Shown in pieces: positions 1 to 64,000 of a stretch of DNA of 64,000 bases. Made by a program: the position numbers and the translations under genes. The notes beneath the pieces were generated by a model. That model searched no databases. It was not told the origin of the DNA and saw nothing but the letters and a program-made list of their open reading frames with translations. The DNA comes from Anaerolineae bacterium (GTDB lineage: Bacteria > Chloroflexota > Anaerolineae > Aggregatilineales > Aggregatilineaceae). Every line of letters begins with the position of its first letter. Within the stretch, counting starts at the first letter, position 1. Where the stretch lies: assembly GCA_018432315.1 (NCBI GenBank), contig JAHDLB010000001.1:62001-126000 (forward strand), given 5' to 3'.

Positions 1-12
1 ACCGGGCAATCG

Positions 13-38
13 ACCGGGGCCACGCGGCCCCGGTTTTT
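13..38 (+). terminator. Intrinsic terminator of a gene upstream of the window
   Basis: A perfect 9-bp stem (ACCGGGGCC / GGCCCCGGT) with loop ACGC is followed by five T. It ends a rightward transcript whose gene lies before the window. Confidence 0.85.
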
Positions 39-173
39 GATTCCCGCCCCCTGCCAGAAATAAGATTAGTATCAGATTAATATTTTTTATACAGATCCAA
101 TCCGGCCCTGGCGCGCGTAAGTATGAGTATAGCGGCTTGTAACGCCGTGACGATCGAATAAAGGAGGAAAAAC

Positions 174-1526
174 ATGATGTCTGGAAAACCTGTGATTGTG
201 ACGCTGTTTTTCGTGGCAGCCATCGCGCTGGCGGCCATTGGGATCGGCTCGCCAGCCGCCAGGGCACAGGACATGGGCGCCACCGTCCAGTGGGGGGGGA
301 ACGACGAGCTGGGGGCCTTCCTGGTGGATGGCGCGGGGATGACGCTCTACGTCTTCGCCAACGACGAGCCGGGCGTGAGCAACTGCTCCGGCGACTGCCT
401 GGCGAACTGGCCGCCCTTGCTGGTCGAAGAGGGCGTGCAGCCCACGCTCGCCGAGGGGATCCCCGGCAGGCTGGGCGTGATCCAGCGCCCGGACGATGGC
501 ACGTTCCAGGTCGTCTACAACGGGATGCCGCTGTACTACTGGGTCAACGACGCGGCGCCGGGCGACACCACCGGCCATAACGTGGGCGACGTGTGGTTCG
601 TGGCCCAGCCGGCGGACGTGTCGCTGGGGGCGAATGACCAGCTTGGCCCGTTCCTCGTCGGCTCGAACGGCATGACGCTCTACATCTTCGCCAACGACGA
701 ACCGGGCGTGAGCAACTGCTCCGGTGACTGCGCGGCGAACTGGCCGCCGCTGGTCGTCGAGGCGGGCAGCGAGCCCACGATCCAGCCGGGGCTGGCCGGG
801 GCGCTGGGCACCATCACGCGCGACGATGGCACGGTCCAGGTGACCTATGACGACATGCCGCTCTACTACTGGGTCAACGACATGGGGCCGGGCGACGCCA
901 CGGGGCATAACGTGAACGACGTGTGGTTCGTCGTCCAGCCGCCGACCGTGGCCGTGGGCGGCAACGACGAGCTGGGCTCGTTCCTGGTGGGGCCGGACGG
1001 CATGACGCTGTACCTGTTCACCAACGACGAGCCGGGCGTGAGCAACTGCTACGACAACTGCGCGGTGAACTGGCCGCCGCTGCTCGTGCCGGACGGCCAG
1101 CAGCCGACCGCGGGCGAGGGCGTCACCGGGACGCTGGGTGTGACCGAGCGTACCGACGGCACCTTGCAGGTGACCTACGACGATATGCCGCTGTACTACT
1201 GGATCCGCGACGTGGTGCCGGGTGACGCGACCGGCCAGAATGTCGGTGAGGTCTGGTTCGTGATCAACGTGGAAGGCGGTATGATGGAAGGCGACATGTC
1301 CGAAGATATGGGTGAGGACATGGGCGAAGAGAGCATGGGGGCCGCCCTGGACGGTAACGCGCTGGTGGCCGAGCGCTGCACGGTCTGCCACACGCGGGAG
1401 CGCATCGACACGGCCAGCAAGGATCAGGCCGGCTGGGCAGCCACCGTCGACCGGATGATCGGCTACGGCGCGCAGCTCAATGCCGACGAGCGCCAGGCGG
1501 TGATCGACTACCTGAGCAGCCAGTAA
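174..1526 (+). CDS. Secreted triple-repeat Yx(FWY)xxD protein with C-terminal cytochrome c motif
   Basis: Signal peptide (about residues 1-31, ending in ARA), then three near-identical units of about 108 residues. Each unit carries two Yx(FWY)xxD motifs (for example YVFAND and YYWVND) and a conserved SNC...C..NWPP segment, as in the COG4315/PF03640 secreted-repeat family of unknown function. After a Met/Glu/Asp-rich linker, the last 60 residues hold a heme c motif, C402-T-V-C-H406, with a downstream Met that could be the sixth ligand. So this looks like an exported, probably electron-carrying protein. The start has an AAGGAGG site 6 bases upstream; ATG 177 is a weaker alternative. It stands alone between two terminators. 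The repeat-family assignment is firm; the redox role is inferred. Confidence 0.85.
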   Translation: MMSGKPVIVTLFFVAAIALAAIGIGSPAARAQDMGATVQWGGNDELGAFLVDGAGMTLYVFANDEPGVSNCSGDCLANWPPLLVEEGVQPTLAEGIPGRLGVIQRPDDGTFQVVYNGMPLYYWVNDAAPGDTTGHNVGDVWFVAQPADVSLGANDQLGPFLVGSNGMTLYIFANDEPGVSNCSGDCAANWPPLVVEAGSEPTIQPGLAGALGTITRDDGTVQVTYDDMPLYYWVNDMGPGDATGHNVNDVWFVVQPPTVAVGGNDELGSFLVGPDGMTLYLFTNDEPGVSNCYDNCAVNWPPLLVPDGQQPTAGEGVTGTLGVTERTDGTLQVTYDDMPLYYWIRDVVPGDATGQNVGEVWFVINVEGGMMEGDMSEDMGEDMGEESMGAALDGNALVAERCTVCHTRERIDTASKDQAGWAATVDRMIGYGAQLNADERQAVIDYLSSQ

Positions 1527-1546
1527 CCCCCGCTTCCCGCTCGAAT

Positions 1547-1585
1547 CAGCAGGGCCGCGTGTCGGGCAGATGCGCGGCCCTGTTG
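1547..1585 (+). terminator. Terminator after the cytochrome/repeat gene
   Basis: A 9-bp perfect stem AGGGCCGCG / CGCGGCCCT extends to 13 bp with one G-T pair, with a 13-base loop. It is followed by the T-rich GTTGTGTTGT rather than a pure T run. Confidence 0.6.
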
Positions 1586-1621
1586 TGTTGTATGTGTGGC
1601 GAATGGGCGGAAGAAACGCGC

Positions 1622-2386
1622 CTACGAGCCGAGCGGCACGCTGAACACGCGCGGCCCGGTGGGCCGGTCCGGGTAGGGGCTGCCGCCCGGCGGCTCGATC
1701 GACACGCCCAGGCCCTGGTAGGCCGTCACCGGGGCGCTGAACGGCACGTGCAGATAGATCGACTCGCCCGCCGGGTCCGCGGTGAAGACGCCGCCGCTGG
1801 TCCGCGTGCCCTCCCGGTCGATCATCCACAACTGGAAGACCTGGTCCGCGCCCAGGGCGGGCAGGCTGGTCATGCACAGCACGGCGCGATCGCCGCGCGC
1901 CGCGACCAACAGCTCGCCCGTTAGCGCCTCGTTGCCCTCGTCGGGCACGATCGCGTAGCGGCTGGCGCCTTCCTGCTCCAGAAGCTGCCGGTAAAGGGTC
2001 GCGGGCGGCATGGGGGTCGGCTCCGGCGTCCCGTCCTGATCGAGCAACATCACGGCGGCGATCACGACCGCGAGGGCCGCCGCCGCGGCCAGCATCCATA
2101 GCCGCCACCCCCCGCGCGGGGCCGCATCCTCACCGGGGCGTGAGTCTGGCGGGCGCGCCGCCCGGTCCGCCGCCAGCCGCGTGCGGAGGTCGCCGGCGAG
2201 GTGCGCGGGCGGGACCCGCTGGGGGGCAAGCAGCGCGATGTGTCCCGCCACCGCCCGGTATTCGGCCAGCAGCGCCTGGGCCTCGGCATCGGTGCGCAGC
2301 AGCGCCTCGACGGCGTCGCGCTCGTCGGAGTCCAGGGCGCCCAGGGCATAGGCGGGGATGAGGTCGATCAGGGTGTGTCGTTCCAT
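1622..2386 (-). CDS. RskA-like anti-sigma factor
   Basis: 254 residues. The N-terminal cytosolic part (1-95) begins like anti-sigma-K factors (LIDLIPAYALGALDSDE). One transmembrane helix follows at about 98-116 (LAAAAALAVVIAAVMLL-like). The extracytoplasmic domain has the RskA-type FQLWMID and PPGGS signatures. No zinc-binding HxxxCxxC motif is present, as in RskA proteins. It lies 54 bases downstream of the ECF sigma gene on the same strand and presumably sequesters that sigma factor at the membrane until a signal triggers proteolysis. The partner assignment is inferred from adjacency. Confidence 0.85.
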   Translation of the reverse strand: MERHTLIDLIPAYALGALDSDERDAVEALLRTDAEAQALLAEYRAVAGHIALLAPQRVPPAHLAGDLRTRLAADRAARPPDSRPGEDAAPRGGWRLWMLAAAAALAVVIAAVMLLDQDGTPEPTPMPPATLYRQLLEQEGASRYAIVPDEGNEALTGELLVAARGDRAVLCMTSLPALGADQVFQLWMIDREGTRTSGGVFTADPAGESIYLHVPFSAPVTAYQGLGVSIEPPGGSPYPDRPTGPRVFSVPLGS

Positions 2387-2440
2387 CTGTTCCGTCGTTC
2401 GGTCAGCCTGTGATAGATTTCACGCAGCCTCTACTAACCA

Positions 2441-3007
2441 TTACGTCGAATCATCGCTGTTTGGATGCATGGCCGGCTCGGCCAGCCACGCGGCGCGCAG
2501 TTTTTGCATTCCCAGCCGGATGCGCGTCTTGATCGTGCCGAGCGGCTCGCCCAGAAACTCCGCGATCTGGCTGTGCGTCAGGCCGTAGAAATAGGCCAGC
2601 TCGATCGCCTGGCGCTGCTCGTCGGGCAGATCGCGCACTGCCGCCGCGAGCGTCCGGCGCAGGTCCTGGTTGTCGTCGGTGCCCACCAGCGTATCCCACC
2701 CGTCGGGATCGGCCTCGACCAGCAGCGGCGTGCGCTGCTGCTTGCGAAAGGCGTCGATCGCCAGCCGCCGCGCGATGGTCAGCAGCCAGGTCACGAACGA
2801 TCCCTTGTTCGCGTCGAAGGTGTCGGCCCGCCGCCAGAGGCGCATGAAGGTATCCTGCGTGACTTCCTCGGCGGCCATGGGGTCACCCAGCACGCGATAG
2901 GCCACTGAGTACACCAGCCGCGCGTACTGCGCGTGCAGGTCGATCAGGGCCTGTTCGTCGCCCGCCTGGATTCGGCGTAGTTGGGTGAGTTCGGTCGGGC
3001 TCGCCAT
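2441..3007 (-). CDS. ECF RNA polymerase sigma factor (SigK-like)
   Basis: 188 residues from the ATG at 3007. The reading frame stays open to 3121, but that extension is low-complexity and has no family resemblance. Region 2 (about 20-85) includes YSVAYRVLGDPMAAEEVTQD and FMRLWRRA; region 4 (about 125-180) includes LPDEQRQAIELAYFYGLTHS and the helix-turn-helix IAEFLGEPLGTIKTRIRLG. The first gene of a two-gene operon with its anti-sigma factor. The ribosome site is weak, so a start a few codons away is possible. The regulon is unknown. Confidence 0.9.
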   Translation of the reverse strand: MASPTELTQLRRIQAGDEQALIDLHAQYARLVYSVAYRVLGDPMAAEEVTQDTFMRLWRRADTFDANKGSFVTWLLTIARRLAIDAFRKQQRTPLLVEADPDGWDTLVGTDDNQDLRRTLAAAVRDLPDEQRQAIELAYFYGLTHSQIAEFLGEPLGTIKTRIRLGMQKLRAAWLAEPAMHPNSDDST

Positions 3008-3195
3008 CGCGTTATCGCTAATTCTGGCCGGATGTGCCGGGGGCGGATCGCCCCGGCGCCCCAAGTGTACCACGTCTTGCCGATCCGCTCGACTCCCCTG
3101 CGCGGCGGTTTTATCCCACAATATCCAAAATTATCCCAAAAAATGCACAGGGTTATCCACAGGCTGTTCATAACTCGCGGCGCGGGCGAAATGCA
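3008..3195. promoter_or_regulatory. Sigma-factor upstream region with repeated TTATCC motifs
   Basis: The non-coding stretch before the sigma gene has a perfect DnaA-box-like TTATCCACA at 3153-3161, TTATCCCAC at 3111, ATATCCAAA at 3121 and TTATCCCAA at 3131. Read leftward, these are GGGATAA-type repeats. They may be sigma-promoter or regulator sites; no clear -35/-10 pair could be fixed. Confidence 0.35.
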
Positions 3196-3222
3196 AACGC
3201 TCCAGCGCGGGGCCGGAGCGTT
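3196..3222 (-). terminator. Terminator of the rhamnose/AOR operon
   Basis: An 8-bp perfect stem AACGCTCC / GGAGCGTT with an 11-base loop. Read leftward it is followed by the T-rich TTTGCATTTC. It lies just past the MoaD-like gene, the last gene of the leftward operon. Confidence 0.65.
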
Positions 3223-3248
3223 GCGAAGTCGCGGGGGACCGGGCGCGA

Positions 3249-3542
3249 TCAGCCGCCCGCGGTGGGCGGGATGAGCACCACGTCGGCATCGCCGGGCAGC
3301 GCCGTGTCGAGCCCGTCCAGGAAGTCGATGTGCCGCCCGTTGACCACCATCTGCATGCCGGGCTGGAGCCCGCCGTCGCCGGTCAGGACGCGCCCCGCCA
3401 GCGCCGGGTGCTCGCGTTGGAGCGCGGCGAACAGGTCGCGCACGGTCGGGTCCGGCCCGGTGGTCACGGTGAGCGCTTTCGTCCCGGCGAAGCTGCGCAG
3501 GCTCGCCAACAGGCGCACGGTCCTGGTGTGTCCGGCAGACAT
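3249..3542 (-). CDS. MoaD/ThiS-family ubiquitin-like protein
   Basis: 97 residues from ATG 3542, which starts 2 bases after the aldolase stop codon; the longer open frame has no homology character. It has the beta-grasp pattern of MoaD/ThiS/SAMP proteins (VRLLASLRSFAG, TVRDLFAALQ, VVNGRHIDFLDGLDT, DADVVLIPPTAGG). The C-terminal Gly-Gly is what MoaE/MoeB-type enzymes adenylate and thiocarboxylate. The last gene of the operon holding the tungsten aldehyde oxidoreductase, so a role as sulfur carrier for that enzyme's pterin cofactor is likely. A protein-modifier function cannot be excluded. Confidence 0.85.
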   Translation of the reverse strand: MSAGHTRTVRLLASLRSFAGTKALTVTTGPDPTVRDLFAALQREHPALAGRVLTGDGGLQPGMQMVVNGRHIDFLDGLDTALPGDADVVLIPPTAGG

Positions 3543-3544
3543 GG

Positions 3545-4156
3545 TTACCAGTTCTTGTACGAATCGCTGTGCTTGCGATATTCGATCATCTGCTCGTTCA
3601 TCGCGTGCGCGTACATGATGATCTCGCACACTTCTTCCAGCGCGTCGGTCCACTGAAACGCCTCGTCGAGCGTCTGGCCGGTGGCGAAACTGCCGTGGCC
3701 GCGCATCATCACGATCTTGTAGGTGCGCAGCGCGTCGGCGATGGTGTTCGCCATCTGCGGCGTGCCGGAGGCGAACTCGACCTCGACCACCGGAATCTTC
3801 TTGAGCAGGTACGATCCCTCGTTGTCGATCGGGATGATCTCGTCGCGCGACAGCGAGAGCGAGATCGCCCGGCGCGGGTGGGCGTGCACCACGGCCAGCG
3901 CCGGTGTCGCCTTGTAGATCGCGCGGTGCACGATCAGCTCGGTCGAGGCCAGCGCCACGCCGCTGTCGTTCTTCTCCAGCCCGGTTTCGATCAGGTCGTG
4001 GGGCTTCAGGCGGCCCAACATCGCCCCGCGTCGCTTGATGATGATCCGGTCGCCAAAGCGCACGCTGATGTTGCCACCGTGCGACGAGACGAGGTTGTGC
4101 ACGTACATATCGCGCCCAATCTCGCGGAACATCTCATAGACACGTTCGTCAACCAT
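3545..4156 (-). CDS. Class II aldolase (fuculose/rhamnulose-phosphate aldolase-like)
   Basis: 203 residues. ATG 4156 is preceded by GGAGG seven bases away and overlaps the AOR stop codon (TGATG); GTG 4159 is a weaker alternative. Aldolase_II (FucA/AraD) fold: SSHGGNISVR for the phosphate/substrate loop, the zinc ligand motif HAHP near residue 95, and MMRGHGSFATG carrying the third His. A Glu for catalysis lies in STELIVHRAIY. It would cleave or epimerise a phosphorylated sugar. With the fused aldolase upstream already supplying rhamnulose-1-P cleavage, this one may act on fuculose-1-P or another substrate. Confidence 0.8.
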   Translation of the reverse strand: MVDERVYEMFREIGRDMYVHNLVSSHGGNISVRFGDRIIIKRRGAMLGRLKPHDLIETGLEKNDSGVALASTELIVHRAIYKATPALAVVHAHPRRAISLSLSRDEIIPIDNEGSYLLKKIPVVEVEFASGTPQMANTIADALRTYKIVMMRGHGSFATGQTLDEAFQWTDALEEVCEIIMYAHAMNEQMIEYRKHSDSYKNW

Positions 4157-5946
4157 CACACTACCTCCAGCGCCAGTTCGGCCAGCCCCAGATCTTCGAG
4201 CTTGGCGCGCTTGGGCACGCCGTTGGCGTCCCAGCCGCGCGCGCGATAGTACTCCTCCAGCATGGGACCCAGGTGGCTGACCTGGCCTTCGCTGCCGCCG
4301 GTCGCCGGTTCGTTCAACAGGCGCGGGGGCAGGTTGTCGTCGTCGCGGGTGAACCCTTCGCGCAGGTTATACAGCCGCTCCAGGTTCCAGATGCGCTCCC
4401 CGGCTTTGATCAGGTCGCCGGTGGGATAGCTCACGCCGGTGAGGGCGGTCAGCGCGCGGGCGAAGTATTCCTCGGCGATGGCGATGTTGGCGAACTTGCA
4501 CGCCACGATCGAGTCGAGGACCGCCGCGCTGTGCTGGTGCAGGATCACGTAGCCCGCTTTGCCCTGCACCTGCAGGCGGTCGATCAGCTTCGGCAGGCCG
4601 AGCACTTCCGAGCCGAGCATGTTGCCGCGCATGTGGCAGCCGCCCCGGTTGCTGGTGGCGAACAGCAGGCCCTGGCCCTGCATCCCGCGCGGATCGTAGG
4701 CGGGCATCTCCAGCTTCTTCACGCTCATCGACAGCTCCGGCGCGCCGTATTTGGCCGCCAGCCGGGCGCTGCCCTCGGCCAGTTCGTCGCCCAGCCCGCG
4801 CCGGTAGCCGATGTCCTCGACCGTCTGCTCCAGCAGGTCCGCCCGGCCAAACCGCAGGTCGCTGTCCAGCAGGCCGCGCTCGGTCAGCTCCATCGCGCAG
4901 GCGATGGTCGAGCCGGCGGAGATCGTATCCATGCCCAGGTCGTTGCAGATGTAGTTGGTGTTGGTGATCGCTTCGAGATCGTGAATGCCGCACGCTGCGC
5001 CGAACGACCACGCCGACTCGTATTCCGGCCCTTCGCCCTCGCCTTTGCTGGTCTTGGTGAGGCGCGTGCAGGCGATCGGGCAGGCCCAGCAGGCCGTGTT
5101 CTTGATCAGGATGTCCTCGGTGATCGTCTCGCCGCTGATGTCGTCGGCGTGCTCGAAATACGACTGCTGAAAGTTGCGCGTGGGCAGCGCGCCGATGGCG
5201 TTGATGATGTTCATCACGACCGACGTGCCGAACTCCGGGAACGCCTGCGACGTGACCGGGTTGGCCTTGAGCATCTTGGTCGATTCGTACTGCACGAAGC
5301 GGAAGCGCTCTTTGTCGTCCATCTCGACGCGCGTCTTGCCCTCGACCACGATCGCCTTGAGGTTCTTGCTGCCCATCACCGCGCCGGGGCCGCCGCGCGC
5401 CGCTGCGCGGGTGGCGTCGTTCATGATCGCGGCGAACAGCACGCGGTTCTCACCCGCCGGGCCGATGCACAGCACGCTGCGCTTGTTCTTGTCCTGGCCC
5501 AGCGCTTCGGACGTTTCCGAGACGGTGCGGCCCCACAGGTGGGACGCGTCGTGTATCGTCACGCCGTCTTCCTTGATCTCGATGTAGACCGGCTTTTCGG
5601 CCCGCCCGCGCACGATCATCGCGTCGTACCCGGCGCGCTTGAAGTGCATGCCCCACCAGCCGCCGGAGTTGGCGTCGAGCACGGTGCCCGTCAGCGGCGA
5701 CTTGGTGCTCACCGAAAAGCGGTTGCTCGTCTGGTAGCCGGTCGCCGTCAGCGGCCCGGCGGCGAAGATCAGCACGTTATCGGGCGAAAACGGCTCGACC
5801 TCCGGCCCCACGAGGTCCCACAACAGCCGCGCGCCCAGCCCGCGCCCGCCGATAAACTGCGTTGCCATATCCATATCGAGCGGCGTCGTCGTGACCGCGC
5901 CCGATCCCAGGTCCACATTCAGGACTTTTCCCATCCAGCCTTTCAT
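4156..5946 (-). CDS. Tungsten-containing aldehyde:ferredoxin oxidoreductase
   Basis: 596 residues, the usual AOR length. The N-terminal AFOR_N domain binds the bis-pterin cofactor (FIGGRGLGARLLWDL, AGPLTATGYQTSNRFSVSTK). The C-terminal domain holds the [4Fe-4S] ligands as C-x2-C-x3-C (ACWACPIAC, about residues 283-290) plus a distal Cys (probably in IVACKF). The family oxidises aldehydes to acids, passing electrons to ferredoxin. In a rhamnose operon the obvious substrate is L-lactaldehyde, giving lactate with reduced ferredoxin; that is inference. The start is preceded by AAGGGG. The adjacent MoaD-like protein supports an active pterin enzyme. Confidence 0.92.
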   Translation of the reverse strand: MKGWMGKVLNVDLGSGAVTTTPLDMDMATQFIGGRGLGARLLWDLVGPEVEPFSPDNVLIFAAGPLTATGYQTSNRFSVSTKSPLTGTVLDANSGGWWGMHFKRAGYDAMIVRGRAEKPVYIEIKEDGVTIHDASHLWGRTVSETSEALGQDKNKRSVLCIGPAGENRVLFAAIMNDATRAAARGGPGAVMGSKNLKAIVVEGKTRVEMDDKERFRFVQYESTKMLKANPVTSQAFPEFGTSVVMNIINAIGALPTRNFQQSYFEHADDISGETITEDILIKNTACWACPIACTRLTKTSKGEGEGPEYESAWSFGAACGIHDLEAITNTNYICNDLGMDTISAGSTIACAMELTERGLLDSDLRFGRADLLEQTVEDIGYRRGLGDELAEGSARLAAKYGAPELSMSVKKLEMPAYDPRGMQGQGLLFATSNRGGCHMRGNMLGSEVLGLPKLIDRLQVQGKAGYVILHQHSAAVLDSIVACKFANIAIAEEYFARALTALTGVSYPTGDLIKAGERIWNLERLYNLREGFTRDDDNLPPRLLNEPATGGSEGQVSHLGPMLEEYYRARGWDANGVPKRAKLEDLGLAELALEVV

Positions 5947-5996
5947 CAGGTGTCACCCCTTCAAATCTTGGTTACCGGTCGCAGGGACGGAGGCGT

Positions 5997-7223
5997 TCAT
6001 GACGTCGTCGGATACCCGGCGCCGCCCTGCGTGGCCTTGCCGCGCTGCTCGGCCACGCGCCGTGGATAGTCGCTCGCGCGGTGCGCGGCGATCGGGTCGG
6101 GGTGCAGGCCCTTGTCCTGGCGCACTTTCGCCAGCAGCGGGCGCACGTCGGTTTCGTAGGCTTCCATCAGCAGGCGGTGCGCGCCGAGCACGTCCCCGGC
6201 GTTCTGCGCTTCGGCCAGCCGCGCGTAGTCCACGATCAGGGCTTTGGCGTAGGCCACCTGGCAGTTGATCACGCTCTGGAGCATGGCTTCCAGCTTGGGC
6301 TCGATGTTGTGGCTCTGGTCGATCATGTACGCCACGCGGTCGGCTTTGGCGCCCGCGCTCACCAGCTCGGTGTAGATCGTGAACAGCTCGAACGGGTTCT
6401 CGGTGCCCACGATCAGGTCGTCGTCGGCGTACTTGCGGGCGTTCAGGTGGAACCCGCCCAGCCGCTCCTCGTCCAGCAGGAAGGCGACGATCTGCGCGAT
6501 GTTGGTGCCCTGGGCGTGGTGACCGGTATCGACCAACACTTCGGCCTGCGGCCCCAGCTTGAGGCACATCGCGTAAGCCGTGCCCCAGTCCGGCAGGTCG
6601 GTCGAGTAGAAGGCCGGCTCGAAGAACTTGTATTCGACCAGCATCCGGCTGCCGGCGGGCAGGTGCTCGTAGACCAGGCGCAGCCCCTCTTCGAGCCGGT
6701 GCTTGCGGGCGACGATGCTGTCCTGCCCGGCGTAGTTCGTGCCGTCGGCCAGCCACACGCTGAGGATGTCGCTGCCGGTTTGCTCCATGATCGCGCAGCA
6801 CTCGATCATGTGGGCGACGGCGCTCTCGCGCGCGCCGGAATCCGGGCTGCACAGCGAGCCCAGCCGGTACTGCTCCTCCTGGAACAGGTTGGGGTTGATC
6901 GCGCCCAGTCGGATGCCCAGCTCGCTCGCTTCCTGCTTGAGCGCGATCCAGTCATCGGTTTGGTCCCACGGGATGTGGAGCGCGACCGACGGCGCGGCGC
7001 CGGTCAGGCGGTGGACGTAGGCGGCATCGGCCAGCTTCTCGTGGACGTTGCGCGCGGCGCCCGTCCACGGAAAAACCTTGAAGCGGGTGCCGCTGTCGCC
7101 ATAGCCCCACGACGGGGTTTCGATGGCCTGCGCGGCCAGCTTGCGCTCGACGCTCGCCACGTCGATGCCACGGGCGGCCAGTTGGTCCGCCAGGATGGTG
7201 TACGCTTGCGTGTAGTCAGACAT
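5997..7223 (-). CDS. rhaI: L-rhamnose isomerase (RhaI type)
   Basis: 408 residues from ATG 7223, chosen for the GAGTGAGG site just upstream; the longer frame adds 22 unlike residues. It matches the TIM-barrel rhamnose isomerase type found in pseudomonads, rhizobia and Chloroflexota ([65 protein letters not shown]) rather than the E. coli RhaA type. Metal ligands are the Glu of VEYKFFEP and the Asp/His of VDTGHH. It converts L-rhamnose to L-rhamnulose. Sits between the binding-protein gene and the AOR gene; an intercistronic hairpin and AT-rich leader precede it, so it may have extra control. Confidence 0.92.
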
Positions 7224-7310
7224 AGCCTCACTCTCAGTGATAAATAGAGAAGCGCACTGCAATTCTATTCTATCTTCAATAATACTCAATAATTTCGGTT
7301 GTGATGGCGT

Positions 7311-7340
7311 GCGGCCCCTTTCGGGGCGGAAAGGGGCCGC
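7311..7340 (-). other. Intercistronic hairpin after the sugar-binding-protein gene
   Basis: A 12-bp perfect stem GCGGCCCCTTTC / GAAAGGGGCCGC with a 6-base loop, and no T run on either strand. It lies between the binding protein and rhaI, where hairpins commonly protect the upstream mRNA and let the binding protein be made in excess. Confidence 0.6.
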
Positions 7341-7355
7341 GATAGTTCGGACGGG

Positions 7356-8486
7356 CTAGAAGTCGAAGTCGTTGATGTTCTCTTCGGTGTAGATGAAGGG
7401 TGGGCCAAGCAGCACTTCGCTGCCGTTGACGATCTGCAGCGTGCCCAGCCGGCCAGCCTCGACCTCGGTGTCGCCCGGCTCCAGCGTGCCATCGACGATG
7501 GCGCGCATCACGTACACCGCTGCGTAGCCCAGGTCGACCGGGTTCCACAGCACGACGGATTTCACGCAGCCGTCATTCACGAACGGCTTCATCGCGTTGG
7601 GGGTCGCCAGACCGATCACCGCCACCTCGCCGCACAGGCTGGCCTGCGTCACCGCATCCGCTGCCGCCGGGGTCGCGACGCTGGTCATGCCGAACAGCCC
7701 ATCCAGCTCGTCGCCGTACTTGTCGATCAGCGTGTTCGACTGCTCGAACGACAGGTTGTAGTCTTCCTGGGCTTCCAGCGTTTCCAGCCAGGTCATGTCG
7801 GGGTAGCACTCGTTGGCATACGCCCACATCTCGGAGATCCAGCGGGCCTGGTTGGGGGTGGTGAAGGTGCTGGTCACGATGCCGAAGCTGGCGTCCTCGC
7901 CCTTTTCGGCGGCCAGGCTGTCCAGCAGGGCTTTCGCGATGCCGTTGAACTCGGCCTGGTTCACGAACCATTCACGGGCGTCCGGCACGGCGTTGGCGTC
8001 GTAGCCCACCACGTGGATACCGGCCTCGAGGGCTTTCTTCAGCACCGGGCCAATCGCCACCGGGTCGTTGGCGGCGAACAGGATGCCATCCACGCCGCGC
8101 GTGATGTAGTTGTCGATGAAGGTGATCTGCTCGTCGATGTTGCCCTCGGTGGGGGCGTCGGTCGTCACCTCGACGTTGCCCAGCTCCTCAGCCGCCTGCT
8201 GCTGGCCGAGGGTGGTCGCCGCGAAGTAGCCGATGCCGATCAGCTTGGGCACGTCCACCAGCACGATGTCCTCGCCGGCGAGGTCCGGCGGATCGACCGG
8301 CTGCCCGCCGTCATAGTCTTTGGGTTCGGGCGCGGGGGCTTCTTCGTCACCGCAAGGCAGCGGGTTCACCGGCAGGTCGTCCGCGCCGTCCCAGCGGTCT
8401 TCGTCGTCCTGGGCCGCGGCGGTCAGCACCGAAAACGGCGCCACGACGAAGCTGAGAACGAGGATCAAAGTCAAAAATTTACGCAT
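7356..8486 (-). CDS. rhaS: Rhamnose-type ABC transporter substrate-binding protein
   Basis: 376 residues from ATG 8486, with AGGAG ten bases upstream. A Sec signal peptide (residues 1-26, ending TAAAQ) leads into a periplasmic-binding-protein type 1 fold: IGIGYFAATTLGQQQAAEEL, GVDGILFAANDP, GIHVVGYDANA, DGLFGMTSVATPAAADAV, VVLWNPVDLGY. These match the RhaS/LsrB/autoinducer-type sugar binding proteins. An Asp/Glu/Pro-rich segment with one Cys follows the signal. Last transporter gene, downstream of its ATPase and two permeases. The rhamnose specificity comes from context. Confidence 0.87.
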   Translation of the reverse strand: MRKFLTLILVLSFVVAPFSVLTAAAQDDEDRWDGADDLPVNPLPCGDEEAPAPEPKDYDGGQPVDPPDLAGEDIVLVDVPKLIGIGYFAATTLGQQQAAEELGNVEVTTDAPTEGNIDEQITFIDNYITRGVDGILFAANDPVAIGPVLKKALEAGIHVVGYDANAVPDAREWFVNQAEFNGIAKALLDSLAAEKGEDASFGIVTSTFTTPNQARWISEMWAYANECYPDMTWLETLEAQEDYNLSFEQSNTLIDKYGDELDGLFGMTSVATPAAADAVTQASLCGEVAVIGLATPNAMKPFVNDGCVKSVVLWNPVDLGYAAVYVMRAIVDGTLEPGDTEVEAGRLGTLQIVNGSEVLLGPPFIYTEENINDFDF

Positions 8487-8605
8487 GGTTGTTTCTCCTG
8501 CATCACTCATTACTTCAGGCGTTGTGGTGTGAGTCTGAGCGTTCGTCTCTGTTTTTTCACGCGTGATGAATAGACATGCCTCCTTTCCTGAAAACGCGTG
8601 TTAGC

Positions 8606-9604
8606 CTACAAACCCTCGACGCGGCGCTGGATCACGCTGTTGATCAGCGTCGAGAGGATCAGCACCGAGCCGATGACGACGATCGTCGCGTCGCCGGTCA
8701 CGCCGGTGAGCGCCAGGCCGTTCTTGAGCAGTTGGATCAGCACCAGCCCGATCATCGTGCCCACGATGCTCCCGGAGCCGCCGAAGATGCTGGTGCCGCC
8801 CAGCACGACCGCGGCGATCGCGTCGAGCTCCCAACCGGAGCCCATGTCCGAGCGCGTCGTGCTGACGCGCGAAACCAGGACGTAGCCCGCAAAGCCGGAC
8901 ATGAACCCGGACAGGGTATAGATGATCAGCTTGTTGCGCCGCACCGGAATGCCGGAGAAGCGCGCGGCCAGCTCGTTGTTGCCGATGGCGTACAGCGAGC
9001 GCCCGAACGTCGTGCGCGACAGGATGATCGCCGTGATGATGGCCGCGATCACCAGGAAATAGAGCTGGTTGGGGATGCCGAGCGTTTCGCGCTGCCCCAG
9101 CGCGTAGAACCATTCGGGATAGTCGCGCACGGAGCGCGCCTGGGCGATGCCCTCGGCCAGCCCGCGATAGAACGCGAGCGTCGCCAGCGTCATGATCAGC
9201 GGCGGGACGCGGAAGAGGATGATGAACAGGCCGTTGGCGAACCCGGCGATCGCGCCGATCACCAGCGCGAGGACGATGGCGAGCTCCAGCGGCAGCCCCA
9301 GGTTGTACCAGCCATAGCCCAGCATGATCGCGCTCAGGCCCGCAATCGATCCGACCGACAGGTCGATGCCGCCGGTGACGATGATGTAAGTCATCGGCAG
9401 CGCGATCAGCCCGATCTCGGTCATCAGCCGCCCCTGGTTGAGCAGGTTGCGGACCGTCAGGAACTTGTCGGTTTGCGTCGAGAGGATCAGGACGGCGATC
9501 ACCGTGATGAACAGCAGGACGCTCTCCTGGCTGCGCAGCAGCGCCCGGAGCTGCTGCGTCCATGCCGGGGCGATTCTCGTCTGTGACGTTTCGTGAGCAG
9601 TCAT
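8606..9604 (-). CDS. Sugar ABC transporter permease (RhaQ/RhaP-like)
   Basis: 332 residues of the BPD_transp_2 (ribose/rhamnose permease) family, with about eight to ten hydrophobic helices. Diagnostic segments: YIIVTGGIDLSVGSIAG, NNELAARFSGIPVRR, DAIAAVVLGGTSIFGGSGS. The start is the ATG 15 bases after the preceding permease's stop codon. It pairs with the next upstream permease to form the heterodimeric channel, as in RhaP/RhaQ. Confidence 0.88.
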   Translation of the reverse strand: MTAHETSQTRIAPAWTQQLRALLRSQESVLLFITVIAVLILSTQTDKFLTVRNLLNQGRLMTEIGLIALPMTYIIVTGGIDLSVGSIAGLSAIMLGYGWYNLGLPLELAIVLALVIGAIAGFANGLFIILFRVPPLIMTLATLAFYRGLAEGIAQARSVRDYPEWFYALGQRETLGIPNQLYFLVIAAIITAIILSRTTFGRSLYAIGNNELAARFSGIPVRRNKLIIYTLSGFMSGFAGYVLVSRVSTTRSDMGSGWELDAIAAVVLGGTSIFGGSGSIVGTMIGLVLIQLLKNGLALTGVTGDATIVVIGSVLILSTLINSVIQRRVEGL

Positions 9605-9619
9605 CTCAGTTCGCTCTTT

Positions 9620-10678
9620 CTATGCTGACTGCCGGTGGCGACGGTAGAGGTCGGCCAGCACAGTGATGAGGATCAACATGCCTTGAATGGCCCGCGTCCA
9701 GAAGGGCGAAATGTCCAGAAAGACCAGCGCCTTGGTGATGGTGTTCAGGAAGATCGCGGCCAGCATCGCGCCCACGACCGTCCCGGTGCCGCCCAGGATG
9801 CTCACCCCGCCGACGACGGTCGCGGTGATGATCGTGAGCTCGATGGGGGGCAGCGTCACCTGGATCACGCTGAACTGGGTGGCGTTCATCACGGCGGCGA
9901 TGCCCACGAACACGCCGTTCAGAATGAAGGCCGTCATGACGACGCGGTGCCGCGAAATGCCCGACAGCCGCGCTGCCTCCGCGTTGCCGCCAACCGCGTA
10001 CAGGGCGCGCCCGGTGGGGCTGTAGCGCATCCAGAGCGCGACCAGGATGGTGAGGATCACCATGAAGAAGACGGGCATGGTCAGCGTCTGGAAGAAGGCC
10101 GGAAAGATGGGCATCGACACATCTTCCAGCGGGCGAATCTGCGCCAGGGCATAGCCTTTGGGCATGCCGGTGATGCGGTCGCCACCGCTGACGATGATCA
10201 GCAGGCCCTTGAGAATGCTCAGAAAGCCCAGCGTGACCACGATCGCCGGGATGCGGAGATACGTCACGATGAACCCGATGATCGCGCCGACCAGCGCCCC
10301 CACAATCACGGGCAGCACCCAGGCCAGGGCGATGGTGAGGTCGGTCGAAACCCAGGACGGGTATCCGTCATAGACCGAAATCGCGCCGCTGAGCATGGAC
10401 AGCGTCACCATCAGCGACCCGACCGAGATATCGATGTTGCCGGTGATGATCACCATCGTCATGCCGAGCGCGGCGATGGCGATGTACGCGTTCCCGGCGA
10501 ACACGTTGACCATGTTGCGCGTCGCCAGGAACTGGCGGTTCTCGCTGCCGACCCACACGATCAGCAGGATGAGCGCCAGCAGCAGCACCGATTCCTGGCT
10601 GCCCAGCACGCTCCGCAGGATGGATGACGGACTGAAGCGCTGGCGCCGTACACTTACCGTTTGCGTTATGCTTGCCAT
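9620..10678 (-). CDS. Sugar ABC transporter permease (RhaP/RhaQ-like)
   Basis: 352 residues from ATG 10678, which overlaps the end of the ATPase gene by 13 bases; the open frame upstream of it is only the ATPase read in another frame. Same family as its neighbour: GMTMVIITGNIDISVGSLM, GNAEAARLSGISRHR, IITATVVGGVSILGGTGT. About ten membrane helices. The two permeases share the SQESVLLL start to their membrane domain and so probably arose by duplication. Confidence 0.88.
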   Translation of the reverse strand: MASITQTVSVRRQRFSPSSILRSVLGSQESVLLLALILLIVWVGSENRQFLATRNMVNVFAGNAYIAIAALGMTMVIITGNIDISVGSLMVTLSMLSGAISVYDGYPSWVSTDLTIALAWVLPVIVGALVGAIIGFIVTYLRIPAIVVTLGFLSILKGLLIIVSGGDRITGMPKGYALAQIRPLEDVSMPIFPAFFQTLTMPVFFMVILTILVALWMRYSPTGRALYAVGGNAEAARLSGISRHRVVMTAFILNGVFVGIAAVMNATQFSVIQVTLPPIELTIITATVVGGVSILGGTGTVVGAMLAAIFLNTITKALVFLDISPFWTRAIQGMLILITVLADLYRRHRQSA

Positions 10679-12213
10679 TCGACACCGTCCAGTTGCGAGT
10701 TGACGCTCTTGCCGTTGTTCCCGATGTCGCCCATCATCGCCAGGCCGATATTCTCCTGGGTGGCCTCCGCGCGCGAGAACTCGGCCACGAGCCGCCCTTC
10801 GCGCATCACCAGGATGCGGTCGCTCATCCCCAGGATCTCGGGCATCTCGCTGGAGATCATCAGGATCGCCATGCCCTGTTGAGCCAGCTCGCTCATCAGC
10901 CGGTGGATCTCGGCCTTGGCGCCCACGTCGATGCCGCGCGTTGGCTCGTCGACGATCAGCACGCGGGGCCGGGTCGCCAGCCACTTGCCGACGACGACCT
11001 TCTGCTGGTTGCCGCCCGATAGCTTGCCCACGAGCTGCTGCGGGCCGTAGGCGCGGATGCTGAGCTGTTCGATCGTGCTGTAGGCGAGCTGTGTTTCCTT
11101 GTGGCGATTGATGAAGGTCGCCCGCGACAGGGCGCGCAGGACGGTGATGGACGTGTTCGCGCGCAGGTCCATCTGCCGGATCAGCCCCTGCGTGCCGCGA
11201 TCTTCCGGCAGGTAGGCGATGCCGTAGCGCATGGCCTGGCCGGGCGTGGTGATGCGGACTTCGCGGCCATCGATCAGGATGCTGCCGGCGTGGGCGGGGG
11301 TGAAGCCGAAGATGACCTGCGCGATCTCGCTGCGACCGGAGCCCACCAACCCCGCCATGCCCACGATCTCGCCTTCGCGAAGCTGGAAGCTGACGTCGTG
11401 GGCGACCCGCTTGCGGGTGAGGTTGCGCACCTCGAGCACCACCTTGCCGATCGGTGCGTCGAGCTTGGGGAACAGGTTGTCGATGGTGCGCCCGACCATC
11501 ATGCTCACGAGCTTGTCCTCGGTCATCTGGTCGACCGGCTCGGTGGCGATGTACCGGCCATCGCGCAGCACGGTCACCCGGTCGCCGATGTCGAACACCT
11601 CGTTGAGCCGGTGGCTGATGTAGACGATCCCCACCCCGCGCTGCTTGAGCAGCTCGATGATGCTGAACAGGCGCTCGACGTCCGATTCGGTAATGGCGGC
11701 GGTGGGCTCGTCCATGATCAGCACGCGGGCGTTCATCGAGAGCGCCTTGGCGATCTCGACGCGCTGGCGGTTGCCCACCGTCAGCGAGCCGACCTTGCGC
11801 GTGACGTCCATGTCGTCGATGTTCAGCGACGCCAGGATTTCCAGCGACCGGCTGCGCATCGTGGCCCAGTCGATGGCGCCCAGCCGCGTGCGCGGGGCGT
11901 GGCCCATGAAGATGTTCTCGGCCACGCTCAGTTCCGGGTAGAGCAGCAGCTCCTGGTAGATCGTCGCGATGCCGTGCGCCTGGGCATCGCGCGGGCTGCC
12001 GAAGCGCACGGGCTGGCCCTCGACGATGATCTCGCCCGAATCCGGCTCGTACACGCCGGACGCGACCTTGATCAGCGTGGACTTGCCCGCGCCGTTTTCC
12101 CCCAGCAGCGCGTGCACCTCGCCGGGCCGGATGTCGAAGTGGACATCGTCCAGCGCGGTGACGCCGGGGAAGGTCTTGGTGATATGGTTCAGTTCAAGTA
12201 TAGGTGGTTGCAT
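10666..12213 (-). CDS. Sugar ABC transporter ATPase, two nucleotide-binding domains (RhaT-like)
   Basis: 515 residues from ATG 12213; an in-frame TTG at 12228 could be used instead, and neither has a strong ribosome site. Two tandem ATPase halves as in RbsA/MglA/RhaT. The first has Walker A GENGAGKST, signature VGNRQRVEIAKAL and Walker B VLIMDEPTAAI. The second has the usual degenerate P-loop (GLVGSGRSE), signature LSGGNQQKVVVGKW and Walker B VLIVDEPTRGID. It energises import of the sugar bound by the downstream binding protein. Confidence 0.92.
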   Translation of the reverse strand: MQPPILELNHITKTFPGVTALDDVHFDIRPGEVHALLGENGAGKSTLIKVASGVYEPDSGEIIVEGQPVRFGSPRDAQAHGIATIYQELLLYPELSVAENIFMGHAPRTRLGAIDWATMRSRSLEILASLNIDDMDVTRKVGSLTVGNRQRVEIAKALSMNARVLIMDEPTAAITESDVERLFSIIELLKQRGVGIVYISHRLNEVFDIGDRVTVLRDGRYIATEPVDQMTEDKLVSMMVGRTIDNLFPKLDAPIGKVVLEVRNLTRKRVAHDVSFQLREGEIVGMAGLVGSGRSEIAQVIFGFTPAHAGSILIDGREVRITTPGQAMRYGIAYLPEDRGTQGLIRQMDLRANTSITVLRALSRATFINRHKETQLAYSTIEQLSIRAYGPQQLVGKLSGGNQQKVVVGKWLATRPRVLIVDEPTRGIDVGAKAEIHRLMSELAQQGMAILMISSEMPEILGMSDRILVMREGRLVAEFSRAEATQENIGLAMMGDIGNNGKSVNSQLDGVEWQA

Positions 12214-12357
12214 CGCATGAATACTCAATTGAATGACAGCATTTCAGACCCACCACGCGCGCGCCATCACCCCCCCTGGCGCATGTCCTACCCCGCCGCG
12301 GCCTGCCGGCGGGAACTGCTAAACACCGCGTTCAGACGTCAAAACTCACCATCCGGT

Positions 12358-14421
12358 TTAACGCGGATAGGCGGTGGGCACGCCGCCATCCACCGTCAAC
12401 ATGCCGCCGGTCGTCTTGGCGCTGCGCGGACCGGCCAGGAACGCGATGGCTTCGGCCAGGTCTTCGGGCAGCACGTCGACCTTCAGCGTGTTCCGCTGCC
12501 GGTAGAACGCGGCCAGCTCGTCCGGCGAAATGCCGTGCTGGGCGGCGCGCGCCTGCCGCCATTCGCTGTCCCAGATGCTGCTGCCCTGGATCACCGCGTC
12601 GGGCAGCACCGTGTTGGCCCGGATGCCGTACGGCCCGCCCTCTTCGGCCAGGCAGCGGGCCATGTGCAGCTCGGCGGCTTTGGCGACGTTGTAGGCGATG
12701 GCCCCTTTGCTGGCGGCGACGCTGTTCTTGCTGGCGACGAACACCATCGCGCCACCCGTGCCCTGGCGTTTCATCACCTTGAACGCCTCGCGCGCCACCA
12801 GGAAATAGCCCGTCGCCAGGATGTCCATGTTATGCCGCCACAGCGCCAGCGTCGTCTCATCGACCGGCGCCGAGCTGGCGATCCCGGCGTTGTTGACCAG
12901 GATGTCCAGCCCGCCAAAGGCCAGCACCGCCGCCCGGAGCGCGCTCTCGACGGCGCGTTCGTCGGTCACGTCCGCCGGCGCGAAGAGGGCGCGGCCCTCG
13001 CCGAAGCACGCCGCCAGGTCCACGGCGACCGCCTGCCCGGCCTCGGTGTTGATGTCGGCGATCACGACGTGCGCGCCGTCGCGGGCCAGCCGGTAGGCCG
13101 CGGCGCGCCCGATGCCGCTGGCGCCGCCGGTGACGAGCGCCACCTTGCCATCGAACTCTTTGGGCGGCGGGGCGAGCTGGAGCTTGTACAGTTCCAGCGG
13201 CCAGTATTCGACGTTGTACGCTTCGTTTTCGGTCAGGCTCTCGAACCCGCCGAGCGCCATCCCTGCCCGCAGCACCTCGATCGCGCGGTAGTACAACTGG
13301 CGGCTGACGTTGGCGTTCCGCACGTCCTTGCCGGTGGTGACCATGCCCAGCCCAGGGATCAGGATCACGCGCGGGGCGGGGTTGCGCAGCTCGTCGCCGT
13401 CGTTCTTGTTGCGCTCGAAGTACGCCTCGTATTCGCGCTCGAAGGCGGCGATGCCGTCCGCCAGCTTCCGCTTGAGCGCGGCGGGGCCCTCGTCCGGGCG
13501 CCAGTCGACGAACAGCGGCAGCCGCTTGACGTGCACCAGGTGATCCGGGCAGGCCACGCCGCGCTGGCTGACCGGCCCGGCGTCGCTGTGGCCGAGCATG
13601 TCGAGCACGTCCGGCGAGTCGTCGTACTGGAGGATCGCCGGCTGGTGACGCGACACCGCGCCGCGAATGACCGGCAGGACCTCGGCCATGATGGCGCGCC
13701 GCTCGTCCTGGTGCAGCGGCGGCACGACCAGCTCGCCAAACACGCGCTTGCCACGCGCCTTGTCGCGGATGTAGTCCTCGGCTTCCTGAATGATGCGGAT
13801 CGTGTTGGCGTAGCACGTCGCGCTGTCCGGCCCCCAGGTGACGAGGCCGTGTTTGCCCATTACCACGCATTCCAGCCCGGCGTCGTCGCGGGCGCGCTGG
13901 CCGATCCACTTGCTGAGCGTGAAGCCGGGGCGGATGTACGGCACGAAAGCCGCGCGGTCGCCATAGAGCGCGTGTGTCGCCTCCGCAGGGTCGGGCATCG
14001 AGGCGAGGCTGATGATCGCGTCCGGGTGCGTATGGTCCACGTGGGCGGGCGGGGTGAAGGCGTGCAGCAGGGTTTCGATGCTCTGGCGGGGACGCCCCGG
14101 CTCGAACGCCGTCCGGCCCAGGTAGTCGACCATCTCTTCGTCGGTCATCGCCTCGCGGGCGAACAGCGGCTCGATCTCGTCCAGGCGGAGCAGGGCGAAC
14201 TGCGGCTCGGTGATGGTCAGCACGTCCGAGCCGGACGCCTTGACGGCCAGCACCATCACGGAACGCCCGACGTGATCGGTCATGCGCAGTTTGGCGCTGG
14301 TGTTGCCCCCGAAGATGTTGACGACCGAGCGGTCGCGCCCCAGCAGGTTGCTGCGATACACCAGACCATCCAGGTCGGGCAGGGCGGCGGCTTCCGAGGC
14401 ATTCCAAAGGTTTTGGGGCAT
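12358..14421 (-). CDS. rhaEW: Bifunctional rhamnulose-1-phosphate aldolase / lactaldehyde dehydrogenase
   Basis: 687 residues from ATG 14421 (GGAG upstream; GTG 14424 is an alternative). Residues about 1-400 form a class II aldolase-like domain (FGGNTSAKLRM, DHTHPDAIIS, VMGKHGLVTWG). Residues about 425-687 are a short-chain dehydrogenase: the NAD motif VTGGASGIGRAAAYRLA, NNAGIASS, a YNVAKAAE active-site Tyr/Lys, and a C-terminus ending MLTVDGGVPTAYPR. This fusion is the RhaD/aldolase-ADH type known from rhizobia, bacilli and Chloroflexota. It splits rhamnulose-1-P to DHAP and L-lactaldehyde and oxidises the latter. First gene of the leftward operon after the regulator. Confidence 0.93.
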   Translation of the reverse strand: MPQNLWNASEAAALPDLDGLVYRSNLLGRDRSVVNIFGGNTSAKLRMTDHVGRSVMVLAVKASGSDVLTITEPQFALLRLDEIEPLFAREAMTDEEMVDYLGRTAFEPGRPRQSIETLLHAFTPPAHVDHTHPDAIISLASMPDPAEATHALYGDRAAFVPYIRPGFTLSKWIGQRARDDAGLECVVMGKHGLVTWGPDSATCYANTIRIIQEAEDYIRDKARGKRVFGELVVPPLHQDERRAIMAEVLPVIRGAVSRHQPAILQYDDSPDVLDMLGHSDAGPVSQRGVACPDHLVHVKRLPLFVDWRPDEGPAALKRKLADGIAAFEREYEAYFERNKNDGDELRNPAPRVILIPGLGMVTTGKDVRNANVSRQLYYRAIEVLRAGMALGGFESLTENEAYNVEYWPLELYKLQLAPPPKEFDGKVALVTGGASGIGRAAAYRLARDGAHVVIADINTEAGQAVAVDLAACFGEGRALFAPADVTDERAVESALRAAVLAFGGLDILVNNAGIASSAPVDETTLALWRHNMDILATGYFLVAREAFKVMKRQGTGGAMVFVASKNSVAASKGAIAYNVAKAAELHMARCLAEEGGPYGIRANTVLPDAVIQGSSIWDSEWRQARAAQHGISPDELAAFYRQRNTLKVDVLPEDLAEAIAFLAGPRSAKTTGGMLTVDGGVPTAYPR

Positions 14422-14480
14422 CACAAAATCTCCGCGAAAGTGTACAATGAACCTGGGCGCGTCGGGTTGCGTCGTCTAAA

Positions 14481-14547
14481 CGAAACCTTAATTATTTCGA
14501 TGCTTTTGATTTGAAGGTAGTGTATTGTATTTCGAAAGCAGTGTCAA
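14481..14547 (-). promoter_or_regulatory. Promoter of the rhamnose operon with CGAAA-type operator sites
   Basis: Read leftward: a perfect -35 TTGACA (14547-14542), a 17-base spacer and a -10 TACACT (14524-14519). The palindrome TTTCGAAA (14530-14537) fills the spacer. Further half-sites, TTTCG at 14495-14499 and CGAAAC at 14481-14486, lie in the early transcript. The spacing and overlap suggest repression by the neighbouring DeoR protein. Confidence 0.75.
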
Positions 14548-14576
14548 CTTGCCCGGCGGCGCACACGCGCCCGGAA

Positions 14577-15353
14577 TCACCCGCCGGGCACCAGATCGAC
14601 CGTCACGCCCAGCGCGCGGTAGTGCTCGACGATGTCGGGCGGGGCGCCGGTGTTGCTGATGATGCGACTCACTTCCTGCGGTTGGGCGTAGGTGTAGGGC
14701 GCCGTCTCGCCCCACTTGCGCGCGTCGACCACGACCACCGAGCGGAAACAGCGCCGGAACATGGCCTGGCGCATGGCGACCTCGTCCGGATCGACGTCGC
14801 TGAAGCCGCCGTCCAGCGACACGCCCCACGCGCCGAAAAATCCGACGCTCAGGTTGATGTCGGGCAGGCTGTCCGGATTGCCGACGATGGTGGCCGACTC
14901 GCCGCGGATGCGCCCGGCGGGGATCAGCACCTTGATGCGCGGCGTGTCGCGGAAGCTCTGCGCTACCATCAGGCTGTTGGTGACGATGGTGAGGGTGTTC
15001 ATCTGTTTGAGGTACGGCACCAGGGCGTAGACGCTGGTGCTGCCGTCCATCGCGATGCCGTACCCGTCTTTGACCAGTTGGGCCGCAAACCGCCCGACCG
15101 CGTCTTTGGCCTTGCGGGCTTCTCCCTGGCGCACCTCGAACGACAGCTCGACCGACATCAGCGTCGAGGGCCGCAGCACGGCGCCGCCGTACACGCGCTC
15201 CAGCACGTCGGCGGCAGCCAGGGCGCGCAGGTCCTGGCGGATGGTGACCGCGCTGACGCCGAGCCGCTCGCTCAGCGCCTGGACCGAGAGCCGGCCACCC
15301 TCCTGGCGGAGCAAATCGATGATGTTCTGGTGACGTCTTTTGATGGTAGACAT
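14577..15353 (-). CDS. DeoR-family regulator of the rhamnose locus
   Basis: 258 residues. The N-terminal DeoR helix-turn-helix (about 5-55) has RRHQNIIDLLRQEGG and LSVQALSERLGVSAVTIRQD. The C-terminal sugar-phosphate-sensing domain (about 75-250) has GYGIAMDGSTSVYALVPYL and FGAWGVSLDGGFSD. DeoR proteins usually repress a sugar operon until a phosphorylated intermediate binds. It lies just upstream of the rhamnose operon, which makes rhamnulose-1-P or a related phosphate the likely effector. Its own promoter carries the same CGAAA motifs, so it probably autoregulates. Confidence 0.88.
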   Translation of the reverse strand: MSTIKRRHQNIIDLLRQEGGRLSVQALSERLGVSAVTIRQDLRALAAADVLERVYGGAVLRPSTLMSVELSFEVRQGEARKAKDAVGRFAAQLVKDGYGIAMDGSTSVYALVPYLKQMNTLTIVTNSLMVAQSFRDTPRIKVLIPAGRIRGESATIVGNPDSLPDINLSVGFFGAWGVSLDGGFSDVDPDEVAMRQAMFRRCFRSVVVVDARKWGETAPYTYAQPQEVSRIISNTGAPPDIVEHYRALGVTVDLVPGG

Positions 15354-15375
15354 GGCTTTCGACTTAATATTCGTT

Positions 15376-15432
15376 CGAAACTAAACCGAAACTCATTGAG
15401 ATCATTGTAGTACGTTTTCTTTTTTTTGTATA
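15376..15432 (-). promoter_or_regulatory. Promoter of the DeoR gene with two CGAAAC direct repeats
   Basis: Leftward -35 TATACA (15432-15427), a 17-base A-rich spacer and -10 TACAAT (15409-15404). Two CGAAAC direct repeats at 15376-15381 and 15387-15392 are 11 bases apart, one helical turn, and start just past the expected transcription start. They match the CGAAA sites before the rhamnose operon. Confidence 0.65.
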
Positions 15433-15529
15433 CTGCGCCGCGCCCCTTTTCGATCCATAATAGAATAGGCTTATGCCGGACGAGCCACCGGGCGCGTTGG
15501 CGTTTCACCAGATTTCAGGAGAGCACCTC

Positions 15530-16816
15530 ATGCACTTGACGCTTGATTATGGCCGGACGGGCCTGCCTCTCACGCTGCCGGACGACGCGAACGTTACCGT
15601 GCTGCACCCGGCGTTCGTCCCGGCGCTGCCCGACCCGTCGGCGGCGCTGCGTGACGCGCTGCGCAGCCCGATCGACTCCGTGCCGCTGCGCGAGTGGGTC
15701 GCGGCGGACGACACCGTCGCGATTGTGTTCAGCGACATCACGAGGCCCACGCCCAACCGCCTGCTGATCCCGGCCATTCTGGCCGAGCTGCCGCACGTCC
15801 CGCCGGAGAACGTCGTGCTGTGCAACGCGCTGGGCACCCACCGCTTCAACACCCGCGCCGAGCTGATCGAGATGCTGGGCGAGTCAATCGTGGATGGCTA
15901 CCGCATCGAGCAGAACGACTGCTTCGACCCGTCCACCCAGGTCCACCTGGGGACCAGCTCGCACGGCCACGCGATCTGGATCAACCGCGCGTACGTGGAA
16001 GCCAGCGTCAAAATCCTGACCGGGTTCATCGAGCCGCACTATTTCGCCGGGTTCTCCGGCGGGGGCAAGGCGGTCATGCCGGGCATGGCGGGACAGATGA
16101 CCGTGTTGGGCAATCACGACGCCGGGATGATCGCCAACCCGCGGGCGACGTGGGGCGTCGCCGGGGGCAACCCGATCTTCGAAGAGGCGCGCGAGGTGGC
16201 GCTGAGCACCGGCCCGGCGTTCTTGCTGAACGTCACCCTCAACCGCGACAAGCAGATCACGGGCGTGTTCGCGGGCGACATGGTGGCGGCTCACGATGCT
16301 GGGATCGCCTTCGTGCGCGAGAAGACGATGGTCCCGGTCGATGACGTCTTCGACGTCGTGATCACGACCAACTCCGGCTATCCCCTCGACCAGAATCTGT
16401 ACCAGTGCGGCAAAGGCATGAGTGCCGCCGAGCAGATCGTGCGTCCGGGCGGCGCGGTGATCGTCGCCGCCGAGTGCTCCGATGGGCTGCCCGATCACGG
16501 CCTGTTCGGGCAGATGGTCAAGGCGGCGCGCACGCCCCAGGAGCTGTTCGACAGCGTGATGGGGGCCAGCGAGCCGCGCCAGGACCAATGGGCGGCGCAG
16601 ATTCAGGCGCGCGTCCAGCTCAAGGCGGACGTGTACCTGTATTCCGACTACCTCGACGACGCCGAGACGAGCGCGGCGCTGCTGATCCCCTGCCACGACA
16701 TCGCGGCGACGGTCGAGGCGCTGCGCGACAGGTTCGGGCGCGATGCGCGCATCTGCGTGCTGCCCGAAGGCCCGCAGACCGTGCCGTACGTGCGCGCGGC
16801 GGTGGCGGCGGGGTGA
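15530..16816 (+). CDS. larA: Nickel-pincer lactate racemase (LarA family)
   Basis: 428 residues from ATG 15530, preceded by AGGAG; the longer frame adds 19 unlike residues. LarA/DUF2088 fold with the key residues in place: H104 (GTHRF), H170 (EPHYFAG), K180 (GGGKAVMPG) and H196 (GNHDAG). All are offset by exactly four from the nickel-pincer residues of Lactiplantibacillus LarA (His108, His174, Lys184, His200). It would interconvert L- and D-lactate using the NPN cofactor, whose LarB/C/E makers are not in the window. Next to an operon producing L-lactate from rhamnose, so it probably feeds a D-lactate dehydrogenase. Other LarA homologues racemise other hydroxyacids. Confidence 0.88.
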   Translation: MHLTLDYGRTGLPLTLPDDANVTVLHPAFVPALPDPSAALRDALRSPIDSVPLREWVAADDTVAIVFSDITRPTPNRLLIPAILAELPHVPPENVVLCNALGTHRFNTRAELIEMLGESIVDGYRIEQNDCFDPSTQVHLGTSSHGHAIWINRAYVEASVKILTGFIEPHYFAGFSGGGKAVMPGMAGQMTVLGNHDAGMIANPRATWGVAGGNPIFEEAREVALSTGPAFLLNVTLNRDKQITGVFAGDMVAAHDAGIAFVREKTMVPVDDVFDVVITTNSGYPLDQNLYQCGKGMSAAEQIVRPGGAVIVAAECSDGLPDHGLFGQMVKAARTPQELFDSVMGASEPRQDQWAAQIQARVQLKADVYLYSDYLDDAETSAALLIPCHDIAATVEALRDRFGRDARICVLPEGPQTVPYVRAAVAAG

Positions 16817-16851
16817 GGGGCGCGGCGCGTCGAGCGCCGTGAGGAAATGCG

Positions 16852-16877
16852 CGAGCCGGGACACGTGCCCCGGCTCG
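16852..16877 (+). terminator. Terminator after larA
   Basis: A perfect 9-bp stem CGAGCCGGG / CCCGGCTCG with an 8-base loop, followed by TTCGATT. The AT-rich stretch that follows (16895-16935) probably holds the next gene's promoter. Confidence 0.65.
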
Positions 16878-16966
16878 TTCGATTCTGCGTGGGGTATTTG
16901 TCAAATTTAGAAGATATTTTTATATTTTAAAAACATGATTCGGTACAGCGAGGAATGGAGTGTCCG

Positions 16967-17518
16967 ATGTCCAGGCAGTCACGTCGTAAGAAACCCCGGC
17001 TCACCGAGCGCCAGCGCCAGGCGCGCCGCCAGAAGTGGCTGCTCATCGGCGGAGTGGTGGGCGTGATAGCGGTGCTCTCCGGGCTGCTGATCGCCTATGC
17101 GCTGCGCGACCAGCCGGGTGAACAATTCCCCGACGAGGGGAACCTGCACCTGGAGGCAGAGCCGGCCAGTTATATCTGGAACACGACGCCGCCCACCTCC
17201 GGCCCTCACTCGCCGCAAATCGCCGCATGGGGCGAGCATTCCGAGCCTGTGCCGGAATGGCTCCAGGTGCACAACCTGGAAGATGGCGGCGTGATCATGC
17301 ACTACAACTGCCCGGATGGCTGCGAGGACGCGGTGGCCGAACTGCGCGACATTCTCAACGACAAGGGCACCGAGCAGCTCGTGCTGCACCCGTACCCCAA
17401 CATGGACAGCACGATCGCGCTGACGGCCTGGACGCGCATGCTGACTCTGGACGAGGTCGATCGCGGCCAGATCGAGGATTTCATCGACGCCTACCGCGGC
17501 ATCGATCACCACCGCTAG
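16967..17518 (+). CDS. DUF3105 membrane-anchored protein
   Basis: 183 residues from ATG 16967 (GGAG six bases upstream; ATG 16955 has its site too close). A basic cytosolic tail rich in Arg/Lys/Gln is followed by one membrane helix (about 24-44, LIGGVVGVIAVLSGLLIAYAL). The extracytoplasmic DUF3105 domain has YIWNTTPPTSGPHSP, LEDGGVIMHYNCPDGC and a conserved LHPYPNMDSTIALTAW. Two Cys, in NCPDGC, may form a metal or disulfide site. The family's function is unknown. Single gene between terminators. Confidence 0.8.
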   Translation: MSRQSRRKKPRLTERQRQARRQKWLLIGGVVGVIAVLSGLLIAYALRDQPGEQFPDEGNLHLEAEPASYIWNTTPPTSGPHSPQIAAWGEHSEPVPEWLQVHNLEDGGVIMHYNCPDGCEDAVAELRDILNDKGTEQLVLHPYPNMDSTIALTAWTRMLTLDEVDRGQIEDFIDAYRGIDHHR

Positions 17519-17541
17519 CCGTGAAAGGGGCGGGGTGTTGA

Positions 17542-17575
17542 AACAGGCGATCCGGGCAGGTCCGGGTCGCCTGTT
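17542..17575. terminator. Bidirectional terminator between convergent genes
   Basis: A 9-bp perfect outer stem AACAGGCGA / TCGCCTGTT continues as CCGG/CCGG after one G-T pair. It lies between the ends of the DUF3105 and DUF2892 genes and can serve both. Confidence 0.75.
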
Positions 17576-17581
17576 CGTTTA

Positions 17582-17908
17582 TCACGAGCGGGACCCCGTC
17601 CAACTGGGCGGATCGCTGGCCGGGAACGACCCCTCTGACGCTTCGTGCACGATGTCGACGTCCCGGTCGTCTGTCCCATCGCGCCGGTGGCCGGGCGCCC
17701 GGTTGACGTCCAGCGCCGCGTAGATGTGGCAGTGTCCTGTCGCGCCGCGGTATACCAGCTCGGCGCCGATCAACGCCAGCAGCACGCCGAGCCAGCCGCG
17801 CGGCCTCAGCCCGAGCATAATCAGCACCGGCCCGGCGATCAGCGACAGCAGGCGCTCGTCCTGATCGACGTTGATCAACTTTCGGGTTACCTGGGGTTGG
17901 CTTGCCAT
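17582..17908 (-). CDS. Small DUF2892-type membrane protein
   Basis: 108 residues from ATG 17908, set by AGGAGG eight bases upstream. The N-terminal half is the DUF2892/YgaP membrane module (NVDQDERLLSLIAGPVLIML, GWLGVLLALIGAELVYRG) with two hydrophobic helices and a TGHCHIYAAL segment. The C-terminal tail ends in the motif HEASEGSFPASDPPSWTG, which recurs as a short tail on many bacterial small proteins. Function unknown. Confidence 0.75.
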   Translation of the reverse strand: MASQPQVTRKLINVDQDERLLSLIAGPVLIMLGLRPRGWLGVLLALIGAELVYRGATGHCHIYAALDVNRAPGHRRDGTDDRDVDIVHEASEGSFPASDPPSWTGSRS

Positions 17909-18044
17909 GGTGCTCACCTCCTGGTTGTTCCGATAACCTACTATCTATTGTAGGGCATTCGGGCCGAACGTGGCCCAATCAATTTGAAGACGCTACAATC
18001 GTTACGTGGGGAATCGACGGATTTTTCTTTAATCTGGGGGACCT

Positions 18045-20714
18045 TTGAGTGACGAGAGTATGACGCCTGTTTTCGGCGTGGGGCGCAAGGTGGCGGCGGC
18101 CCACGCGCTCGAGCCCCTGTTGGATTACGCCGTGCGCGCGGCGGTCATGATTTGTGGTGCGGACTGCGGCTTGCTGGCGCTGGTCGACGGGAAGGGCGCG
18201 CTCGCGGTGCGGGCACGGCACGGCTCGTCAGAACTGGGCGCAATCGATCCGGCGTGGCGCGAGCACCTGCAGCGCGTGCTCACCAGCCGGCAGCCGGTCG
18301 CCATCCCGGTGGGGGACGGCGGCGAACGGGCGACAACCTCGGCGGTCTACCTGCCGCTGACCGCGCGCGATCGGGTGCTGGGCGTGCTGGGGCTGGCCTT
18401 CGCCGGCGTGGCGTTCGAGCATCCCTCCGAGGCGATGACGGTGTTAGCCAACCAGGCCGCCATCGCCATCGACAACGCCCTGGTCAACGAGGACCTCCGG
18501 CTGCGCATCGCCGCCCATACCCAGGAACTGGAAGCCGCCAACGAGCGGCTGCGGGCCGAGATCGACGAGCGCGAGCGCGTCGAGGAGCGGCTTCGCAAGC
18601 TGTCGCGCGCCGTCGAGCAGAGCGCCAACACGATCGTGATCACCGACCTTGACGGGCGGATCGAGTACGTCAATCCCAAGTTCACCGAGCTGACCGGCTA
18701 CACCGCCGAAGAGGCCATCGGCCAGAACCCGAATATTCTCCAGTCCGGCCTCACGCCCCCGGAGCGCTACACCGCGCTGTGGAACACGATCCAGGCCGGG
18801 CGCGAATGGCGCGGCGAATTCATCAACAAGAAGAAAAACGGCGAGTTGTACTGGGAATTCGCGTCGATCTCGCCGATCCGGAACGCGAAGGGCGCGATCA
18901 CCCACTACATCGCCGTGAAGGAAGACATCACCGAGCGCAAGCGCGCCGAGGACGCCGAGCGCGAGCAGCGCCACCTGGCCGAAGCCCTGCGCGACACGGC
19001 GGCGGCGCTGACCAGCACGCTCGACCAGAACGAGGTGTTCGACCGCATTCTGGCGAACCTCAACCGGGTGGTGCCCTGCGACGCGGCCAGCCTGCTGATC
19101 CTGGACGGGACGGCGGTGCGCGTGGCGCGCAGCCGGGGCTATCCGGGCGACGAGCCGGCCTTTGCGGTCACCTCGCTGGACGACGCGCCCTTCATCCGCT
19201 CCGCGGTCGAGTCCGGCGAGCCGGTGGTGATCGCCGACGTGCAGGTGTGCGACGACTGGCACGCGACCCCCTCGACGCGCTGGATTCGGTCCCACGCGGT
19301 CGCGCCCATTCAACTGCACGACCGGGTGTTCGGCGCGCTGCGCCTGGACAGCGCCAGCCCCGGTTTTTTCACCGACACGTATGCCGACCGGCTCCAGTTG
19401 TTCGCCGGGCAGGCGGCCATCGCCATCGAGAACGCGCGCCTGTTCGAGAACGAGCAGCGCCAGCGCCACGTCGAGGCGATGCTGCGCGAGGCGACGAGCT
19501 TCGTGAACGGCACGCTGGACGTCCACGAGGTGCTCGAACGGATCATGACCCAGATGCGGGCGGTCGTGCCGTGCGATACCGTGTCCGTGCAGCAGCTCAA
19601 GGGCGACTACCTGGAGATCATCGCCTGCCACGGGTTCGACAACCCGGATGAGGTCGTCGGCCAGCGCTTCACCATCGACCAGAACGAGCTGGTGCATTAC
19701 CTGGTGACCACGCGCCAGCCCCTGCACATCGAAGACACGCGGACCAACCCGCGCCTGCGGCGCTACCGGGAGCAGTACCCGGACATCACCATCGCCACGT
19801 GGCTCGGCGTCCCGCTGATCGCGCGGGACGAGTTCATCGGGCAGATCACGCTCGACCGGCGCGCGGTCAAGCCCTACGCGCCCGAAGAGATCGATCTGGC
19901 GGTCGCGTTCGCCAACCACGCCGCCCGCGCGCTCGAAAACGCGCGGCTGCACGCCGAGCTGCAGCGCCGCGCCGCCGACCTCGAAGAGAGCTGGACCGAG
20001 GCGGTCGAGTTCAACCGCGTGCAGTCTACCTTCCTCAGCATGGTGGCCCACGACATTCGCTCGCCGCTGACGACCGTCACCGCGGCGCTGTCGATGCTGG
20101 AAGACGGCTCGTTTGGCCCGCTCAACGATGACCAGCTCGAATGGGTCAGCGCGTCCCTGCGGGCGGTCGAGCACGTGACCCGCCTGACCGAGGATTTCTT
20201 CGACCTGACGCGGCTGGAGCTGGGCAAACTCAACCTGTATCCCCAGCCGGTGGACCCGCACGAGTACCTCTCGCAGATTTACCACGTGGGGCGCGCGCTG
20301 CCCTGGCCGGACGCGATCGCGTTCACGCTCGATCTGGCGCCCGACCTGCCGGAAGTGGAACTCGACACGACGCGCATTCAGCAGGTGATCATGAATCTGC
20401 TGACCAACGCGCTTAAGTTCACCGAGCAGGGGACGGTCACCCTTTACGCCCGGCCCAGCGCGGACGGCGCGGCGTTGGAGATCGGCGTGCGCGATACCGG
20501 GGTGGGCCTCGCGCCGGAGGATACCGGCGTGGTGTTCGACCGCTTCCAGCAGTTGGGCCGCGCCGAGGCCCGCCGCGAGGGGACCGGGCTGGGGTTGGCG
20601 ATCTGCCGCGACCTGGTCGAGCTGCACGGGGGGACGATCGCGGTCGAGAGCGCGCTCGGCGAGGGGGCCGATTTCCGGTTCTCGCTGCCGCGCCGGGTGC
20701 CGGTCACGGCCTGA
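18045..20714 (+). CDS. Multi-sensor histidine kinase (GAF-PAS-GAF-GAF-HisKA-HATPase)
   Basis: 889 residues from a TTG at 18045 with GGGGGA upstream; ATG 18060 is an alternative. Domains in order: GAF (about 15-150), coiled coil, PAS/PAC (about 183-300; SANTIVITDLDGRIEYVNPK, FINKKKNGELYWEF), GAF (about 310-460), GAF (about 477-625), HisKA with phospho-acceptor H669 in VAHDIRSPLT, and HATPase_c with N box NLLTNALKF and G boxes DTGVGLAP and GTGLGLAI. No membrane helix is present, so a soluble sensor of redox, gas or cyclic-nucleotide type ligands. It has no receiver domain or adjacent response regulator, so its partner lies elsewhere. Confidence 0.9.
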   Translation: MSDESMTPVFGVGRKVAAAHALEPLLDYAVRAAVMICGADCGLLALVDGKGALAVRARHGSSELGAIDPAWREHLQRVLTSRQPVAIPVGDGGERATTSAVYLPLTARDRVLGVLGLAFAGVAFEHPSEAMTVLANQAAIAIDNALVNEDLRLRIAAHTQELEAANERLRAEIDERERVEERLRKLSRAVEQSANTIVITDLDGRIEYVNPKFTELTGYTAEEAIGQNPNILQSGLTPPERYTALWNTIQAGREWRGEFINKKKNGELYWEFASISPIRNAKGAITHYIAVKEDITERKRAEDAEREQRHLAEALRDTAAALTSTLDQNEVFDRILANLNRVVPCDAASLLILDGTAVRVARSRGYPGDEPAFAVTSLDDAPFIRSAVESGEPVVIADVQVCDDWHATPSTRWIRSHAVAPIQLHDRVFGALRLDSASPGFFTDTYADRLQLFAGQAAIAIENARLFENEQRQRHVEAMLREATSFVNGTLDVHEVLERIMTQMRAVVPCDTVSVQQLKGDYLEIIACHGFDNPDEVVGQRFTIDQNELVHYLVTTRQPLHIEDTRTNPRLRRYREQYPDITIATWLGVPLIARDEFIGQITLDRRAVKPYAPEEIDLAVAFANHAARALENARLHAELQRRAADLEESWTEAVEFNRVQSTFLSMVAHDIRSPLTTVTAALSMLEDGSFGPLNDDQLEWVSASLRAVEHVTRLTEDFFDLTRLELGKLNLYPQPVDPHEYLSQIYHVGRALPWPDAIAFTLDLAPDLPEVELDTTRIQQVIMNLLTNALKFTEQGTVTLYARPSADGAALEIGVRDTGVGLAPEDTGVVFDRFQQLGRAEARREGTGLGLAICRDLVELHGGTIAVESALGEGADFRFSLPRRVPVTA

Positions 20715-20744
20715 CGCGCGCGCCGCGCCATCCGCGCGATCGGC

Positions 20745-20773
20745 TTGACCCGCCCCACACGGCGCACTACAAT
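20745..20773 (+). promoter_or_regulatory. Strong sigma-70 type promoter of the arabinose operon
   Basis: -35 TTGACC (20745-20750), exactly 17 bases, then -10 TACAAT (20768-20773). It leaves about a 90-base leader before araB. Confidence 0.8.
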
Positions 20774-20871
20774 TCGGGATGAACTCACCTGATTCCAGCA
20801 CGGCAGCGTCCGGCTGGGATTCGACGCAGCATTTTTCGCTTCCACTTAGCTTTACACAAAGCAGGGGCATT

Positions 20872-22533
20872 ATGGACAAATACACCATAGGAATTGACTT
20901 TGGAACGGAGTCGGGGCGCGCTGTGGTCGTGCGCGTCAGAGACGGCGCCGAGCTGGGGAGCGCGGTGCACCACTACGCTGATGGCGTGATCGACGAGCGC
21001 CTGCCGGGCAGCGACAAGCCGCTGCCGCCGGAATGGGCACTGCAGAACCCGGACGACTACATCGCCACCTTTCAGAACGCGGTGCCGGCGGCGCTCAGGG
21101 AGAGCGGGATCGATCCGGCGGACGTGATCGGCGTCGGGATCGATTTCACTGCCTGCACGATGCTGCCGGTCAAGGCCGATGGCACGCCGCTGAGCCGGCT
21201 GCCGGAATGGCGTGACAATCCGCACGCCTGGGTTAAGTTGTGGAAGCACCACGCCGCCCAGCCGGAAGCCGACCAGATCAACGCCACGGCGCGCGAGATG
21301 GGCCGGGGCTGGCTGGAACGCTACGGCGGGAAAATCTCGTCGGAGTGGTTCTTCAGCAAGGTCCTGCAGATTCTCAACGAGGCGCCGGAGATTTATCACG
21401 CTGCCGACCGGATGCTCGAAGCGGCGGACTGGGTGGTGTGGCAGTTGTGCGGCCAGGAGACGCGCAACACCTGCACCGCGGGCTATAAGGCCATCTACCA
21501 GGATGGCACGTACCCGGACAAAGAATACCTCGCGGCCCTGCACCCGGAGCTGGTGACCGTCGTCGAGGACAAGATGAGCACCGAGCTGGCCCCGCTGGGC
21601 GGGCGCGCCGGTGACCTGACCGAAGAGGCGGCGGGCTGGATGGGCTTGCAGCCGGGGATCGCGGTGGCGGTGGCGAACGTCGACGCCCACGTGACGGTCC
21701 CGGCGGCGCGCGTCGTCGAGCCGGGCCGCATGGTGATGATCATGGGCACCAGCACCTGTCACATGGTGCTGGACGACAGCCTGCAGGAAGTGCCGGGCAT
21801 GTGCGGCGTGGTCGATGGCGGCATCATCCCCGGCATGTACGGTTACGAGGCGGGCCAGAGCGGCGTCGGGGATATCTTCGCCTGGTTCGTGGACAACGCC
21901 GTCCCGCCGGAGTATCACGAGGCGGCGAAAGCGGCGGGCCTGGACCTGCACGCCTATCTGGAAGCTGAGGCCGCCAAGCAGAAACCCGGCGAGCATGGCC
22001 TGCTGGCGCTCGACTGGTGGAACGGCAACCGCTCGGTGCTGGTCGATGTGGACCTGAGCGGGCTGCTCGTCGGCGCGACGCTGGCGACCAAAGCGCCGGA
22101 CATCTACCGCGCGCTGATCGAGTCCACGGCTTACGGCACGCGCGTGATCATCGAGGCGTTCGAGACCAGCGGCGTGCCGATCACCGAGCTGGTGGCGGCG
22201 GGCGGCCTGCCGGAGAAGAACAAGCTGCTGATGCAGATCTACGCCGACGTGACCGGGCGCGAGTTCCGGATCATCGGCAGCACGCAGGGCCCGGCGCTGG
22301 GCAGCGCGATGCACGCGGCAGTCGCGGCGGGCGCGTACCCGGACATCCAGGCCGCGGCCCAGAGCATGGGCAAGATCAAGGACGAGGTCTTCCGGCCCAT
22401 CCCCGAAAACATGGCCGTGTATGACAAGCTGTACGCGGAATACGTGACGCTGCACGACTACTTCGGGCGCGGCGAGAACGACGTCATGAAGCGCCTGCGC
22501 GCCATCCGCAACCGGGCGAGGGGGATCGACTGA
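20872..22533 (+). CDS. araB: L-ribulokinase (AraB)
   Basis: 553 residues from ATG 20872; the frame runs back to 20779, but only from 20872 does the FGGY-kinase start ([17 protein letters not shown]) begin. AraB features: [20 protein letters not shown], the substrate-loop segment [35 protein letters not shown] and the ATP-site [12 protein letters not shown]. It phosphorylates L-ribulose to L-ribulose-5-phosphate with ATP. First gene of a tight four-gene operon; its stop overlaps the araD start (TGATG). No arabinose isomerase (araA) is nearby. Confidence 0.93.
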
Positions 22534-23189
22534 TGCTCGAAGCGCTGCGCAAAACCGTCGCGGACCTGCACGCCTTGCTCCCGGCCAACGAGCTGGTCGC
22601 GTGGACGTCGGGCAACATCAGCGGGCGCGACCCGGAGTCCGGCCACGTCGTGATCAAGCCCAGCGGCGTCTCGTTCGAGGACCTGGGGCCGGAGAACATG
22701 GTCGTCGTCGACGCGGACGCCACCGTGATCGAGGGCCAGCACAAACCCTCGTCGGACACGGCGACGCACTGTTACATCTACCGCGCCATGCCGGAGGCCG
22801 GCGGGATCGTGCACACGCACAGCCCCTACGCGACCGCCTGGGCGGCGCTGGGCCGCGACATTCCGTGCGTCCTGACGGCGATGGCCGACGAGTTCGGCGG
22901 GCCGATCCCGTGCGGCGGCTTCGCGCTGATTGGCGGCGAGGAGATCGGGCGCGAGGTGGTGCGCGTGCTGCGCGAGGGGCCGAATCCCCATTCGCCCGCC
23001 GTCATCATGCAGAATCACGGCGTGTTCACCATCGGGCCGACGCCCCGCGCCGCGGTCAAGGCGGCGATCATGTGCGAGGACGTGGCGCGCACAGTATACC
23101 TCGCCGTCCAGTTGGGCGAGCCGATCCCGATCGCGCCGGACGACATCGCCAAGCTGCACAAGCGCTACACCACGGTTTACGGGCAATAA
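22533..23189 (+). CDS. araD: L-ribulose-5-phosphate 4-epimerase (AraD)
   Basis: 218 residues, one base overlap with araB. Class II aldolase-like epimerase: WTSGNISGRDPESGHVVIKP and KPSGVSFEDL for phosphate and substrate binding, PSSDTATHCYIYRAMPEAGG with the catalytic region, zinc ligands HTHS and a later His in MQNHGVFTIG. It converts L-ribulose-5-P to D-xylulose-5-P, completing arabinose entry into the pentose phosphate pathway. Confidence 0.92.
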   Translation: MLEALRKTVADLHALLPANELVAWTSGNISGRDPESGHVVIKPSGVSFEDLGPENMVVVDADATVIEGQHKPSSDTATHCYIYRAMPEAGGIVHTHSPYATAWAALGRDIPCVLTAMADEFGGPIPCGGFALIGGEEIGREVVRVLREGPNPHSPAVIMQNHGVFTIGPTPRAAVKAAIMCEDVARTVYLAVQLGEPIPIAPDDIAKLHKRYTTVYGQ

Positions 23190-23250
23190 GGCTAAAAGCT
23201 GTTGTTTGGCGGCCCCGCCCCCGGCGGGCTCACGAAAAGGTGGTATTTGA

Positions 23251-24471
23251 ATGTCCCAGACGAAAGAACGAGTAACCCAGGCTCTCGAACAGGGCGGGGG
23301 CGTGGTCCGGCTGGCGCCGACCTGGGTGCCGCGCGTGTTCTGCGTGCCGGGGCGGCGGCTGCGGCTCCATCCCCAGGACCTGTACGCGCTGGGCGGCGAC
23401 CGGGGCGGCATCGACGAGCGCTGGTTTTCCTCGACCACGCCCGCCGACAACGGGCCCGGCACGCCCGAAGACGAGGGTTTGAGCTATATCTACGTGGACG
23501 ACAAAACTCGCGTGACGCTGCGCGACGCGATGGACGAGATGGCGGTCGAGTTCCTCGGCCAGGAGGCCATCGACGCGTACGGCGGGTGGGTGATGTACAG
23601 CAAGTTTTTCGACAATATGTACCCGCTGCCGCATCACGTCCACCAGAACGACGAGAAAGCCGCCGATGTGGGCTTCGTGGGCAAGCCGGAAGCGTACTAT
23701 TTCCCCGCGCAATACAACACGACGCTCAACACGTTTCCCTACACCTTCTTCGGCCTGGAGCCGGGCACCACGGTCGACGAGGTGGTCGGCTGTCTGAAGC
23801 GCTGGAACGAGGGCGACAACGGGATTCTGGCCCTGTCGAAAGCCTACCGGCTCCAACTCGATACCGGGTGGTACGTGCCGCCGGGCGTGCTGCACGCGCC
23901 GGGCACGCTGTGCACCTACGAGCCGCAGCGGGCCAGCGACGTGTTCTCGATGTGGCAGTCGCTGGTCGCGGACTCCCAGGTGATCGACCGGTCGATGCTG
24001 GTCAAGAATGTCCCGCCGGACAAGCACGACGACTACGACTACCTGATCAGCATCCTGGACTGGGAGACGAACGTCTCGCCCACGTTCAAGGACGATCACT
24101 TCCTGACGCCGCGCCCGGCGGGCGACCCGGCGGCGATGGAAGCCGCGGGCTATGACGAGCGCTGGATCGTGTACGGCTCCGAGTGGTTCAGCGCCAAACG
24201 GCTGTCGATCGAGCCGGGGCGGACGGTCACCATCACCGACCGGGCGGCCTATGGGACGATCTGCGTGCAGGGCTACGGGCGGTTCGGCCCGCACCCGGTT
24301 GCCGTCCCCGCGATGATTCGCTACGGCCAGATGACCGAGGACGAGTTCTTCGTCACCCAGCGGGCGGCCCAGGCGGGCGTGACGATCACCAACCTGAGCA
24401 CGACCGAGCCGCTGGTGATGCTCAAGCACTTCAATCCCGGCCATCCCGAGATGCCTCAGCGGGGTGCGTGA
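23251..24471 (+). CDS. Phosphomannose-isomerase-like bicupin protein
   Basis: 406 residues, RBS AAGGTGG. It resembles type I phosphomannose isomerases only in its metal site: H128/H129/H131 in LPHHVHQND, E148 in GKPEAYYFP and H215 in VPPGVLHAPG, the order of PMI zinc ligands. A second cupin-like half follows (about 300-400; IEPGRTVTITDR, YGTICVQGYGRFG). So a metal-dependent sugar isomerase or related bicupin is likely. It lies in the operon after araB and araD, which has no araA; the cupin fold is known for D-lyxose and L-ribose isomerases, so it might supply L-ribulose. This function is a hypothesis. Confidence 0.6.
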   Translation: MSQTKERVTQALEQGGGVVRLAPTWVPRVFCVPGRRLRLHPQDLYALGGDRGGIDERWFSSTTPADNGPGTPEDEGLSYIYVDDKTRVTLRDAMDEMAVEFLGQEAIDAYGGWVMYSKFFDNMYPLPHHVHQNDEKAADVGFVGKPEAYYFPAQYNTTLNTFPYTFFGLEPGTTVDEVVGCLKRWNEGDNGILALSKAYRLQLDTGWYVPPGVLHAPGTLCTYEPQRASDVFSMWQSLVADSQVIDRSMLVKNVPPDKHDDYDYLISILDWETNVSPTFKDDHFLTPRPAGDPAAMEAAGYDERWIVYGSEWFSAKRLSIEPGRTVTITDRAAYGTICVQGYGRFGPHPVAVPAMIRYGQMTEDEFFVTQRAAQAGVTITNLSTTEPLVMLKHFNPGHPEMPQRGA

Positions 24472-25328
24472 TGGGCGCCAACTATCAGGCGGAGCTGGTC
24501 GGCGTGTTCGGCCAGCCGGTGGCCGAGAATCCGACCGGCGTGATGCAAGAGGCCGCCTTCGCCGCCGCGGGACTCAACTGGCGCTACCTGACCATCGAGG
24601 TCCCGCCGGACCGGTTGGCCGATGCCGTGCGCGGGATGCGCGCCTTCGGGATGCAGGGGATCAACCTGACGATCCCGCACAAGGTCGCGGTCATGCCGTA
24701 CCTGGACGAGGTCGCGCCGGACGCGCAGATCATCGGCGCGGTGAACACGGTGCGCCGCGAGGGCGACCGCTACATCGGCGAGAACACGGACGGCAAGGGC
24801 TTCTTGCGCGGGGTGCGCGAGGATGCCGGGGTCGATCCGGCGGGCAAGCGCGTCGTGATGCTGGGCGCGGGCGGCGCGGCGCGCGCCGTGGCGACCGAGC
24901 TGGCGCTGGCCGGGGCGAGCCGGATCGTCGTCGTCAACCGGACGGTTCAGCGCGGCGCGGCGATGGTCGAGGACCTGCGCGCCAACACCGGCGCGGACGT
25001 GCAGTTCGCCGCCTGGGAGGGCACGTACACCGTCCCGGCGGACACGGATATCTTCGTCAACGCGACGTCGATCGGGCTGTACCCCGACGTGGACGCCATG
25101 CCGGACGTCGACCTGGGCGCGGCGCGCGACGGGATGCTGGTCTGCGACGTGGTGTTCAACCCGCCCCGGACTCCTCTGGTGAAGGCGGCCAAAGCGCGCG
25201 GCCTGCCCGTGCTGGATGGGCTGTCGATGCTGGTCTACCAGGGCGTGATCGGCTTCGAGCTGTGGACCGGACAGCCTGCGCCCGAAGCCGTGATGAAACA
25301 GGTGCTGCGCGAGGCGCTCGGCGTCTGA
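24471..25328 (+). CDS. AroE-family (shikimate dehydrogenase-like) oxidoreductase, atypical substrate site
   Basis: 285 residues; ATG 24471 overlaps the bicupin stop (TGATG). Shikimate dehydrogenase fold with the catalytic pair K71 (NLTIPHKVAV) and D107 (GENTDGKGF), the NADP motif MLGAGGAARAVATELA and the NRT sequence typical of NADP preference. The normal shikimate-binding Ser-x-Ser near the N-terminus is replaced: the family's HSxSP is here ENPTG. The C-terminal motif LDGLSMLVYQG is kept. So the enzyme probably reduces or oxidises something other than shikimate. Its place in an arabinose operon fits a sugar-acid or polyol-like substrate, but this is inferred. Confidence 0.78.
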   Translation: MGANYQAELVGVFGQPVAENPTGVMQEAAFAAAGLNWRYLTIEVPPDRLADAVRGMRAFGMQGINLTIPHKVAVMPYLDEVAPDAQIIGAVNTVRREGDRYIGENTDGKGFLRGVREDAGVDPAGKRVVMLGAGGAARAVATELALAGASRIVVVNRTVQRGAAMVEDLRANTGADVQFAAWEGTYTVPADTDIFVNATSIGLYPDVDAMPDVDLGAARDGMLVCDVVFNPPRTPLVKAAKARGLPVLDGLSMLVYQGVIGFELWTGQPAPEAVMKQVLREALGV

Positions 25329-25354
25329 GCGCGGTGGGATCGCCGGAACAGGAA

Positions 25355-25380
25355 CCGGGGCGGGCGCGTGCTCGCCCCGG
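25355..25380. terminator. Terminator between the arabinose operon and the TIR gene
   Basis: An 8-bp perfect stem CCGGGGCG / CGCCCCGG with a 10-base loop between two convergent gene ends. It has no pure T run but CTCATTTC follows on the + strand. Confidence 0.55.
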
Positions 25381-25381
25381 C

Positions 25382-26191
25382 TCATTTCAGTTTGGAGGGG
25401 CCGCTGTCGGCGCCGGGGATGTACGCCTTCAGGCCGGCGTCGCCGCTGATCTGCCGGTACGCTTCGATCAGCGCGTGCGCCGCGCGCAGCAGGCTGGACC
25501 GTTTGCGCTTGGACGGCCACGACGTGTAAAAGGTGCCCAGCTCGTTGAACGTGTCGGGCATAGGTTCGTCTTCGTCCACGTACATGACCGGCGTCCAGCC
25601 GGCCTGCCACAGGTACGCCTCTTGCTGGGGTGTCGCCGTGTCTGGCAGCAATCCCCACGCCAGCAGGCTCATTTCGCCGTCGTTGTTGTGGGCATATTCG
25701 ACGTAAATCGGGACCGTCTCGCTGCCGAACTGGTATTCACGGCGCGTTTCGAGCACGCGCAGCAGCGAATCGGCGGTTCGATTGGCGAACGCATCCGGAG
25801 GCGAGCTTTCGCTCTGGCGCGGCAGGACCGCCGCCAGCCGGTCGTAAAACCGCTGCGGCGGCAGCCGGTTCCCGCGCACGTCGGTGTACTGGATCGCCTC
25901 GACCGACAGCCACACGTCGCCCTCCAGCAGCAGCGGCAGCACGGGCTTGCGCTTGCGCATGGCGCGGTTCAGCTCGTTTTGCACCCAGGTCGAGGCGAAC
26001 GCCCGCGGCGTCATCACGACGACCAGCGCGCCGCAGCCGTCCAGTTTCTCCTGGATCACGTTCGGCCATTGGGTGCCATAGTCGATGCGGTCATCCAGCC
26101 AGGCCGCGAACCCCGCCCCTTCGATCTGGGCGGCGAGACGCCGGGCGTAGTCGGCGTCCTGGTGGCTGTAGCTGATGAACACGTAGGCCAT
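25382..26191 (-). CDS. TIR-domain protein
   Basis: 269 residues from ATG 26191 (GAGGGGG upstream; a longer frame adds 30 residues without support). An N-terminal TIR domain (1-120) has YVFISYSHQDADYARRLA, GFAAWLDDRIDYG, and the conserved ASTWVQNELNRA with E73 at the NADase catalytic position of prokaryotic TIR proteins. The C-terminal half (about 145-269) is an uncharacterised alpha/beta segment with FGSETVPIYVEYAHNNDGEM and YLWQAGWTPVMYVDED. Prokaryotic TIR proteins often deplete NAD or make cyclic ADP-ribose signals in phage defence. No partner sensor is adjacent. Confidence 0.82.
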   Translation of the reverse strand: MAYVFISYSHQDADYARRLAAQIEGAGFAAWLDDRIDYGTQWPNVIQEKLDGCGALVVVMTPRAFASTWVQNELNRAMRKRKPVLPLLLEGDVWLSVEAIQYTDVRGNRLPPQRFYDRLAAVLPRQSESSPPDAFANRTADSLLRVLETRREYQFGSETVPIYVEYAHNNDGEMSLLAWGLLPDTATPQQEAYLWQAGWTPVMYVDEDEPMPDTFNELGTFYTSWPSKRKRSSLLRAAHALIEAYRQISGDAGLKAYIPGADSGPSKLK

Positions 26192-26309
26192 GCTCGTCCC
26201 CCTCTGCCACGCGGCATTTCTTCCAGTATACGATCGTTTTACGTCCGTCTTCGGATAGATTCGGGCGCCACGCTCATACACCGGATCGGGGAGAACGCGC
26301 AGGGACCAT

Positions 26310-26630
26310 TTAGCGATAGTCGTCGCGCGCGGGCTGGAACACGTCGAGCACGCGGCACTCGGTGATCGCCCGGCCCGCGTGGGGCGTGTTGCCGGGAATG
26401 ACGACCGCCATGCCGGGCCCGAAGGTCCGCGTTTCGCCAGCGACGGTCATCTCGAAGGTGCCGTCGAGCACGGTCGTGATCTGCTCGTGCGGGTGAGCGT
26501 GCTGGGGCAGGGCGGCGCCCGCCTCGATGCGCCAGCGCGAGAGCGTCATCCGGTCGGTGTGGATCATCTGCCCGTGAAAGCCGGGCATGATCTCGCGGGA
26601 GGGGACGGAATCCCAGTCGATGAACGGCAT
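26310..26630 (-). CDS. Small single-domain cupin
   Basis: 106 residues, AAGGA eight bases upstream. One cupin_2 barrel: the metal site is H-x-H-x3-E (QHAHPHEQI...E...) with the second motif GPGMAVVIPGNTPHAG carrying the last His. Small cupins of this kind bind a metal and act on or sense small ligands such as sugar acids or pectin breakdown products. Divergent from rhaB, with which it shares a 98-base upstream region, so coupled expression with rhamnose use is possible. Confidence 0.8.
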   Translation of the reverse strand: MPFIDWDSVPSREIMPGFHGQMIHTDRMTLSRWRIEAGAALPQHAHPHEQITTVLDGTFEMTVAGETRTFGPGMAVVIPGNTPHAGRAITECRVLDVFQPARDDYR

Positions 26631-26668
26631 GTGATCGATCCTTTCGCTGCGGTATGCGGGTGACGCGA

Positions 26669-26698
26669 TTGTATCATTTCCGGCCCCGGTGATACACT
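26669..26698 (+). promoter_or_regulatory. Probable rhaB promoter
   Basis: -35 TTGTAT (26669-26674), 18-base spacer, -10 TACACT (26693-26698), in the gap between the divergent cupin gene and rhaB. Confidence 0.55.
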
Positions 26699-26728
26699 TC
26701 GGGGAAAATCTGCGAGAGAGGGCTTTTG

Positions 26729-28165
26729 ATGACTGCGAAACATGTTATTGCCGTGGACCTGGGCGCGTCGTCCGGGCGTGTGATGAAAGTCGGTTTCGAT
26801 GGCGAGCGGTTCGCGCTGGAGCAGGCGCACCGTTTTACCAACACCCCGGTGACAGTTCACGGGACCATTTACTGGGACGTGCTGCGCATCTGGCACGAGA
26901 TCACCGAGGGCATTCGCGCGGCGGCGGACGGCGCGGCCTCGCTTGCCATCGATTCGTGGGGCGTGGATTTCGCGCTGCTCGACCGCGACGGCGATCTGCT
27001 GGCGAACCCGGTCCACTACCGCGACAGCCGCACCGATGGGATGCCGGAGTGGGTGTTCGAGCGCGTCCCCCGGCGGACCGTGTTCGAGCGTACCGGCATC
27101 CAGATCATGGGCATCAACACGCTGTACCAGCTCGCCAGCCTGGCGGCGGCGAACAGCCCCGCGCTCGGCTGCGCGGAGACCTTCCTCAGCTTCCCCAACC
27201 TGCTGACCTACTGGATGACCGGCGCGCGCGTCTGCGAGTTCACGCACGTCAGCACCATGCAGTGCTACAACCCGGTGGCGGCGGATTGGGACCGCGAAAC
27301 ACTGGCCGCCATCGGCGTCCCGACGCACATCTTCCCGGAGATCGTGCCGCCCGGCACCCGGCTGGGCGAGTTCAAGGGCATCCCCGTGCTGACGCCCGCC
27401 TGTCACGACACCGCCGACGCGGTGGTCGCGGTGCCCACCACCACGGAGAATTACGCCTATCTGAGCAGCGGCACGTGGAGCCTGATCGGCCTGGAAGTGA
27501 CCGAGCCGGTGATCACCGGCGCTGCGTACGAAGCCAACGTGACCAACGAGGGCGGCCTGGGCGGGACGTTCCGCCTGCTGCAAAACGTGATGGGCCTGTG
27601 GCTTCAGCAGGAGTGCCGCAACACCTGGGCGGCGGCGGGCCGGCCCACCACCTACCAGGAGCTGATCCAGGAGGCCGAAGCCGCGCCGCCGTTCCGCTCG
27701 CTGATCGATCCCAACGACGACAGCTTCCTCGCGCCGGGCGACATGCCCGCCCGCATCCGCGCCTACTGCCGCCGGACGGGCCAGCCGGAGCCGGAGACCA
27801 TCGGCCAGACGATTCGCGCCATCTACGAGAGCCTCGCGCTGCGCTACCGGACCGTGCTCGACACGCTGATCGGCCTCACCGGGCGGGTGGTCGACCGGCT
27901 GCACGTCATCGGCGGCGGGTCGCAGAACGGGCTGCTGTGCCAGATGACGGCCAACGCCATCGGGCGGACGGTGATCGCCGGGCCCGCCGAGGCGACCGCG
28001 CTCGGTAACGGCATCGTGCAGTACCTGGCGCTGGGCGACCTGGACTCGCTGCCCCAGGCGCGCGCGCTGCTGAGCCGCACGCTGGACCTGGCGACCTACG
28101 AGCCGCGGGACGTCGCCGCGTGGGACGAGGCTTACGGGCGCTTCCAGGCGATGACTCGCGGGTAG
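26729..28165 (+). CDS. rhaB: L-rhamnulokinase (RhaB)
   Basis: 478 residues from ATG 26729 (GAGAGAGGG upstream; the TTG just before is less likely). FGGY kinase with rhamnulokinase signatures: AVDLGASSGRVM, the HRF motif, AIDSWGVDFALLDRDG, YRDSRTDGM, LSSGTWSLIGLE and GGGSQNGLLCQMTANAIGR. It phosphorylates L-rhamnulose at C1, giving the substrate for the fused aldolase at 12.4-14.4 kb. It is 12 kb away from the rest of the pathway and has its own promoter. Confidence 0.93.
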   Translation: MTAKHVIAVDLGASSGRVMKVGFDGERFALEQAHRFTNTPVTVHGTIYWDVLRIWHEITEGIRAAADGAASLAIDSWGVDFALLDRDGDLLANPVHYRDSRTDGMPEWVFERVPRRTVFERTGIQIMGINTLYQLASLAAANSPALGCAETFLSFPNLLTYWMTGARVCEFTHVSTMQCYNPVAADWDRETLAAIGVPTHIFPEIVPPGTRLGEFKGIPVLTPACHDTADAVVAVPTTTENYAYLSSGTWSLIGLEVTEPVITGAAYEANVTNEGGLGGTFRLLQNVMGLWLQQECRNTWAAAGRPTTYQELIQEAEAAPPFRSLIDPNDDSFLAPGDMPARIRAYCRRTGQPEPETIGQTIRAIYESLALRYRTVLDTLIGLTGRVVDRLHVIGGGSQNGLLCQMTANAIGRTVIAGPAEATALGNGIVQYLALGDLDSLPQARALLSRTLDLATYEPRDVAAWDEAYGRFQAMTRG

Positions 28166-28205
28166 CCGGGCCAGGGCGCGCCCGGCTGGTGAATCGATCG
28201 CGCTG

Positions 28206-28214
28206 TGCTACAAT
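28206..28214 (+). promoter_or_regulatory. Extended -10 promoter of the ArsR gene
   Basis: TGC followed by TACAAT (28209-28214) forms an extended -10 element; the -35 is poor. A similar TACAAT lies at 28672-28677 before the transporter gene. Confidence 0.5.
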
Positions 28215-28262
28215 CTGGCCTATGCGTTTTCGCGAATACGTCAACTGCAACGGACCCGGCCC

Positions 28263-28649
28263 GTGACATCATCCGACCCTCTGCCCAGCCAGCTCGCCCA
28301 GGAACTCGACCTGCTGCACGACCGCGTTTGCCGGGCGATTGGCGATCCCAAGCGCCTGATGATCCTCTACGCTCTGCACGAGCGTCTGCGCTACGTCGTG
28401 GAGCTGGCCGAGGAGCTGGGCTATCCCCAGCCGACCATCTCGCGCCACCTCGCCGCCCTGCACAATGGCGGGCTGGTGGTGAAGGAGCGGCACGGGCAGA
28501 CCGTGATCTACTCCCTGCGCGATGCGCGGATCATCACCGTGCTGGATATCATGCGCGAGATGCTGCGCGACGCGGCGGAGGAAACCGCGCGGATGACCTC
28601 GGCGGGGGCGGATGAGGACGAGGGCGCCGGGCCGGACCCCGCTTCATGA
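28263..28649 (+). CDS. ArsR-family transcriptional regulator
   Basis: 128 residues from GTG 28263. Winged helix (about 20-95): DRVCRAIGDPKRLMILYAL, LVELAEELGYPQPTISRHLAAL-like recognition helix and the wing LVVKERHGQTVIYSL. Only one Cys (in DRVCRA) is present, so the classical ArsR CVC metal site is absent. Acidic tail. Followed 106 bases later by a membrane transporter with its own TACAAT element, which it may control. The inducer is unknown. Confidence 0.82.
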   Translation: MTSSDPLPSQLAQELDLLHDRVCRAIGDPKRLMILYALHERLRYVVELAEELGYPQPTISRHLAALHNGGLVVKERHGQTVIYSLRDARIITVLDIMREMLRDAAEETARMTSAGADEDEGAGPDPAS

Positions 28650-28755
28650 TGCGTCTGCTGTGCGGATGGCGTACAATCTGACCAGCCCTCATCCCTGTCG
28701 TGCGCGGAACGGCGCGGGCTAACGGCAACCGGTTTCCAACGTGTGAGATAACGCA

Positions 28756-30519
28756 GTGGACCAGATCATCGTGTTTGGTACCCTTCTGGGGGCGCTGGCC
28801 CTGTTCGTCAGTGGCCGGCTGCGGTACGACGTCGTCGCCCTGCTGGCGCTCATGGTCGTGACCATTACCGGCGTCGTCGCCCACGAAGATGCCTTCGCCG
28901 GGTTTGGGCACCCGGCGGTCGTGACGGTGGCGGCGGTCCTGGTGGTGAGCCGGGGCTTGCTGAGCGCCGGCGTGGTGGCCGTGATCTCGCAGCGGCTGTC
29001 ACGGGTTGGGGACAGGCCGGTACTCCAGGTCGCCGTGTTGACGGTCGTGGTGGCGATTAGCTCGGGCTTCATGAACAATGTGGGGGCGCTGGCGCTCCTG
29101 ATGCCGGTGGCGATCCGTATCGCGCGCAAAAACGGCGCGTCGCCGTCCGCCCTGTTGATGCCGCTGGCCTTTGGCTCGCTGCTGGGGGGCATGACGACGC
29201 TGATCGGCACGCCGCCGAATATCATCATCGCGACCTTTCGCGACCAGGTGGCCGGCGAGCCGTTTCGCATGTTCGATTTCACGCGGGTCGGCCTGGGCGT
29301 GGCCGTCGTGGGCGTGCTGTACCTCGTGCTGCTTGGCTGGCGGCTGGTCCCCAGGCGCGAGGGGCAGGGCGCGTCCGGCGACCTGTTCGAGATCGACGAC
29401 TACATCACCGAGGTACGGATCCCCGAAGAGTCGTCCCTGGTGGGCAAGATGATCAACCAGATCAAAAACGATCAGGAGATCGAGATCGTCATCGTGGGGC
29501 TGGTGCGCGGCGAGTTCCGCATGTCGGCGCCTTCCGCCTTGGAGACCATCCACGGCGACGACATCCTGATCATCGAGGCCGACCCCGACGAGTTGGAGGA
29601 ATTCGTGGACAGGCACGGGCTGGAACTGGTCGGCAGCGGCGGGCCGGACAGCCTGAGTTCCAACGAGTTCAGCATCGTCGAGGCGATCGTCACGCCGAAT
29701 TCGCCCATGGTCAACCACAGCCCGCGCACGCTCAATTTGCGCTGGCGCTACGGGATCAACCTGCTGGCGGTGGCCCGCCAGGGCGCGCGCGTCAAGTCCC
29801 GGCTGAGCACCATTCGCTTCAGGCCGGGCGACGTTTTGCTGCTCCAGGCGCGAACCAACACCCTGTTCGACGTGCTGGCGACGCTGGGAAGCCTGCCGCT
29901 GGCCGAGCGCGCGATCAAGCTCGGCAGGCCGCGCCGCCTGGTGCTGCCGCTCGCCATTTTCAGCGCGGCCCTGCTGGTTGCGGCGGTCGGCGTGCTGCCG
30001 ATTGCGGTGGCGATGGTGACGGCGGCGGTGGCGATGCTGGTTCTGGGCATTCTGTCGCTGAAGGAGGCGTATGATAGCATCGACTGGCCGATCATCATCC
30101 TGTTGGGCGCGATGATTCCGGTTGGCGGCGCGCTGGAGACGTCGGGCGGGGCGCAGACGATCGCCGATGCTCTGCTGAACGTTGGCCGCCAGATGCCGCC
30201 CGAAGCGACGTTGGTCCTGATTCTGGTGGGCACCATGTTTTTGTCGGACCTGATCAACAACGCGGCGGCGGCGGTGCTGATGGCGCCCATCGCGATCAAC
30301 GTCTCCCACGGGATGCAGGTGTCGCCGGACGCGTTCCTCATGGCGGTGGCGATCGGGGCCTCGTGCGCATTTCTGACCCCGATCGGGCACCAGTCGAATA
30401 CGCTCGTGATGGGGCCGGGCGGCTATCACTTCGGCGACTACTGGCGCGTCGGCCTTCTTCTCGAGATCATCATCGTGGTCGTCGCCGTCCCGCTGCTCCT
30501 GCTGTTCTGGCCGTTGTAG
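28756..30519 (+). CDS. SLC13-type anion transporter with two TrkA-C domains
   Basis: 587 residues from GTG 28756. About five N-terminal membrane helices (1-205; FGHPAVVTVAAVLVVSRGLL, GTPPNIIIATFRDQ) come first. Two cytosolic TrkA_C (RCK_C) domains follow (about 212-290 and 302-385), then a second membrane half. Both halves carry the DASS/CitMHS-like loops (SGFMNNVGALALLMP and SDLINNAAAAVLMAPIAI) expected for inverted repeats. Such proteins move sulfate, dicarboxylates or related anions, often with sodium; the substrate here cannot be read from sequence. Preceded by an ArsR regulator. Confidence 0.85.
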   Translation: MDQIIVFGTLLGALALFVSGRLRYDVVALLALMVVTITGVVAHEDAFAGFGHPAVVTVAAVLVVSRGLLSAGVVAVISQRLSRVGDRPVLQVAVLTVVVAISSGFMNNVGALALLMPVAIRIARKNGASPSALLMPLAFGSLLGGMTTLIGTPPNIIIATFRDQVAGEPFRMFDFTRVGLGVAVVGVLYLVLLGWRLVPRREGQGASGDLFEIDDYITEVRIPEESSLVGKMINQIKNDQEIEIVIVGLVRGEFRMSAPSALETIHGDDILIIEADPDELEEFVDRHGLELVGSGGPDSLSSNEFSIVEAIVTPNSPMVNHSPRTLNLRWRYGINLLAVARQGARVKSRLSTIRFRPGDVLLLQARTNTLFDVLATLGSLPLAERAIKLGRPRRLVLPLAIFSAALLVAAVGVLPIAVAMVTAAVAMLVLGILSLKEAYDSIDWPIIILLGAMIPVGGALETSGGAQTIADALLNVGRQMPPEATLVLILVGTMFLSDLINNAAAAVLMAPIAINVSHGMQVSPDAFLMAVAIGASCAFLTPIGHQSNTLVMGPGGYHFGDYWRVGLLLEIIIVVVAVPLLLLFWPL

Positions 30520-30535
30520 CGAGCATCCGGCCCGG

Positions 30536-33172
30536 CTAGGGACTGCGCTCCTCCAGCGTCAGCACGTCGAAGAAGTTCGCGGTGACCCGCCATTCCGGCG
30601 CGTCCGCATCGGGCACGAACGTGGTGAAGGCCGGGATCGGCCCCGCCTGGGTGTGATAGCGCTCGCGGCCCGTCCAGAAATTGCGATCCGCCCACGTGGC
30701 GTTATAGCGCGCGCCGGGGCCGGGCTGCGGATTCCACAGCAGGACGTGCGGCGTCTCGAACGGGGCGCCGACGCGGTGCAGCCCCGCGCCGGTGATGGTT
30801 TCGATCAGCGCGCGCTGCTGGGAAGGCGTCATGTGCAGCGCGTAATCGGCCAGCGCGCCGGGGTCCGCGCGGAAGTCGTCCAGCCGCTCGATCAGCACGG
30901 ACTTGAGCGGCGTCGGCATCCTGAACGCGCGCAGCATTCCGCCCACCCGCTCGGTGGTCCGGTCGCGCCGGGCGCGCAGCTCGCCGTCCGCCGCGGACAG
31001 GGCCAGCCGGGCGCTCGCGGTGACCGGCAGCGGGTCCAACTCGACGATCCAGGTGTCCGCCGCCGGGTCATACGCCGCGCGGTGCAGCTGGTCGACGGTC
31101 AGCGAGGCGTCGCCGCGCACGCCGTGCACGTACAGCCGCCAGCGCCGCCGCGCCGGGATCAGCGACCGGTCGCCCGCCGCCGCGCCGATGGTGATCGCCA
31201 TGCGGCCCGGTTTCCACGCCTGGGCGATCTCCGTCCGGCAGATCGCGCCGCTCTGGTAGGCGGTCGAGACGCCGTCGTCCTCGTAGAGGGTGAAGCGGTT
31301 GTCCGCCCCGGCAAAGACGTGCACGTCCAGCTCGGCGGGGTTGTCCACGCCGCCCCAGCCGGTCCGCGGGGCGAGGGGCACGATCGCGCCCGCCCGCGCG
31401 AAAACGGGCGTCTCGTCCAGGCGGCCATAGACGGCGCGCCACCCGGCAGGGACGGACTCGCCGGTGAAGAAATCGTACCAGTCGCCGTCCGGCAGCCAGA
31501 CCACCTGGCGGCTCAGGCCCGTGCCCGGGTCGCGCGGCGTGGTGAACGGCGCGGCGATCAACTCGCTGCCGAAAGCGTACTGCTGGGGACACAGGTAGGC
31601 TTCTTCGGCGCGCGGGTGCAGGTGGTACATCGGGCGGATCGGCGGGACGTTCGCGGCGTGTGCCCGCCACGCTATCGTGTACAGGTACGGGATCAACCGG
31701 TGGCGAAGCTGCATCGCTTCGCGCGCCACGCGCAGCACTTCGGCGTCGTCCCAGCCCCAGGGCCGCCGCTCGTGGAAGGCGTTGTTCCCGCTGTGAAGCC
31801 GCAGGATCGGGCTGAAGACGCCGTACTGCACCCAGCGGGCGTACAGCTCCGGCTCCTCGACCCCGCCCGCGTGCCCGCCGATGTCGTGGCTCCACCAGCC
31901 ATAGGCCACGTTGGCCGCCGTCGCGGTGAAATGGGGCTGGAACTGGAGATTGGCCCAGGTGACCCACGTGTCGCCGGAAAAGCCGATCGGGTAGCGGTGG
32001 TTGCCCAGGCCGCCCCAGCGCGAAAAGATGAAGGGGCGCTTGTGCCCGTCGCGGCCCAGGTCCAGGAAGTGCAGGTGATTCAGCCACCACAGCGGGTCGA
32101 GTCCGTCCAGGCGCGATCGGTCGCCCTGCTGCCAGTCCAGCCACCAGAAATCGACGCCATCCGCTTCCTGCGGGTGGTGGAGCACCTCGAAGTAGGCCGC
32201 AGCGAAGGGCGGGTCGGTCAGGTCGTGGGGCACCGGCTCGCCGCTCGCCGGGTCGATGCCCATCCGGCGGGCCATCGCCGGGTACGCGTCCTCGTGGGGG
32301 TGGATACCGTCCGCCGGGTGCAGGTTGAGCGCGGTGCGCAGCCCCTGCTCGTGCAGGAAGGCCAGGAAGCCGCGCGGGTCCGGGAACAGGTCGCGGTTCC
32401 AGGTGTAGCCGGTCCAGCCGGAGCTGGCGTTGCCGGTCTGCGTGATGTGCCAGTCCATGTCGATGATGCACACCGACAGTGGGATCGCGTGCGCCTCGAA
32501 GTCGCGGATGAGGGCGGTCAGCTCGTCCTGGGAATAGGCCCAGTAGCGGCTCCACCAGTTGCCCAGCGCCCAGCGGGGCACCATCGGCACCGGCCCGGCG
32601 ATCCGGCAGAAATCGTCCAGCACCGCCTGGTAGTCGTCCCCATACGCGAAGAAATACAGGTCGAGCGCGCCCGGCGCGGCCCCGCGTGGGGCGATCCAGC
32701 CGTTGGCGTCGAGCACCGGCGAGGCGGAATCATCGACCAGCGTCCAGCCCGCGCGCGCAATCAGGCCCGGCTCCAGCGGGACCGGCCCGTCGGCTTCGTC
32801 CAGCGTGCGGGCGGTGCCGCCCAGGTTGCTGCCGGCGGGGTCGCCAAAGGACCACACCGCGCCGTTGGCCTTGACCGTCACCTTCAGGCTGTCCGGCGTG
32901 AAGCCCTCCGCGGTCGTGTCGTAGGTGAGCATGAGGGCGGGCGTGTCGATCGTGAGCACGCCGTCCGCGGTCGTGGCCGTGAAGTCGGGCACCGGCTGGC
33001 GGCGGAACCAGATCGCCTGGCTGGCGCGGTCCTCGAAGGCGCCGTCGGGGCTGGCTTCCATGCGGACCAGCCGCGGCGTGAGCACGGTGAACCGGGCGCG
33101 CGGCGCGTGAATCACAGCCGCCGGGTCGGCGGTCGGCTCGGTATGCGGTTTGAGGTGGGGCAGCGGGGCCAT
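30536..33172 (-). CDS. Glycoside hydrolase family 31 protein
   Basis: 878 residues from ATG 33172 (GGGAG five bases upstream). N-terminal beta-sandwich (about 20-190), then the GH31 barrel with nucleophile D346 in FWWLDWQQGD and acid/base D430 in WWSHDIGGH. IIDMDWHIT, GFSGDTWVTW and LHSGNNAFHERRPW are further GH31 marks. C-terminal beta domains (about 580-760) and an extra 100-residue segment of unknown role follow. No signal peptide, so intracellular. It hydrolyses alpha-linked sugars (glucose, xylose or galactose type); the specificity is not evident. Divergent from the Hsp70-like gene. Confidence 0.88.
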   Translation of the reverse strand: MAPLPHLKPHTEPTADPAAVIHAPRARFTVLTPRLVRMEASPDGAFEDRASQAIWFRRQPVPDFTATTADGVLTIDTPALMLTYDTTAEGFTPDSLKVTVKANGAVWSFGDPAGSNLGGTARTLDEADGPVPLEPGLIARAGWTLVDDSASPVLDANGWIAPRGAAPGALDLYFFAYGDDYQAVLDDFCRIAGPVPMVPRWALGNWWSRYWAYSQDELTALIRDFEAHAIPLSVCIIDMDWHITQTGNASSGWTGYTWNRDLFPDPRGFLAFLHEQGLRTALNLHPADGIHPHEDAYPAMARRMGIDPASGEPVPHDLTDPPFAAAYFEVLHHPQEADGVDFWWLDWQQGDRSRLDGLDPLWWLNHLHFLDLGRDGHKRPFIFSRWGGLGNHRYPIGFSGDTWVTWANLQFQPHFTATAANVAYGWWSHDIGGHAGGVEEPELYARWVQYGVFSPILRLHSGNNAFHERRPWGWDDAEVLRVAREAMQLRHRLIPYLYTIAWRAHAANVPPIRPMYHLHPRAEEAYLCPQQYAFGSELIAAPFTTPRDPGTGLSRQVVWLPDGDWYDFFTGESVPAGWRAVYGRLDETPVFARAGAIVPLAPRTGWGGVDNPAELDVHVFAGADNRFTLYEDDGVSTAYQSGAICRTEIAQAWKPGRMAITIGAAAGDRSLIPARRRWRLYVHGVRGDASLTVDQLHRAAYDPAADTWIVELDPLPVTASARLALSAADGELRARRDRTTERVGGMLRAFRMPTPLKSVLIERLDDFRADPGALADYALHMTPSQQRALIETITGAGLHRVGAPFETPHVLLWNPQPGPGARYNATWADRNFWTGRERYHTQAGPIPAFTTFVPDADAPEWRVTANFFDVLTLEERSP

Positions 33173-33476
33173 AGGACTCCCATCGTCGTGAGCGAGATCC
33201 GGCGCAGGCGTCCGCGCGGGACGCTGAGCCGCCCATTCTAGCGCGTTCTGTCCAGAATTCACCCTGTATTTCCGGCGCGGGCTTGTGTAGAATGGGCGGT
33301 TCGTTCGATTTGCGCGGCGCGCCGTCCCACGGCGCGACTCACCCGTCAACCCGTCCGATAACGCCACCGTTTGCCGGTAGCAGACCGGCGCCCCACCGCC
33401 TCAGCGGGTGCCGTCTGCGCTCGTCCAGTCAGCGACCTAGTGACATCTTGTTTCCGCTCACAGAGAGGACCTGACC
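33173..33476. promoter_or_regulatory. Divergent intergenic region
   Basis: 304 bases between the GH31 and Hsp70-like genes. A TAGAAT -10 with upstream TG lies at 33288-33293 (rightward) and another TAGAAT (leftward) near 33239. An inverted repeat GCCGGT-N5-ACCGGC at 33373-33389 lies in the rightward leader. No gene is seen. Confidence 0.4.
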
Positions 33477-35909
33477 ATGATTGTCGGCATGGACTTCGGC
33501 ACGACGAACTCCGGTATGGCCGCCTACGATGGGCGCGATCTGCGCCTGCTCCCGATCGATCCGTCGAGCCCCAATCCCCACGTCGCCCGCACGGCGCTGT
33601 ACGTCACCAACCAGAAGCGCGTCTACGTGGGGCGCGGCGCGGTGGAAACCTACTACGAGCAGAATCTCAACCGCAAAGTGCGCTTCGAGCGGGTGTGGGT
33701 CGGCGAAGTGGTGATGAGCTTCGCCGAGCTGCCCGACTGGGTGCGCGACGTCTACATCGACAAAGACGTGCTCTCGCCGGGCCGCCTGTTCCTGTCGTTC
33801 AAAACCGGGCTGTCGTCGCCCAGCTACGTCGGGACGACGGTCGGCAGCGAGTTCTACTTCATCGAGGACATCGTCGCGCTGTACCTGTACGTGGCCCGGC
33901 GGCGGGCCGAGCGCCTGCTGGGCCAGGACGTGACGCGGATCGTCCTGGGGCGGCCCGTGCGCTTTTCGACCGACCCGCAGATGGACGCGCTGGCCCAGGG
34001 GCGGCTGCTGCGGGCGGCCTTTCGCGCCGGGTACGAGGAGGTGTTCCTCCAGCCGGAGCCGATCGCGGCGGCCTATTTCTACGAGACGACCATCCACCGC
34101 CCGGAGAACGTGCTCATCTTCGACTTCGGCGGCGGCACGCTCGACATCAGCATCGCGCGCCTGGGCGAGCCGGGCCGCCGCGCCATCCTGGCGACGGGCG
34201 GCATCCCGGTCGCCGGCGACGTGTTCGACCGGAAGCTGGTGCGCGCCCGGCTCCCGCGACACTTCGGCGAGGGCACGACTTACCGCGCCGCCGATGGCGC
34301 AACGCGCCCGGTGCCGGGCCACTATTTCGACGCGTTCTCGCACTGGCAGAACATGCTGGAGCTCAACACGGCGCACGAGCTGGACACGCTCGACCGCATC
34401 GCCGAGTCGGCGAGCCACCGGCGGCGCATTCGCGCGCTCATCGGCCTGATCTCCAGCAGCTATGGGCTGAAGATGTTCGACGAGGTGGAACGCGTCAAGC
34501 GCGAGCTGTCGGGCGCGCGCAGCGGGCTGATCCGGCTGGCGGGGCCGGGCTTCGACGTGACGCAGCTCGTCACGCGGGCCGAGTTCGAACGGCTGATCGA
34601 GGCGGACCGCGCCGCCATCGCCGCGCTGGTCGATGACGTGCTGCGCGGGGCCCAACTGCGCCCCGGCCAGATCGACGCCGTGATCCGCACCGGCGGCTCG
34701 TCGCAGATTCCCGCCTTCATCGAGCTGCTGCACGAGCGCTTCGGGCCGGAGCGCGTGCGCAGCATCGACACGTTCAGCAGCGTGACGTCCGGCCTGGGCG
34801 TCATCGGCCACCACATCGAGCGCGGCGACGTGGACGTGACTCCGCACCGCCCGGCGGAGGGCGCGGCTGGCGAGGGCGGGCGCTTCCGCGAGCAGGCGGA
34901 CCGGCCCACCGCTGCGCCCGCCGTCAACCTGGCCGTGGTCAAGAAGGTCGTCGATGTGCAGGAGAACGAGGCCGGCGAAGACGCGCCGCGCCTGGGGCTG
35001 GTGGCGCTGGTCGAGGGCGAGCCGCGCGCGGTCCTGTTCCGCGACGAGGGGATCGCCCGGCTGGACGGCACGCCGCTGGCCGGGATGGCGCCGGACGCGG
35101 TGATAGTCGCGCCCGCCAACGAGCGCGTGCTGCTGATGACGTCCGAATACCGGTTCCTGCTCAAGACGGTGAGCGAATTGGCCGACATGACGGCGATCGG
35201 GCTGCGGCTGGCCGATACCGACACGCTGTACATCGACCGGTTCGGCGCGGAGACGGTCGTGGCGCTGGCGCGGTGGTCCGCGCTGCAAGCGGCGCCCGCG
35301 CTGGTCTTCGTGTCGGACGCGGGTTACGGGCGGCGGCTGCGCGCCGAGACAGTGCTCCCCCGCTTCGAGGAGGTCGAGCCGTTTCGCCTGGAACGGCTGC
35401 CGGGGGACCCGGCGGGGCTGGTCCCGGCTGGCGCGGGTGAGGCGCTGGTGCTGGCGAGCAGCGCCGGGAACGTTCTGCGCCTGGATCCGGACGCGGTCGA
35501 CCTGGTCGAGAGCCGCCTGATGCGTGTTTCGAACGGCGGGCGCGTGATCGGCGCGGGGTGCGCGGGCGAGGGTGCCGTGCTGGTAGTGGCGAACGGCAAG
35601 GGGCGCGGCAGGCGCGTGCGGGTCGGCGCGCTGCCGGAAGGGACGCCGGGCGCTGCCGGGCAGCGCGTACTGGCGCGGGACCTGCGCGGGGTGGCGCTCG
35701 CGCAGCCGGGGGCGGCGGTGTGGGCGATCACCTCGCGGCGGCTCGTTCGCCTGGACCTCGATGGCCTGTGGGGCGGGGCGGAGAACGGCGCGGGCCAGCG
35801 CGCCCTGCTGCGGCTGGCGAAAGGCGAAACGCTGGCCGGGCTGGCCGCGCTCGCGCCGGGCGAGGGGCCGGTCGAGCCGGTGACCGGGCGGGACGGCGCC
35901 CGCGCGTGA
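33477..35909 (+). CDS. Hsp70-like ATPase fused to a GyrA-C-terminal-like beta-propeller
   Basis: 810 residues, AGAGGACC before the ATG. Residues 1-470 are an actin/Hsp70 ATPase, closest in pattern to YegD-type proteins: VGMDFGTTNSGMAAYD (phosphate 1), LIFDFGGGTLDISIARLG (phosphate 2), AVIRTGGSSQIPAFI (adenosine). The Hsp70 substrate-binding domain is absent. After a linker, residues about 500-790 contain five or six units patterned like DNA gyrase A C-terminal blades, such as RVLLMTSEYRFLLKTVSEL, FVSDAGYGRRLRAE, VLASSAGNVLRL and VVANGKGRGRRVRVGALPEG followed by TPGAAGQRV. The last resembles the E. coli GyrA blade with LPEATRGARG. Function unknown; DNA-linked chaperone-like action is speculation. 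Confidence 0.75.
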   Translation: MIVGMDFGTTNSGMAAYDGRDLRLLPIDPSSPNPHVARTALYVTNQKRVYVGRGAVETYYEQNLNRKVRFERVWVGEVVMSFAELPDWVRDVYIDKDVLSPGRLFLSFKTGLSSPSYVGTTVGSEFYFIEDIVALYLYVARRRAERLLGQDVTRIVLGRPVRFSTDPQMDALAQGRLLRAAFRAGYEEVFLQPEPIAAAYFYETTIHRPENVLIFDFGGGTLDISIARLGEPGRRAILATGGIPVAGDVFDRKLVRARLPRHFGEGTTYRAADGATRPVPGHYFDAFSHWQNMLELNTAHELDTLDRIAESASHRRRIRALIGLISSSYGLKMFDEVERVKRELSGARSGLIRLAGPGFDVTQLVTRAEFERLIEADRAAIAALVDDVLRGAQLRPGQIDAVIRTGGSSQIPAFIELLHERFGPERVRSIDTFSSVTSGLGVIGHHIERGDVDVTPHRPAEGAAGEGGRFREQADRPTAAPAVNLAVVKKVVDVQENEAGEDAPRLGLVALVEGEPRAVLFRDEGIARLDGTPLAGMAPDAVIVAPANERVLLMTSEYRFLLKTVSELADMTAIGLRLADTDTLYIDRFGAETVVALARWSALQAAPALVFVSDAGYGRRLRAETVLPRFEEVEPFRLERLPGDPAGLVPAGAGEALVLASSAGNVLRLDPDAVDLVESRLMRVSNGGRVIGAGCAGEGAVLVVANGKGRGRRVRVGALPEGTPGAAGQRVLARDLRGVALAQPGAAVWAITSRRLVRLDLDGLWGGAENGAGQRALLRLAKGETLAGLAALAPGEGPVEPVTGRDGARA

Positions 35910-35925
35910 CCGGGGCCCCCTGAAA

Positions 35926-35965
35926 AACGCGCCCCCCGCCGATCGGACGACCGGCGAGGGGCGTT
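35926..35965. terminator. Terminator between convergent genes
   Basis: AACGC/GCGTT, CCC/GGG and CGCCG/CGGCG helices stack into one long hairpin with small bulges, preceded by AAAAA, which reads as T5 on the - strand. It serves the Hsp70-like gene and the Gmad2/LysM gene. Confidence 0.65.
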
Positions 35966-35990
35966 GTGATTCTCTGCGGGCTGGCCGGTC

Positions 35991-38168
35991 TCAGCCGGCC
36001 AGTTCCGGCGGTGCCGCCTCGAACATCACGCCGATTCTGTCCGACTCGGTGACGGTGCCGTTGGGCTGCGTGGCGAACAGGACCACGATATGCGCCGCGG
36101 CGCTCGGCTCGTACACGCCGGGCAGCAGCTCGACCTGCCAGAAGCCGGTTTCCGGATCGGTGGGCGCGGTTTGCAGCGCCAGCACCTGCCCGCGCTCGTC
36201 GATCAGCGCCACGACCACGGTGAAGGTCGGCGCGCCGCGCGAGTACCCGGCCACCGGGATGATTTCGTTGGCGGGCAGTTCCGTGCGCGGCAGCGGGCTG
36301 CTGATGGATACGTACGTCTCGGCGGTGTTCACCGCGCCGAAGACCACGTCGACCCGCGCTTCGGCCTCGCGACCGCCGCCCTGGGCCGAGGTCACGTAGG
36401 CGGCGATGCTGCCGCGCGTGCCCGCCGGGGCGCTCACCGTCAGGTCAGCGGTCCAGTCACCGAGGCTGTCCACCTCGTTCGTCTTGGCGGTGGCCGGGAC
36501 CTGCACCAGGATATTCCCCTGGTCGTCGAGCGCCTCGACCACGATCTCGCCCTCGAACACGCTCTCGGCGCTCCCCGTCACGGTGAACGTCGATTCGGCC
36601 AGGGTGGTGTAGGGCAGCGGGCTGGTGATGGTGACCACCGGCACGGCGGTATCCGCGCCATAGGCCACGTTGACCGCCGCGCTGGCCGCCGGGGAGCCGT
36701 CCGCCGCTGAGGGGACGTAGGCATAGATCATGCCGCGCGTGCCCGCTTCAACCGCGAGCGTCAGCGATACCTCGAACTGGCCCGCTTCTTCCAGATCGAC
36801 CCGCTCCTCGGCCAGGACCAGGCCCAGGTTGTCCAGCGCGCGCACGACGACCGTCCCCGCACCGGCGACGGTCCCGCTGATGGTCGCTCGCGAGGGGAGA
36901 ACCGAGCCCGCCGTGGGGCTGGTGATCGCCAGCTCGACCGGCAGCGGTTCCGGCGAGGCGGGCGGGTTGGGCACGCGGATCTGCTGGCCGACGACGATCA
37001 CGCTGGCGTTGGTCAGGCAGTTGGCCTGGGCCAGCTCGGCGACCGTGCTGCCGACCTGCTGGGCGATGCTGAACAGGGTGTCGCCCGCGGCGACGGTGTA
37101 GGTGGTGGTCCAGTCTTCACGCGGCGCGCAGTTGGCCTGGAAGGTCACGTTCACCTGGTCGAAAGCGAGCACGCTGCCATCCGCCGGAGAGGTCGAGAAG
37201 GCGTAGATGTTGCCGGGCGTGTCGGCGGGCAGAATGACCGCCAGCGCGGCCTGCCAGTTGCCCTCGCCCTCCGCCGCGCTGCTGGTGACGGCCCGCTGGG
37301 CGAGCACGTTGTTGGCGCTGTCGCGCGCCTGCACCACGACGTTCCCTTCGGGGATGTTGAGGCTGGTGCCGGTCACGGTGAAGCCGTTGAGCGTGCCGAC
37401 GAACGAGCCCGCCGCCGGGCCGGTGATGCGGATCGAGCGCATGGGCGCCTCGCCGTAGATCACGCTGACGCTGGCCTGGGCCGCGACGCTGCCATCGTCC
37501 GCCGAGGTCGAGAAGGCGACGATCTTGCCGATGGTGCCCGCCGCCACGGAGACGGTGAGCGAGGCTTCCCAGTCGCCGGTGCCGCCCAGCGCCGAGCCTT
37601 CGGCGGTGGTCACCACCTCGGCCAGCACGGCATCGCCCGCGCCCAGCGCCCGCACGGTCACGACGCCTTCGTGGATGGCGGTCGCCGTGCCGGTGGCGTT
37701 GATCGCGCCGTCATTGGTGACGATGGCGCCGGGGGTCGGGCTGGTGATCGTGATCGCCGCCTGGGGGCCGGCGGTCCCATAGACGACGTTCACCTGCGCC
37801 TGGGCGACGACGCTGCCATCGTCCGCGGACACGGCGAACGCGTAGATGCTGCCCGGCGTGCCGGGATCGACGTCGACGGCCAGCGTGGCCGACCAGTCGC
37901 CGGTGCCGCCGACTTCGGGCGCGTCGGTGGTGACGGGCTGCTCGGCCAGGATGCCGCCCGTCGAGTCCAGCGCGCGGACGGTCAGGCTGTTCTCGAACAG
38001 CGCGGTGCCCGTGCCGGATACGCTGATGGCGCCGAGGTCTTCCAGAATGGTCCCGTCCGCCGGGCTGGTGATCGTGATTGCCGGGGTAGGGGTGTCGTCC
38101 TGAGCCGCGACGCTCCCAAAGGGGATCGCCAGGGCCAGGATCAGTAACGTAGCTGCCAGTCTTCGCAT
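35991..38168 (-). CDS. Secreted protein with six Gmad2-type Ig-like domains and a central LysM
   Basis: 725 residues. Signal peptide (1-22, ending SVAAQ). Three Gmad2-like beta-sandwich repeats of about 110 residues come first, each starting with a variant of ITITSPADGTILED. A LysM domain follows (about 350-400; YTVAAGDTLFSIAQQVG, IVVGQQIRVPNPP), then three more Gmad2-like repeats (ELAITSPTAGSVLP, VVTITSPLPYTTLA, YVSISSPLPRTELP). Gmad2 is known from spore-germination lipoproteins and many surface proteins; LysM binds peptidoglycan or related glycans. Probably a cell-surface scaffold or adhesion protein. Single leftward gene. Confidence 0.82.
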   Translation of the reverse strand: MRRLAATLLILALAIPFGSVAAQDDTPTPAITITSPADGTILEDLGAISVSGTGTALFENSLTVRALDSTGGILAEQPVTTDAPEVGGTGDWSATLAVDVDPGTPGSIYAFAVSADDGSVVAQAQVNVVYGTAGPQAAITITSPTPGAIVTNDGAINATGTATAIHEGVVTVRALGAGDAVLAEVVTTAEGSALGGTGDWEASLTVSVAAGTIGKIVAFSTSADDGSVAAQASVSVIYGEAPMRSIRITGPAAGSFVGTLNGFTVTGTSLNIPEGNVVVQARDSANNVLAQRAVTSSAAEGEGNWQAALAVILPADTPGNIYAFSTSPADGSVLAFDQVNVTFQANCAPREDWTTTYTVAAGDTLFSIAQQVGSTVAELAQANCLTNASVIVVGQQIRVPNPPASPEPLPVELAITSPTAGSVLPSRATISGTVAGAGTVVVRALDNLGLVLAEERVDLEEAGQFEVSLTLAVEAGTRGMIYAYVPSAADGSPAASAAVNVAYGADTAVPVVTITSPLPYTTLAESTFTVTGSAESVFEGEIVVEALDDQGNILVQVPATAKTNEVDSLGDWTADLTVSAPAGTRGSIAAYVTSAQGGGREAEARVDVVFGAVNTAETYVSISSPLPRTELPANEIIPVAGYSRGAPTFTVVVALIDERGQVLALQTAPTDPETGFWQVELLPGVYEPSAAAHIVVLFATQPNGTVTESDRIGVMFEAAPPELAG

Positions 38169-38271
38169 GGGATTGTCTCCTGAATAAGACGTTCAAGCTT
38201 GTAGTTACTATAGTAAGATAAACCACAAAACACATTTTGGACAACCACGCGCAGGTCATGATCACACGACG

Positions 38272-38303
38272 AAAAAACGACGGCGCCCCACCGGACGCCG
38301 TCG
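38272..38303 (-). terminator. Terminator of the peptide-binding-protein gene
   Basis: Read leftward: an 8-bp stem CGACGGCG / CGCCGTCG, 10-base loop, followed directly by six T. It lies 37 bases past the stop codon. Confidence 0.88.
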
Positions 38304-38339
38304 CTCGTGCTTGTGACAGGCCAGAAACGCAGCGCGTGT

Positions 38340-40097
38340 TTAGCTGCTGCCGCGCGCGGCCAACTGCGCCTCCTGGTCGATCGAACGCCAGTCGTAGTGC
38401 GGGCCGCCGAACAGGCCATCCGTCTCGAACGGGCCGCTGTACCACGGCCTGAAGAGGAGCGGATCGACGCGCAGCATCAGCGGAATCATCGGGTGCTCGC
38501 CGTCGGGTCCGAAGAACATTTCCTCGATGCGATAGTACAGCTCGGTGCGGACGGCGGGGTCGCTCTCGCGGGCGGCCTGCGCGATCAGGTCATCCACCTC
38601 GCTGCACGGGCGCAGGTAGCGGTTCTCGGATTCGCAGCCCAGGCCGGAGTCGAAGACCCAGTTGTTGGCGTCCGGATAGTCCGGCCCCCAGACGGCGGTC
38701 CACATGTTCGGGCGTTCGGCGGTGGGCACGTCAGGCTGGTAGGATTCGAGCAGCACCGAGAACTCCATCGGCTGGATGTCGAACACGTTCGCGTCGCAGC
38801 CCAGCTCACGCTCGGCAGCCGCGGCCAGGAATTCGCCCCAGTCGCCCGCCGAGTCGAACGCGTTGATCGTGATGTTCGGCAGACCTTCGCAGTTCGGGTA
38901 CCCGGCCAGCTCCATCTCCTGGCGGGCGAAGTCCGGATCGTAGCCCACGCCCACTTCGTTGATGGGCGGCGCGCCGAACATACCGGGCGGCGTGAAGTGA
39001 ATCATCGGAACGCCGCGGTTGGTTTCGACCTCGGCGATGAAGGCGTCGCGGCTGACCATGGCGCTGAACGCGCGGCGCGCGTGCACGTCGTCGAACGGCG
39101 CCTTGTCGTGCGCCATGCCGATGTAGAACACGCCCAGGTCCGAGATGTTATGCAGCTCGCCGGCGTATTCCGGATTCTCCAGCACGGACTGGAGTTCCGC
39201 CCGCGGAATCGTGCCGCTGGAGTCGATCTGGTTGTCCAGGTACAGCGCGAAGCGGGTGCCCTGGTCCTCGACCACGGACGTCACGACGCGCTCGATGTTG
39301 CCCGGCCCGCGCATGTCCGCCGGGTAGTAGGGGTTGGTCACCAGGATGCGGCGCACGCCGCGCACGAACTCATCCAGCACGAACGGGCCGTTGGTGACGA
39401 TGGTGCCCAGGTCGGTCCAGTTGTCGCCGTATTCCTCGATCGTGTCGCGCGGGACGGCGTTGAGCGTCCACAACGCGGACATGCTGAAGAAGTAGCCGGC
39501 GGGGAACTGGAGATCGATCTCGAGCGTGGTGTCGTCCAGCGCGCGGACGTTCACCAGGTCGTAGTCGGCGTCGGTCACGTCGTTGATGTCCATCCGGTTG
39601 AGGGTGTTGCACCCATCGATGATCTGGGCCACCACGGCGCCGTACAGCGAGCCAAGACGCGGATCGCAGCCGCGCTTGATGCCGTACTCGAAGTCAAAGG
39701 CGGTCACGTTGCGCAGCACCTCGCCGGTGTCGGTCGCCGGGTCCCAGCGCACCCACGGGATGTCATCGCGCAGGGTGAAGGTCCAGGTGAGGCCGTCGTC
39801 GCTGACGGACCATTCCGTCGCCGCCTCGGCGCGGATGCTGCCCGGCTGCATCGGGTCGTAGTCGGTCAGGCCCGTGAACATCGCCTCGATCATGGTGATC
39901 GAAACGATGTCGGTCGCGCGCTGCGGGTCGAAGGTGCTGACCTGGTTTGCGTTGGCGAGATACAGCGTCACCGGCTCGGTCTGGCGCACCACGCTGGTCA
40001 GCGTGATGTCGGCGTCGCCAGCCGCGGCGAAGCTGGTCGGCACGATCGCGGCGATCAGTGCCAGGACGAGAGCGAAGCGAAGGGGTAATTTTTGCAT
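38340..40097 (-). CDS. Extracellular solute-binding protein family 5 (peptide/oligosaccharide type)
   Basis: 585 residues from ATG 40097 (AGGAGA upstream; the longer frame adds 13 residues). Signal peptide (1-25, ending FAAAG). SBP_bac_5/OppA-DppA fold: NQVSTFDPQRATDIVSITM, WTFTLRDDIPWVRWDPATD, TNGPFVLDEFV, VVEDQGTRFALYLDNQID and CSEVDDLIAQAARESD. It captures peptides, nickel complexes or oligosaccharides for an ABC importer. No permease or ATPase gene is adjacent, so an orphan binding protein using a transporter encoded elsewhere. Its promoter overlaps a perfect palindrome. Confidence 0.88.
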   Translation of the reverse strand: MQKLPLRFALVLALIAAIVPTSFAAAGDADITLTSVVRQTEPVTLYLANANQVSTFDPQRATDIVSITMIEAMFTGLTDYDPMQPGSIRAEAATEWSVSDDGLTWTFTLRDDIPWVRWDPATDTGEVLRNVTAFDFEYGIKRGCDPRLGSLYGAVVAQIIDGCNTLNRMDINDVTDADYDLVNVRALDDTTLEIDLQFPAGYFFSMSALWTLNAVPRDTIEEYGDNWTDLGTIVTNGPFVLDEFVRGVRRILVTNPYYPADMRGPGNIERVVTSVVEDQGTRFALYLDNQIDSSGTIPRAELQSVLENPEYAGELHNISDLGVFYIGMAHDKAPFDDVHARRAFSAMVSRDAFIAEVETNRGVPMIHFTPPGMFGAPPINEVGVGYDPDFARQEMELAGYPNCEGLPNITINAFDSAGDWGEFLAAAAERELGCDANVFDIQPMEFSVLLESYQPDVPTAERPNMWTAVWGPDYPDANNWVFDSGLGCESENRYLRPCSEVDDLIAQAARESDPAVRTELYYRIEEMFFGPDGEHPMIPLMLRVDPLLFRPWYSGPFETDGLFGGPHYDWRSIDQEAQLAARGSS

Positions 40098-40194
40098 GGC
40101 TGGTGATTCTCCTGTGTCTTGTTGGACAAAAAACACTTGAATGGCACGGATCGATCATGGGGCCGGCGCCTCATGCCACGCGGATCGGCCATCC

Positions 40195-40230
40195 GGTTTC
40201 TTATACGAAACCTTGCTGAAGTGTTGTCAG
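40195..40230 (-). promoter_or_regulatory. Promoter of the binding-protein gene overlapped by a palindromic operator
   Basis: Leftward -35 CTGACA (40230-40225), 19-base spacer, -10 TATAAG (40205-40200). The perfect palindrome GGTTTC-N6-GAAACC (40195-40212) covers the -10 box, as expected for a repressor site. Confidence 0.6.
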
Positions 40231-40286
40231 TGGCTGGCCGCCGGGTGACCGCCCGTTGGGCACCGGGCGCCGCGGGCAAGATCAGG

Positions 40287-40314
40287 TATAATGGCGTTAT
40301 GTAAGTGGCATAAC
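40287..40314 (+). promoter_or_regulatory. NLR gene -10 element with adjacent inverted repeat
   Basis: A perfect TATAAT (40287-40292) without a good -35 is followed four bases on by the inverted repeat GTTATG-N7-CATAAC (40296-40314). The repeat would overlap the transcription start. This arrangement suggests an activator- or repressor-controlled promoter. Confidence 0.55.
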
Positions 40315-40350
40315 AAGTCCTGCGCAAAGGTAACCTCACCCGGCCAGACG

Positions 40351-42732
40351 ATGACAACCGAACTCCGCATCTTCATCAGCTCCAAAATGACCGAACTCGC
40401 CGCCGAGCGCGGGGCGCTGCACCGGCTGCTGCCCGCGCTGAGCAGCGACCTGGTGGCGCTCCAGCCGTGGGTGTTCGAGGACGACGCGCCCGCCGCCGAC
40501 GCCTCGATCCGCAGCGTGTACCTGGACGCGCTCAAGCGGTCGGCGCTGTACCTGGGCCTGTTCTGGAACGAGTACGGCGAATGGACGATCGACGAGTTCG
40601 AGCGGGCGACCGAGTGGGGCATCGACCGGCACATCTACGTCAAAAACGTGGACGCCGCGCGGCGCGACGAACGGCTGCAAGCCTTCCTCGACGAGCAGAG
40701 CAACGTGATCGCGGGTATCACGCCCAAGTGGTTCGAGTCCGTGGACGAGCTGGTCGAGCAGGTGCGCAAGTCGATCGCGGTGTGGCTGCGCGACCGGCTG
40801 CTCCGGCGGCCCGGCGACACGAGCGCCGCGCTGATCGCGTTCAGTGACGACGTGCCCGGCCTGCCGCACCGGTTGATCGGGCGGGACGCGGCGCTCGGCG
40901 AGATCCGGCGGCTGTTGGACGAGGGCGGGCGCGTGCTGCTGCAAGGCTTCGGCGGCATGGGCAAGAGCGCGCTGGCCGCGTCGGCGGCGGCGGACTGGCT
41001 CGACGAGGATCGCGGCGCGGTGTTGTGGCTGCGCGCCGGGAGCGACAGCGCCGGCACCCTGTTCGAGGCGCTGGCCCGCCCGCTAGGCGCGCAGGCTGAG
41101 GTCGCCCAGGCGCCGGGCGACGAACAGGCCAAGACCGTCCGGCGGCTGCTGGCCGAGCACGCGGTGTCGCTGGTGGTGCTCGACGACGTGTGGGACGGCG
41201 CCGCGCTCAACCAGGTGATCAAGGCGATCCCGCGCCGGACGCCGGTGCTGGTCACCGCACAGCAGCGCTATGCCCTGGATCACATCATCGAGGTGGGCAA
41301 GCTGGCCGAGGCCGACGCGCTCGCCCTGCTGGGCGCCTACGCCGGGCAGGACGTCCGCGATGACCCCGCCGCGCGCGAGCTGTGCCAGCAGGTGGGCTAT
41401 CACGCCTTCGCGCTGGAGATCGCCGGGAAGACGCTCAAGGTGGACCGCATCGCGCCCGGCGAGCTGCTGGCGCGCATCGCTGCCGCGCCGCACGACCTCG
41501 CCATGCCCGAAGACTTCGCCGAGGAGGGCCGCACCAGCACCACCGAGCTGCTGACCGCCAGCCTCGTCGCGCTCGACGACGACGCGCGGCAGGCGTTCCT
41601 GGCGTTCGGCGGGATGTTCGCGCCGCAGGCCACGCCCGAACTGCTGGCCCGGTCGATGGCGCGGGACGAGGCGGACGTGACCGAGGCGCTGATCACGCTC
41701 CAGCGGCGCGGGCTGGCCGACCGGGTGCGCGAATCCGACCGGGCGGCGGCGTTCTACCGCGTGCACGACCTGGCGCACAGCTACGCGCGGGCGGTGGCCG
41801 GTGAGGCCGAGTCCCGGCGGCGGGCCGTGCTCGACGCCTGCCGGGCCTACGCCGAGGGCCACGAGAGCGACCTGCCCGCGCTGGATGCCGAGCTGCCCAA
41901 CCTGCTGGGCGCGGCGGACGCGGCCCGCCAGGGCGGCGACGATGGCGTGCTGGTGGCGATCATGCGGGCGCTGGCCGGTCCGTACCTGCTGGCCTACGGG
42001 CACACGCCCCGCTATCTCGATCTGCTGGTGACGGCGGTCGAGGCGGCGGCGCGGCTGGGGCCGGACCACGACGAAACGCGCCATTTCATGCTGGGGCGCT
42101 GCGGGAACATCCACTACGACCGCGGCGACCTGCCCGGCGCGCTGACCTGCTACCAGGGCGCGCTGGCGCTGGCCCGCGACCTGAACCGCCGCGACCGCGA
42201 GGCGATGCTGCTCTGCGCGGTGGGCAAGGTGCTGGCCGACCAGGGCGCTGACGGGGCCGGGGATCACTTCGCCGAGGCGTACCGGATCGCGACGGGGCTG
42301 GACGAGGGCTTCCTGGTGGCGTTCGTGCTGGAGCACCAGGGCTATTACGCCCAGGTGCGGGGCGATTTCGAGGCGGCGCGCGCCATCTTCGCCGAGGAGG
42401 CCGAGCTGGCGGCGCGCATCAACGACGACGAGACGCGCTTCTTCGCCCTGCTCAACCTGGGATCGGCGGAGCACAAGCTCGACCGGCTTGACGCGGCGCT
42501 GGCCCAACACCGCGCGGCCCTGGCGCTGGCCGAGGCGGCGGACAACCCGATCTGGCAGGCGCACGCGCTCCAGTCGATGGGCGAGGACCATCACCGGCTG
42601 GGTGACGCTGACCCGGCGCGCCAGTGTCTGGGCCGGGCCCGGAGCCTGTTCCACGAGAGCGGGATGCAGGCCAAAGTGGCCGAGGTCGAAGCGTATATGC
42701 AATCATCTGACTACCCGGTCGCACCGGAATAG
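40351..42732 (+). CDS. DUF4062-NB-ARC-TPR protein (bacterial NLR/STAND NTPase)
   Basis: 793 residues from ATG 40351; the frame opens earlier, but LRIFISSKMTELAAERGAL at the start fits a DUF4062 N-terminus. Domains: DUF4062 (about 1-120; a TIR-like fold family used as an effector or adaptor), NB-ARC (about 175-430) with P-loop GFGGMGKSAL (about 200), Walker B SLVVLDDVWD (about 275) and GYHAFALEIAG in place of the GLPLAL motif, a winged helix (about 430-520) and TPR repeats (about 585-780; GDLPGALTCYQGALALARDL). Such STAND proteins act as ligand-triggered switches, many in phage defence. The ribosome site is weak. It forms a likely operon with the following subtilase, 18 bases downstream. Confidence 0.88.
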   Translation: MTTELRIFISSKMTELAAERGALHRLLPALSSDLVALQPWVFEDDAPAADASIRSVYLDALKRSALYLGLFWNEYGEWTIDEFERATEWGIDRHIYVKNVDAARRDERLQAFLDEQSNVIAGITPKWFESVDELVEQVRKSIAVWLRDRLLRRPGDTSAALIAFSDDVPGLPHRLIGRDAALGEIRRLLDEGGRVLLQGFGGMGKSALAASAAADWLDEDRGAVLWLRAGSDSAGTLFEALARPLGAQAEVAQAPGDEQAKTVRRLLAEHAVSLVVLDDVWDGAALNQVIKAIPRRTPVLVTAQQRYALDHIIEVGKLAEADALALLGAYAGQDVRDDPAARELCQQVGYHAFALEIAGKTLKVDRIAPGELLARIAAAPHDLAMPEDFAEEGRTSTTELLTASLVALDDDARQAFLAFGGMFAPQATPELLARSMARDEADVTEALITLQRRGLADRVRESDRAAAFYRVHDLAHSYARAVAGEAESRRRAVLDACRAYAEGHESDLPALDAELPNLLGAADAARQGGDDGVLVAIMRALAGPYLLAYGHTPRYLDLLVTAVEAAARLGPDHDETRHFMLGRCGNIHYDRGDLPGALTCYQGALALARDLNRRDREAMLLCAVGKVLADQGADGAGDHFAEAYRIATGLDEGFLVAFVLEHQGYYAQVRGDFEAARAIFAEEAELAARINDDETRFFALLNLGSAEHKLDRLDAALAQHRAALALAEAADNPIWQAHALQSMGEDHHRLGDADPARQCLGRARSLFHESGMQAKVAEVEAYMQSSDYPVAPE

Positions 42733-42750
42733 ATCGATCAGGAGGATACC

Positions 42751-43818
42751 ATGAGACGCACTGCACGATACCTGCTGGTTGCCGCCATCCTGGCGTTGGC
42801 CCTCGGGCTGTTGACCCCGATCCCTGGCGCGCGCGCCCAGGGCCCCTACGACGTCGTGATCCTGGTCGTGGACGACTTTGGGGAAACCGACCTGGACGAA
42901 CTTGCGCCCGAGCAGTACGAGCCGGGCGAAACCTGCGTTGTCAGCCTGGAAGGGCAGGCGTTCGCCGTGCGGGGCGTCTCGGCGGAGCCGATCGACGAGG
43001 CGCACGGCGACATCGTGATAAGCGAGATCGAGGACCTGCTCCCCGGTGAAGCGAGCGCGATCCCGATCGTGCCGGTCGAGATCCAGGGGCTGACCACCGA
43101 GGAGGCCGCCGGCGCCCTGCTGGACGCGGTGGCCGCCCATCCCGCCGACGTGTACGTGATCAATATGAGCTTCGCGATCATCCCGTGCGAGCACATCCAG
43201 GCGTTCGCCGAGTTCGGCGGTCAGATGCTCAGCGCGCGCGACGCGAAGGATCTCAACCGCTATCGCGGGCTGTTCAACCGCGCCGTGCTGTTCTATGACG
43301 ACACGGTGTTCCCGGTCATGTCGCAGAAGGCGCAGACCGCCACCGATCTCGACCCGCTGCAAACCGCGCTGGTGAACCTGGACGCCCCGGCGATCCCGGT
43401 GGCCGCGGCGGGCAACTTTGGCCTGGATTACCCGTTCTGGCCGGGGGCATGGGGCCAGGTGATCAGCGTCAGCGCGGCGGAGGGCGAGGGCTTCACCAGC
43501 GACGCGTGGGACAAGAAGAAGGACACGCCGCTGCTCACCAACGACGCCGACCAGCCCGGCCAGCGGAAGCGCATCTCGAACTACGGCGAGGTGATGCTGC
43601 CCGGCGAGTACGGCGCCAGCGTGGGCGAGGTGTCGGGGACGTCGTTCGCGGCCCCGCGCCTGAGCGTGGTGCTGGCCCAGTATGCCGCCGCGGTCGGCCC
43701 GGCGTTCTGCCAGACGGGTGACGGGCGTCCGGCCCTGGCGACCGGCGACTGGGACAACCTGACGCTGGTCCAGGCCGCCCAGGCCCACTGCCCGGACCTG
43801 CTGCCGTTCATCCCGTGA
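42751..43818 (+). CDS. Secreted subtilisin-like (S8) peptidase
   Basis: 355 residues, AGGAGG seven bases before ATG. Signal peptide (1-29, ending ARAQ). Subtilase triad in order: Asp41/42 in LVVDDFGET, H85 in DEAHGDIV and S298 in SGTSFAAP, with the oxyanion Asn in VAAAGNFG. Short for a subtilase, without an obvious propeptide; two or more Cys pairs may form disulfides. Starts 18 bases after the NLR gene with no terminator between, so cotranscription is likely, although the protein should be exported while the NLR is cytosolic. Confidence 0.83.
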   Translation: MRRTARYLLVAAILALALGLLTPIPGARAQGPYDVVILVVDDFGETDLDELAPEQYEPGETCVVSLEGQAFAVRGVSAEPIDEAHGDIVISEIEDLLPGEASAIPIVPVEIQGLTTEEAAGALLDAVAAHPADVYVINMSFAIIPCEHIQAFAEFGGQMLSARDAKDLNRYRGLFNRAVLFYDDTVFPVMSQKAQTATDLDPLQTALVNLDAPAIPVAAAGNFGLDYPFWPGAWGQVISVSAAEGEGFTSDAWDKKKDTPLLTNDADQPGQRKRISNYGEVMLPGEYGASVGEVSGTSFAAPRLSVVLAQYAAAVGPAFCQTGDGRPALATGDWDNLTLVQAAQAHCPDLLPFIP

Positions 43819-43868
43819 CGCGATCCGGCGCGGTTTGGTGGTTTTCGACAAATGCGCCAATTGGGGTC

Positions 43869-43897
43869 TTGACTCCGGCACGAAATGGGGTTAAGGT
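43869..43897 (+). promoter_or_regulatory. Promoter of the lysine biosynthesis operon
   Basis: -35 TTGACT (43869-43874), 17-base spacer, -10 TAAGGT (43892-43897). The start of transcription should be near 43904, about 370 bases before lysW. Confidence 0.65.
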
Positions 43898-43937
43898 AGT
43901 TTCGTGTTCGGCAAATCAGTCAAACGGACGTTGAACT

Positions 43938-43985
43938 ATGTCGCTCGGTAAGCAGCTCAAGGTGAAGAAGACCAACCTCCCGTAG
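43938..43985 (+). CDS. Leader peptide 1 (Lys-rich mini-ORF)
   Basis: A 15-codon ORF reading MSLGKQLKVKKTNLP then TAG. Four of its 15 codons are Lys AAG (positions 5, 8, 10 and 11). It is followed by an antiterminator/terminator pair, the layout of an amino-acid attenuator. The ribosome site is weak. Leader-peptide attenuation of the lysine cluster has been described for Thermus thermophilus; here the evidence is codon content and RNA pairing only. Confidence 0.65.
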   Translation: MSLGKQLKVKKTNLP

Positions 43986-44060
43986 GACGGGTGGACGTCT
44001 GCTGCTTGCCCCGATCGAACAAGCGCCAACCAGAAGCCACTCGTCAGCGAGTGGCTTTTT
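43986..44060 (+). terminator. Attenuator 1: antiterminator and intrinsic terminator
   Basis: Terminator: GCCACTCG (44036-44043), loop TCAG, CGAGTGGC (44048-44055), two more A-T pairs, then T5. Antiterminator: GACGGGTGG (43986-43994), directly after the leader stop codon, pairs with CCACTCGTC (44037-44045) through 9 bp with a single G-U. A ribosome stalled at the Lys codons would leave it free; one at the stop codon would cover it, so the terminator would form. Confidence 0.75.
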
Positions 44061-44080
44061 CGTTGAGAAGGAACCGGTCC

Positions 44081-44143
44081 ATGCCAACCAGCAATCTGTG
44101 CATCAAGAAGTCGAAGAAGGGTCCTCCCCCCTGGCGGCGATAG
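44081..44143 (+). CDS. Leader peptide 2 (Lys/Arg-rich mini-ORF)
   Basis: A 20-codon ORF with AAGGA seven bases upstream, reading MPTSNLCIKKSKKGPPPWRR then TAG. It has four Lys (AAG AAG TCG AAG AAG) followed by three consecutive Pro codons, a stall-prone stretch that normally needs EF-P, and two Arg. Another terminator follows. It resembles leader 1 around KK and may be a duplicate of it. Confidence 0.65.
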   Translation: MPTSNLCIKKSKKGPPPWRR

Positions 44144-44180
44144 TGCCGGTAGCGTTCTTGATGCTGGGTTGACCAGGTGA

Positions 44181-44216
44181 GCGCCCTCCCGGAATATCGC
44201 CGGAGAGGGCGCTTTT
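44181..44216 (+). terminator. Attenuator 2: intrinsic terminator before lysW
   Basis: GCGCCCTC (44181-44188) pairs with GAGGGCGC (44205-44212); an inner CCGG/CCGG helix extends it past a bulged A, and TTTT follows. No clear alternative pairing partner was found for this one. Confidence 0.75.
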
Positions 44217-44273
44217 CGTTTGCCTGTGCCGATACCGTCCGAAAGCAAGCCGAAGTTGAACGAGGAGACAACC

Positions 44274-44441
44274 ATGCAAGCCGAATGTGTCGAATGTGGA
44301 GCCGTGATCGAGGTGCCCGAAGACGTGATGCAGGGCGAGATCCTGCCGTGCGCCGACTGTGGCGTCGAGCTGGAAGTGATCGCGCTGGAGCCGCTGGCGC
44401 TGGACCTGGCGCCGTTGGAAATGGAAGACTGGGGCGAATGA
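44274..44441 (+). CDS. lysW: LysW, amino-group carrier protein
   Basis: 55 residues from ATG 44274 with GAGGAG upstream; the frame opens 18 codons earlier over the terminator and is not used. Zinc-ribbon Cys pairs (CVEC and CADC) and an acidic C-terminus ending in EDWGE, the LysW signature. The terminal Glu gamma-carboxyl carries alpha-aminoadipate, and then lysine, through the pathway, protecting its amino group. First gene of the operon, its stop overlapping the lysX start (ATGA). Confidence 0.95.
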
Positions 44442-45295
44442 GAATCGGGATTCTGTGCAGCCGGGTGCGCGTCGAGGAGAAGCTCCTCTTCGCCGCGTTC
44501 GAGAGCCTGGGCGCCGCGCCGGTGCGCATCGACGAGCGCGCGCTGGCTGCGCCAGTGGGGCGGCTGGTGCCGGAGGTGGACGTGCTGCTCGAGCGCAGCG
44601 TGAGCACCACCGCCGGGCTGGTCGCCGCGCAAATCTACGAGGCGGCGGGCGTCCGCGTGACCAACAGCGCGGCCACGGCGAGCGTGTGCGCCGACAAGGT
44701 GCGGACCTCGCTGGCGCTGGCGGCGGCGGACGTGCCCCAGCCGGAGACGATCGTCGCGCTCGGCGAAGAGGCCGCGCTCGACGCGATCGAATACCTGGGC
44801 TATCCCGCCGTGCTCAAACCGGCGGTCGGGTCGTGGGGGCGGCTGCTGGCGCGCGTCAACGACCGCGACGCGGCGGAGGCGCTGCTGGAGCATAAAAGCG
44901 TCCTGGGCGGGCCGGGCCACCAGGTTTTCTACGTGCAGGAATACATCCGCAAACCCTCGCGCGACATCCGCGCCTTCGTGATCGGCGACGAGACGATCTG
45001 CGCGATCTACCGCTCCGCGCCGCACTGGGTCACCAACACCGCGCGCGGTGGGCAGGCGTCCAACTGCCCGGTCACGCCCGAGATCGCGGACCTCTGCCGG
45101 CGGGCGGCCCTGGCCGTCAGCGGCGGGGCGGGCGGCGTGCTGGCGATCGACCTGCTCGAAGACCCGGCGCGCGGCCTCCTGGTGTGCGAGGTCAACCACA
45201 CGATGGAGTTCCGCAACAGCATCGACACGACGGGCGTCGACATCCCGGGGCGCATCGCGCGCTACGTGCTGGAATCGGTGGGGGTGGTGGCATGA
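44438..45295 (+). CDS. lysX: LysX, LysW-aminoadipate ligase
   Basis: 285 residues, ATG overlapping lysW by four bases. RimK-type ATP-grasp: [48 protein letters not shown], the ATP/metal site VLAIDLLED and [11 protein letters not shown]. It joins alpha-aminoadipate to the LysW C-terminal Glu with ATP. Homologues called ArgX use glutamate for arginine synthesis; the linked homocitrate genes argue for lysine here, though dual use is possible. Confidence 0.93.
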
Positions 45296-46344
45296 GCGCG
45301 GACCGGCTGGCGGTGGGCATCGTCGGCGCGTCCGGTTATGCGGGCGGCGAGCTGCTGCGCCTGCTGCTGGGGCATCCCGGCGTCGAGGTGACGCAGGCGA
45401 CGTCCGAGCGACACGTGGGCCGCTTCGTCTACCAGGTTCACCCTCACCTGCGCAGGCAGACGACGCTGCGCTTCACCGCGCGCGAGACGCTCGCCCCGGT
45501 CGACGTGCTGTTCCTGGCGATGCCTCACGGGCAGGCCCAGGCGCACATCGCGGACTACGCCGCGCTCGCGGGCCGGATCGTCGACCTGAGTGCCGATTTC
45601 CGCCTGCGCGATCCCGCGCACTACGCGGCAGCCTACGGCAGCGCCCATCTCGCGCCCGACTGGCTGCCGCGTTTTGTTTATGGCCTGCCGGAGTTGTACC
45701 GCGCCGAGCTGGCCGGGGCGTCCTACGCCAGCGGCGTGGGCTGCAACGCGACGGCGAGCATCCTGGCGCTGTGGGCGGCGCTGCAGGGCGATCTGCTCGA
45801 TCCCGCCCAGCCCATCGTCGTCGATCTCAAAGTGGGCAGCAGCGAGGCGGGCAACGCGCCCAGCGAGTCCAGCCACCACCCGGCCCGCAGCGGCGTGGTG
45901 CGCCCGTTCCAACTGACCGGGCACCGCCACGAGGCGGAGGTCCGGCAGGCGCTGGCGCCGCGCGGGGCGTTCGACGTGCGGCTGGCGGTGACCAGCGTGG
46001 AGATGGTGCGCGGCGTGGCGGCGGCGGCGCACGTCACGCTGCCCGCCGGGCTGGACGAGCGCGACCTGTGGGCCCGCTACCGCGCCGCGTGGGCGGACAG
46101 CCCCTTCGTGCGAATCGTGCACGACCGCAACAGCCTGCACCGCCACCCGGAGCCGCGCCTGCTGGCCGGGACGAACTACGCCGACGTCGGTTGGGAATAC
46201 GACCCGGCGACCGGGCGCGCCGTGCTGCTGGCCGCGCTCGACAACCTGGGCAAAGGCGCGGCGGGCTCGGCGGTGCAATCGATGAACCTGATGTGCGGCT
46301 TCGACGAGACGACCGCGCTGAGTTTTGGAGGAATCTACCCATGA
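45292..46344 (+). CDS. lysY: LysY/ArgC-type LysW-aminoadipyl-phosphate reductase
   Basis: 350 residues, ATGA overlap with lysX. NADP-dependent acyl-phosphate reductase: [20 protein letters not shown], the active-site Cys in [32 protein letters not shown] and a C-terminal [18 protein letters not shown]. It reduces LysW-aminoadipyl-6-phosphate to the semialdehyde. Its family also covers ArgC; operon position settles the lysine role. Confidence 0.93.
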
Positions 46345-47168
46345 CAACCACCATCAACGTCCTCAAACTGGGCGGCGGGGCCGGAGTCGACGCCGCGCCC
46401 GTCCTGCGCAACCTGGCGGCGCGCGTTCGCGCCGGCGAGCGGTGGGCCCTGGTGCACGGCGCCAGCGACGCCGCCAACCGCCTCGCGGAGCAGGCCGGGC
46501 ACCCGGTCCGGACGCTCACCGGGCCGGGCGGCCACACCAGCCGCTACACCGACGCGGCCATGATCGATCTGTACTGCATGGCGGCGGCGTCGGTCAACCA
46601 GCAGATCGCCGCGACCCTGGCCGGGCTGGGCGTGGCGGCGGTCGGGCTGGCCGGGCCGAACGTGATCGCCGCCGAGCGCCACACCGCGATCCGCGCCGTG
46701 CGCCATGGCCGGACCGTGATCGTGCGCGACGACTATTCGGGGACCATCACCGGGATCGACGCGGCGCTGCTGCGCGCCCTGCTGGACGCCGGGCGGGTGC
46801 CGGTTGTCGCGCCGGTGGCGCTGGGCACCCAGGGCGAACGGCTGAACATCGACGGCGACCTGGCGGCGGCGACGGCGGCTCGCGCGCTGGGCGCGGAGAC
46901 GCTCGTCATCCTGAGCAACGTGCCCGGCCTGTTGCGCGACGTGACCGATCCGGACTCGCTGGTGCGCTTCATCGGCGCGGCGGACCTGGACGCCTACGAG
47001 CCGCTGGCCCAGGGCCGCATGAAGAAAAAGCTGATGGCCGCCCGCGAGTCGGGGATCGACCGCGTGATCCTGGCCGGGACCGGCGGCGACGAGCCGCTCA
47101 ACGCGGCGCTGTCCGGCGGCGGGACGCATATCGTGCGCGAGGTGCGCTATGCAGAACGCTCTGCTTGA
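46341..47168 (+). CDS. lysZ: LysZ, LysW-aminoadipate kinase
   Basis: 275 residues, GGAGG nine bases upstream and an ATGA overlap with lysY. Amino-acid kinase (ArgB-like) fold: VLKLGGGAGVD, WALVHGASDAANRLAE, SGTITGIDAALL, NIDGDLAAATAA and QGRMKKKLMAA. It phosphorylates the side-chain carboxyl of LysW-bound aminoadipate. Ends 20 bases inside lysJ. Confidence 0.92.
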   Translation: MTTTINVLKLGGGAGVDAAPVLRNLAARVRAGERWALVHGASDAANRLAEQAGHPVRTLTGPGGHTSRYTDAAMIDLYCMAAASVNQQIAATLAGLGVAAVGLAGPNVIAAERHTAIRAVRHGRTVIVRDDYSGTITGIDAALLRALLDAGRVPVVAPVALGTQGERLNIDGDLAAATAARALGAETLVILSNVPGLLRDVTDPDSLVRFIGAADLDAYEPLAQGRMKKKLMAARESGIDRVILAGTGGDEPLNAALSGGGTHIVREVRYAERSA

Positions 47169-48324
47169 TACGATCGCGTTGGAGGATGCCCACACCAGCG
47201 GCGCGTACGTCAAACGCGACGTGCAGATCGTGCGCGGGCAGGGCGCGCGGCTGGAAGACGCGGCGGGCCGCAGCTACATCGACTGCGTGGGCGGCATGGG
47301 CGCGGCCAACCTGGGCCACGGCCACCCCGCGATCCTGGCCGCGATCCAGCGGCAGGCCGCCGAGCTGATGGTCTGCCCGGAGCTGTTTCACAACCCGGTC
47401 CGCGCCGAATATCAGGCGGCGCTGTGCGCGGCGGCGGCGATGCCGCGCGTCTTCCTGTGCAACAGTGGCGCCGAGGCGATTGAGGGCGCGATCAAAGCGA
47501 CGCGCGCCGCGACCGGGCGGCCCACCATCGTGGCGGCCATGCGCGGCTTTCATGGGCGCACGCTCGGCGCGCTGAGCGCCACCTGGAACAAGACCTATCG
47601 CGCCCCGTTCGAGCCGCTGCTGCCGGAGGTGCGCCACGTGCCGTTCAACGATGCTGACAAGCTGGCCGACGCGCTCGACGAGACGGTCGCCGCCGTGATC
47701 GTGGAGCCGGTCCAGGGCGAGGGCGGCGTGATCCCCGCCGCGCCGGGCTATCTGCGCGCCGTGGCGGACCTGTGCCGCCAGAACGGATCGCTGCTGATCC
47801 TGGACGAGATTCAAACCGGCTTCGGGCGGACCGGCTGGCTGTTCGCGCACCAGGCCGACGGCGTCCGGCCCGACGTGCTGTGTCTGGCGAAAAGCATCGC
47901 GGGCGGCCTGCCGATGGGCGCGGTCCTGCTCGGCGAGCGGGCCGGGACGTTCCCCCCGGCGACGCACGGCAGCACGTTCGGTGGCAACCCGCTGGCCTGC
48001 GCGGCAGGGCTGGCCGCGCTCGACGTGCTGGTGACGGGCGACCTGGTCGAGCGGGCGCGCGAGCGCGGCGCGGCGGTGCTCGATCACCTGCGCGCCCATC
48101 TGCCGGAGCGGGCGGTGCGCGACGTGCGCGGGCGCGGCCTGATGATCGGGATCGAGCTGCGCGGCAAGGTCGGCCCTGTGCTGGCCGCGCTGGCGGAGCG
48201 GGGCGTGCTGGCGCTGCCCGCCGGGCGGACGGTGCTGCGCCTGCTGCCGCCGCTGGTAATTTCGGACGACGATTTGTGGGCGGCGGTGGCGACCGTCGAG
48301 GAGGTCCTGTCCGATGCCGTTTGA
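47149..48324 (+). CDS. lysJ: LysJ, LysW-aminoadipate semialdehyde transaminase
   Basis: 391 residues, overlapping lysZ by 20 bases. Class III PLP aminotransferase (ArgD-like): [47 protein letters not shown] with the PLP Asp, the Schiff-base Lys in [13 protein letters not shown], and [14 protein letters not shown]. It aminates the LysW-bound semialdehyde to LysW-lysine. Confidence 0.92.
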
Positions 48325-49447
48325 TCGCTACCACATCATCGAGAGCACGCTGCGCGAGGGCGAGCAGTTCAGCACGGCGACCTTCACCACGGCCCAGAAG
48401 CTGGAGATCGCCGGGCTGCTCGACGCGTTCGGCGTCGAGATGATCGAGATGACGTCGCCCTGCGCCTCGCCGCAAAGCGAGGCCGATATCCGCGCTGTGG
48501 TGGGGGCGGGCCTGCGCGCGCGCATCCTGACGCACATCCGCTGCCACAAGGACGACGCCCGCCGCGCGCTCGATACGGGCGTGCACGGGCTGGACATCGT
48601 GATCGGCACGTCGGCCCCGCTCATGCAGCACAGCCACGGCAAGAGCATCCGCGAGATCATCGACCTGGCGGCGGAGGTGATCGCCTTCGTGCGCGAGCAG
48701 GCGCCGGACATCATCCTGCGCTTCAGCACGGAGGACACCTTCCGCAGCCGCGAGTCCGACCTGTTGCGCGTGTACCTGGCCGTGGCCGACCTGGGGCTGG
48801 TGGACCGGCTGGGCGTGGCCGATACGGTCGGCGTGGCGCTGCCCCAGCAGGTCTACGCGATGGTGAGCCAGCTCGTGCGCCTGACCGGGCTGGACGTCGA
48901 GTTCCACGGGCACAACGACAGCGGCTGCGCCATCGCCAACGCGTGCGCCGCGCTCGACGCCGGGGCGACCCACGTCGATACGACCGTGCTGGGCATCGGC
49001 GAGCGCAACGGGATCACGCCGCTGGGCGGGCTGATCGCGCGGCTGTACACGCTCGACCGCTCGTACGTCGCCAAGTACAACCTGACGCTGCTGCCGCGCA
49101 TCGACCGGCTCGTGGCCGACCTCTGCCGGATCGATATCCCGTTCAGCAACTACATCACCGGGCCGAGCGCGTTCATCCACAAGGCGGGCATTCACGCCAA
49201 AGCCGTGCTCGCCGACCCGGCCACCTACGAGATCCTCCAGCCCGCCGATTTCGGCCTGACGCGCGAGGTCGCCATCGGCCACCGGCTGACCGGCTGGAAC
49301 GCGATCCGCGAGCGGTCGCGGGCGCTGGGCCTGAGCCTGGACGACGCCACGCTCAAGGCCATCACCCAGGACGTGAAACGCCGCGCCGACGTCCACCCGC
49401 TGAACCTGGACGAGATCGACGGCCTGCTGCGGGCCGCGGCGAGTTAG
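48314..49447 (+). CDS. Homocitrate synthase
   Basis: 377 residues, overlapping lysJ by 11 bases. DRE-TIM enzyme with [17 protein letters not shown] at the metal and catalytic loop, [30 protein letters not shown] with the metal His pair, and [20 protein letters not shown] together with the short length, lacking the leucine-feedback domain, points to homocitrate rather than isopropylmalate synthase. It condenses 2-oxoglutarate and acetyl-CoA, the committed step, and in related bacteria is inhibited by lysine. Confidence 0.92.
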
Positions 49448-49456
49448 GGGGCGGGC

Positions 49457-50713
49457 ATGGCCGGACGGACGTTTGCCGAAAAAGCCCTGGCGCGGGCGGC
49501 GGGCCTGCCGGATGCGCGTGCGGGTGACATCCTGGACGTGACGCCCGATCTCGTCTTCAGCCACGACAACAGCGCGGCGATCCGGCGCATCTTCGCGCAG
49601 ACCGGCGCGCCCGGCGTGCGCTTCCCGGACCGGGTGGCGATCACGCTCGATCACGCCGTCCCCGCGCCGACCACGCGCCACGCCGAAAACCACGCTGCCA
49701 TCCGCGAGTGGGTGCGGGCGCAGGGCATCGCGCACTTCTTCGAGGTGGGGCGCGGCATCTGCCACCAGGTCATCGGCGAGGAAGGGCTGGCCCTGCCCGG
49801 CGAGACGATCCTCGGCGCGGACAGCCACACCACCCATTTCGGCTGGCTGGGCGCGTTCGGGGCGGGCGTGGGCCGCAGCGAGATGGCCGCGCTGTGGGCC
49901 ACCGGCGAGCTGTGGCTGCGCGTGCCGGAAGCGATGCGCATCACGCTGAGCGGGGTCCCCGCGCCGGGCGTGACGGCCAAAGACATCAGCTTGCGCATCC
50001 TGGGCGACCTGCGCGCGGACGGCGGCCTGTATCGCTCGGTCGAGTTCGCGGGCGACACGCTGGGCGCGCTCTCGCTCGACGCGCGGGCGACCCTGCCCAA
50101 CATGATGGCCGAGTTCGGCGCGAAGAACGCCTATCTGCCGCCCGACCGCGCCGTGCTCGATTACGTGGATGCGCGCGCCCGGCGGCCCTACACGCCGCTG
50201 TATCCCGACGACGATGCCGAATACGCCGTCGAAGTCGCGCTCGATGTCGCCGCGCTGGAGCCGCAGATCGCGCTGCCGGGCAGCCCGGCCAACGTCGTCC
50301 CGCTGTCGGAGGTGGCCGGCCAGCCGGTGCAGCAGGCGTTCCTGGGCACGTGCACCAACGGGCGGCTCGAAGACCTGCGCGCCGCGGCGGACGTGCTGCG
50401 CGGGCGGCGGGTGCGCGTCCGCCTGATCGTGATCCCGGCCAGCGCGGCGGTCTTCGAAGCGGCGGCGACGGACGGCACGCTGGCGGCGCTGGTCGCGGCG
50501 GGCGCGGCGATCGGGACGCCGGGCTGCGGGCCGTGCATGGGCAACCACCTGGGCATCCCCGCGCCGGACGAGGCCACGATCAGCAGCGCCAACCGCAACT
50601 TTCGCGGGCGCATGGGCACGCCCGACGCGCCGATCTACCTGGCGAATCCCTGGGTGGTGGCCGCCAGCGCCGCCGCCGGGCAGATCGCCGATCCGAGGGA
50701 GTTTTTGCCATGA
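49457..50713 (+). CDS. lysT: Homoaconitase large subunit
   Basis: 418 residues. LeuC/aconitase-like: [31 protein letters not shown], and three [4Fe-4S] Cys ligands, one in [13 protein letters not shown] and two in [12 protein letters not shown]. It pairs with the overlapping small subunit to interconvert homocitrate, homoaconitate and homoisocitrate. Isopropylmalate isomerase has the same architecture; the operon identifies it. Confidence 0.92.
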
Positions 50714-51216
50714 CCGCGACACTGCACCGCTGCTGGGTGTATGGCGACGACGTCAACACCGACGTGATCTTCCCCGGCAAGTACACCTACACCATCACCG
50801 ACCCGGCAGAACTGGCCGCCCACGCGCTGGAAGACCTCGACCCGGCGTTTGCAGAGCAGGTCCGGCCCGGCGACGTGATCGTGGCCGGGCGCAACTGGGG
50901 CTGTGGCAGCAGCCGCGAGCAGGCCGTCGGCGCGCTCAAGGCGGCGGGCGTGCCGGTCATCATCGCGGCGTCGTTCAGCCGCATCTACTTCCGCAACTGC
51001 ATCAACCAGGGGCTGCTGCCGGTGGCGCTGCCCACGCTGCGCGACCTTGTGCGGGCCGGCGACACGATCCAGATCGACCGCGCCGCCGGTCAGATCGTCG
51101 CCGCCGGGCGGACGTTCGCCATCCCGCCGCTGTCGCCGTCGGTCCAGGCGATTCTCGACGCGGGCGGGCTGATCCCGATGCTGCGCGCGCGTTTCGCCGG
51201 GGAGCGCGCCCCATGA
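50710..51216 (+). CDS. lysU: Homoaconitase small subunit
   Basis: 168 residues, ATGA overlap with the large subunit. LeuD-like swivel domain: [58 protein letters not shown]. The YTY at the substrate loop (after PGKY) is the region that sets chain-length preference in this family. Confidence 0.92.
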
Positions 51217-52178
51217 CGCACACCATCACCGTGATCCCCGGCGACGGCATCGGCGCGGAAGTGATCCCGGCGGCGGTGGCCGCCTTGGAGGCGCTCGACC
51301 TGCCGCTGGCCTTCCAACATGCCGAGGCCGGCTTCGGGACGTTCGAGCGCGGCGGCGAGGCGCTGCCCGCTGCGACGATCGCGGCCTGCGCGGCGAGCGA
51401 CGCCGTGCTGTTCGGCGCGACCGGCTCGCCCATGACGCGCGTCCCCGGCTACCGCAGCCCGATCCTGGTGCTGCGCCGCCGGTTCGACCTGTACGCCAAC
51501 CTGCGCCCGGCGCTCGGCGTGGGGATCGATCTGCTGGTCGTGCGCGAGAACACCGAGGGGCTCTACAGCGGGCGCGAGCGCCTGGAAGACGGCGGCGCGA
51601 CGGCTATCGCCGAGCGGGTGATCACCGCGCGCGCCTCGGAGCGGATCGCCCGGATCGCGTGCGAGGCGGCACAGCGGCGGCGCGGGCGGCTGACGGTGGT
51701 CCACAAGGCCAATGTGCTCAAGGAAACGTGCGGCCTGTTCCGGCGGGCGGCGCTGGAGGTGGCGGCGGGCTATCCCGATCTGGCGGTCGACGAGCTGCTG
51801 ATCGACGCGGCGGCGATGTGGCTGGCCCGCGATCCGGGCCGGTTCGACGTGATCGTGACCACCAACCTGTTCGGCGACATCCTGAGCGACCTGGCGGCGG
51901 GTATGGCCGGCGGGCTGGGGCTGGCCGCGTCGGCGAATGTGGGGGATGGGCGGCTCGCGCTGTTCGAGCCGGTGCACGGCAGCGCGCCGGACATCGCCGG
52001 GCAGGGCACCGCCGACCCGCGCGCGGCGATCCTCAGCGCGGCGCTGCTGCTCGATCACCTGGGCTATGCCGCCGAGGGCGAGCGCCTGCGCCGGGCGGCC
52101 TACGCCACGCCGCACACCGGCGACACCGGGGCGACGGCGCGCGCCGTGATCGCCGCCCTGGGGGAGGCCGCGCCGTGA
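51213..52178 (+). CDS. hicd: Homoisocitrate dehydrogenase
   Basis: 321 residues, ATGA overlap with lysU. Beta-decarboxylating dehydrogenase: [45 protein letters not shown], the catalytic Lys in [24 protein letters not shown] and [19 protein letters not shown]. The NTEGLY motif fits homoisocitrate/isocitrate enzymes rather than isopropylmalate dehydrogenase. It oxidatively decarboxylates homoisocitrate to 2-oxoadipate, which LysN, not present here, would aminate. Confidence 0.92.
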
Positions 52179-53239
52179 CTCCCGACCGCGGCCTGTTGGT
52201 AGACCTGGTGCGCTGCCCCAGCCCGTCCGGCGAGGAAGGGCCCGCCGTCGCCTACCTGGTGGACTGGATGCGCGAGCACGGGTTCGCGGCGCACGTCGAC
52301 GAGGCGGGGAACGCGGTCGGCGTTCGCGGCCCGGCGGACGCGCCGCACACGCTGATGCTGCTCGGCCACATCGACACCGTGCCGGGCGTGATCCCGGTGC
52401 GCGTGGCGGACGGCGTGCTCTACGGGCGGGGCAGCGTGGACGCGAAGGGATCGCTGTGCGCGTTCGCGGCGGCGGCGGCGGGCGCATCACCCTCGGACGG
52501 CTGGCGCGTGATCGTCGCCGGGGCGGTGGAGGAAGAAGCGCCCACCAGCAAGGGCGCGCACGCCATCCGCGAGCGCTATCGCCCGGACCTGTGCATCATC
52601 GGCGAGCCGAGCGGCGCGGACCGGATCACGCTCGGCTACAAGGGCCACCTGCTGCTCGACTACACGCTGACCCGCCCGCTGGCGCACACCTCGCGCCCGG
52701 AGCCGAGCGTCGCCGCCCGGGGCGCCGCCTTCTGGAGCGCGATCCTCGACTGGGCCGCCGCGCAGAACGCCGGGGCGGGGCGCAGCTTCGACGAGGTGGC
52801 GCCCCACCTGCGCGCCATCAACACCGACTCGGATGGCCTGCGCGAGACGGTCCGGCTGACGGTCGGCTTCCGGCTGCCGCCGCGCCTCGCGCCAGAGGAC
52901 GTGGTCGCCGCCGTGACGCCGCTGGCCGAGCCGGACGCGACACTGCACGCCTACAGCACGGCCCGCGCCTACCTGGGCGAGAAGAACAACGCGCTGGTGC
53001 GCGGGATGCTGGCCGCGATCCGCGCCGGGGGCGGGCGGCCCGGCTTCGTGCTGAAGGGCGGCACGAGCGACATGAACGTCGTCGGCGCGGCCTGGGGCTG
53101 CCCGATCGTCGCTTACGGGCCGGGCGACAGCGCGCTCGATCACACGCCGGACGAACACCTGCCGCTGGACGAATACGACGCGGCGATCCGGACCCTGCGC
53201 CACCTGATCGCGCACCTGCCGGATCGCGGCGCGGGGTGA
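52175..53239 (+). CDS. lysK: LysK, LysW-lysine carboxypeptidase/hydrolase
   Basis: 354 residues from GTG 52175 (GGAGG eight bases upstream; GTGA overlap with hicd). M20 zinc peptidase: [16 protein letters not shown] and [14 protein letters not shown] for the first metal ligands, [12 protein letters not shown] with the catalytic Glu, [17 protein letters not shown], and the late metal His in [15 protein letters not shown]. It frees lysine from LysW, regenerating the carrier. Last gene of the operon, which ends four bases before the convergent neighbour. Confidence 0.92.
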
Positions 53240-53243
53240 TCCG

Positions 53244-54902
53244 TCACGCCGGGGGGCGGGCGGCCAGGGCGGCCAGCCGCGCCCGTTCGTCGAGCGGTTT
53301 CCCGCGCTCGTCGACCGGCCACAGCGCGCCGTCGATGGCGCGCGTCCGGACGCGGCCCGGCGCGTAGGCGTTGTTCACCAATTGCGGCGCGTCCAGGTAG
53401 CCGAGCGCCACCGCTCGCGCCAGAACCGCCGGGCTGCTGAGCGGATCGTCCTCGTCCGGCCCCAGGGCGCGGATCGCGTCGATCAACCGGCCCGTCTCCG
53501 CGATCAGCTGTGCTTTGCGGCGCCGCACGGTGGAGTCCGCCGCCAGGTCGGGATTGCCGCGCAGGGCCGTGCCCGCCACCTCGGCGGCCATGATCGCGCT
53601 CTCGATCACCTCGTCCGCGCCGGCGGCGTGATCGGCCTCCGAATAGCCGACGACGTGGATGATGTGGGGCCGCAGCGCCATCTGCAGCATGGTGCTCTGG
53701 GCGAGGTGCGCCCGCGCGCGCCGCAGGTCGACCGGGTAGCTCAGCAGGCCGGTGCGCGTCTGCCGCCACACGCGAAAATCCGGCCCGGCGAACGCCTCCG
53801 TCAGCTCGACGATGGCGCAGGCGCGGGCCAGGTCCATCGCGTTGGAGAGCTGGGGCGGGCTTTGGAACATGTAGGTGAGGATGTAGTCGCGGACGCCCAT
53901 CCGCCGCGCGTTGTGCGCGTAGAGCACCGCCGACGCGCAGACGACGACGTCCGGCGCGTCGCGCATCCCCCAGTGATAGGACTCGTTGCCCTCGACCGGG
54001 ATATCCCGCGCGCCGTGCCACGCCATCAACTGCTGGTGCTCGCGGATCGACTGTTCCAGCGGCGAGGGGCCGCGCCCGTCCATGGCGTTGAACCAGAACA
54101 GCGACGTGGCGCACCACGCGTTGTTGATCGTCCGGACCAGCATCTCGGCGTAGCGGATGTGATCCGCCGTGCCCGAATACGAGCGTAGCAGCGGGTAGTT
54201 GCCCCGGCGGCTGGCCTCGTACAGCGCGCGCAGATCGTCTTCCGTGCGGAAGGGCACGCCCCCCGCGCCCATGCTCCGGGGATTCTGCCGGGCGGGGTGG
54301 AAGAAGTGCTCTTGTGCGTCCTGGTCCGCGCCCAGCGAGATCACGTCCAGCGCGCCGGACTCCGCGATGCGGGCGATGCCCTCGACGGTGGGCGCGACGC
54401 TCCGCGCCGGGATGCCGAAGTGGTGGCGCAGGATCGGCTCCGGCGCTTTCCACCGGATGCGCGCGACGGCGGCCTGCGGAAAGTCGGCGGCGGTGGGCGC
54501 GGGGGGAGTCGCGCCATCCAGCGCCAGGCGAACCTGGTGCGGCGTCTCTTCGCCCGCGAAAACGGCGTCGAAGTAGCCGGCCTCGCGCGCGATGGCGGCG
54601 ACCGGCGGCGTCCCTCCGAAGAAGATCCGCTTGCAGCCCAGGAGTCCCGCGCTGGCGAGCATCCCGCGCAGTTCCTCGATCAGCGGGCGGGCGTTGTCGG
54701 GTGTCAGGCGATAGCTCACGCCGATCACGTCCGGATCGAACGCCGTCACTGCGTCCATGAACGACTCGAGATCGGTGGCCGGGCCGGTGAAGTGCGTGCG
54801 GTAACCGGCCCGCTCGGCCACGTCCAGAAAGCGCGTGACGCCGGCCACGTGCACGCAGTCCCCCACGCAGCCGGCCAGCACGCGCCCGCGCTCACCGGTC
54901 AC
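53244..54902 (-). CDS. Cobalamin-binding-domain protein with mutase-like barrel
   Basis: 552 residues. The N-terminal domain (1-135) is a B12-binding Rossmann fold: GCVGDCVHVAGVTRFL, where D15-x2-H18-x2-G21 resembles but is one residue longer than the usual D-x-H-x2-G; VIGVSYRLTPDNA and CKRIFFGGTPPVAAI follow. The rest (about 150-500) looks like the barrel of glutamate mutase or ornithine/lysine aminomutase-like proteins (LLRSYSGTADHIRY, NAMDGRGPSPLEQSIREHQQ, VEGNESYHWGMRDAPDVV). This is a weak resemblance by eye. Its start overlaps the opine-dehydrogenase-like gene by 11 bases, so the two work together. The substrate is unknown. Confidence 0.6.
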   Translation of the reverse strand: MTGERGRVLAGCVGDCVHVAGVTRFLDVAERAGYRTHFTGPATDLESFMDAVTAFDPDVIGVSYRLTPDNARPLIEELRGMLASAGLLGCKRIFFGGTPPVAAIAREAGYFDAVFAGEETPHQVRLALDGATPPAPTAADFPQAAVARIRWKAPEPILRHHFGIPARSVAPTVEGIARIAESGALDVISLGADQDAQEHFFHPARQNPRSMGAGGVPFRTEDDLRALYEASRRGNYPLLRSYSGTADHIRYAEMLVRTINNAWCATSLFWFNAMDGRGPSPLEQSIREHQQLMAWHGARDIPVEGNESYHWGMRDAPDVVVCASAVLYAHNARRMGVRDYILTYMFQSPPQLSNAMDLARACAIVELTEAFAGPDFRVWRQTRTGLLSYPVDLRRARAHLAQSTMLQMALRPHIIHVVGYSEADHAAGADEVIESAIMAAEVAGTALRGNPDLAADSTVRRRKAQLIAETGRLIDAIRALGPDEDDPLSSPAVLARAVALGYLDAPQLVNNAYAPGRVRTRAIDGALWPVDERGKPLDERARLAALAARPPA

Positions 54903-56025
54903 GGGGCACCCCGCTGTTCGCCGGTTCGGGCGAGCCGGTTTTGACCAGCCGCGCGATCTCCGGCAGCGACAGGCCGACCAGCCCCATGCGCTCCAGGGTG
55001 CGCCCGCGGTGGCGGTAGTCGGTGCCGTCGATCACACAGGCGATCTGGATCATGGATTCCATGCCCCACACGTCCACGCCGAAGCGCCGCCCCAGCTCGG
55101 CGATGGGCACCAGGCTGTAGGGCACGTCCTCGAAGATGTAGCGGTGGCGCAGCGTGCGCGGCGCGGTGATCCCCTTGTAGCCGGGGTTGTCGTGCATCGC
55201 TTCGAACAGGTTTTCGCCATAGGCCGAGTACGCGCGCGCCAGCCATTCGCAGGCGGTTTGGGCGCGAATGCCCATCGCGGTCGCCACCGTCACGCGCTCG
55301 CGGTCCAGCCGTTCGAGGATGAGCGCGGTGGATGGCGTCACGCCGTCGATGTAAAACTCGAAGTCGCCGCCGGTCGCCTCGATCCACCCGGCGTTGAGCA
55401 GCACCAGCGCGGGATGGAAGACGGCGCCCATGTTGTTCAGGCTGGTGTGTAGGACGTTCGGCGCGGCGATGAACTGCGGGTAGACCTCCTGCAGCACGTC
55501 GAGCACCGTCTGCGTGTGGGTCGAGGGCAGGGCGGCCAGCGGGACCGTGTTCTTGCGGCGGAAGATCTGCGCCTGGGCCGGGCCGGTGCTGCGGCTGGCG
55601 AACAGGAACGTCTCCGTTTCGGCGATGATGATCTCCGCCGTGCAGCCCGCCTCGGCGAGCACGTGGCGGAACTCCAGCGCGCCGCCCGTGCGGCCCGGAT
55701 TGAGCACCACGATCTGGCCGTCGACCAGGTGCGGAGCGCACGCCTGGGCGATGTCCCGGTGGCCGGACGCCGGGATGACCACCATGATCAGGTGCGCGCC
55801 GTCCACCGCCTGGGCGATGTCGTCGGTCACGGTGCGGATCGGCCCCAGTTCCTGGAGGCCGCTTTCCAGCGCCAGCTCGATGCCGCCCCGTGCCGCGATC
55901 GTCTGGATATGCTCGTAAGTGCGGTTGTACAGCCGGACCGCGTGGCCCCGAATTGCCAGGTCGGCGGCCATCGCTTTGCCACCGTGCCCGGCCCCGATGA
56001 TCGTGATCTGAAGCTCGCCATCCAT
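54892..56025 (-). CDS. Octopine/nopaline dehydrogenase-family oxidoreductase
   Basis: 377 residues, GGAGAGGA upstream. N-terminal Rossmann NAD(P) domain: ITIIGAGHGGKAMAADLAIRG and HLIMVVIPASGHRDIA. The C-terminal Octopine_DH domain (about 190-340) has NVLHTSLNNMGAVFHPALVLLN, a conserved His-Asn region for catalysis, and YKGITAPRTLRHRYIFEDVP. Such enzymes reduce the imine formed between an amino acid and a keto acid, or oxidise the product. Cotranscribed with the cobalamin-domain gene next to a lysine operon, so an amino-acid-derived substrate is plausible. Confidence 0.82.
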   Translation of the reverse strand: MDGELQITIIGAGHGGKAMAADLAIRGHAVRLYNRTYEHIQTIAARGGIELALESGLQELGPIRTVTDDIAQAVDGAHLIMVVIPASGHRDIAQACAPHLVDGQIVVLNPGRTGGALEFRHVLAEAGCTAEIIIAETETFLFASRSTGPAQAQIFRRKNTVPLAALPSTHTQTVLDVLQEVYPQFIAAPNVLHTSLNNMGAVFHPALVLLNAGWIEATGGDFEFYIDGVTPSTALILERLDRERVTVATAMGIRAQTACEWLARAYSAYGENLFEAMHDNPGYKGITAPRTLRHRYIFEDVPYSLVPIAELGRRFGVDVWGMESMIQIACVIDGTDYRHRGRTLERMGLVGLSLPEIARLVKTGSPEPANSGVPRDR

Positions 56026-56224
56026 CGCTCGATCCTCTCCTCTATTGCGGACTCGGTGCGGGAAAGAGTGACCGTATCCCTATTGTACTGGCGATTTTGT
56101 CCGTCACGCCTGGAAAATGGTCGCTGTCGCTGGCAGGGCATTGGGCTTTGGGGCGCGCTGCGGTACCCTATGTCTCTGGGATGGCGACACGCAGACGCGA
56201 GGAAATGCGAGAAAGGGCGACACC
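56026..56224. promoter_or_regulatory. Divergent promoter region
   Basis: Leftward -10 TACAAT at 56087-56082, with an imperfect GTGACG about 15 bases upstream, faces the opine-dehydrogenase gene. For the rightward gene only an AT-rich stretch with TTGTCC is visible. No other feature seen. Confidence 0.4.
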
Positions 56225-57415
56225 ATGAAACACGGGATCATCTCACCCCAGGACTGGGGGCTGCCGGTGGCCGGGGCGACGTCCGAAACGCTGCTGGAGG
56301 GGCTGGGCATCTCGCCTGCCGAGCTGGAACGGCGCATCCGGGGCTGTACCTACGACTGGCTGCCGCGCCATTTCGACGACGAGGCCGGCGCGTTCTACGG
56401 CTTCTATCGCGCGCCGGAGCGGCAGTTCGAGCCGCCGCAGACGGTGAACCTGATCGCGCCCTGGCAGCTTCTGGCCGCCTACGACCGCTACCAGGACGCG
56501 GCCCTGCTGGAGATGGCGCGCCGGGCGGCGGACTGGTTCCACCGGCATTTCGTGGTCACGCACCCGATGAGCGTGGTGATCGGCGGCGTGCGCGAGCGCC
56601 TGCCCGACGGCGAGCTGTGGACCAAGTTCGCCGCCGAGGTGGTGCTGCTGAACCTGGGGCTGCTCCGCCGGACCGGCGACGCGGCGCACCTCGACCGCGC
56701 CCGCCAGAGCGCCGGGTTCCTGGTGCAGTCCGGGCGGCACGGCTTCGCCCCGCGCTACAACGAGGCTCAAAGCGCGTGGCTGGCGCTCGGCTGGCAGTCG
56801 TTCGGGCGCGTCGTCGAGGCGTTCCTGGCGCTGGCCGAGGCGACCGGCGAGGATGTGTGGCGCGCGCGGGCGCTCGCCTGGGGCGAGTACGGCCTGGCGT
56901 TGCAGGGCACCGACGGCGGGTTTTACCTGATCGACGGCGACTACTTCAACACCGACATCGCCGCCGACGAGCTGCGCGCCCTGATCTACCTGCACGAAAT
57001 CACCGGCCAGGATCGCGCCATCCAGGCGGCCAAGCGGTTCGCCGGGTGGCTCATCGAGCGGCAGCGCCCGGACGGCGGCTGGCCGCTGACCATCGACCGC
57101 GACGGGAACGTCGTCGTGCCCACCGTGGGGCCGGGCGACGTGCCGAACATCGCGATCGCCCTGCTGCACGTTCACCGCGCGACGGGCGGCGCCCGCTACC
57201 TGGACGCGGCGCGGCGGGCGCTGCGCTACTCGCTGACGCAGCAGGTGCTGCCGGGCGGCGATCATCCCTACGCGGACGATCCGAACGCGCAGTGGGGTTT
57301 CTGGTCGTGGGACCCGTATTACGATTACACGCTGTCCGGCGACCAGGCCACGCACCACGTTCGCGGCTTCATGTTCGCCCTGGACTACTTGCAGCAGCAG
57401 GACACCACGCCGTGA
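56225..57415 (+). CDS. (Alpha/alpha)6-barrel protein, possible glycosidase or lyase
   Basis: 396 residues from ATG 56225; the frame upstream to 56117 is unlike the rest. It is built of repeating helix pairs typical of six-hairpin enzymes: TVNLIAPWQLLAAYDRYQD, ELWTKFAAEVVLLNLGLLRR, HGFAPRYNEAQSAWLALGWQ, WLIERQRPDGGWPLTIDRDG and WGFWSWDPYYDYTLSGDQ. No signal peptide. Acidic residues in the DGGW and WDPYYDY segments could be catalytic. The family is not certain. Overlaps the next gene (GTGA), a DUF624 protein that commonly accompanies sugar uptake genes. Confidence 0.65.
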   Translation: MKHGIISPQDWGLPVAGATSETLLEGLGISPAELERRIRGCTYDWLPRHFDDEAGAFYGFYRAPERQFEPPQTVNLIAPWQLLAAYDRYQDAALLEMARRAADWFHRHFVVTHPMSVVIGGVRERLPDGELWTKFAAEVVLLNLGLLRRTGDAAHLDRARQSAGFLVQSGRHGFAPRYNEAQSAWLALGWQSFGRVVEAFLALAEATGEDVWRARALAWGEYGLALQGTDGGFYLIDGDYFNTDIAADELRALIYLHEITGQDRAIQAAKRFAGWLIERQRPDGGWPLTIDRDGNVVVPTVGPGDVPNIAIALLHVHRATGGARYLDAARRALRYSLTQQVLPGGDHPYADDPNAQWGFWSWDPYYDYTLSGDQATHHVRGFMFALDYLQQQDTTP

Positions 57416-58035
57416 GCGACGAACAGCCCGCCCGCGACCGGCTGATCGAACTCGCGTCGGACATCAGCGCGCTGGTCCTCATCAACGTGATGTGGTTCGT
57501 CTGCACCGCGCTGGTCGTGACGGCGTTCCCGGCGCTGGGCGGGTTGTACCACGCGACGAACGCGCTGGCGCACGGCAAGCCCGCCGACTGGCGGACGTTC
57601 GTGGAAGGCTTTCGCGCGCATTTCTGGCTGAGCTGGCGGTGGGGCATCCTGAACGTGGTGATTGGGGGCGCGCTGGTGGGCAACCTGGTGTTCTACGACC
57701 AGATCGCGGCGGAGTGGGCCATCGTGGCGCGCGCGGTGATCGCGCTGCTGCTGACGGGGTGGGGCGTGCTGCAAATCTTCGCGTGGCCGCTGCTGATGGA
57801 GCAGACCGATCGCCGCGTGCGCGTCGCCCTGCAGAACAGCCTCGTGATCCTCATCCGGCTGCCGGTCTTCGCGCTGGTCGTCGCGGCAGGGCTGGCGCTG
57901 CTGGCGTGGGCGTCGCTGTTCGTCATGCGCCCGGCGCTGGTGTTCATCTCGGCCAGCCTGTTCGCTTACCTGGCGAACAAAGCCGTGATCCGCGCCATCG
58001 ACCGGATCGTCCCCAAAGCGCCGCCCGCCGCCTGA
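57412..58035 (+). CDS. DUF624 (YesL-like) membrane protein
   Basis: 207 residues from GTG 57412. About five membrane helices: ISALVLINVMWFVCTALVV, FWLSWRWGILNVVIGGALV, IALLLTGWGVLQIF, LPVFALVVAAGLALLAWASL, LVFISASLFAYLA. The motif FPALGGLYHATNAL is typical of DUF624. Family members sit next to sugar transporters in Firmicutes and Chloroflexota; the molecular role is unknown. Confidence 0.82.
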   Translation: MSDEQPARDRLIELASDISALVLINVMWFVCTALVVTAFPALGGLYHATNALAHGKPADWRTFVEGFRAHFWLSWRWGILNVVIGGALVGNLVFYDQIAAEWAIVARAVIALLLTGWGVLQIFAWPLLMEQTDRRVRVALQNSLVILIRLPVFALVVAAGLALLAWASLFVMRPALVFISASLFAYLANKAVIRAIDRIVPKAPPAA

Positions 58036-58054
58036 CAGCGCGCCGGGGTGCGCC

Positions 58055-59149
58055 CTACGCGCACGGCAGGACCACTTCGACAGACGTCCCTTCGCCGGGC
58101 TGGCTGGTGAGCTGGAACGTGCCATTGTGCAGCTCGGCCAGCCGCTTGGCGATGATCAGCCCCAGGCCGGACCCCTGCTGCTCGTACAGCTTGCGCTCGA
58201 ACTGGACGTATGCCCCGATATTCGCCACCTGTTCGGGCTTCAGGCCGCGCCCGCGATCGTCGACGCGGATCGCGCACCGGCTGTCGTTGGCCGTGACGGC
58301 CAACCCGACCGGCGTGCCCGGCTCGGAGAACTTGAACGCGTTGTCGACCAGTTCCTCGACGATCTTCTTCAGGTTGTCGTCGAGCAGCGCCAGGGGGGGC
58401 GTGCCGTCCACGTCCAGGGTCAGGTCCGCTTCGCGCTCGTACTCGCTGGCTTTTTGCCGGGCGATCCGGGCGATCACGGCGCCGGCGTCGCTGGTCGTGA
58501 AGGTGTGCAAGGCGGCGATTCGTTCGGGGTCGTTAGAGATGATCTCGATCTGCGCGTGAACCAGGAAGTTCTCGATGGTCCGGTGCAGCCGCAGGCCGGC
58601 CTGCTTGATGCGCGCCGCCATCTCGGCGACGGTATCGCCGTCCAGCGTATCGGCGTCCATGATCAGCAGGTCGGAATAGCCGAGCAGGGCCACCAGCGGC
58701 GTCCGAAGCTCGTGGGGCAGCACGTGAAAGATGTTGTTGCGCCATTCGGCCAGCTTGTTTTCGTAGGCGCTGGCGATCATCGCCTGCTTTTCGAGCTGCG
58801 TGTTCACGGCGGCGATCAGCTCGGTGGTGGTGAAGGGCTTGGTCAGGTAGTCGCTGGCGCCCAGCTCCATCCCCTGGCGCACGTCGGCGCGGTCGGTCTT
58901 GGCGGTGAGGAAAATGAACGGGATGTTGGCCGTAGAGGGGTGGTCGCGCAGGTGTACCAACACCGTGAAGCCGTCCATCTTGGGCATCATCACGTCGCAC
59001 AGGATCAGGTCGGGCAGGTGGCTTTTGGCCTGCTTGACTCCCTCGATGCCGTTCGTGGCGCCGAACGCCTCGTAGCCTTCGAGCTGCAACGTCTCCACGA
59101 CGTTTTCCAGGATCATCGTTTCATCGTCAATCACGAGTACGCGAGTCAT
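58055..59149 (-). CDS. Receiver-histidine kinase hybrid (REC-HisKA-HATPase)
   Basis: 364 residues. N-terminal receiver with phospho-acceptor D52 (LILCDVMMPKMDG) and the Lys of YLTKPF; HisKA with H146 (LPHELRTPL); HATPase with NAFKFSEPG, DDRGRGLKPEQ and GSGLGLIIA. No DNA-binding output domain. The receiver in front of the kinase suggests it accepts phosphate from another kinase and tunes its own activity. Last of a leftward run of similar genes and 67 bases after its nearest relative. Confidence 0.9.
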   Translation of the reverse strand: MTRVLVIDDETMILENVVETLQLEGYEAFGATNGIEGVKQAKSHLPDLILCDVMMPKMDGFTVLVHLRDHPSTANIPFIFLTAKTDRADVRQGMELGASDYLTKPFTTTELIAAVNTQLEKQAMIASAYENKLAEWRNNIFHVLPHELRTPLVALLGYSDLLIMDADTLDGDTVAEMAARIKQAGLRLHRTIENFLVHAQIEIISNDPERIAALHTFTTSDAGAVIARIARQKASEYEREADLTLDVDGTPPLALLDDNLKKIVEELVDNAFKFSEPGTPVGLAVTANDSRCAIRVDDRGRGLKPEQVANIGAYVQFERKLYEQQGSGLGLIIAKRLAELHNGTFQLTSQPGEGTSVEVVLPCA

Positions 59150-59215
59150 ATATGGTCGTCTCCGTCAATCGTCTGCAAGAAGCATCCAGCGGTCGTCTAC
59201 GCGTCAGCGAGCGTC

Positions 59216-60325
59216 TCATGTACCGTCGGTCACCGGCAAGTTTAGCGTGATTTGCGTTCCTTTGCCGCGCACGGAGCTGATCTCCAGCTCACCGCCGTGA
59301 GCCGCGATGATCCGGCGCGCCAGCGGCAGGCCCAGGCCCATCCCCTGTTGTTCGTGGCGGTCGCGGTCGATCTGGTGGAAGTCCTTGAGGGCCAGCTCGA
59401 CCTGTTCGGGCGTCATGCCCACGCCGTGATCGACGATGCTCAGCCATACGCGATCAGCGACCTGCCACTGCGCGATCGTCACCTCGCCCTCGCGCGGCGA
59501 AAAACTGAGCGCGTTGGTGATCAACTCGGCCAGGGCGTGCTTGAGCGCGCGCATGTCACACACGATGGCAGCCTGGTCGTCGCGCTCGTCGAGGCGGATG
59601 GTGACGTCCGGATGCCGATAGGCGAAGGCGCGGGCGAGGTCGATCGCGGCGATGAGCACTTCGGACAGCGGCACGACGGCGCCGTACTGCTGGATGGCGT
59701 TCGCGCTCAGCGCGTTGGTGTCCAACTCGGCGACCAGCACGATCTGCTCGACGACGCGGTTGAGCCGCTTGCCGCCCCGGTTGAGCGCGTCCATCATGTC
59801 CTGGAGCTGGGCCGGGTTGAGCTGGCCGATCTGGCGCGAGATGATCTCGGCGCTGGTGTTGATCGAGATCAGCGGCGTGCGCAGCTCGTGCGAAACCATC
59901 CGGATCAGGGTGCGGCGCGCCTGTTCGAGGTCCTCGTCGGAGCTTTTCTCCATCGCTTTACGCCGGTCCAGCCGCGAGGCGACCGCCGCGCGGATCTCGG
60001 CGGGCGTGAACGGCTTGGTGATGTAGTCGTCCGCGCCCAGCTCCATCCCGTGGCGGACGAACGGGCGATCGGTCCGCGCCGTCAGGAAGATGAACGGGAC
60101 GGCGGCGATCTCCGGCGTGCGCCGGACCTCGACCAGCACCTCGTACCCGTCCACTTCGGGCATGGTGATGTCGCACAGGATCAGGTCCGGCTTGATGCGC
60201 GCGGCCAGTTCCAGCCCGCGGCTCCCGTCCGCCGCGCCGAAGACGTCGAACCCCTCCAGTTCGAGGATTTCCATGACGTTTTCGCGGATCGGCGTTTCGT
60301 CTTCAATCACCAGGATTTTCGTCAT
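59216..60325 (-). CDS. Receiver-histidine kinase hybrid (REC-HisKA-HATPase)
   Basis: 369 residues, ATGA overlap with the large kinase upstream. Receiver D52 (LILCDITMPEVDG), YITKPF; HisKA H146 in MVSHELRTPLIS; HATPase NALSFSPREGE, DHGVGMTPEQ, GMGLGLPLARRII. Same architecture and residue positions as the next gene downstream, clearly a tandem duplicate that has diverged. Overlap with the sensor kinase suggests a phosphorelay between them. Confidence 0.9.
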   Translation of the reverse strand: MTKILVIEDETPIRENVMEILELEGFDVFGAADGSRGLELAARIKPDLILCDITMPEVDGYEVLVEVRRTPEIAAVPFIFLTARTDRPFVRHGMELGADDYITKPFTPAEIRAAVASRLDRRKAMEKSSDEDLEQARRTLIRMVSHELRTPLISINTSAEIISRQIGQLNPAQLQDMMDALNRGGKRLNRVVEQIVLVAELDTNALSANAIQQYGAVVPLSEVLIAAIDLARAFAYRHPDVTIRLDERDDQAAIVCDMRALKHALAELITNALSFSPREGEVTIAQWQVADRVWLSIVDHGVGMTPEQVELALKDFHQIDRDRHEQQGMGLGLPLARRIIAAHGGELEISSVRGKGTQITLNLPVTDGT

Positions 60326-63300
60326 CGTTGACCTCCTGTAGGCAGTGATACGGTGAACGTGGCACCGGCGCCGGCCTCGCTGGCAACGTCGATGGCCCCG
60401 CCGTGAAGCTCGACGGCATTCTTGACGATCGCCAGCCCGAGACCGGTGCCCTTGATCGTGCTCACGTTTGGGGCGCGGTGGAACGGCTGGAAAATTCGGT
60501 TCTGCTCGTTGTGCGGGATGCCCACCCCCTGGTCCGACACGCGGATGATCGCCTCGCCGCCGGCACAGTGCAGGTCGAGCGTGACGGTGCCGCCATTGGG
60601 CGAATACTTGACCGCGTTCGACAGCAGGTTGACCAGAATGTGCCGGATCAGTTTCTCGTCCATGATGACGTCAACCTCATCGCCGCTCGCCACGAACTGG
60701 AACGCGATCCGGCTGTCGGCGCTGAGCTGGATGCCCTGGAACACGTCCTCGCACAGTTCCCGCAGGTTGAGCGGCGCCGGGTTGAAGTCCAGCCCGACGG
60801 TCTCCATCTTGCCGATCATCAGGATGTTGTCGAGCAGGCCGTTCATATACTGGACCTGGGCCTGAATCTTGGCAAGGTGGTCGTGGCGCCGCTCGTCGCT
60901 CATCCGGTCGCTGTATTCCTGCAGCAGGCCGCTGGAGGACAGGATCGTCGCCAGCGGCGTGCGGAACTCGTGCGAGATCATCGAGGTGAAGCGGGTCTTC
61001 AGCTCGCTCAGCTCTTTTTCCTGCGCCAGCGCGGCGCGCAGGCTGTCTTCCAGTTGCTTGTGCTGGCTGATGTCGCGCAGGCTGCACACGATGTTGGCGA
61101 TCTGGTCGTCCACGACGACCGGCGACAGGGCCAGCTCGGCGTTGAAGCGCGTGCCGTCTTTGCGCTGGGCGACGATCTCGACGCGCTGCGCCTGGCGCAG
61201 GTCGAGGACGCCTTGCATCGCCTCGTCCAGGGCCGTCTGGCTGGTGGGCGCGACCAGCAGCGACAGCGGCTGGCGGATGATGTCCATGATCTCGTAGCCG
61301 AACATGGCGTCGAACGCCGGGTTCGTCTGGTCGATTCGCCCGTCGCCGCCGCGAATGACGGTGATCGCGTCGCTGCTGCTGTTGAGGATGGTCTCGATGC
61401 GCTCGATGCTGCGGTTCAGCGCGGCGGTGCGCTCGATCACGCGCGTTTCCTGCTCCAGCGCGTAATTGCGCACCGCGTCGTACAACTGCGCGTTCTGGAT
61501 GGCGATGGCCGCCTGGCTGGCGAAAATCTTCAGGCGCTCGACGTGCTCCTGGGTGAAGAATCCCGCCTGGGAGCTGTCCAGCTCCAGAAAGCCGATGACC
61601 TGCCCGTGCGACAGGATCGGCGTGGCGGCGTACGACCGGATCCATTCCGTCTCAGGGACGCGAATCCAGTCCGGCGAGGCGTAGGTGTCGGGAATCACCA
61701 TGGGCTGGTGCGAGGTGTACATCGTGCGGTGGATGGCCGAGTCGCGGAGCGAGAACGTGTAGTTCCGGAACAATTCCTCCGCCTCGGGCGTGTAACCGTG
61801 CCAGCGCACGGCGCGTATCCGGTCATCCTCGATCAACATGATGTGGGCAGTATTGTTCGGCACCACCTTGCCGGCGTGCTCCAACAGCTTGTTGAGCACC
61901 GTCTCCAGGTCCAGCTCGGTGGACAGGATGGCGTTCGTCTCGCGCAGCGCCGACGCCATCTCGGCCTGCTCCTGCCGGGCCTGTTCGGCCAGCACGCGCT
62001 GCGTGATATCGACGTGCCCCACGACGATACGGCGGGCGTTCTTGTGCTCGAAGTGTTCCAGCGTGACGATATACCAGCGATCTTCGCCGGGATGGCTGCT
62101 CTTGTATTCCATGTAGAAGTGGTCGCGCTCCCCGGCCAGGATCTCGCGCATGGCCTCGGCCACGGCGGGGGCCGCGTCGCCCATGGCGCCTTTGCCCGCC
62201 GCGCAGAAGTCCAGGTAATTGATCCCGACGGGTGTCTCGACGATCTCCGGGTAGTATGTCGCGCCGTATTCGTGCCAGGTTTCGTTCGTTGCCACGATCG
62301 TCCCGGTGTCGTCCAGAATGGCGATCTGCACCTTCATCGCGTCGAGCGTGCCCTGGAGCATCAGTTGGGTTTCGATCAGCTCGTCGGCGGCCTGCTTGCT
62401 CGCCGTGATGTCGCGCACGATGGCGCCGATCATGTGGCCGCGCGGCGTAGGGACGACGAAGGTCGAGTACTGCACGACCACGCGGGTGCCGTCGGGCCGG
62501 TGAAGCTCGCGCTCGACCAGCCGCTCGGGTTCTTCGACGTGGCCGGTAGCGAGCAGGGGCCGGATGGATGACTCAAGCCGTTCGCGGAGCGTGTCGCCCC
62601 GGTGCTCTGGCCGCGCCAGCAAGAGCTGCACGTCCCAGAACGCCTGGCCGATCACGTCCTCCCGGCGCAGCCCGGTGATCTGCTCCTGGGCCGGATTCCA
62701 CTCGATCACGCATCCCTCTTCGTCGGTGAGCACGATGCCATCCTTCGAGTTTTCGAGGATGCCGCGCAGCTTGTGTTCTTTTTCCTGCAGCGTCAGGGCA
62801 GCCTGTTTTTTGTCGCTGATGTCGCGGGCGATCCCTTCGATGGCGATCAGCGTGCCGTCCGGGCCGTACACCGGCCTGTTGTGCTGCTCGGTCCAGATCA
62901 CCTGCCCGTCTTTGCGGATCCAGCGGATCTCGAGGTCCTCACCCAGCCCGCGGCCCTCGGCGAGCTGCTCCAACCGGGGGCGGTCGTCGGGATGGACGAT
63001 CTCGAAGGTGAGGTCGAGGTTGGCATAGTGCTCCTCCGGCGTGTAGCCCGTGATGCGGGTGACCGCCGGGTTGATGTACTCGTAACCGGGCGTGGGGTGC
63101 AGCCGGTAGCGGAATATGATGTCGAGCGCGTTGTCGGCCAGCCGCCGGTAGCGTTCTTCGCTCTCGCGCAGGGCCAGCATGGTGCGCCGGTGATCGACCG
63201 AGTAGGCGATCATGCGGGGGAAGCGGTGCCGGTTGACGTGGTTTTTGCACATGTACTCGTGTGCGCCGCGCGCCAGCGCCTCGCCGCCGAGCGCGTCGTC

Positions 63301-63564
63301 ATCGGGGCCAGTGAGCGCGATGACCGGCGTGTCCGGCGCCGCCGCCAGAATCCGGTCCAGCGCCGGCAGGCCAGGGCAGTCGGGCAGGCCGAGATCGAGC
63401 ACAACGGCGTGAACGCTCTGGGTCGCGAGGATGTCCAGGCCGGCTGCAAGGGTGCTCGCCTGCTTGAGCGAAAAAGGCGGGTCCTGGTTGGCGGCCAGTA
63501 TATCGCGGATCTGCCGGGCGCTGGCGGGGTCGGCTTCGATGAGGAGCGCTGTGATGGGAATCAT
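60322..63564 (-). CDS. Large multi-PAS/GAF hybrid histidine kinase
   Basis: 1080 residues. Order: receiver (1-120; AVVLDLGLPDCPG, phospho-Asp near 57), PAS (about 135-255), PAS (about 265-390; ENSKDGIVLTDEEGCVIEWN), PAS (about 395-520), GAF (about 545-700), PAS (about 715-835), HisKA with the acceptor His near 865 (ISHEFRTPLATIL) and HATPase (LLSNAVKYSPNGG, DQGVGIPHNEQ, GTGLGLAIVKN). No membrane helix, so cytosolic. Its ATGA overlaps both neighbours tie it into one operon with the three other kinases. Confidence 0.92.
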   Translation of the reverse strand: MIPITALLIEADPASARQIRDILAANQDPPFSLKQASTLAAGLDILATQSVHAVVLDLGLPDCPGLPALDRILAAAPDTPVIALTGPDDDALGGEALARGAHEYMCKNHVNRHRFPRMIAYSVDHRRTMLALRESEERYRRLADNALDIIFRYRLHPTPGYEYINPAVTRITGYTPEEHYANLDLTFEIVHPDDRPRLEQLAEGRGLGEDLEIRWIRKDGQVIWTEQHNRPVYGPDGTLIAIEGIARDISDKKQAALTLQEKEHKLRGILENSKDGIVLTDEEGCVIEWNPAQEQITGLRREDVIGQAFWDVQLLLARPEHRGDTLRERLESSIRPLLATGHVEEPERLVERELHRPDGTRVVVQYSTFVVPTPRGHMIGAIVRDITASKQAADELIETQLMLQGTLDAMKVQIAILDDTGTIVATNETWHEYGATYYPEIVETPVGINYLDFCAAGKGAMGDAAPAVAEAMREILAGERDHFYMEYKSSHPGEDRWYIVTLEHFEHKNARRIVVGHVDITQRVLAEQARQEQAEMASALRETNAILSTELDLETVLNKLLEHAGKVVPNNTAHIMLIEDDRIRAVRWHGYTPEAEELFRNYTFSLRDSAIHRTMYTSHQPMVIPDTYASPDWIRVPETEWIRSYAATPILSHGQVIGFLELDSSQAGFFTQEHVERLKIFASQAAIAIQNAQLYDAVRNYALEQETRVIERTAALNRSIERIETILNSSSDAITVIRGGDGRIDQTNPAFDAMFGYEIMDIIRQPLSLLVAPTSQTALDEAMQGVLDLRQAQRVEIVAQRKDGTRFNAELALSPVVVDDQIANIVCSLRDISQHKQLEDSLRAALAQEKELSELKTRFTSMISHEFRTPLATILSSSGLLQEYSDRMSDERRHDHLAKIQAQVQYMNGLLDNILMIGKMETVGLDFNPAPLNLRELCEDVFQGIQLSADSRIAFQFVASGDEVDVIMDEKLIRHILVNLLSNAVKYSPNGGTVTLDLHCAGGEAIIRVSDQGVGIPHNEQNRIFQPFHRAPNVSTIKGTGLGLAIVKNAVELHGGAIDVASEAGAGATFTVSLPTGGQR

Positions 63565-64000
63565 GATTGTTGTTCCTGTTGCCCTGACGTTTCAATGGGT
63601 TCGACCGTCTCTGGCGTGGAAGGCGGAATCGGCAGCGAGACGGTGAACGTGCTGCCTTGTCCGAGGACGCTGTCGAGTTCGATCCGGCCATCGTGCAGAT
63701 CGATGATCTCCTTGGTGATGGCGAGTCCCAGCCCGGTCCCGGAGGCGATGTCTGACGCGCGCTCGCTCCGGAAAAACCGGTCGAAGACGTACGGCTGTTC
63801 CTCCGGGGCGATGCCGATGCCCGAGTCGGTGACGACCAGGCGCGCCTCGCCATCGTGCTGTTCGACGCGCACGCGGACGGTGCCGCCGCTGGACGTGTAC
63901 TTGACGGCGTTGCCGACGATGTTGCGAAAGACGCGCCCAAGCTGGTCGGGGTCGCCGAAGACCTGGAAGGGGGTATCCGCTTCGAACCGGACGTCCAGCT
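63561..64000 (-). CDS. Histidine kinase, C-terminal part (cut by window edge)
   Basis: The 3' end of a gene that begins beyond 64000. The visible 146 codons encode a HATPase_c domain: NIVGNAVKYTSSGG (N box), VVTDSGIGIAPEEQ (G1), FDRFFRSERA (F box) and GTGLGLAITKEI (G2), with a Ser/Thr/Glu-rich tail. It overlaps the next kinase gene by four bases (ATGA), so it is the first visible member of the kinase operon. Confidence 0.88.
   Translation of the reverse strand, partial: LDVRFEADTPFQVFGDPDQLGRVFRNIVGNAVKYTSSGGTVRVRVEQHDGEARLVVTDSGIGIAPEEQPYVFDRFFRSERASDIASGTGLGLAITKEIIDLHDGRIELDSVLGQGSTFTVSLPIPPSTPETVEPIETSGQQEQQS

Follow-up and report, generated by a model that had tools for sequence, protein, structure and literature searches.

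A YegD-type Hsp70 ATPase fused to a GyrA/ParC-type β-pinwheel, and its two-gene counterpart, in Chloroflexota

The window analysed here (the whole stretch of 64,000 nucleotides from an Anaerolineae bacterium, contig JAHDLB010000001.1, positions 62,001 to 126,000 of the forward strand) encodes a protein in which a YegD-type Hsp70 ATPase is joined to a β-pinwheel of the GyrA/ParC type. That this pairing is real and conserved is well supported, and it is undescribed as far as could be seen, no description of an Hsp70-pinwheel protein or operon having been found in the open-licence literature by title or abstract opening. A preliminary description of the gene, made from the sequence, knew of no described protein of this build, and the statement holds as far as the literature search reached; the two-gene form, the distribution and the YegD-type ATPase without a substrate-binding domain lay outside its coverage.

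Hsp70 ATPases are the motor of peptide-binding chaperones, and for the YegD-type members, in which the peptide-binding domain is missing, no function has to our knowledge been settled. For this branch the recurring gyrase-type pinwheel partner is a concrete lead, with the prediction that DNA, or a partner sitting on DNA, would be bound in an ATP-dependent manner. Moreover, the gyrase-type pinwheel occurs as a free module outside the topoisomerases, a situation for which Gac of Borrelia was the only other case that we met. Within the accessible portions of the sources, PMC7159879 treats Hsp70 and propellers and is silent on gyrase, PMC8195603 makes no mention of GyrA, and PMC9218822 reports that none of the pinwheel-fold members found is highly repetitive. 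A link of YegD to RNase E was considered and rejected, as the accessible portion of PMC13232886 concerns YegJ and yegD expression and not binding by YegD.

Organization of the fused gene

The gene (ORF 33477-35909, forward strand) is one open frame, running from an ATG at 33477 to a stop codon at 35907-35909 and encoding 810 amino acids. Its features, in window coordinates and with the evidence in brackets, are as follows.

33477..35909, + strand: whole gene, YegD-type Hsp70 ATPase fused to GyrA/ParC-type pinwheel, 810 aa (open frame, homologous fused ORFs)
33477..34811, + strand: Hsp70 nucleotide-binding domain, residues 1-445 (PF00012, 2.1e-25; NF008673, 1.7e-40, under its cut-off; DnaK, Z 34.4)
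33492..33515, + strand: phosphate-1 motif DFGTTNSG, residues 6-13 (sequence, alignments of relatives)
34119..34145, + strand: phosphate-2 motif FDFGGGTLD, residues 215-223 (sequence, alignments of relatives)
34689..34712, + strand: adenosine motif TGGSSQIP, residues 405-412 (sequence, alignments of relatives)
34812..34904, + strand: linker, residues 446-476, part of it modelled with low confidence (pLDDT <50 at residues 462-478)
34905..35864, + strand: GyrA/ParC-type β-pinwheel, residues 477-796 (PF03989, profile and fold matches)
35580..35672, + strand: blade matched by PF03989, residues 702-732 (Pfam scan)
35865..35909, + strand: C-terminal tail of low model confidence, residues 797-810, plus stop codon (pLDDT <50 at residues 794-810)

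A scan of positions 33250-36100 found no sigma-70-type promoter, a result that says little for such a genome.

The ATPase domain

The N-terminal half belongs to the Hsp70 superfamily. PF00012 scored 89.4 bits against a cut-off of 20.6 (E 2.1e-25), and a model of the full-length protein (nine sequences, pLDDT 77.4, pTM 0.72) superimposed on DnaK with a Z of 34.4 over 352 residues; the 50 fold matches listed for this model are all Hsp70 or Hsp110, with the exception of one ciliary complex with an uninformative title. The nucleotide motifs are invariant, or nearly so, in 15 aligned fused sequences including that of the window, except at residue 409. Residues T9, D216, T221 and G406 align with the T, D, T and G of the DnaK nucleotide motifs, and these four are kept in 15/15 fused sequences, in 16/16 paired or unlinked relatives and in 14/14 DnaKs. 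The profile score, the conservation of the motifs and the fit to DnaK thus bear out the initial assignment of an Hsp70-type ATPase with all three nucleotide motifs. The DnaK alignment did not place a lysine equivalent to DnaK K70, for which K109 is a candidate by eye, and the same alignment gave no match to the DnaK E171 pattern.

Judged by sequence, the domain is a relative of YegD that lies outside the equivalog rule: the YegD equivalog profile NF008673 aligned over positions 1-443 of its 450 and scored 139.2 bits, the curated cut-off being 331. As in E. coli YegD (NF008673/PRK11678), an Hsp70 nucleotide-binding domain is present without a substrate-binding domain; the window protein differs from YegD in scoring below the equivalog cut-off and in bearing a pinwheel of about 320 residues. 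With DnaK and the canonical Hsp70s it shares the nucleotide-binding fold and the phosphate and adenosine motifs, but it is without their peptide-binding domain and has the pinwheel there instead, residues 477-796 folding as a GyrA/ParC pinwheel and not as a canonical DnaK substrate-binding domain.

Many farther relatives match only up to about residue 446. Thirteen of these were read, of which eight are 442-454 aa in length and five are 608-612 aa. The substrate-binding domain had been taken to be replaced in the fused protein, and on this point the preliminary description has to be amended, the eight propeller-less relatives of 442-454 aa being of ATPase length alone. A substrate-binding domain would not fit into YegD-type relatives of about 450 aa; nothing was replaced, and the pinwheel is an addition to an Hsp70 that already lacked this domain.

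Other C-terminal additions to the YegD-type ATPase were also observed. Seven proteins of about 610 aa (L018-L022, L089 and L090) are extended at the C terminus by about 165 aa, a region without a Pfam name in the one scanned (L020), and group together in the first tree (SH-aLRT 96). Three YegD-type open frames of 557-576 aa (L239-L241) have a C-terminal addition of about 100 aa that is unlike the 610-aa form.

The C-terminal pinwheel

The C-terminal domain of GyrA folds as six blades, and the evidence supports residues 477-796 as a propeller of this GyrA/ParC type rather than a generic one. The C-terminal 350 aa alone scored 28.8 bits with PF03989 against a cut-off of 27, and the full-length protein scored 22.5 bits, below the cut-off, with the consequence that standard annotation conceals the architecture. 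The matched residues 702-732 hold most of the unit that had been quoted as GyrA-like in the preliminary description. When six homologous C-terminal regions (that of the window and five from relatives) were aligned, PF03989 was found in 5/6 scanned singly at a loose limit of E up to 1, and the profile built from the six placed GyrA C-terminal domains at the top of its PDB matches (3uc1 at 5.1e-11), the best non-topoisomerase match being a designed protein at 0.014. Since GyrA C-terminal domains are the best matches of this profile, the resemblance is not due to chance. Likewise, a comparison of profiles, using 43/44 fused C-terminal regions (one was dropped for length) and 17 GyrA/ParC-like sequences, aligned 277 columns with a probability of 99.4% and an E of 2.6e-21. 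Three fused relatives (L070, L073 and L091) gave no PF03989 match at E≤0.01.

The fold of residues 477-796 was predicted with AlphaFold2 from eight sequences (mean pLDDT 83.7, pTM 0.82). Foldseek returned 129 PDB matches for the pinwheel model at E up to 10, of which 20 were at E≤0.001; 20/20 of these are GyrA or ParC entries, and the next match is at 0.087. A second structural aligner gave a Z of 26.0 to 1suu (3.1 Å over 268 residues), against a Z of only 3.6 for the best unrelated propeller, WDR55, which rules out a generic β-propeller. The structure prediction hence upholds the earlier proposal of a GyrA-type propeller, both in the identity of the closest folds and in the gap between the two Z values.

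The window protein therefore has the fold of the GyrA/ParC C-terminal domain (PF03989), as its Z of 26.0 to 1suu indicates, but differs from GyrA and ParC in being fused to an Hsp70 ATPase and in having neither the type IIA catalytic domain nor the gyrase box. A Pfam scan of the protein at E up to 10 listed four families, and the catalytic domain, PF00521, was not one of them.

Distribution of the fused form

Including that of the window, 44 distinct fused ORFs are known, so the join is not an assembly artefact. Within a set of 61 close genomes, own included, near full-length relatives occur in four others at 54-55% identity (G003, G005, G008 and G011) and in a further one at 31% (G032); a relative in G010, cut by the contig end, is 69% identical over residues 1-378. 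In the order, the fused form was found in 15/154 genomes at E 6.9e-46 or better, and among the matches listed the 15 loci ranking next consisted of 14 GyrA/ParC-like loci and one separate pinwheel. A match extending into the pinwheel was present in 31/396 genomes of the class sample, where the two best candidates per genome were scored. In the phylum sample, with a limit of 1e-130, there was a match in 35/400 genomes, three of which had one extending into the pinwheel.

Those fused relatives that have names come from metagenome assemblies of Chloroflexi, Ardenticatenaceae and Anaerolineales. Plasmid records numbering 174 matched, none of them over 80% of the query. A first search of genome contigs with the single window protein gave no match; in a second, the best 80 of 507 matches were kept.

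The two-gene form

Separate pinwheel genes encode about 390-430 aa, consisting of a helical N-terminal region followed by the pinwheel. Searches with pinwheel and ATPase profiles located 11 loci in which such a gene lies immediately upstream of, and on the same strand as, YegD. Nine of these 11 fall among the 20 loci L076-L095 of the search that kept the best 80 of 507 matches, the remaining 11 of the 20 being L081 and L083 (pinwheel elsewhere in the genome), L091 (fused) and eight in which the stretch covered contains no pinwheel. L068, L199 and L200 are separate pinwheel genes with no YegD within the stretch examined. A profile of 14 separate pinwheel proteins matched 1wp5, the C-terminal domain of topoisomerase IV, at 2.8e-24 and GyrA at 6.4e-22, PF03989 being found in only 4/14 even at E up to 1, and their N-terminal part showed weak matches to several coiled-coil families. 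Apart from the pinwheel gene, no neighbour group was common to more than six of 33 YegD loci.

Co-occurrence was assessed in the class sample. A separate pinwheel was present in 21/396 genomes at E≤1e-30 and a YegD match (E≤1e-60) in 101/396, including 21/21 of those with a separate pinwheel (hypergeometric 6e-14, kinship ignored). The overlap between these 21 genomes and the 31 fused ones is 0, for which the chance among the 101 is 1.5e-4. The pinwheel is adjacent to YegD in 18/21: in 17 it lies upstream on the same strand, within 150 bp of the YegD match, and in G318 it is adjacent too, the YegD match there being in two parts. One 409-aa ORF lies between the two in G155, and they are unlinked in G023 and G412, the only YegD found in the latter being the unlinked one, of the 610-aa type. 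In family f7, YegD was found in 7/11 genomes and the pinwheel in those same seven, in six of them on another contig.

At L230:4460-5686 the pinwheel gene and YegD are separated by a 409-aa open frame, and at L232:278-4182 a separate pinwheel gene is followed by two tandem YegD genes.

In 27 genomes of other classes and three of family f4, all with YegD, every frame listed for the pinwheel profile at E≤1e-10 was as long as a GyrA (≥825 aa). Two genomes, G341 and G479, both of family f11, encode YegDs that lie outside the partnered clade, and neither has a pinwheel. A pinwheel is missing for many YegD genes of Chloroflexota and is thus not always required by the ATPase; such absences weigh less than the presences, because draft genomes may miss genes.

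The pairing looks real, since relatives make both halves as neighbouring genes in a Rosetta-stone pattern, and the two parts appear to work together because relatives encode them either adjacent or at separate loci of one genome. Gene arrangement therefore gives strong support for the view that the Hsp70 half and the pinwheel act together.

Phylogeny of the ATPase domain

A tree of 119 ATPase domains was obtained by a quick search with SH-aLRT support only, identical, short and some further domains being omitted. One clade of 69 rows (SH-aLRT 99) unites the fused proteins, all but three, with the paired and the unlinked YegDs. One side of this clade (99) holds 42 fused and two contig-cut rows, and the other (99) holds 18 paired, five unlinked and two second copies, the last from genomes whose pinwheel accompanies another YegD. 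The three remaining fused proteins (L091, L245 and L246) lie far from the clade, with a support of 100. On this tree, which covers the ATPase domain alone and has long branches, such a distant second fused clade suggests that the join arose at least twice.

Charge and DNA binding

The gyrase box is needed for wrapping of DNA by gyrase. The strict pattern, Q[KR][RK]GG[KRN]G, was found in 0/44 fused and 0/25 separate pinwheels; among the controls it occurs in 3/17 GyrA/ParC-like sequences of the same set, and it is present in the GyrA of the window genome itself (L252). Because only 3/17 controls have the strict pattern, its absence is weak evidence. Columns that are basic in GyrA contain K/R at a frequency of 0.355 in the fused pinwheels, compared with 0.090 elsewhere (19 columns), and of 0.233 in the separate pinwheels, compared with 0.087 (22 columns). 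Columns that are acidic in GyrA contain D/E at 0.304 compared with 0.095 (fused) and at 0.359 compared with 0.088 (separate), and since these are kept likewise, the kept basic columns reflect common descent. In these alignments, conserved charge neither proves nor excludes DNA binding by the pinwheel. The C-terminal net charge ranges from -17.3 to +0.7 in 15 members; overall charge was discarded as uninformative about DNA binding, as the GyrA controls overlap this range (-1.4, -3.3 and -13.4, from the only 3/15 GyrA-matching loci with the pattern used).

Gac of Borrelia burgdorferi, a GyrA C-terminal domain made separately, binds DNA (PMC10127594), and in both cases a GyrA-type pinwheel is found outside gyrase. 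However, Gac is read from inside gyrA, and the accessible portion of that source mentions no ATPase partner for it (PMC10127594), whereas the pinwheels described here have their own genes and are tied to an Hsp70.

Proposed function and alternatives

The fused protein is most likely a putative ATP-controlled module that binds DNA or a partner, as inferred from its two halves. The preliminary description had suggested an ATP-switched protein holding nucleic acid or a protein partner, of which the hold on nucleic acid is likewise putative. A more specific reading, to which we give just short of an even chance, is that of a putative ATP switch which sets nucleic-acid binding by the pinwheel in a chromosome-associated factor. 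The pinwheel would be the binding half, which by analogy with the GyrA C-terminal domain and Borrelia Gac may bind, and probably bend, nucleic acid, and the Hsp70 half would be an ATP/ADP switch timing its binding and release. Where the two are separate genes, two pinwheels are probably paired through the helical N-terminal region (a coiled coil by look), and YegD would act in trans on the paired-pinwheel complex; in the fused form the ATPase would be attached directly to the pinwheel. The expected product would be an ATP-controlled chromosome-associated factor and not a general protein-folding chaperone. A still broader proposal is possible, if doubtful, namely an undescribed class in which loading or release of a DNA-bending pinwheel of the gyrase type would be the work of an Hsp70-fold ATPase, the two being encoded as an operon of two genes in some Chloroflexota and having been fused at least twice. 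If true, Hsp70 allostery would have been re-used for the control of DNA architecture rather than for protein folding.

Alternatively, the pinwheel may bind another protein, for instance a topoisomerase or a condensin of the SMC type, with the Hsp70 half remodelling the complex. The C-terminal domain of ParC binds MukB, and the ParC-MukB structure 4mn4 is among the fold matches; the missing gyrase box and a domain that is mostly neutral or acidic are also consistent with a protein partner. We nevertheless consider this unlikely, given that in the loci compared the fused gene has no widely conserved neighbour, that the stand-alone YegD has only the pinwheel gene, and that the two type IIA A subunits of the window genome each bear PF03989 repeats. 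Because both A subunits have these repeats, no C-terminal domain is missing in this genome, and a split topoisomerase without its own C-terminal domain is ruled out for it.

The pinwheel might also have nothing to do with DNA and instead bind peptides, as a substitute for the usual module of a chaperone. Other C-terminal additions to YegD exist (the 608-612-aa and 557-576-aa forms), which makes the YegD-type ATPase look like a base on which modules can be exchanged; against this, the module is specifically of the GyrA/ParC type and is fused to YegD in two distant clades, and the probability that we attach to the peptide-binding role is low.

By analogy with ParM-ParR, an actin-like filament system moving DNA with the pinwheel as DNA adaptor would fit an actin-fold ATPase gene that adjoins a possible DNA-binding gene, yet the 50 listed fold matches are Hsp70 or Hsp110, bar the one ciliary complex, which makes such a system very improbable. 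A chance join or assembly artefact can be dismissed, being refuted by the number of genomes (44 distinct fused ORFs; 31/396 class-sample genomes).

Genes near the fused gene

None of the neighbours of the fused gene is common to more than three of the 24 loci compared, and PADLOC models gave no match at E≤0.01 for the window protein, one separate pinwheel and one YegD. A defence system was rejected on these two grounds (no PADLOC match for the three proteins and no neighbour in more than 3/24 fused-gene loci). Just downstream of the fused gene, on the opposite strand, window positions 35991-38168 encode a protein in which a LysM domain accompanies five Gmad2 stretches, and positions 40291-42732, also near the fused gene, encode a STAND-type NTPase with DUF4062, NB-ARC and TPR repeats.
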